From positions 1-24,524 of IMG/VR virus record IMGVR_UViG_3300010885_015998: a DNA stretch of 24,524 nt; one strand, given 5' to 3'. Below are positions 1 through 24,524 of this stretch, one piece after another; position 1 is the first letter of the stretch, and each line of letters opens with the position of its first letter. The translations under genes and the position numbers were made by a program. The notes beneath the pieces were generated by a model that was not told where the DNA came from, ran no database searches, and saw nothing but the letters and a program-made list of their open reading frames with translations. This DNA is from a virus.

Positions 1-329
1 ATATCCCAGAAATTTACTACTGATAAATTTTCAGCAGAAATTGTAACTGTATTATCTAATGATTTACCATTTAAGTCAACTTCTAAAAATTGAAAAATAG
101 GGTTTTGGGCAGTAGCAATTTTTGTTACTTGGTATCTTTTTCCATCGTACTTAGTATACGAGTTATTTTTAATATAAGCTGTTTCTGTGCTTAAAAGATT
201 AATAAAAGGAATTAGCTCATAAGGATTAGAAGATACATTACTAGTTTCTTCTTCATCTTCTTCTACTTCTTTAGAAGTATTAAACTCTTTTACTAAATCA
301 TCTTCCATAACTTCTGTTGTCTTTTTCAT
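1..329 (-). CDS. Possible nested in-frame start (scaffold-like product) inside the protease gene
   Basis: An internal ATG at 329 (residue 290 of the protease frame) has an excellent ribosome site: AGGAG at 340-336 with a 6-base spacer. It is as good as the sites of the independent genes here. Translation would give a separate C-terminal product beginning MKKTTEVMEDDLVKEF, highly acidic at first, and running off the left edge. In lambda (C/Nu3) and some other phages, scaffold is made from an in-frame start inside the protease gene, which is the analogy used. Against it, the visible part after the acidic stretch looks beta-rich rather than like a helical scaffold. Inference only. Confidence 0.3.
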   Translation of the reverse strand, partial: MKKTTEVMEDDLVKEFNTSKEVEEDEEETSNVSSNPYELIPFINLLSTETAYIKNNSYTKYDGKRYQVTKIATAQNPIFQFLEVDLNGKSLDNTVTISAENLSVVNFWD

Positions 330-1196
330 TAGGCTCTCCTCTGTTTCAGAATATAAAGTAACTGAAGAATAATTTGGATTCCTACTAGCTGCTACTTCAC
401 TTGGTGACATTGGACGCTCATCATCGTCTTCTTCTATTTCTTGACATCCTGTAGAAGCAGAGGGCTGTACTAAGAATACTACTTCATGAGTATGCCCTTG
501 AGCTTGTTCCATCTTATAATTAGTTATCTTATGATAATGATCTTGTCCATGAGAAGCATAAGTAGTAACACCATTACCACTATCATCCATTTCTAAGGTA
601 TGATAATGGTTACTTACATTATTACTAATACCTATATAAATACGACTGGTTGATTTAGTTTCATCAGAAAGACTGACATCTCTTAAACTCTTTTTAAAAT
701 TATCGTAGTCTGCATTAGATTCAAAACTCTTTCTAACACTAAATAAACTTTCTTGATTACATGGTACACTAACTACACTAATCTCATGTAGCTCAACATC
801 TGTAATCATAGTGCTATCACTAGATCTATCATAACGACCATCTTTAACTTTAAATCCTACAGAAAAGCTCTTTAAGGCTCCATCCTCAATAAGAGTTTGT
901 ACTCCGTGTAGTTTTTCTGCAGCATCGCTAACATAAGCTTCAACAAAAATTCCTTTACGATCTACAGAAATTTTTTCTACACGACCAATAGGCTTACTAT
1001 GGTCATGCTGATATAGAAGAACAGGATTTTTACGATAATAGTCTACACCTTTAGCCCAAGCTTGTGCAGTTATAATATCACCAGCACGATCTTTATCGGT
1101 GGTATTAGCATAGCCTGCAATCTTTAGACCTTTCTTCTTACCTTTAGCAGATTTTTCAACTGTTAAAGGGCTATAAACATGAAATATTTTATCCAT
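1..1196 (-). CDS. Prohead protease, HK97/S78 (U35) family, 3' end outside window
   Basis: Serine protease that cleaves scaffold and capsid N-termini during prohead maturation. I translated the frame from ATG 1196 and it stays open to base 1 (about 398 codons), so the C-terminus is missing. Family signatures seen: GYANTTDKDRAGD (residues 28-40), catalytic His in LLYQHDHSKPIG (H64), catalytic Ser in KSFSVGF (S112), and ELHEISVVSVPCN (135-147), which holds the third active-site position. After the roughly 150-residue protease core comes a His-rich insert (197-237), then an acidic stretch (EVEEDEEE), then a beta-rich tail. The whole is much longer than a minimal prohead protease. AAGGA lies just before the ATG. 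It follows the portal gene after a 21-base gap, the usual portal-protease-capsid order. The core assignment is firm; the function of the extension is unknown. Confidence 0.93.
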   Translation of the reverse strand, partial: MDKIFHVYSPLTVEKSAKGKKKGLKIAGYANTTDKDRAGDIITAQAWAKGVDYYRKNPVLLYQHDHSKPIGRVEKISVDRKGIFVEAYVSDAAEKLHGVQTLIEDGALKSFSVGFKVKDGRYDRSSDSTMITDVELHEISVVSVPCNQESLFSVRKSFESNADYDNFKKSLRDVSLSDETKSTSRIYIGISNNVSNHYHTLEMDDSGNGVTTYASHGQDHYHKITNYKMEQAQGHTHEVVFLVQPSASTGCQEIEEDDDERPMSPSEVAASRNPNYSSVTLYSETEESLMKKTTEVMEDDLVKEFNTSKEVEEDEEETSNVSSNPYELIPFINLLSTETAYIKNNSYTKYDGKRYQVTKIATAQNPIFQFLEVDLNGKSLDNTVTISAENLSVVNFWD

Positions 1197-1217
1197 TATT
1201 TTTTTCCTTTATTACCG

Positions 1218-2501
1218 TTATAGCATTTCAATAATACTATTTTCAGAATCATTAGAAGGCTGTAAACTTGGGTTGGTATCTGAAGGTCTTCCACCTTGAG
1301 AAGAATCTACCGCACTACCTGCTATATTCTGTGGTACTCTAATTTGATGGCTTAATCCATCATCTAAGGGATTATATCTTAGCCCCCCTCTAGCTTCATT
1401 AGGGGTTAATATTCCTGCATTAACTAATGTAGAATAATAAATAGCTCTTGTACGTTCGTCTGACCTTAAGCAGGATACTTCATTAATATCAGGTCTAATG
1501 ACCATATCAGGGCCAAAGAAATTAGCAAAAGCACTACAAAACTGAGTTAATATAGGCATAACAGTATGAGTGTAAAATAGTACTTGATTAGCGCTTATAT
1601 TAGCGTTATTACCACTTTTTAACAGTACATAGGGAACTCCTAGTGCTTTAGCAATATCTTGTTGAACACGTTCTACAGAAGCTTCAAAATCAAGCTCAGA
1701 AAACTTAACCTGACCGAAAGGACTTATTTGTAAGCCACCATCTAATATAGCAGGAGATCTTGCTCCTCCAAATATAGTAGAATAGTTTTGTCTCCATTGC
1801 TCTAAAACACGTTCTTTAACTTTAGGACTTAATACTGATTCTGTTGTTAATACAATACCAGGAACGCCATTATTTTTAAAGAACTGACGTTGAAAATTGA
1901 TTAAATAATAGTAGAGTTCTATCAAACGTTTAATTGATTTAAGTTTAGGAGCACCTCTATATATACTACTATCATTATCAGCTTTAATATGAATAATCTC
2001 GTCTGATTCAAACCTAAGATGGGTATCTTGACGAGTTGTTTGTCTATTATAATTATATACAGAAGATTGACTAATATTTCTAATTAAGAAGTTATAATGA
2101 TTAATAAAAGTTTTTCTATCAGGAATTATCTCCATATCGTTAGCTGGTAATAAATATAAATTAGTCTTATCATAATAAAAAAATGCATTACCATCTAATA
2201 AATAATCTAGAAAAGCTCTTCTAAAAAACTTTACTCTATCTTCAAAAGGATTAGGTGCTCTATTTAAAAGTTTATCTACTTTTTTAACAGCTCCGCCACC
2301 TTCAACAATTATAGGAACTTCAACTAGTCCGCTAATAATTAATTCTACTGCCCTATTTACAACTTCAACTTCTCTATAAGCTTGCTTATAGTCTGCAATT
2401 ACTTCAGGACTTACATAAGGTTGTGCAGCTGCAAGAGATGGTTGAGCAGGGTTAAGTTTTTCTGCAACCCATTGTCTCCATGCTGGAATTTCTCTAGCCA
2501 T
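1218..2501 (-). CDS. Portal protein, HK97 family
   Basis: Forms the dodecameric ring at the special vertex through which DNA enters and leaves, and to which the neck attaches. It is 427 aa, normal for HK97-type portals. Recognisable features are the N-terminal VVNRAVELIISGLVEVP helix/strand (48-63), LLNRAPNPF (78-86), LLDGNAFFYYD (101-111), and the C-terminal core with ALGVPYVLLKSGNNANIS, the stretch usually found near the tunnel region of this family. The start at 2501 is supported by GGGAGAAG directly upstream. It overlaps the HNH gene by 8 bases, so the two are probably translationally coupled. It is followed by the protease gene. Confidence 0.95.
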   Translation of the reverse strand: MAREIPAWRQWVAEKLNPAQPSLAAAQPYVSPEVIADYKQAYREVEVVNRAVELIISGLVEVPIIVEGGGAVKKVDKLLNRAPNPFEDRVKFFRRAFLDYLLDGNAFFYYDKTNLYLLPANDMEIIPDRKTFINHYNFLIRNISQSSVYNYNRQTTRQDTHLRFESDEIIHIKADNDSSIYRGAPKLKSIKRLIELYYYLINFQRQFFKNNGVPGIVLTTESVLSPKVKERVLEQWRQNYSTIFGGARSPAILDGGLQISPFGQVKFSELDFEASVERVQQDIAKALGVPYVLLKSGNNANISANQVLFYTHTVMPILTQFCSAFANFFGPDMVIRPDINEVSCLRSDERTRAIYYSTLVNAGILTPNEARGGLRYNPLDDGLSHQIRVPQNIAGSAVDSSQGGRPSDTNPSLQPSNDSENSIIEML

Positions 2502-2868
2502 TCTTCTCCCTTTGTAGCTCTAACCATTTAATAATTTTTGGTGACATATGATTACTATACCTTTGACCGTAGATATTATGCAATCTTTCATGATGAGTTT
2601 TACAGAGAGTATACAAATTATCATTACTCAATCTATCAATCTCATCGTCATAAAATTTAACTCGTATTTCTTTTATAGCATCTACAGAATTAACTTCGGT
2701 AATTTTATTCTTAACGCACCAAGATTCAAATAATTGTGAAATAGAATACATATGATGAAGTTCTAATCTATCTGTACACTTACAAACATAGCACTCATCT
2801 CGTAGTTTATAATCTTTTTTAATATAATCCCTGATATATTTAATAGGGATTCTTCTCAAATTACTCAT
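2494..2868 (-). CDS. HNH endonuclease
   Basis: A 124-aa HNH nuclease. A zinc site is visible as CYVC (27-30) paired with CKTH (89-92). The HNH core is LELHHMYS (H38/H39), an Asn in SNDN (82-84), and the following THHERLH (91-97). It sits between terminase and portal. In several HK97-like phages an HNH protein encoded beside TerL is needed for terminase cleavage and packaging, and this position suggests that role rather than a free-standing homing endonuclease. A selfish HNH inserted between genes cannot be excluded from sequence alone. The start has only a weak ribosome site in the 74-base gap after TerL, but the end overlaps the portal start, which argues that the gene is integrated in the operon. 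Confidence 0.88.
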   Translation of the reverse strand: MSNLRRIPIKYIRDYIKKDYKLRDECYVCKCTDRLELHHMYSISQLFESWCVKNKITEVNSVDAIKEIRVKFYDDEIDRLSNDNLYTLCKTHHERLHNIYGQRYSNHMSPKIIKWLELQREKNG

Positions 2869-2942
2869 TTAAATAACTTTAACAAAAGCAGTGTTCAGTG
2901 TCCAATATTTAATTTTAATAAGGCGTAAAAGGACAACTAAAA

Positions 2943-4220
2943 TTATGATGTGCTACCATAAATAGAAGCAGATTTCTTAACATAAGTATATACAGCATAC
3001 CTTACAGCGTCTGAAGCATGTGAGTTATCATCATGAATTGTTGTTGGTTTATCAGTGTTGGGATTCCACTTATAGTTTGAAAGAGCCATAAAAGCTTGAA
3101 AACCTGTTTCACTATCAAATATAAGCTTATCATGGTCAATTAGGGCGCATAAAAAGTTTATACCATCATTTACAGATTTAATTGCGTTCTCACAATAGAT
3201 ATCATAATCACCAGCAAAATCAGCTCGTAACTGTTGTGCGGCAGAATCAATATAAATCATATCAATACCCCACTGCTCTTCTAATTTTTTAATATTATCT
3301 GCAAGTTCAGAAGTTGTTATTTCACCAGAAATATATTCATCAATTACATAGTATTTATCACCATCAGTAGCTATAACAATAAAAGCATTTTTATCTCTAT
3401 AACCAACGTCAAACCCGCCTATAATTTCATAACGATTTAAATTAGCTTTAACATGACTTAAATCTTTAAGGTGCTTATCAGCATTTAAATTATAAACCTG
3501 CATCTCAGTAGTAGTCCAATCACACTCATATTCTTGAGCAAAGAGTTTATGAGAAGTAGAACGTCTAGCTTCTTCTATATCTTTCATATTAAGTAACGGG
3601 TTAGCCCTCCAAGTGTATAAAGCACTACCCCATTCTTCGTAATCCTCGGTTTGTCCTCTTAGATAATAATCATGTAGATAGTTAGCCTTACCACGAGGCG
3701 TAGAAATAAATAGTGCACGCGAATCAGGATATGTAGAGAGAGCAGGACGAAGATCGCGAGTAAAATATTCATCATCAGGAATAATTGCAGCTTCGTCTAC
3801 AATTATAAGATGAGCAGCTCGTCCTACTAGAGAATCTCTATTATTTGCTGAAAGAAGCCTAAAAGTAGAACCATTTATAAGCTTAACAATTTTATCTTTT
3901 TGATTAAAACGGTCTACCTCAAGTTGTAGATTACGAATCATATCAGTTACATAATCCCAAATAATAGAGGATAGCGTAAAATTAGGAGCTATAACCATAA
4001 CCTGTGTTCCAGGTTCAAGAAGTTTAGCAAGTGCTAATATACCGGCGGCAAGGGACTTGCCTGTACGTCGGGCTGATATATGAGTCCAGAAACGATAATT
4101 TTCTAAACCATCTACCATTCCCCATTGACTTTCATTAAATTTAAGACCTTTACTTTGTCCAACAATAATCTTATCGAGTAACTTCTCGACAGGAACTTTA
4201 AAAAATTTTTCTTTAGTCAT
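2943..4220 (-). CDS. terL: Terminase large subunit
   Basis: ATP-driven motor and nuclease that packages phage DNA into proheads. 425 aa, typical length. ATPase domain: Walker A SARRTGKS (49-56), Walker B LIIVDEA (138-144), coupling motif FISTP (171-175). RNase-H-like nuclease domain: GGFDVGYRDKNAF (268-280, acidic D271), MIYIDSAAQQLRAD (321-334, D325), and HASDAVRYAVYTYV (401-414, D404), giving the three metal-binding acidic residues. AAGG precedes the start. The preceding small membrane gene stops 1 base upstream. No recognisable small terminase subunit sits beside it, which is the normal location. Confidence 0.97.
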   Translation of the reverse strand: MTKEKFFKVPVEKLLDKIIVGQSKGLKFNESQWGMVDGLENYRFWTHISARRTGKSLAAGILALAKLLEPGTQVMVIAPNFTLSSIIWDYVTDMIRNLQLEVDRFNQKDKIVKLINGSTFRLLSANNRDSLVGRAAHLIIVDEAAIIPDDEYFTRDLRPALSTYPDSRALFISTPRGKANYLHDYYLRGQTEDYEEWGSALYTWRANPLLNMKDIEEARRSTSHKLFAQEYECDWTTTEMQVYNLNADKHLKDLSHVKANLNRYEIIGGFDVGYRDKNAFIVIATDGDKYYVIDEYISGEITTSELADNIKKLEEQWGIDMIYIDSAAQQLRADFAGDYDIYCENAIKSVNDGINFLCALIDHDKLIFDSETGFQAFMALSNYKWNPNTDKPTTIHDDNSHASDAVRYAVYTYVKKSASIYGSTS

Positions 4221-4221
4221 T

Positions 4222-4509
4222 CTATACCTTAATAAATTTTAATAGTGAAAGAACAAGAGCTACAGCTCCACCAGTTGCAGAACCTACCCAAATTAATGTT
4301 CGCAAACTAACTCGACCTGTTATAGCCATTTCTCTTAAGTCTTTCACTTCACGTTGCATTATATCTAAACGTAAATCCATCTTCTCAAGTGTCTTGAGCA
4401 GTTGAGTATATCTTTCTTCACATACAGCTTCATGTGTAGATATATCTAGTCTCAATTTTTGAGTTCTTTCGTGTAATGTATCTACACTAGATTCAATGTC
4501 CATAACCAT
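4222..4509 (-). CDS. Small coiled-coil protein with C-terminal transmembrane segment (holin-like size)
   Basis: 95 aa from the first ATG. I prefer the second ATG at 4503 (93 aa), because AGGA lies 8 bases before it but almost touches the first. Residues 8-62 are charged with regular hydrophobic spacing (LLKTLEKMDLRLDIM), consistent with a coiled coil. Residues 72-93 (LIWVGSATGGAVALVLSLL and following) form one clear membrane segment ending in KFIKV. That is a tail-anchored layout with the coil probably in the cytoplasm. Its ribosome site overlaps the stop of the outer-membrane-type gene upstream, so the two are coupled. It could be a holin or antiholin-like lysis protein, or an inner-membrane partner of the upstream gene. 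No family was recognised with certainty. Confidence 0.7.
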   Translation of the reverse strand: MVMDIESSVDTLHERTQKLRLDISTHEAVCEERYTQLLKTLEKMDLRLDIMQREVKDLREMAITGRVSLRTLIWVGSATGGAVALVLSLLKFIKV

Positions 4510-4513
4510 CTTC

Positions 4514-6532
4514 CTAGAAATTAATTTTTAACCCAACCATACCGATAGCTGCGGTATAATTTTTACTTTTATCAAAACCAGTAGTTAAGTCAATAGAAAC
4601 ATTAGAAAATAGTTCTTTTTTAACAGAAATACGAACTTGCCCTACAGTAGCAAAATCTTTAGACTGAGTTATTCTTGTTTCAACTCCTAGCCAATCAATA
4701 TCATATCTAATACCAGCATAAGGTCTAGCTTCAAACATACTAGATTTTTCTGGTAGAGTAGATAGAAGAGATGATCCTGATTCAATAGCAGAGTCAACTT
4801 TTGCTTCATTCAATACTACACCGACTAGAGGTCTTAACCCAAATATTTCTTTACCGGAATAAAAGGTAATATCAGCATAATAGTTTTTAACTTTTACTTT
4901 ACTGCTATTAGATAGAGCAAAGATTGGTAGAGAAATAGTTGTAGAATATTCGGTTACTCCAAAACCAAGAGAAGTCTTAGTCCATATATAATTTTGTTTA
5001 TTTAGTGCATATGCTGTAGCTCCATAGTTATCAGAGCTAAAAGTAGTATTTAAATAATCATGACTATTACCTTTATTAAGAGTTCCAGCTATACCTAGAG
5101 TAGTATTCTCAAATGACTTTTGAACACCAAAAGCTATAGAGCTAGTACGCACACTACCAGTAGTTTTTGTGTATCCTAAAGAAGGAGTAGCCCAAGCACC
5201 ATCTTTAGTAGCTAGAGTGTCTACTAAAAATGGATTAAAACTACGAATTGCTATAGCATCTTTTAAACCAGTAGCTGATACTGAAGCTTTTTGGTTAGAC
5301 GAAGCTGTTTGAATAATTTTATCAGTAACAGTTGTAGTTATTACTTCATTAGTAGTTGTAGATATAGGAGTAGCTATATTAGTAGTTGAAGTTGTTACTA
5401 CAGGAGTACCTTCTGTAGAGTCTGTAGAATTATCACTATAAGTAGTAATAGTTACAGGAATAGTTGTAGTTGTTGTTATCTTAGGAATAGTAGTAGTTAC
5501 TACTGAGGTAATTGGTGTTGTTTTTACTGTAATAGTTGTTCTAGGGGTTTCACCAACAACAGTTGTTGTTCTTATTACATCAATGGTTTTATTATTCTTG
5601 ATAGCAGTATCACGAGCAGTTGCAGTGTAGGTAGTTATTCCATTTGTTACTGTATTTGTAGTAACCGTAGTACCTCTTGTTGATGTTGAGCTTGTAGTAG
5701 AAGTTCCATCAGAGGTAGAAGAAGTTACTTTTGAAGTACCAGGAGCAGTTGATACAACTGTCTTTGGTGGAGGTGCGCCCCCATTAGACGCAGCCGCACC
5801 GTTACCATTAGCACTAATTGTACCACCAACAGTACCAGCAACGATGCCTTTAATAATGTCATCAAGAGCAGTTACATTCTGCTGTTGTGCAGTAGTACCA
5901 GATACATTGAAACGAGAAGCATCAAGCCAGTTAGTATCAGCAACAGTAACAATAGTACCAGTTACCCCTTGTCCAAGATTACCAGCACGGCCAATCCAGC
6001 TCATACCAGATACAGCACCGTTAGAATCAGAAATAAGTGGAATACCTTGACTGTTTGTAATAACAGCAACAGCCGCATAGTTAACAGTGATACCAGCAGT
6101 CATATACTTTGTATTGACATTGCTTTCAATATTAGCTGCATATGCGTTGTTAGTTCCAATGGTAGTTGTACCACCACCAAGAGCAGTAATAAGTGCAGCA
6201 ACAGAATTGTTTCTTGACTGGCAGCAACCAGGATTTTCAGTTACGAAATAAACGAATCCACCATTGGTTACATATGTTTGATAAGTAGTTTGCTCTGTAG
6301 TTGTAAGAGCCGCAGAATATCTTAGGTCCCATACCTGCTGATATGTGCCTTTAGTTGTTGGAATAGATGCTAAATTGGTAGTTACAGTTACAGTATGACC
6401 AGCTGCTTCTAAACGACTCTTGACATTATTGGTAACTTGATCGTATTGTGCATCAATAACAAGTACGTTATCAGCAAAAGATAAAGATGTAAACGCGAAT
6501 AAAGCGATTATAGCCGCTAGAATATTTTTCAT
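4514..6532 (-). CDS. Secreted surface protein with autotransporter-like layout (signal peptide, passenger, Thr-rich linker, C-terminal beta-barrel)
   Basis: 672 aa. Residues 1-20 are a classical signal peptide (MKN, a hydrophobic run, cleavage after SFA). Residues 21-240 look like a Rossmann-type alpha/beta domain: NVLVIDAQYDQVTNNVKSRL, then QQVWDLR (66-71), GGFVYFVTENPGCC (91-104). This resembles glutamine-amidotransferase-like or DUF4350-like folds of bacterial surface proteins, with no obvious catalytic triad. A Gly/Ala/Pro stretch (241-257) leads to a linker extremely rich in Thr and Ser (258-410). Residues 420-672 show alternating polar/hydrophobic strands and end GMVGLKINF, with hydrophobics at -1, -3, -5, -7 and a terminal Phe, matching the outer-membrane beta-barrel signal. 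AGGAG precedes the start. It is unusual among phage late genes. I infer insertion into the host outer membrane, perhaps for surface masking or superinfection exclusion. A virion role is less likely given the signal peptide. Confidence 0.8.
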   Translation of the reverse strand: MKNILAAIIALFAFTSLSFADNVLVIDAQYDQVTNNVKSRLEAAGHTVTVTTNLASIPTTKGTYQQVWDLRYSAALTTTEQTTYQTYVTNGGFVYFVTENPGCCQSRNNSVAALITALGGGTTTIGTNNAYAANIESNVNTKYMTAGITVNYAAVAVITNSQGIPLISDSNGAVSGMSWIGRAGNLGQGVTGTIVTVADTNWLDASRFNVSGTTAQQQNVTALDDIIKGIVAGTVGGTISANGNGAAASNGGAPPPKTVVSTAPGTSKVTSSTSDGTSTTSSTSTRGTTVTTNTVTNGITTYTATARDTAIKNNKTIDVIRTTTVVGETPRTTITVKTTPITSVVTTTIPKITTTTTIPVTITTYSDNSTDSTEGTPVVTTSTTNIATPISTTTNEVITTTVTDKIIQTASSNQKASVSATGLKDAIAIRSFNPFLVDTLATKDGAWATPSLGYTKTTGSVRTSSIAFGVQKSFENTTLGIAGTLNKGNSHDYLNTTFSSDNYGATAYALNKQNYIWTKTSLGFGVTEYSTTISLPIFALSNSSKVKVKNYYADITFYSGKEIFGLRPLVGVVLNEAKVDSAIESGSSLLSTLPEKSSMFEARPYAGIRYDIDWLGVETRITQSKDFATVGQVRISVKKELFSNVSIDLTTGFDKSKNYTAAIGMVGLKINF

Positions 6533-6549
6533 ATTTTTAGTCTCCTATA

Positions 6550-6849
6550 TTATTTAACTTTTGTATCAACAAAAATAGGAGAACCTTTACCTTCTCCCTT
6601 CTTAGAAGCACCTGCTTCTGCTTGTGCAGCGCGTTTTCTTTTTACAAAGTTTGCTATACCATTTTTTCCTAATTTACTTGCTTTTTCACGAGATAAACAG
6701 GCAGCATATGGGTCTCCAGGTTTTCCCTCACCGCATTTACCTATACGTTTTCCAGTAGAATCATAGCGATCCCATCCACCGCCACCTATACCTCCAGTTT
6801 TACCTGTACCAAACCAAGCCTGAAGTCCTCCACGGGGTTTTTTTGCCAT
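6550..6849 (-). CDS. Small basic Gly/Lys-rich protein, conserved viral family of unknown function
   Basis: 99 aa. After MAKKPRGGLQAWFGTGKTGG and a glycine run comes WDRYDSTGKRIGKCG, then PYAACLSREKASKLGKNG and a basic helix (FVKRKRAAQAEAG). The 'W-x-[x]-Y/D-S-x-G-K' start, paired Cys residues and Lys-rich tail resemble small proteins of large viruses and marine phages that I recall being filed under DUF5872. That link is from memory and uncertain. Basic composition suggests DNA or capsid-interior binding (inference). The start codon shares a base with the stop of the preceding gene (TAATG), so the genes are coupled, and AGAGGA lies upstream. It is the last of five small basic genes and is followed by the outer-membrane-type gene. 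Confidence 0.78.
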   Translation of the reverse strand: MAKKPRGGLQAWFGTGKTGGIGGGGWDRYDSTGKRIGKCGEGKPGDPYAACLSREKASKLGKNGIANFVKRKRAAQAEAGASKKGEGKGSPIFVDTKVK

Positions 6850-7085
6850 TAGTATTTCCTCTTCGGATTAGGAATCACTGAATTTTTAAATGGGGTTTTT
6901 GCAGATGCCCATTGATCATAACTCATCCAGTCTTGTCTAGGATCACTAGGACGAGTAACCATTCGTCCTAGTGGAGTATAAAATTCAACTAGTGGTTGTT
7001 TAGAACTACTATGAATATCTGAACTCATTGCTTCCCAGAGAGCATCACTATTAGCTCTTTTAGGTTTGAAACGCATTCTAGCCAT
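6849..7085 (-). CDS. Small hypothetical protein, basic ends
   Basis: 78 aa, not recognised. The N-terminus (MARMRFKPKRANSD) and C-terminus (NPKRKY) are basic. The middle holds LVEFYTPLGRMVTRP and DWMSYDQWASAKTPF, giving aromatic-rich strands that suggest a small folded domain. There is no signal peptide or membrane segment. Both ends overlap neighbours by one base (TAATG junctions at 7085 and 6849), so its translation is tied to the flanking small basic genes. It probably belongs to the same functional group, possibly a minor virion or DNA-associated protein (inference). Confidence 0.7.
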   Translation of the reverse strand: MARMRFKPKRANSDALWEAMSSDIHSSSKQPLVEFYTPLGRMVTRPSDPRQDWMSYDQWASAKTPFKNSVIPNPKRKY

Positions 7086-7294
7086 TAGCTTTTCTTACGA
7101 GCCTTTATGCCTTTATACATTGCAGCTGCTGCAACAGCCGCCCCAGCTTCTTTACTTCCATATTGCTTAGCTGCTGTAGCAGCAACCTTCTCGAAGTTTT
7201 TACCCTTTTTACCGATATCTTTACCACCTACTGCTTTCTTAGCAATAGTTGATTTTTCCTTATTAGTAAGCCCAGCGGAAGGTTTTTTAGTCAT
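7085..7294 (-). CDS. Small Lys/Ala-rich basic protein
   Basis: 69 aa. Sequence features are KKPSAGLTNKEKSTIAKKA, then GGKDIGKKGKNFEKVAATAA and YGSKEAGAAVAAAAMYKGIKARKKS. It is strongly basic with Ala-rich helices. I have the impression that similar 'KKPSAGLTKKEKS ... GKKGK.F' proteins occur in marine phages and environmental viral contigs, but I know no function. It could be a small nucleoid-like or capsid-interior DNA-binding protein (inference). AAGGAAAG 7 bases before the start is supplied by the last codons of the upstream 46-aa gene. Confidence 0.75.
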   Translation of the reverse strand: MTKKPSAGLTNKEKSTIAKKAVGGKDIGKKGKNFEKVAATAAKQYGSKEAGAAVAAAAMYKGIKARKKS

Positions 7295-7298
7295 AATC

Positions 7299-7439
7299 TT
7301 ACTTTCCTTTTTTAGCTGCGATTGCTTTCTGTAGACCTGCTGGTAGCTTCTTTTGTGCAGCAGTCATACCACCTGTAGAAGCTGGTGAAGTCATTTTTGG
7401 ATCTTTTGCTTTTGAAGCCTTTGCTTTCATCTTAGCCAT
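7299..7439 (-). CDS. 46-aa Lys/Ala-rich basic protein
   Basis: Short frame read by hand: ATG at 7439, TAA at 7301-7299. The product starts MAKMKAKASKAKDPKMTSPA and ends LQKAIAAKKGK, with 13 Lys in 46 residues. It is supported as a real gene by an AAGGAAG ribosome site overlapping the end of the 55-aa gene, a start 1 base after that gene's stop, and a 4-base gap to the next gene. Its last codons (AAA AAA GGA AAG) form the ribosome site of the 69-aa gene. No family recognised; likely nucleic-acid or capsid associated by composition (inference). Confidence 0.65.
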   Translation of the reverse strand: MAKMKAKASKAKDPKMTSPASTGGMTAAQKKLPAGLQKAIAAKKGK

Positions 7440-7440
7440 A

Positions 7441-7608
7441 CTATTTACTTCCTTTTTTAGTAGTACTATACGTACCACCTCTGCGTTTATATTCTTGAAC
7501 TAACCATCCATTAGCATAAGCTGATGGATATACATCAAATTTCTTTTTAGCTTCAGATTTTACTCTGGAGTAAAGAGCTTTATCGTTTGGAGTAGATTTT
7601 TGAACCAT
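7441..7608 (-). CDS. 55-aa conserved small basic phage protein
   Basis: Read by hand: ATG 7608, TAG 7443-7441. The core KALYSRVKSEAKKKFDVYPS (residues 10-29), followed by AYANGWLVQEYKRRGGTY (30-47), matches a short protein type that I recall as widespread in phages and viruses ('kvYPSAYAN.wlvk.YK.RGG.Y'), with no established function. Helical N-half, basic overall. It is the first of the five small basic genes. It lacks a good AGGA site, unlike its neighbours, but has a possible promoter immediately upstream. Its Lys-rich tail codons supply the ribosome site of the next gene. Confidence 0.75.
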   Translation of the reverse strand: MVQKSTPNDKALYSRVKSEAKKKFDVYPSAYANGWLVQEYKRRGGTYSTTKKGSK

Positions 7609-7614
7609 AATATT

Positions 7615-7643
7615 ACTTTACAGATTATTTTTTATGCAGTCAA
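7615..7643 (-). promoter_or_regulatory. Possible sigma70-like promoter before the small basic gene cluster
   Basis: In the 54-base gap 7609-7662, read on the minus strand, TTGACT (7643-7638) is followed after exactly 17 bases by TAAAGT (7620-7615). That matches the bacterial consensus hexamers 5/6 and 4/6. The -10 lies only 6 bases before the ATG at 7608, so the transcript would be leaderless or nearly so, or would serve the downstream genes. This is one of the few non-trivial gaps in the window. In an AT-rich genome such matches occur by chance, so this is weak. Confidence 0.22.
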
Positions 7644-7662
7644 ACTTAAAATTTTGATTTTA

Positions 7663-7983
7663 CTACCAAGGTAGTATAGGGTTAATAACTTCAGGAGGCT
7701 TATAAGCTTCTTGTATTCTATAAGTTATTAAAGCTTTTGCCTCATCAAGTACCGAAGATTCAGTATATTGAGTAACCCAACCTATTACTTGAATTTCTGT
7801 TAAATTTTCATAAGGAATGTAAGTGCTATTTTGATCAAAAGGTATAGCAGTACTGCCTGGAGCATCAAAAGTATGAGTCCCATCTGTTCCTATATAATCC
7901 CATAAAATTGTAAATACTACATTATTTAAATTTTGATAATTTGGGTAACAATATATATTTTTTATTCTAAATGAATATTCCAT
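7663..7983 (-). CDS. Conserved marine-phage structural-region protein (DUF7936-like)
   Basis: 106 aa. It has an N-terminal beta-rich half (YSFRIKNIYCYPNYQNLNNV, then FTILWDY), then YIPYENLTEIQVIGWV (about 55-70) and a C-terminus ending INPILPW. The combination 'tPYenLTEeQVIGWv' plus terminal 'LPW' matches a small protein common beside tail-fibre genes of T4-like cyanophages and other marine phages. I recall it as DUF7936, but the number is from memory. Function unknown; perhaps a fibre-associated or assembly factor (inference). AAGGAGAG precedes the start. It lies directly after a Gly-rich fibre gene and before the small basic cluster. Confidence 0.75.
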   Translation of the reverse strand: MEYSFRIKNIYCYPNYQNLNNVVFTILWDYIGTDGTHTFDAPGSTAIPFDQNSTYIPYENLTEIQVIGWVTQYTESSVLDEAKALITYRIQEAYKPPEVINPILPW

Positions 7984-7995
7984 TTTTATCTCTCC

Positions 7996-8727
7996 TTAAT
8001 ATTCTATAATAATTACTCCAGCAGTACCTATTCCACCTGCCTGTGCAGTTGCTACACCTGCTGAATATCCACCACCTCCTCCAGCTCCATAACCAGTACC
8101 CGCACGACCAGCACTTGCAGCTATACCTACTGAAGTACCACCAATACCAAAACCAAGTGGGGTATCAGCTCCTAGCCCAGTTACAGGAGTTGTTGCAGCA
8201 GAGGTACCACCATTACCTCCGGTTTGTCCAACAAGCCCTATAGCATTTGTAGTAGTTCCGTTTGTTACTCCAGTAATTGCTCCGGCAGTACCACCAGCAC
8301 CTCCTGCAGTAGCAGTTCCGGTTGCAGCAATTTGATAAGTTACAGAATTATAAATAATACTTGATAATCCTCCAGCTCCTCCAGCAGCACCCGCAGTACC
8401 CGCAGTACCCGCAGCCCCAACAGTATATGTCATAGTATAAATACCAGCTACAACAGTTAGGTATACGATAATAACTCCTCCAGAAGCTCCTCCACCTCCT
8501 ACCGAACCAATAGTTGCGGCGGAGCCCGCACCGCCGCCCCCACCACTAACTATAGTAACTTTGAATCTTGCACCAGGTACTTGAAGTGCCCCTGGTAACG
8601 TATATGTTGCTGCAGACCCAGAAGTAAGTAATACCATATTTGATACTCCAGATCCTGCTCCTGCAACTAATGCTGTGTCTACGGTATGATTTCCGTATGT
8701 TCTTGAACCGCTTTGTAATCTTGCCAT
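7996..8727 (-). CDS. Glycine-rich tail fibre tip/adhesin-like protein
   Basis: 243 aa. The N-terminus (SGSRTYGNHTVDTALVAGAG) leads to a short beta domain with LLTSGSAATYTLPGALQVPG, then FKVTIVSGGGGGAG begins a Gly/Ala-rich domain (about 58-243) ending GGIGTAGVIIIEY. The 'hydrophobic strand, polyglycine run, ..., GVIIIEY' plan is that of the Gly-rich C-terminal domain of many phage fibres. By analogy with the polyglycine-II sandwich of phage S16 gp38 adhesin, it may form a receptor-binding tip (inference). Short DNA repeats occur near 8385-8420, where CCGCAGTAC recurs. AGGAG lies 6 bases before the start. It follows the LamG protein after 10 bases. Confidence 0.8.
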   Translation of the reverse strand: MARLQSGSRTYGNHTVDTALVAGAGSGVSNMVLLTSGSAATYTLPGALQVPGARFKVTIVSGGGGGAGSAATIGSVGGGGASGGVIIVYLTVVAGIYTMTYTVGAAGTAGTAGAAGGAGGLSSIIYNSVTYQIAATGTATAGGAGGTAGAITGVTNGTTTNAIGLVGQTGGNGGTSAATTPVTGLGADTPLGFGIGGTSVGIAASAGRAGTGYGAGGGGGYSAGVATAQAGGIGTAGVIIIEY

Positions 8728-8737
8728 TTTATTCTCC

Positions 8738-11700
8738 TTAGAATGGTTTTACTATAGATGAAGTTGTTATGTCATAACTTCCATATATAGAAAAGTTATA
8801 TTGTGATGCGTCTGTAATACTAGAATCTTGACAAGTTAGTAATACAGTATTTCTTTGATCAGTTAAAGCTGCTATATTAGTTCCTGATGACTGTGTTATA
8901 CCTAAATTAGAGGTTGGAGGAGTAAAAGCTCCCGTATATACACCAATATTTTTTACGATTCTAATATTATTAATATAACCCTTAAAAGGGGTATTAGCAG
9001 TTGAAGTAGGGATATATCTAGATCCGATTTTTGCCTGTGTATAAATTTGATTAATATTATAAGCAGTTGCATTAGAACCTTGTAATACCCCATTTACATA
9101 CATGTAATTAGTACCAGATATTTTTACAAGAGCAATATGATACCAAGTATTAGTAGTAAATACGTATGGTATAGCTAATATCACTCCACCACCATTACCT
9201 TGCCAAACAAGAGTACCATTTGGATAGCCGGGTAATCCAAATCCTAGAGTCCAAGAGTTAGTAAGAATGTATTTAGTATCTATTAATGTTTGATTAGTTA
9301 AAGGACTAGCTGAGTTGAACCATAGTTCAACAGTAAAGTCGCTATTACCAAATGCTATACCAGATGTTAATCCACCAGAAATAGTACCAATATTAGCATC
9401 TACAGGGTTCCAAGCTAAATATTGATACTTACCGTTAAAATACGTACTAGCTGAAACTATTTTTTTAGTATAATCATCTAATTTTCCCGCAACTTCATTT
9501 ATACCAGTAGAATATTGTTTTCTTACAGTTTTTGAAACAATAGGAGTACTGGATGTAGGCGCAGTAGCAGATGTTGTTATAGCAAGAGAATTACCAGAAT
9601 TATCTACTGTAACAGAAGATGATTGACAAGTTAAAAGTGATGTTCCTGTAATGGCAGTTAATTGTTCTTTAGAAGGCACAAAGTTATTTGGGTATAATGC
9701 TTTACCTCTAACAATACGAAGATTAGAGATATGACCATTATAAAATGATATTCCGGTTGTATAACCATTATTTAGATACCCAGTAGAACACCATGACTGG
9801 GTACCATCCATTGCTACTACTGTAGCTGTTCCAGAATTTATACCATTTATATAAAGTATAGCAGCCCCGGAGTTAACACTTACAGCAATATGAGTCCAGT
9901 TAGTTAATAATACTGAGGCTGCTGTTGTTATAGTAACAATACTACCTCCCGTACTTGGTCTAACATTAAGCACAATCCTTCCTGCAGAGTTCATCTGAAT
10001 AGAAAAATCTCCAAAAGAGCTGGTATTTGTATTAGATAATTGATATAGTTCATAACTACCCGAAGGATTTGCTAGAGGGTATATCCACATTTCTATAGTA
10101 TAAGTATTATTAATTACAGGTAAAAAACTAGATGTAGGGATATTTAAATAACTAGATGAACCATTAAATATTGTAGAGTACAGTAATGAGGGTATAGTAT
10201 TAGTTGTTGCTGATCCTACATTAGTTATAGTAAGTGGTGTAGTAGAATTATCAACTATTGAAGAGTTTTGAAAAGTTAACAATGTAGTTCCTGATATAGC
10301 TTTTAGAGGGTATAAATTATCAGTAGAAAAATTAGATGTATATACAGCAGTTCCTTTTACTATACGGAAATTTGATATTGTACCTTTTAAGTATTGTATA
10401 CTTCCAGGATTTCTACCTATATTTAAAGTGTTTGGTGAAAGAAAAGAATTACTAATACCTGTAACAGGAGTAAGAGCTGTTCCATTAACATAGCAATTAA
10501 GAGTAGTACCACTTCTTACTATAGCAATATGTGTCCAAACATTAGCGCTCCATGTATAAGTAAAAGTAGCTAATATAGCACCTGTTGTTAAGAATACACT
10601 AAGTGACGTTGTTTGTAGATAAAAACCAATTTGGTTAGCAGAACCACAATCCATCACAGCATATGCACCAGTAGATGTGCCGGGTACTATAGGAAAGAAA
10701 AACCACCCTTCGATAGTGAAATCACCTGGTAAAGCAAATGCTGTAGAGTTTCCAGGAATTGTTACGTACTGGCTAGTTCCATTAAGTTGAACTCCATATT
10801 TACTTCCTCCAATACTAAAGTCATCTAAATAATTATTAGTTAATAATGAACCACCAGGAGTTTCTCTACTTATAGGAAACTCCGGTTGATTATATGAAAT
10901 AGTATTAAATGGGACTATTGATTTTGAAGAAACAACACTTCCGGCATTAGTTATTGTAAAATTATTTAAAGAATTATCAACAATTTGTATATCTTGACAA
11001 GTTAGTAAGCTTGTTGATGTTCCTGTAATAGCAGATATGTTTGTCCCACTTGATTGTGTTGATGTTAATGGAGTTGTTGGTGGAGTAAATGCACCTGTGT
11101 ATACGCCTATACCTTTTACTATACGTAGAGACGCTATAAATCCATTCAAAAAACTATTAGACGCTGAAGCATTTCTACCTATAAACAAACTTCCTGATGA
11201 ACTGTATAAACTAGAATCAGGGTATGTAACGCCTTCTTGCGCACCGTTTACGTATAATTTAGTAGAACCACTAATCCTCACAACAGCAACGTGATACCAT
11301 CTACCTATGACTATTGTAGTTGTACCAGATATTTGATAAGCGCCACTTGAATATAAATTAAAAACGCCACCGTTTGTATTAATAATTGGGCTTAATGGCG
11401 CAGATCCACCGCCGTTAGGCGAACCGTCAATAATTTGCCCGAGACTAGTGCTATTAAGATACACCCAAGTTTCTATAGTAAAATCTCCCGTCGTACCAAA
11501 AGCAAATGTAGAACTAGCTGGTACTGTTAAATACTGTGTAGTACCATTAAACTGATAACTATAAGGTGCAAGACTCCTGAAAGTATTTAAAGCAGAGATA
11601 TTATCACCTGTATTTGTTATACTAAATGGTGTAGTTGTATTATCTTGAATAACAGAAGATTGGCAAGTAAGTAGTTGTGTTCCTGCTACTGCTGTTAAGG

Positions 11701-14700
11701 GAGAGGTTGAAGGGGTAAATGAGCTAGCATAAATAGCTATTCCTTTAATAATACGGAAATTAGAAATATAACCGTTTAGATAATACGGAGTACTCATAGC
11801 ACCTATAGTAATACCATTTTGTCCAAAACTATATGTACTCGGTGTTCCAGTAATAGTTGATATACCTTGCGTACCATTAATAAAAGCTAATAAAGTACCA
11901 TTACTGCGGACGACAGCAACATGATACCAGGTACTTGTAGATGGTGTCCATGGTATTGTTATTTTGACACTTAAAGCACCGTGGTTAGCAAATGTTAAAG
12001 TGCTTGCTGTATATCCAAAGTACCATTTATCACTAGTGCTTGTTCCAACAGCATCATTTTGTGCGATCGGAGTTATTACAGAAAAAGCATTAAAATTTAC
12101 CCAAGCCTCGATAGTAAAATCACCAGTTCCAAAAGCAAATCCAGCATTAGCAGGAGCATTTATATACTGACTACTTCCGTTAAATAAAATACTATAATAG
12201 TTATTTGTAAGAGCAGGAGTTTGATAAGTACCAAAAGGACTCTTTGTTGAAGTTGTTAGCAAATCTCTAGAAGTTGTTGTTAGAGCTGTTGGTAAGGTAC
12301 TAATAGTCGAATTATATATAGAAGTATCAGAAAATTCACCATACTTTTGGCAAGTCAATAGAACAACCTGAGTAGTATCTGTAATAGCGGAAATATTTGT
12401 GCTGCTTGATTGTGTCCTAGCTAATGGCACTAATGGCACAGTAAAATTAGCAGCAGAAGTGCTCGCGCCGCTATAAATTGCTGCGCCTTTAACAACACGA
12501 ATATTAGACATATATCCTGTTGTTAAGTACGTTGCTCCAGCAACGCCATTAATCTGCAGCGTTTGTGACGAAACGGAAATATTTTGCGCCGCTGCGCCTG
12601 AGTACACTTGAATACCATTAGAGTATAATTTTATTGTTCCGCTAGTTCTAACAGCTGCAATATGTATCCATTGATTTGTTGATAGACCTCCGGTTCCTTC
12701 AAAAAATGTTGTTGCTGAACCGTCAGAAACACCAAATCTTAAATTTGAAGCAGCAGAATTTCCCTGTGTAAATAACCATGCACTAGTTGATGCAGTCCCT
12801 GTCCATGAACCAACAAATGCACCACCTATTAGTGTTGTTGTTATATATACCCAACATTCAACAGTAAAATCACCAGTTCCAAATGCAAAACCTGAGTTAG
12901 CTGGTACAGTAATATACTGAGTACTACCATTAAAACTGACGCTATTAGTTAATCTCTGGGCATAAGAAATAGAAGTTTCATTAGTTAAAATAGAAGATTC
13001 GAAAGGATTTAGATCTGAAACTGATATAGTATTAGTAGGACTAAGTGCTAAATTATTTATAGAGGCATCCTTAGTAATAAAAAGACCTTTACCTGCTAAA
13101 GCATAAGTAGTACCTAAAGGATCTAAGGGTTTTATTGGATAATCATAATTTGCTATAGGAGTATATACAGAGTTTCCTTTTACAATACGAAGATTAGATA
13201 TATATCCTGCAAAAAACGAAGTTGGAGACGCAGCATCGTTACTAGCTCCTATAAAAATAGGATCAGTTCCTGTAGGAGTTACAGAAGTTGCTGAAGATAT
13301 TAATAGGCCATTTATATAAAGATATTGAGAAGTGCCCTTTCTAATCCATAAAATATGATACCAATTACTTATAGTAATAACTGCAGAGGCAGAGGTTAAA
13401 ACAGTAGACCCATTTACTTGTACGATAAAAGTACCTGTAGAGTCTACATACATTATCCAAGCTCTACCATTAGCTAATTTATATTGACCAACTACAGTAA
13501 AAGGACCTCCAGTAAGACTAGTAGGATAAATCCAAGCTTCTACCGCAAAATCTGATGCATAACTACCTAATCCTGCAGTATTAGGTACAGATAGATATTG
13601 ATTAGTTCCATTAAAAGAGTAACTATAAGCTCCTGTGTAAGGTATTGTAGAAGTAGTAGAAGTTACACTATTTGGATTAGTAATAGTATTGCCGGCAGCA
13701 TCTACTATAGTAGCTGATTGAGCAGTTAATAAAGATGTCCCACTAATAGTGGTTAGATTAGCATTAGGTCTAGTTATGGAGTTAGCAGTATAAATAGCAG
13801 TAACAGAGTCAAAGCGAAGATTTGACATATATCCTTGGAAAGGATAAAGACTAGTAGGGAATACTCCAATTCTTGCAGCACTGTTACTAATAGTTGCAGT
13901 GAAATATGAAGTAACTTCTAGACTTCCATTTAAGAATATCATTAAATTATTACTTGAATCTCTAACAAGAGCTACATGATTCCATTGATTTAGAGGAATT
14001 ACAGTAGTTCCCCAAATAGAAATAGACCCTACGAAATTATAAAATAATAGTTTATATCCTGAATTATTATCTATACTAAAATTCCAATAATTTGCCGAAC
14101 TATCATAACAACTATATATTGTTTGAGTTGCTGATGCAATTGTATATAACCAAAGTTCTAAAGTAAATGGTCCAGTAGTTGGAACAGGGGTTCCTGAAGG
14201 ATACATATAAGTATTTATATTATTATTAAAATATATACTTTTTTCTGATGGAGTAAAAGGATTTTTATAAGAAATAACAGGCGCATTAACATCATATATA
14301 GCATGTACATAAGAAGAGTTATCTTTAAAAGTAGTTGATTGACAAGTAAGTAAGCTTGTTACAGAACCTTGAGATACTAGTGGAGATGTGGGAGGCGTAA
14401 CTACTGCTGCAGTATAACGCGCAACACCTTTAGTGATACAAAAATTAGATAACAACCCTCGAAAACGATAGGCACCGTAGCTTGTTGCTCCGCTTACAGG
14501 AATCACACCTTCGGAAGCTATAGTAGCAGCACTACCATCGTCATAAATTATACTAGTTGACATACCTGAGCTAAGAGAAATTCTTACTCCATTTTTATAA
14601 GCATATATATTAACACCGCTACGAACAATTGCTATATGTTGCCACACGCCGACATCTGCAGCTACATCAGTAGTTGAGTTAACTGTCCACGCACTACCAG

Positions 14701-15016
14701 TAGCATTAGCAACACCGATATTCCAAAATTTTGTAGAACCATTATATTCAATATACACACTGGCTAATATGGAAGCTGATGCTCTTTTAAAGTATACAGC
14801 ACGATTTAAGTTGTCAGTAGTAGTAGGAAGCGCCCAAAATTCAATAGTCCAATCTACAGCAGCAAAATTTAACACTGTATTATGAGGAATATAAACTGAT
14901 TGAGTAGTACCATCAAACTGCCAGCTATATGCTCCGTCGCTCATACTCACCTCGTCAAATGAGTCTCCGACTAACATGTCTCCTTGATATGTGAGTGTTC
15001 TAGTAGTAGTTGCCAT
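8738..15016 (-). CDS. Giant multi-domain LamG/concanavalin A-like lectin protein (nine domains), probable tail fibre or adhesin
   Basis: 2092 aa. I count nine copies of a roughly 200-250 residue unit, each opening 'y-S-x-x-FNGttQYltvP' followed by 'DFTiE-W-y'. These openings lie near residues 34, 262, 470, 696, 946, 1155, 1411, 1618 and 1860. Each unit then has 'W-H-i-A-v-r-sg-..-l-y-i-NG', 'gyiSNlRivkg-a-YT' and a linker 'LLTCQss-i-DnS'. This is the LamG-like jelly-roll (Laminin_G_3 type) carbohydrate-binding fold. There is no signal peptide, enzyme domain or membrane segment. Lying among fibre genes, it is probably a virion surface or host-glycan-binding protein (inference). The short N-terminus (about 30 aa) may attach it to the virion. 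Its start is 3 bases after the previous stop, with a weak ribosome site, so it is probably coupled. Units differ in base composition; see findings. Confidence 0.88.
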   Translation of the reverse strand: MATTTRTLTYQGDMLVGDSFDEVSMSDGAYSWQFDGTTQSVYIPHNTVLNFAAVDWTIEFWALPTTTDNLNRAVYFKRASASILASVYIEYNGSTKFWNIGVANATGSAWTVNSTTDVAADVGVWQHIAIVRSGVNIYAYKNGVRISLSSGMSTSIIYDDGSAATIASEGVIPVSGATSYGAYRFRGLLSNFCITKGVARYTAAVVTPPTSPLVSQGSVTSLLTCQSTTFKDNSSYVHAIYDVNAPVISYKNPFTPSEKSIYFNNNINTYMYPSGTPVPTTGPFTLELWLYTIASATQTIYSCYDSSANYWNFSIDNNSGYKLLFYNFVGSISIWGTTVIPLNQWNHVALVRDSSNNLMIFLNGSLEVTSYFTATISNSAARIGVFPTSLYPFQGYMSNLRFDSVTAIYTANSITRPNANLTTISGTSLLTAQSATIVDAAGNTITNPNSVTSTTSTIPYTGAYSYSFNGTNQYLSVPNTAGLGSYASDFAVEAWIYPTSLTGGPFTVVGQYKLANGRAWIMYVDSTGTFIVQVNGSTVLTSASAVITISNWYHILWIRKGTSQYLYINGLLISSATSVTPTGTDPIFIGASNDAASPTSFFAGYISNLRIVKGNSVYTPIANYDYPIKPLDPLGTTYALAGKGLFITKDASINNLALSPTNTISVSDLNPFESSILTNETSISYAQRLTNSVSFNGSTQYITVPANSGFAFGTGDFTVECWVYITTTLIGGAFVGSWTGTASTSAWLFTQGNSAASNLRFGVSDGSATTFFEGTGGLSTNQWIHIAAVRTSGTIKLYSNGIQVYSGAAAQNISVSSQTLQINGVAGATYLTTGYMSNIRVVKGAAIYSGASTSAANFTVPLVPLARTQSSSTNISAITDTTQVVLLTCQKYGEFSDTSIYNSTISTLPTALTTTSRDLLTTSTKSPFGTYQTPALTNNYYSILFNGSSQYINAPANAGFAFGTGDFTIEAWVNFNAFSVITPIAQNDAVGTSTSDKWYFGYTASTLTFANHGALSVKITIPWTPSTSTWYHVAVVRSNGTLLAFINGTQGISTITGTPSTYSFGQNGITIGAMSTPYYLNGYISNFRIIKGIAIYASSFTPSTSPLTAVAGTQLLTCQSSVIQDNTTTPFSITNTGDNISALNTFRSLAPYSYQFNGTTQYLTVPASSTFAFGTTGDFTIETWVYLNSTSLGQIIDGSPNGGGSAPLSPIINTNGGVFNLYSSGAYQISGTTTIVIGRWYHVAVVRISGSTKLYVNGAQEGVTYPDSSLYSSSGSLFIGRNASASNSFLNGFIASLRIVKGIGVYTGAFTPPTTPLTSTQSSGTNISAITGTSTSLLTCQDIQIVDNSLNNFTITNAGSVVSSKSIVPFNTISYNQPEFPISRETPGGSLLTNNYLDDFSIGGSKYGVQLNGTSQYVTIPGNSTAFALPGDFTIEGWFFFPIVPGTSTGAYAVMDCGSANQIGFYLQTTSLSVFLTTGAILATFTYTWSANVWTHIAIVRSGTTLNCYVNGTALTPVTGISNSFLSPNTLNIGRNPGSIQYLKGTISNFRIVKGTAVYTSNFSTDNLYPLKAISGTTLLTFQNSSIVDNSTTPLTITNVGSATTNTIPSLLYSTIFNGSSSYLNIPTSSFLPVINNTYTIEMWIYPLANPSGSYELYQLSNTNTSSFGDFSIQMNSAGRIVLNVRPSTGGSIVTITTAASVLLTNWTHIAVSVNSGAAILYINGINSGTATVVAMDGTQSWCSTGYLNNGYTTGISFYNGHISNLRIVRGKALYPNNFVPSKEQLTAITGTSLLTCQSSSVTVDNSGNSLAITTSATAPTSSTPIVSKTVRKQYSTGINEVAGKLDDYTKKIVSASTYFNGKYQYLAWNPVDANIGTISGGLTSGIAFGNSDFTVELWFNSASPLTNQTLIDTKYILTNSWTLGFGLPGYPNGTLVWQGNGGGVILAIPYVFTTNTWYHIALVKISGTNYMYVNGVLQGSNATAYNINQIYTQAKIGSRYIPTSTANTPFKGYINNIRIVKNIGVYTGAFTPPTSNLGITQSSGTNIAALTDQRNTVLLTCQDSSITDASQYNFSIYGSYDITTSSIVKPF
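9420..14935 (-). repeat. Nine diverged LamG-domain repeats inside the 2092-aa gene
   Basis: The start of each unit, marked by the 'FNG..QY' codons, lies near 14915, 14230, 13605, 12930, 12178, 11550, 10785, 10163 and 9437. Spacing ranges from about 620 to 770 bases. Units 4 and 5 share residues GFAFGTGDFT at the same place, and unit 6 has the near-match TFAFGTTGDFT. The others are more diverged. The variable spacing comes mainly from the linkers between 'LLTCQ' and the next domain. Domain duplication followed by divergence or exchange is the simplest reading. Confidence 0.8.
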
Positions 15017-15019
15017 GCT

Positions 15020-15661
15020 TTATACCCATACCGTATCTAATGAATTTGTAATATAATTATATCTTGTATATACAACACCTGTTGATGTGCCTGTGGTATT
15101 AGAAAAAGATAGATTAGAAACTGCTATAGAAGCTCCATTTGCAAAACTTCCTCCACCCCCTCCACTAAAAGTACTATTAGCATATGCTGCATAGGAGGTC
15201 AAATTAGCTTGTACTGCGTTTACGTTACCACTTACTCCAGAAGCGTTTGCTCCAGCTAATCCAGCTTGTAAATTAGCTATATTCCCAGTTAATATAGTAA
15301 TATTAGTATTAGCTCCAATTAATCCAGTAGTTAAGTTAGTAATATTAGTATTAGATCCTGTAATACCTACCTGTATGTTAGCTATATTTCCAGTTAATAT
15401 GGCAATGGTAGTATTAGTAGTAGAAGCATAAGAAACTAAATTAGATTGTACTGCATTTACGTTACCACCCGCACTAGTTGCAATTGACCAATAAGGAGAT
15501 CCTATATTACCATTAGATGTTAATACATACGTAGCAGTGCCTGGACTACTATTAGCTATTAATGGAGATGTAAGTGTCACGTTAGAACTAAAAGTAATAC
15601 TATTTCCTGTACTAACAGTTAAGTATTGTCCAAGTAATCCTATATTTTGATTTTGTGCCAT
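15020..15661 (-). CDS. Short fibre-like protein with coiled-coil repeats
   Basis: 213 aa. N-terminal domain NIGLLGQYLTVSTGNSITFS and YVLTSNGNIGSPYWS, of a kind seen at the start of modular phage fibre proteins. Then comes GGNVNAVQSNLVSYA, 14-residue coiled-coil-like units (LTGNIANIQVGITGSNTN, repeated about four times), a second NVNAVQANLTSYAAYANSTF, a Gly run, and a small C-terminal domain ending YNYITNSLDTVWV. The same repeat parts occur in the 832-aa and 1655-aa-plus fibres, so this is a short member of the same family. It is probably an accessory fibre segment or attachment protein (inference). AAGGA precedes the start. It is immediately followed by the LamG gene. Confidence 0.78.
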   Translation of the reverse strand: MAQNQNIGLLGQYLTVSTGNSITFSSNVTLTSPLIANSSPGTATYVLTSNGNIGSPYWSIATSAGGNVNAVQSNLVSYASTTNTTIAILTGNIANIQVGITGSNTNITNLTTGLIGANTNITILTGNIANLQAGLAGANASGVSGNVNAVQANLTSYAAYANSTFSGGGGGSFANGASIAVSNLSFSNTTGTSTGVVYTRYNYITNSLDTVWV

Positions 15662-15677
15662 ATTATTTATCCTTTAA

Positions 15678-16046
15678 TTATTCAATGATTTTCCAAGATA
15701 TAGTTGCTTCGTCCCACATATAATTTCTACCATCATCTGGATAAGCAATAGGAGGTTCCCATAACCAAGTTAATTGTGATAATATCCAACTATTAAAGGG
15801 TTTTGATGGGTAAAATACATCATACTCTCTATCATATGTATAACCAATACCTGCATAATTACCACGTAATGCAATTCCATCATCGGGATCATTTGAGTTT
15901 GGTGCGTAGTGAACATTACCCCTTGTATTATAAGAAGTTTGAATCCATTCACCAGGTGATGAATCAATAAAGGTGTTAAAAAATTCTGGCTCAGCAACTA
16001 TTACAGTCTGAACAATACCATTTAATACTTTTGCAAAGTGTCCCAT
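15678..16046 (-). CDS. Conserved marine T4-like-phage virion protein, small
   Basis: 122 aa. Motifs are MGHFAKVLNGIVQTVIVAEP, WIQTSYNTRGNVHY, ALRGNYAGIGYTYDREYDVF, SKPFNSWIL, and at the end LWEPPIAYPDDGRNYMWDEA. This pattern ('HFAkvl-ng-V-qviva', 'W-QTSYNT', 'lR-NyAGiGytYD', 'Y-WDE-t-sW') is one I recognise from proteins frequent among structural genes of cyanophages and pelagiphages. The exact role is unknown. Its Trp/Tyr-rich C-terminus could bind a fibre or sugar (inference). It has AAGGAT upstream and sits between two fibre genes. Confidence 0.82.
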   Translation of the reverse strand: MGHFAKVLNGIVQTVIVAEPEFFNTFIDSSPGEWIQTSYNTRGNVHYAPNSNDPDDGIALRGNYAGIGYTYDREYDVFYPSKPFNSWILSQLTWLWEPPIAYPDDGRNYMWDEATISWKIIE

Positions 16047-16059
16047 ATTTTTATCCTTT

Positions 16060-18558
16060 TTATCCTGTGAATGTTCCAGAAGTTGTAAATGTCATTACTT
16101 TATATGACCCATTTGTAGTAACTGTACCTGTAGTAACACCAGAAAAGTTTGCAGCTGGTATAGAAATAATAACAACTCCATATCCACCAGCACCACCACC
16201 GTATCCAGCAGCACCTCCACCACCGCCACCCCCTAATCCAGCCGTACCAGCGACTGGGCTAGTTCCACCAGCACCACCACCTCCAGCACCACCAGCACCA
16301 TTACTACCACCCCCACCACCAGCATAAGTTATAGATGATCCAGTAATAGATGAAGCTACTCCAGCACCGCCATAGTTTGTACCACTACTCGAACCATTAC
16401 CAACAGCACTAGCCCCACCTCCACCTCCTCCAGCATATGTTCCAACTCCAGCTCCTCCACCACCAGCATATCCTTGTCCAACAGTACCACTTCCTCCTCC
16501 AGCAGCAAGTCCTCCACCTTCGCCACCCCCACCAGAACCACCAGAGCCACCAGCGCCTGTAGTTGAATTATATACACCACCACCATATCCACCACCTATA
16601 GCTATTTGTGAAAAAGCACTACTAGTAGCACCTGCAGTTCCGTTAGTTCCACTACTAGTACCTCCAGCACCTCCAGCACCTACTACAATATTATAAATGG
16701 TACCAGGGGTTATACTTGTTGAACCAGTTAATAATCCTCCAGCACCTCCACCACCTGCAGAAGTTGATGAACCCCCATTGTTTATACCACCGCCACCTCC
16801 TCCACCTCCAGCAACTATTAAATAAGATGCTGTATAATAACTAAAAGGACTTACTGTAAACGTACCATGAGGGCACCAACCTTGTGTAGAATCAACATAA
16901 ACAAGTTGAGCAGATTCTCTAGGACTAGCCATAGTAGTATTTGCTGTACTTCCTTGAAATTTATTAGTATTTGGATTAATTATAATATTATTAGTGACAG
17001 CAGTTCCAGCATAATCAAATATAGAAATTTGTTGTCCAATTATTGGACTTGGTGGCAGAGTAACATAGACTGGATTAGATGTTGTATTAATTGGGTAGAT
17101 ATACCCAGCTGTTGCTGTTAAGTTAGCGGTTTGAACAGTAGCTAGTGCTAATACACCGCCACCAGCTGTTGCTAAACTTCCCACAACATCAATTAAGGCA
17201 CCAGATGGTGGAGCTGTAACAAATACTACAGCTGTACCAGAAGTAACAGTAACTTCAGTACCATTACGGAGTAATACACCATTAAGAAATACTGAAATAT
17301 TATTTGCTGTGTAGCCACCAGAAACAGCAAATGACGTTGTTGTTCCGTCACCTGTAAATTGTTGTCTTACAATAGAGGGTGCTGATGCAGTAGTAAAATT
17401 AGCATTAGCGTAAGCTGCATAAGAAGTTAAATTAGATTGTACTGCATTTACATTTCCGCTTGCAGTACCAAAAGTAGAATTAGCATAAGTAGCGTAAGAA
17501 GTTAAATTAGATTGTACAGCATTTACGTTACCACTAGAACCAGTAGCTATATAACTTGTTAAGTTACTCTGTACAGTATTTATATTGGTATTAGCTCCTG
17601 CTAAACTACCCTGTAAAGAGATAACATTAGAAGTTTCACTAGGAATAGTAACTGTTACTGCTGCACCTATGTTAGTAGCAGTAGCTCCAAGCCCTACAAA
17701 ATTAATACTAGATACAGAAGTAGTTAGTGCAGTACCTTCCTCAGATATAGTAATAGCCCCACTAGATGTTATATTACTTTGTACTGTATTAATTCTTGAA
17801 TTTAGCGTTGTATACGTACTAGCATCATTAGAATAAGCAACTAGTAACGTAGCATAATCATTAGCACGAGCGCTAAGAAGTGTACTAGCATCATTAGAAT
17901 AAGCAGCTAGTAACGTAGCATAATCATTAGCACGAAGTTCTACTCCATTTGAATATACGCTTAATGCGTTAGCTGAATTCAATCGTAGATTGGCATAGCC
18001 AAAACTTGGAGCAGATATATTAATAGTACTATTTCCATCAAGATCTATTGTATATCCTGTAAATAACATCCAATCTTTACTAACCGCAGATCTAAATAAT
18101 CCCGTATGACTATTGGCTGATCCTGTATTATAATGACCGTATAGACCGATATCTATAACATCGTTTATAGTATTATTAGCTGCTAAAGAAAGTAAGGAAT
18201 CCCCAAAACTAATAGTATTAGAAGTAAAAGTAAGAGCATTACCTCTTAAGTAAACATTACCTTGTATAGTTACGTCAGATTGGAAAGTTACTGGATTAGC
18301 AGTTATATTAGCAATATTAGTATTAGCACCTGATAGACCGGTTTGAAGATTAGTAATATTAGTATTAGCACCTGTTAAGCCAGTTTGGAGATTAGTAATA
18401 TTAGTATTAGCACCTGTTAGACCTGTTACTAAACTACTAGAATCAAAAGAACCCGTTGAATTAGCCCAATAAGCATTAGCACCATCAGAGGTTATTACCT
18501 GATTAGTTAAGCTACCTGTAACGTCTATTTGTATTGGAAATAGCCTCTGTTTTGCCAT
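16060..18558 (-). CDS. Modular tail fibre with glycine-rich C-terminal tip
   Basis: 832 aa. In order: an N-terminal domain (residues 1-40, QVITSDGANAYW); three 14-residue coiled-coil repeats (GLTGANTNITNLQT type, about 42-85); a 'KDW' module (about 88-210: VTFQSDVTIQGNVYL, IDIGLYGHYN, KDWMLF); four 11-residue 'AND/SND' repeats (211-254); a beta domain with SSINFVGLGATATNIG; 25-residue NVNAVQSNLTSYA repeats (about 330-390); a fibre domain starting QQFTGDGTTTSFAVSG (about 396-465); a domain with PINTTSNPVYVTLPPSP (about 485-575); and a 250-residue Gly-rich tip from YLIVAGGGGGG to GVVIISIPAANFSG. All are fibre parts, so host recognition is the likely role. AGGAAAA precedes the start. It follows the Gly-rich 322-aa gene after 26 bases. 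Confidence 0.87.
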   Translation of the reverse strand: MAKQRLFPIQIDVTGSLTNQVITSDGANAYWANSTGSFDSSSLVTGLTGANTNITNLQTGLTGANTNITNLQTGLSGANTNIANITANPVTFQSDVTIQGNVYLRGNALTFTSNTISFGDSLLSLAANNTINDVIDIGLYGHYNTGSANSHTGLFRSAVSKDWMLFTGYTIDLDGNSTINISAPSFGYANLRLNSANALSVYSNGVELRANDYATLLAAYSNDASTLLSARANDYATLLVAYSNDASTYTTLNSRINTVQSNITSSGAITISEEGTALTTSVSSINFVGLGATATNIGAAVTVTIPSETSNVISLQGSLAGANTNINTVQSNLTSYIATGSSGNVNAVQSNLTSYATYANSTFGTASGNVNAVQSNLTSYAAYANANFTTASAPSIVRQQFTGDGTTTSFAVSGGYTANNISVFLNGVLLRNGTEVTVTSGTAVVFVTAPPSGALIDVVGSLATAGGGVLALATVQTANLTATAGYIYPINTTSNPVYVTLPPSPIIGQQISIFDYAGTAVTNNIIINPNTNKFQGSTANTTMASPRESAQLVYVDSTQGWCPHGTFTVSPFSYYTASYLIVAGGGGGGGGINNGGSSTSAGGGGAGGLLTGSTSITPGTIYNIVVGAGGAGGTSSGTNGTAGATSSAFSQIAIGGGYGGGVYNSTTGAGGSGGSGGGGEGGGLAAGGGSGTVGQGYAGGGGAGVGTYAGGGGGGASAVGNGSSSGTNYGGAGVASSITGSSITYAGGGGGSNGAGGAGGGGAGGTSPVAGTAGLGGGGGGGAAGYGGGAGGYGVVIISIPAANFSGVTTGTVTTNGSYKVMTFTTSGTFTG
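17405..17580 (-). repeat. 75-base repeats (25-residue NVNAVQSNLTSYA units)
   Basis: The common segment starting GTTAAATTAGATTGTAC on the plus strand occurs at 17426 and again at 17501, exactly 75 bases apart, with a more diverged third unit just downstream (to about 17580). It is nearly identical to the repeats at 20287-20490 in the neighbouring fibre gene. Confidence 0.85.
17797..17928 (-). repeat. Four 33-base (11-residue) tandem repeats
   Basis: Four consecutive units of 33 bases encode NDYATLLAAYS, NDASTLLSARA, NDYATLLVAYS and NDASTYTTLNS. Units 1 and 3 are almost identical in DNA. This is the short form of the 18-unit array in the larger fibre gene at 22228-22821. Confidence 0.85.
18308..18425 (-). 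repeat. 42-base repeats encoding 14-residue coiled-coil units
   Basis: Three near-identical 42-base units encode ITNLQTGLTGANTN or variants. Hydrophobic residues fall at positions 1, 4, 8 and 11 (I, L, L, A), a regular a/d heptad pattern, so two heptads per unit. The same unit recurs in the 213-aa gene and in the largest fibre (about 21400-21660 and 22140-22230). Confidence 0.82.
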
Positions 18559-18584
18559 CTATATTTTCCTACTTATTTAAATTT

Positions 18585-19553
18585 TTATACATCTGTAACA
18601 CTTGTTGATGGGTAAGCACGCCCTGATCCCCAAATAATTCTTACTGCTCCTACAGCTCCAGCACCACCAAAACTAGCTACAGGTAATCCACCTCCGCCAC
18701 CTCCTCCATAAGCTCCACCTGCTCCACCATCGCCGGGTACGCCTGCTCCGCCGTCATAACCTCCAGAACCTCCCCCACCGCCGTTAGCATTTCCAGTCCC
18801 AGTAGTGCCAGTACCGCCTGCCCCGTTACCACCAGGGCCTAAAACTCCTACCCCACCACCACCAGCTCCTCCGTTATTGCCTGATCGGTTTTTGGCTCCA
18901 CCACCCCCGCCACCGCCTGATGAACCAGCAGAGCCATTAAGTATGTTAGTATTATAACCAGCTCCAGCACCTCCAGTACCACCGTAACCAGCAGCTCCTC
19001 CACCTCCACCACCAGTATGTCCTCCTCCTCCATAACCAGCGCCACCAGTACCTCCAGAGCTTATACTGGTAGCATATGTACCTCCTCCAGAACCTCCAGT
19101 TGAATCAGAGGAGGAATTACCAACACCACCAGCACCTCCAGAAGCATATAAAGTACTAGTGCTATCAAAGAAACTAGTACCCCCAGATCCCCCATTAGCA
19201 GCACCGCTACCATGACCTCCAGTTCCCCCAATACCAGCTCTAATTGTATATACAGTATAAGGTGTTACAGGTATACTAGTAGAGTAAGCTAGGCCGCCAC
19301 CAGCACCTGCTGGAGAGTATAAAGAGTGAACAGATCCGCCACCACCACCACCGATACAAACAACTGATACGCTATAAATACCTACAGGACAAGTCCAATT
19401 AAAGGTGTAATAACCTCCAGAACCACTAGTTAGTGTACCAGCACTACCACCGTCTGACCTACTACCAGTTCCTGTGAAAAGTACTTGCCCGGGAGTACCA
19501 GTAAGATCAGTAGCTGCGCTAGAACTTCCTAATATCATAGTATAAACTGCCAT
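18585..19553 (-). CDS. Glycine-rich fibre/adhesin-like protein
   Basis: 322 aa. A short N-terminus (MAVYTMILGSSSAATDLTG, then GTPGQVLFTGTG) is followed by a strand domain (YYTFNWTCPVGIYSVSVVCI) and a long Gly-rich domain (GGGGGGS at about residue 68 up to GGAGAVGAVRIIWGSGRAYP). It has the same plan as the C-terminal domain of many phage fibres and as the 243-aa and 832-aa products here. Gly runs separated by A/S/T and occasional Y suggest a polyglycine-II bundle (inference). A GGAGG sequence lies 11 bases before the ATG, and the start is 1 base downstream of the stop of the giant fibre, so the two are coupled. Probably a receptor-binding tip or fibre cap. Confidence 0.8.
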   Translation of the reverse strand: MAVYTMILGSSSAATDLTGTPGQVLFTGTGSRSDGGSAGTLTSGSGGYYTFNWTCPVGIYSVSVVCIGGGGGGSVHSLYSPAGAGGGLAYSTSIPVTPYTVYTIRAGIGGTGGHGSGAANGGSGGTSFFDSTSTLYASGGAGGVGNSSSDSTGGSGGGTYATSISSGGTGGAGYGGGGHTGGGGGGAAGYGGTGGAGAGYNTNILNGSAGSSGGGGGGGAKNRSGNNGGAGGGGVGVLGPGGNGAGGTGTTGTGNANGGGGGSGGYDGGAGVPGDGGAGGAYGGGGGGGLPVASFGGAGAVGAVRIIWGSGRAYPSTSVTDV

Positions 19554-19554
19554 A

Positions 19555-22500
19555 TTAAGCTAATCCTCCACCCATAGAAACGAAAGTATTAGCTGCTACA
19601 CAAAGAACTGTAACTAATCCATATTGAGCTAGTGTCCTATTTCCAGTGGTAGCTGTTCCTACAAGTCTCATAGTAACATTTACTCCCTGAGTTATAGTTT
19701 GGGATGAACCACTATTATTATAAATAACAACGCTATCTCCAACAGCAAAAGTAGTATTAGGAACTATTACGCCACCTGTAGTTATAGATATATGCTTACC
19801 TACATCACTAGTGGCTAGAGTGTAAGAACTTGATTGAGAATTTTGTGGTACGTTACCTGTACTATAGGGACCCCCATTTAATCCTACTCCACCCTCAAGA
19901 CTTCTTATCTCAACAAGAGAAGAAGTATAAGGTATAGAAGTAAATGTTAAAGTACTACCAGATATAGTATAGTGAGTAGTAGGAGCTTGAAGTAATCCAT
20001 TAAGTGTTACAATTATATTATTTACATTAGCAATAGGATTAGTTAAAATAAAATCAGTCTGTGTACCATTAGCAGTAAAACTTTGAGTAGTAGCATTACC
20101 AACTATTACGTTACTACTTCCTCCTGCATTTATCCACTGAGTATCGGTACCTGTAGAAGACAATACTTGTCCAGGACTACCTAAGGATCCATTAGCACTT
20201 ACAGCATTAATACTAATAGTATTACTAAAAGTATGTACGTTAGTCCAGTTATAGCTAGCATCTTGATTTACTCCACCACCTCCGCTAAAAGTAGAATTAG
20301 CGTAAGCAGCGTAAGCAGTTAAATTAGATTGTACTGCATTTACGTTACCACTTGCAGTACCAAAAGTACTATTAGCATAAGTAGCGTAAGAAGTTAAATT
20401 AGATTGTACTGCATTTACGTTACCACTTGCAGTACCAAAAGTAGAATTAGCATAAGTAGCGTAAGAAGTTAAATTAGATTGTATAGTATTAATATTAGTA
20501 TTAGTACCTGCTATACCATTAGTTAAACTAACTACATTGCTAAATAATATACCTATATTTGAAGCATAAGTTGGTGTTATAAGTTGTAAAGCTCCAATAT
20601 CAACTTCATTTTGGGATATACGAGTTCCATAACTTACACTAGTTGATTGTAAAGTAGCTATAGCAGCATTAGAACCTGTTAGTCCTACAGTTAAATTAGC
20701 TATATTACCAGTTAATACAGTGACATTAGTACTAAATAACATTGATACATTATTTTGTAAATCAGCGATAGCATTATTGGCAGTAATTAAATTATTTTGT
20801 AGAACTAATATATTAGCTTTATTAGTAGCAACATTAGAATTTGTATTACTTAAGTCTAATCTTATAGTAGCTATAGAAGTATTAGCTCCTGACAAGCCTC
20901 CCTGTAAATTATTAATATTAGCAGTAGCATTAGAAATGCTACTAGAAAGAGTTATGTAAGTTGAATAATCATTTGAACGTAAATTAGCAGTTTCAGTAGC
21001 TATTGTTGTAAGTATGTTAGCTCCATTAATAGTAAGAGTTCTTACATTAGCAGTAGCTAATCTTAAGTTAGCTAAATTAAAACTACCATGAGCTATGTCT
21101 ACAGAAGTAGAAGGATCTTCTTTTGTATAATCTTTAAATAAGAACCAGTCTTTAGATGTTGAAGATCTAAATAATCCAGAACGAGCACTAGTATCGCCAT
21201 TATTATAATGACCATATATACCCATATCTATAAGGTCATTTACTGTATTATTAGCTGCTATGCCTAAGAAAGAATCTCCATAAGAAATTGTAACAGCATC
21301 TACGCTATAGGTATTTCCGGATAAAAATAGATTACCAAGAATATTTACATCTTTTTGGAAAATAACATTTTGACCTGTTATAGCAGCTACAAGAGTATTA
21401 GTACCAGCTAACCCAGTTTGTAGTGACGTAATCTTAGTATTAGATCCGGTTAGTCCAGTCTGTAAATTAATAATATTAGTATTAGAACCAGTTAGTCCAG
21501 TTTGTAAGTTAGTTATATTAGTTGAATTTGTAGAAACTAAAGTATTTGCAGCAGTTAAGCCAACTTGTAAGTCATATATGGCAGTATTAGAACCAGTTAA
21601 TCCGGTTCTTAAGTTATTTATAGTAGAATTAGCACCTGCTAACCCACCTTGTACGTTAATAATATTAGTATTAGCACCTATAATACCACTTGAAAGAGTT
21701 AAATAAGTAGCATAATCATTTGAATTTAGAGTAGTGACCTCACTAGCTATAGTAGTAAGTATATTAGATCCATTTATAGTTAAAACTTTCACATTAGCAG
21801 TTGCTAATCGTAGATTAGCTAGCTCAAAACTAGCCACACCTATATTAATTGTAGAATTAGTAGAAATAGTTGGAGTATAAGTCCTAAATAGCATCCAATC
21901 TTTAGAGGCCGCTGATCTAAATAAACCTGTGTGATTATTAGCAGCACCATCATAATAGGTAGCATATAAGCCTACATCTACAGAATCTGATAGTCTATTA
22001 TTATTTGCTAGTGCAAAGAAAGTGTCACCTGTTATCACTGTACCTGTAGATAAAGAAGTAGTGTTTCCTGTTAAAAATAAATTACCTTGAATGGTAACAT
22101 CTTTTTGAAAAATAACATTATTATTAGTTATAGCAGTTACAAGGGCATTAGTTCCTGATAATCCGGTTTGCAAGTTAGTAATTTTAGTATTAGAACCTGT
22201 TAAACCAGTTGTAAGATTAGAGGTTATACTATTAAAAATATTATAAGTAGTATAATCATTAGCACGAGCACTAAGTAGTGTAGAAGCATCATTAGAATAT
22301 GCAGAATTTAAAGTAGTTCCATCATTAGCATAAGCTGCTAATAAAGTTAAATAATCATTAGCACGAGCTGTAAGTATAGTAGAAGCATCATTAGCATAAG
22401 CTGAAAGTAGTGTAGCTCCATCATTTGAATATGCTATATTTAAAGTAACATAATCATTTGCGTAGGCATCCCTTAAGGTAATACTATCATTAGAGTAAGC

Positions 22501-24524
22501 TGAAAGTAGTGTAGAAGCATCATTAGAATAAGCAGCTAGTAAAGTAGCATAATCATTAGCACGAGCAGTAGATAGTGTACTTCCATCGTTAGCACGGGCA
22601 CTAAGTAGTGTAGAAGCATCATTAGAATAAGCAGCTAGTAAAGTAGTATAATCATTAGCCCTAGCACTAAGTAGTGTACTAGCGTCATTGGAATAAGCAG
22701 CTAATAAAGTAGTATAATCATTAGCGAGAGCAGTGAGAAGAGTGGCACCATCATTAGAATAAGCATTTAGTAAAGTAACACTATCATTAGAATATGCAGC
22801 TAGTAAAGTAGCATAGTCATTAGATAGAAGATTAATTCCTGAAGAATAGACACTAGTAGCATTAACCTTACCTATTCTAAGATTACCTAACGTAAAGTTT
22901 CCTTTAGTTATGTCAATATAGGTATTACCTTCAAGATCTATATCATATCTTGAAAATAACATCCAATCTTTAGTGTCAGAGGATCTAACGAGCCCTGTAT
23001 GACTATTAGCAGAACCACTCCAATAATGTCCATAAAATCCTATATCTAATAAGTCATTTACTGTATTATTAGCTCCTAAAGATAATAGAGTATCACCAAA
23101 ATTAATAGTTTGAGAAGTTATTAAAACTGAATTACCAGTTAGAAATAAATTACCACGAATATTAACATCTTTTTGAAAAGTAACTGCTTCATTAGTTATA
23201 TTATAGATAGCAGTAGTAGTATTATTTACATATGACTGAGTAAATGCATTACTCTGTACCCCACCGTTTGGAAAAATTATATTTCCAGAAGGATTAAACA
23301 CCCAACTTTTGGTACTAGAAGAATTATCACCCGCTAATATTGTTATAGAACTATTTGCAATTACTTTAGATACTCTACTATTAGAGATATTAGAAGTATT
23401 TTCATACCACTCTATCGAAGATCGACCATTAGCACCTGTAGCAAGAAATTTTAATGCTATATTAGATGAACCAGTTATACCTTCTCCGCCAGTAATTACT
23501 GACCCTATAGATAAATTAGCTCCAGGTAATACAAAAGAAGATCCAAAATTATAATTACCAGTATTAGTACTTAAAATAATATTAGCATTAGAACTTGTTA
23601 TAGTACTAGGTATAGATAAAACACCACCTGAAGTAAAAGTAAAATTACCACCAGCTCCCTGTATAACTACGTTACTACCCCCTGCACCTTGTATAATACT
23701 AGGAATAGAAACAACACCGCCTGAAGTAAAGGTAACGTTACCACCAGGACCTTCAATTACTACGTTACTACCCCCTGATCCAGTAATAGTACCACCAGCA
23801 GGCATAATAAAACGTCCGATATGATTATCGAAAGTAAAAGTACTTCCAATACTAGTAATATTAACGAATCCAGTTATACTTTCTATATTAAGATCGCCAT
23901 TACTAGTTTTTATAGATCCATTGGCTGGTAAATATATAGTACCATGAGTATCAAAATTCCAAAGATTATTACCACCAGTACTTATAGCATTATTACCATT
24001 AGCATTCACACGGAAATATTGATCATCATTTCCGAGATATAGATCTGTAATACTTTGATTACCGCTAGTAATATGTATATGATTACCTTCTGCAGCAGTG
24101 GGATAAATAACAATCTTTTGGGCAGCGTTAGATCCACCAGAAGGTATAAGTTCGATATTATTATTACCTTCAGTTATAATACCGCTTTGTGGTAGAACTA
24201 AGTCACCATTACTATTAAAAATCCAAGAACCATCATTAGTATATATATTTACAACACCATGAGTACCATTAGAAGCAGAACCAGCTACTATATTTACTGT
24301 GCCACCTGCATAACCACCGGCACCTGCTGTGAGGTTTAGAGCGCCGCCTTGATTATACCCACGTCCTGCGTCAATATTTATATAGCCACCGAACCCGACG
24401 CCTACATTATCAGCATCTCCGGCGTAAATCTTAATATCACCACCGTTAGTGTCAGCATCTCCAGCCCATAGATATACGTCACCACCCTCACCAGTACCGC
24501 TACCTCTTTGACCCTGAATTATAA
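19555..24524 (-). CDS. Giant modular tail fibre, 5' end outside window (at least 1655 aa)
   Basis: The frame is open past the right edge: codons from 24522 to 24010 contain no stop and encode typical fibre sequence (GGDVYLWAGDADTNGGDIKI). The GTG at 24009 is therefore not the true start. Order from the right: six 'GG-x-[VIL]-x-[IL]-x-AG' units (24500-24260, beta-helix-like); WIFNSNGDLVLPQSG and IELIPSGG segments; a 93-base duplication (23630-23815); KDW module 1 (about 23195-22830); 18 hendecad repeats (22821-22228); 14-residue coils; KDW module 2 (about 22130-21740); more coils; KDW module 3 (about 21380-21000); coils; three 25-residue repeats (20490-20287); a TQSFTANGTQTDFILTNP domain; and a C-terminal SYTLATSDVGKHISITTGG domain common in phage fibres. 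Probably a host-recognition fibre or a long virion appendage. The module families are ones I associate with T4-like aquatic phages. Confidence 0.9.
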   Translation of the reverse strand, partial: IIQGQRGSGTGEGGDVYLWAGDADTNGGDIKIYAGDADNVGVGFGGYINIDAGRGYNQGGALNLTAGAGGYAGGTVNIVAGSASNGTHGVVNIYTNDGSWIFNSNGDLVLPQSGIITEGNNNIELIPSGGSNAAQKIVIYPTAAEGNHIHITSGNQSITDLYLGNDDQYFRVNANGNNAISTGGNNLWNFDTHGTIYLPANGSIKTSNGDLNIESITGFVNITSIGSTFTFDNHIGRFIMPAGGTITGSGGSNVVIEGPGGNVTFTSGGVVSIPSIIQGAGGSNVVIQGAGGNFTFTSGGVLSIPSTITSSNANIILSTNTGNYNFGSSFVLPGANLSIGSVITGGEGITGSSNIALKFLATGANGRSSIEWYENTSNISNSRVSKVIANSSITILAGDNSSSTKSWVFNPSGNIIFPNGGVQSNAFTQSYVNNTTTAIYNITNEAVTFQKDVNIRGNLFLTGNSVLITSQTINFGDTLLSLGANNTVNDLLDIGFYGHYWSGSANSHTGLVRSSDTKDWMLFSRYDIDLEGNTYIDITKGNFTLGNLRIGKVNATSVYSSGINLLSNDYATLLAAYSNDSVTLLNAYSNDGATLLTALANDYTTLLAAYSNDASTLLSARANDYTTLLAAYSNDASTLLSARANDGSTLSTARANDYATLLAAYSNDASTLLSAYSNDSITLRDAYANDYVTLNIAYSNDGATLLSAYANDASTILTARANDYLTLLAAYANDGTTLNSAYSNDASTLLSARANDYTTYNIFNSITSNLTTGLTGSNTKITNLQTGLSGTNALVTAITNNNVIFQKDVTIQGNLFLTGNTTSLSTGTVITGDTFFALANNNRLSDSVDVGLYATYYDGAANNHTGLFRSAASKDWMLFRTYTPTISTNSTINIGVASFELANLRLATANVKVLTINGSNILTTIASEVTTLNSNDYATYLTLSSGIIGANTNIINVQGGLAGANSTINNLRTGLTGSNTAIYDLQVGLTAANTLVSTNSTNITNLQTGLTGSNTNIINLQTGLTGSNTKITSLQTGLAGTNTLVAAITGQNVIFQKDVNILGNLFLSGNTYSVDAVTISYGDSFLGIAANNTVNDLIDMGIYGHYNNGDTSARSGLFRSSTSKDWFLFKDYTKEDPSTSVDIAHGSFNLANLRLATANVRTLTINGANILTTIATETANLRSNDYSTYITLSSSISNATANINNLQGGLSGANTSIATIRLDLSNTNSNVATNKANILVLQNNLITANNAIADLQNNVSMLFSTNVTVLTGNIANLTVGLTGSNAAIATLQSTSVSYGTRISQNEVDIGALQLITPTYASNIGILFSNVVSLTNGIAGTNTNINTIQSNLTSYATYANSTFGTASGNVNAVQSNLTSYATYANSTFGTASGNVNAVQSNLTAYAAYANSTFSGGGGVNQDASYNWTNVHTFSNTISINAVSANGSLGSPGQVLSSTGTDTQWINAGGSSNVIVGNATTQSFTANGTQTDFILTNPIANVNNIIVTLNGLLQAPTTHYTISGSTLTFTSIPYTSSLVEIRSLEGGVGLNGGPYSTGNVPQNSQSSSYTLATSDVGKHISITTGGVIVPNTTFAVGDSVVIYNNSGSSQTITQGVNVTMRLVGTATTGNRTLAQYGLVTVLCVAANTFVSMGGGLA
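20287..20490 (-). repeat. Three tandem 75-base repeats
   Basis: The segment beginning GTTAAATTAGATTGTA on the plus strand starts at 20318, 20393 and 20468, exactly 75 bases apart. The encoded unit is NVNAVQSNLTSYATYANSTF plus five residues (25 aa). The copies differ at only a few bases. Near-identical copies lie in the 832-aa gene (17426, 17501) and diverged ones in the 213-aa gene (about 15198 and 15435). Confidence 0.88.
22228..22821 (-). repeat. Array of 18 hendecad (33-base, 11-residue) repeats
   Basis: Eighteen units without interruption, each starting Asn-Asp, for example NDYATLLAAYS, NDASTLLSARA, NDGATLLSAYA. The first AAT is at 22821 and the last unit's AAT at 22260, which is 17 x 33 bases apart, so the phase is perfect. 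Leu at positions 6 and 7 and Tyr/Arg at 10 recur, an 11-residue period that fits a right-handed coiled coil rather than the usual 7-residue one. It probably forms a rigid stalk about 200 residues long. Confidence 0.9.
23630..23815 (-). repeat. 93-base tandem duplication
   Basis: The marker ACTACGTTACTACCCCC (plus strand) occurs at 23666 and 23759, exactly 93 bases apart. The encoded 31-residue unit contains GSNVVIEGPGGNVTFTSGG in one copy and GSNVVIQGAGGNFTFTSGG in the other. It is a short beta-strand repeat in the N-terminal half of the giant fibre. Confidence 0.82.

What the first reader, a model, noticed from the sequence alone, without database searches (positions are those of the whole stretch)
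4514..6532. Phage late operon encodes an autotransporter-like outer-membrane protein
Directly visible: signal peptide, alpha/beta N-terminal domain with VWDLR and GGFVYFVTEN motifs, a roughly 150-residue Thr/Ser-rich linker, and a C-terminal region ending in a terminal Phe with alternating hydrophobics. Known: type V secretion proteins have this order and the terminal aromatic recruits the BAM complex. Inferred: the phage displays a domain on the infected cell surface, for receptor masking, superinfection exclusion or envelope remodelling. Few phage OM proteins (lambda Lom, Bor) are known, and they lack a passenger of this kind.
Basis: partly seen in the sequence, partly recalled or inferred. 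Interest (0 to 1): 0.8.

Follow-up and report, generated by a model that had tools for sequence, protein, structure and literature searches.

The report
Phage-encoded autotransporter with interchangeable passengers
This phage gene encodes a protein built like the bacterial surface proteins called autotransporters, so the infected cell probably displays a phage-made domain on its outside; close relatives with different displayed domains occur in over a hundred uncultivated phage contigs, but what the displayed domain does is unknown.

Summary
ORF 6532-4514 (-, 672 aa) has a signal peptide (residues 1-20), an alpha/beta domain (21-240), a 171-residue Thr/Ser-rich linker and a C-terminal domain ending in Phe. 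AlphaFold2 models residues 411-672 as a short helix plus 12 beta strands. The best PDB folds are autotransporter translocators: NalP (E 7e-11, TM 0.73-0.76), EstA, AaaA, Hbp, EspP, BrkA. The window sequence itself misses Pfam PF03797 (autotransporter beta-domain), but a relative 58% identical over the barrel matches it. The passenger is Rossmann-like; its nearest fold is ThuA-like, weakly supported. About 150 further IMG/VR contigs carry the barrel, the passenger or alternative passengers, many with phage terminase or T4-type capsid genes. Passengers are swapped between barrels, and two are fused to curlin repeats. Two passenger modules also occur, without signal peptides, in proteins of virion structural gene blocks. 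None is found in 50,697 cultured-phage records, but UniProt already labels two homologues 'autotransporter beta-domain' in uncultured Caudovirales. The architecture is therefore known in kind; this is an uncharacterised phage-borne variant. Receptor masking or superinfection exclusion remains a plausible, untested inference.

The parts
4514..6532 (-). complete gene, 672 aa: signal peptide, passenger, linker, 12-strand barrel
6473..6532 (-). signal peptide, residues 1-20 (MKNILAAIIALFAFTSLSFA)
   Evidence: sequence; leader conserved in relatives; no SignalP run
5813..6472 (-). passenger domain, residues 21-240; Rossmann-like, ThuA-like best fold; 92% mean column identity in family
6221..6241 (-). 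TENPGCC motif, residues 98-104; invariant in 15 diverse members; holds the only two cysteines of the protein
6320..6334 (-). VWDLR motif, residues 67-71
5303..5812 (-). Thr/Ser-rich linker, about residues 241-410; variable in length (110-174 aa) and fast evolving
5243..5275 (-). helix before the first strand, residues 420-430 (possible pore helix; low-confidence segment)
4520..5200 (-). 12-stranded beta-barrel, residues 445-671
4517..4534 (-). C-terminal beta-signal GLKINF with terminal Phe
4222..4509 (-). 95-aa coil plus C-terminal TM protein; lies between this gene and terminase in 7 records (holin-like, tentative)
2943..4220 (-). terminase large subunit, nearest T5-like phages at about 42%

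Best explanation
A phage-encoded classical (type Va-like) autotransporter. Sec would export the protein, BAM would insert the C-terminal 12-stranded barrel into the outer membrane guided by the terminal Phe, and the Thr/Ser linker plus a short helix would carry the N-terminal alpha/beta passenger to the infected cell's surface. Most likely the passenger is a ligand-binding module that covers or sequesters surface receptors, reducing adsorption by other phages or re-adsorption of progeny to debris. Shown by sequence or structure prediction: domain order, barrel fold, conservation, passenger swapping, and re-use of passenger modules in proteins of virion gene blocks. Inferred: translocation, surface exposure, binding function and the receptor-masking role. 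I put the display part at about 0.9 and the masking role at about 0.35; the confidence given is for the statement as a whole.
For: Barrel: helix plus 12 strands, pLDDT 73, pTM 0.69; best PDB matches are all autotransporters (1uyo E 7e-11; 1uyn TM 0.76; EstA; AaaA; Hbp; EspP; BrkA; AIDA-I), porins below TM 0.5. The L030 barrel is 58% identical to the window's and matches PF03797 at 8.6e-11, above cut-off. The same passenger is joined to PF03797 barrels in L059 (6.6e-18) and L064 (2.2e-14). The same barrel family carries three other passengers, two of which also sit on PF03797 barrels elsewhere (L104, L182). 43/43 complete members end in Phe; purifying selection. Viral setting: terminase on 7 of 30 and 11 of 25 records over cut-off, gp23 capsid on 15 of 35. 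Binding role: passenger modules recur without signal peptide in proteins of tail/baseplate blocks (L067; L198).
Against: The window barrel itself scores no Pfam hit, and direct profile-profile comparison with the L059-type barrels was weak (11% probability). The modelled pore helix lies in a low-confidence segment, and its position inside the barrel was not checked. The passenger model is poor after residue ~105 of the domain. No expression, localisation or ligand data; host unknown. The passenger modules were not found in the window's own fibre proteins, so self-masking is not shown for this phage.
Confidence: 0.5

Rival explanations
1. Adhesion or capture: the displayed passenger makes infected cells stick to neighbours or particles, bringing new hosts near ('sibling capture'), rather than blocking receptors.
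For: Passengers fused to curlin repeats in L070, L136 and L141; csgF, csgG and a curlin-repeat gene beside the window-type gene in L018; csgG on records of 108-202 kb. Sibling capture was proposed for curli genes of pelagimyophages (PMC7029224).
Against: No clumping was seen with the csgGF-bearing phage Melnitz (PMC9004378). No curli gene was noticed in the window record; csgG on only 7 of 30 related records.
Confidence: 0.25
2. Surface enzyme: an EstA-like arrangement in which the alpha/beta passenger hydrolyses or modifies a surface glycan or lipid.
For: NalP, EstA and AaaA, whose passengers are enzymes, are the nearest barrels; Rossmann-like passenger with ThuA-like best hit; invariant TENPGCC at a strand end.
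Against: No catalytic family match; the model of the second half is unreliable; passengers on the same barrel are exchanged for unrelated domains, which fits binding better than one enzymatic step.
Confidence: 0.15
3. Virion structural protein (fibre or tail tip) whose C-terminus happens to be beta-rich.
For: Gene lies among fibre and packaging genes; related modules occur in tail-block proteins.
Against: Conserved signal peptide across relatives; 12-strand barrel with autotransporter matches; terminal Phe; in several relatives the gene lies outside any tail-gene block.
Confidence: 0.04
4. Passive cargo: a host-derived outer-membrane gene carried without benefit, or a contaminating bacterial contig.
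For: A few related contigs (L018, L063, L070) carry FecR, CHASE2 and csg genes and show no terminase, so they could be bacterial.
Against: Window record has terminase, portal and protease; many records carry terminase or gp23; dN/dS well below 1; passenger found in only one of 84,980 species genomes at this sensitivity.
Confidence: 0.04

Closest known systems
NalP and EstA (type Va autotransporters with globular passengers)
   Same: signal peptide, N-terminal globular passenger, helix, 12-strand C-terminal barrel; best structural matches
   Different: 14-16% identity; encoded by a phage; passenger not a recognised subtilase or GDSL esterase
A0A6J5R861 and A0A6J5L9T3, 'Autotransporter beta-domain containing protein', uncultured Caudovirales phage (UniProt/BFVD)
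   Same: same barrel, 70% and 43% identical, TM 0.86-0.87
   Different: known here only by database label; passenger not compared
Antigen 43 of an E. coli cryptic prophage
   Same: an autotransporter described as prophage-encoded (PMC10653831)
   Different: beta-helix autoaggregation passenger (from memory); resident bacterial gene in a cryptic prophage rather than in the packaging/fibre region of uncultivated phages
T5 Llp superinfection-exclusion lipoprotein
   Same: phage-encoded outer-membrane protein acting on a receptor; window terminase is T5-like
   Different: small periplasmic lipoprotein (PMC9586334); no barrel, no surface passenger
Lambda Lom and Bor (from memory)
   Same: phage-encoded outer-membrane proteins
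   Different: no passenger; small barrel or lipoprotein
Phage CsgF/CsgG of pelagimyophages and Melnitz
   Same: phage-encoded outer-membrane export apparatus in aquatic phages (PMC7029224, PMC9004378); CsgG co-occurs with this family on some records
   Different: type VIII secretion pore; separate genes

Membership tests
Type Va (classical) autotransporter | N-terminal Sec signal peptide | tested here: met
   sequence features and conservation across relatives; SignalP itself not available
Type Va (classical) autotransporter | C-terminal 12-stranded barrel formed by one chain | tested here: met
   12 strands predicted; NalP and other autotransporter barrels top hits
Type Va (classical) autotransporter | passenger N-terminal to the barrel | tested here: met
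Type Va (classical) autotransporter | helix within the pore linking passenger and barrel | tested here: inconclusive
   helix 420-430 predicted just before strand 1, low confidence; position in pore not examined
Type Va (classical) autotransporter | terminal aromatic beta-signal | tested here: met
   GLKINF; 43/43 end in F
Type Va (classical) autotransporter | passenger exposed on the cell surface | not testable with these tools
   needs protease shaving or immunolabelling
Pfam PF03797 Autotransporter | score above curated cut-off | tested here: inconclusive
   window sequence: no hit; relative L030, 58% identical barrel, 42.5 bits vs cut-off 26
Type Ve inverse autotransporter | barrel N-terminal, passenger C-terminal | tested here: not met
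   order is the reverse
Type Vc trimeric autotransporter | barrel built from four strands of each of three chains | tested here: not met
   12 strands in one chain
ThuA-like / class I amidotransferase-like | fold match | tested here: inconclusive
   4jqs best hit, E 2e-3, prob 0.99, but TM 0.36 and half the model below pLDDT 50
ThuA-like / class I amidotransferase-like | sequence family match | tested here: not met
   no Pfam or NCBIfam hit
Llp-type exclusion lipoprotein | lipobox cysteine after the signal peptide | tested here: not met
   residue 21 is Asp; the only cysteines are in TENPGCC

The most novel reading that the evidence does not exclude
A widespread phage surface-display strategy: unrelated large phages (T5-like, T4-like and larger) put the same ligand-binding modules they use on virions onto the surface of the infected cell, through exchangeable autotransporter barrels or curli-type fibres, to occupy their own receptors and exclude competitors.
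Probability: 0.3. Interest if true: 0.82.

Novelty: new variant of a known kind. Interest (0 to 1): 0.6.

Why it matters
Known phage outer-membrane proteins are mostly small barrels or lipoproteins. A large, shuffling family of phage autotransporters would give phages a general means of changing the outside of an infected cell, and it makes a concrete test possible: does displaying a phage domain that is also found in virion-block proteins block adsorption? The passenger-barrel pairs also form a natural set of surface-display constructs to compare.

Tried and rejected
Pfam, PHROGs, NCBIfam and PDB sequence searches with the window protein gave nothing. The PDB sequence hits of the passenger profile were WD40 proteins (E 0.002-0.09, one nucleoporin at 0.3), judged spurious: they cover only residues 115-195 of the domain, not the conserved motifs, and disagree with the predicted fold. 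L039 and L040 matched only the last residues of the barrel and were left out. Profile-profile comparison of the barrel with L059-type barrels was weak. tblastn against cultured phages with the window protein, L059 and the CBM-like passenger found nothing; plasmids with the barrel, nothing. The window's fibre proteins share no passenger. Promoter hits do not exceed shuffles. Two papers that mention autotransporters in phage work concern YadA-type structural proteins (PMC9146016) or only a cited reference (PMC3909814). Host prediction was not possible: the only genome hit is a Mycobacterium MAG.

Full report
OBSERVATION. The ORF at 6532-4514 on the minus strand is intact, 672 aa. The window is an IMG/VR virus record of 24,524 bases. 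The gene lies co-directionally between fibre genes and a packaging block; terminase, portal and prohead protease are recognised by Pfam, and the terminase is nearest T5-like phages at about 42% identity. The leader MKNILAAIIALFAFTSLSFA is a good signal peptide by inspection, and relatives have equivalent leaders; SignalP was not available. The linker is 171 residues, 44% Thr+Ser.

FAMILY. A first scan of IMG/VR found 19 contigs encoding relatives, and scans with domain alignments extended this. The passenger is more conserved than the barrel (92% versus 75% mean column identity). dN/dS against seven relatives is 0.08-0.18 for the passenger, 0.14-0.40 for the linker and 0.10-0.35 for the barrel, so the whole protein is under purifying selection and the linker is the loosest part. 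All 43 complete barrel-type members end in Phe; the generic beta-signal pattern occurs in 9 of 239 unrelated ORFs of at least 150 aa, six of them from one cluster of small outer-membrane barrels.

BARREL. AlphaFold2 on residues 411-672 with 17 sequences gives a helix (420-430) and 12 strands (445-671), mean pLDDT 73. Foldseek ranks autotransporter translocators first: NalP (E 7e-11 and 1e-10, TM up to 0.76), EstA, AaaA, Hbp, EspP, BrkA, AIDA-I; OmpG and other porins follow at TM below 0.5. By sequence the window barrel has no Pfam hit, but L030, 58% identical over the barrel, scores 42.5 bits against PF03797 with a cut-off of 26. Membership is therefore supported by fold and by a close homologue, not by a direct hit. 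The low-confidence helix fits the pore helix of classical autotransporters, but its location inside the barrel was not checked.

PASSENGER. Residues 21-240 model as a Rossmann-like beta/alpha domain for about the first 105 residues (pLDDT about 50-88 by blocks) and poorly afterwards. The top PDB fold is a ThuA-like protein (4jqs, E 2e-3, probability 0.99, TM 0.36), a lead only. The TENPGCC segment is invariant in 15 diverse members and holds the protein's only two cysteines; a vicinal disulphide or ligand site is my inference. In 84,980 species genomes the degenerate-pattern scan found the domain once, inside a large repeat protein of a Mycobacterium MAG.

MODULE SWAPPING. The same passenger sits on PF03797 barrels in L059 (6.6e-18) and L064 (2.2e-14) and on curlin repeats in L070 (1.9e-6). 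The window-type barrel carries other passengers: a 195-aa domain in L019, L023, L029, L030, L032 and L034, a second in L033 and a third in L035 and L036. Scans with two of these found 65 and 54 loci. Most complete ORFs have a hydrophobic leader and end in Phe; L104 and L182 match PF03797 (2.6e-17, 9.4e-9) and L136 and L141 carry curlin repeats (L141 below the curated cut-off). Counting by hand and removing duplicates, about 150 contigs beyond the window are involved.

ARE THEY PHAGES? Terminase was found over the cut-off on 7 of 30 and 11 of 25 records examined and T4-type gp23 capsid on 15 of 35, including records of 139-344 kb. A minority (L018, L063, L070) lie beside csg, FecR and CHASE2-cyclase genes with no terminase found and may be bacterial. 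CsgG also occurs on 173 kb and 202 kb records that carry terminase, in line with published phage csgGF genes (PMC7029224, PMC9004378).

LINK TO VIRION PROTEINS. L067 encodes a 743-aa protein without a signal peptide that contains the window passenger (46%) and a domain 28% identical to the L035 passenger (E 1e-10), followed by a protein matching a 'baseplate wedge tail fiber protein connector' family. L198, in an 88 kb record with gp23, has a protease-like protein whose C-terminal domain is 44% identical to the L035 passenger; it lies between head-closure and fibre-connector genes and sheath stabiliser, terminase and sheath genes. That these proteins are in virions is inferred from gene position. 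The window's own fibres share none of these modules.

HOW IT PROBABLY WORKS. Sec export, BAM insertion and passage of the passenger through the outer membrane follow from established type V secretion (PMC6555100). Because passenger modules recur in virion-block proteins and are exchangeable, a binding function is more likely than an enzymatic one, and receptor masking is the simplest use. That last step is inference, with adhesion/capture and surface enzyme as live rivals. T5 Llp shows that receptor blocking from the outer membrane is used by phages (PMC9586334), although by a different design.

NOVELTY. No relative was found in 50,697 cultured-phage records, but BFVD contains 70% and 43% identical proteins already labelled 'Autotransporter beta-domain containing protein' from uncultured Caudovirales, and Ag43 is described as a prophage-encoded autotransporter. 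No paper in the library describes the family in the searches I made. I rate it a new variant of a known kind: what is new is the breadth, the module swapping and the overlap with virion-block proteins.

Noticed in passing
L018:1238-8416: Window-type gene directly upstream of csgF, csgG, a curlin-repeat gene, FecR and a CHASE2 guanylate cyclase; contig may be viral or bacterial.
   Followed up: partly
L067:488-2716 and L198:2456-4843: Passenger-type domains in signal-less proteins of tail/baseplate gene blocks, one fused to a protease-like domain.
   Followed up: partly
L136, L138, L139, L141, L142, L144, L146: CBM-like passenger joined to a different C-terminus (curlin repeats in the two tested) with no barrel: possible curli-type display of the same passenger.
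   Followed up: partly
window 4222-4509: 95-aa coiled-coil plus C-terminal TM protein conserved between this gene and terminase in 7 related records; holin-like but unassigned.
   Followed up: no
window 8738-15016: 2092-aa protein with nine concanavalin-A-like (Laminin_G_3) stretches, E 3e-146: a large lectin-type fibre or surface protein.
   Followed up: no
window 19555-24522: 1655+ aa protein with many tandem 'YSNDASTLLSARANDY'-like repeats; runs off the window end.
   Followed up: no
L004, L005, L006, L009, L015, L018, L019, upstream of the gene: A BPL_N/glutamine-amidotransferase-like protein (cluster c7) is often encoded upstream of this gene.
   Followed up: no
L071:2-3292: The passenger domain occurs inside a large repeat protein of a Mycobacterium MAG, on a contig with transporter-like genes.
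   Followed up: partly
window 2494-2868: HNH-like ORF overlapping the portal gene start (phrog_3497, E 1.6e-16).
   Followed up: no
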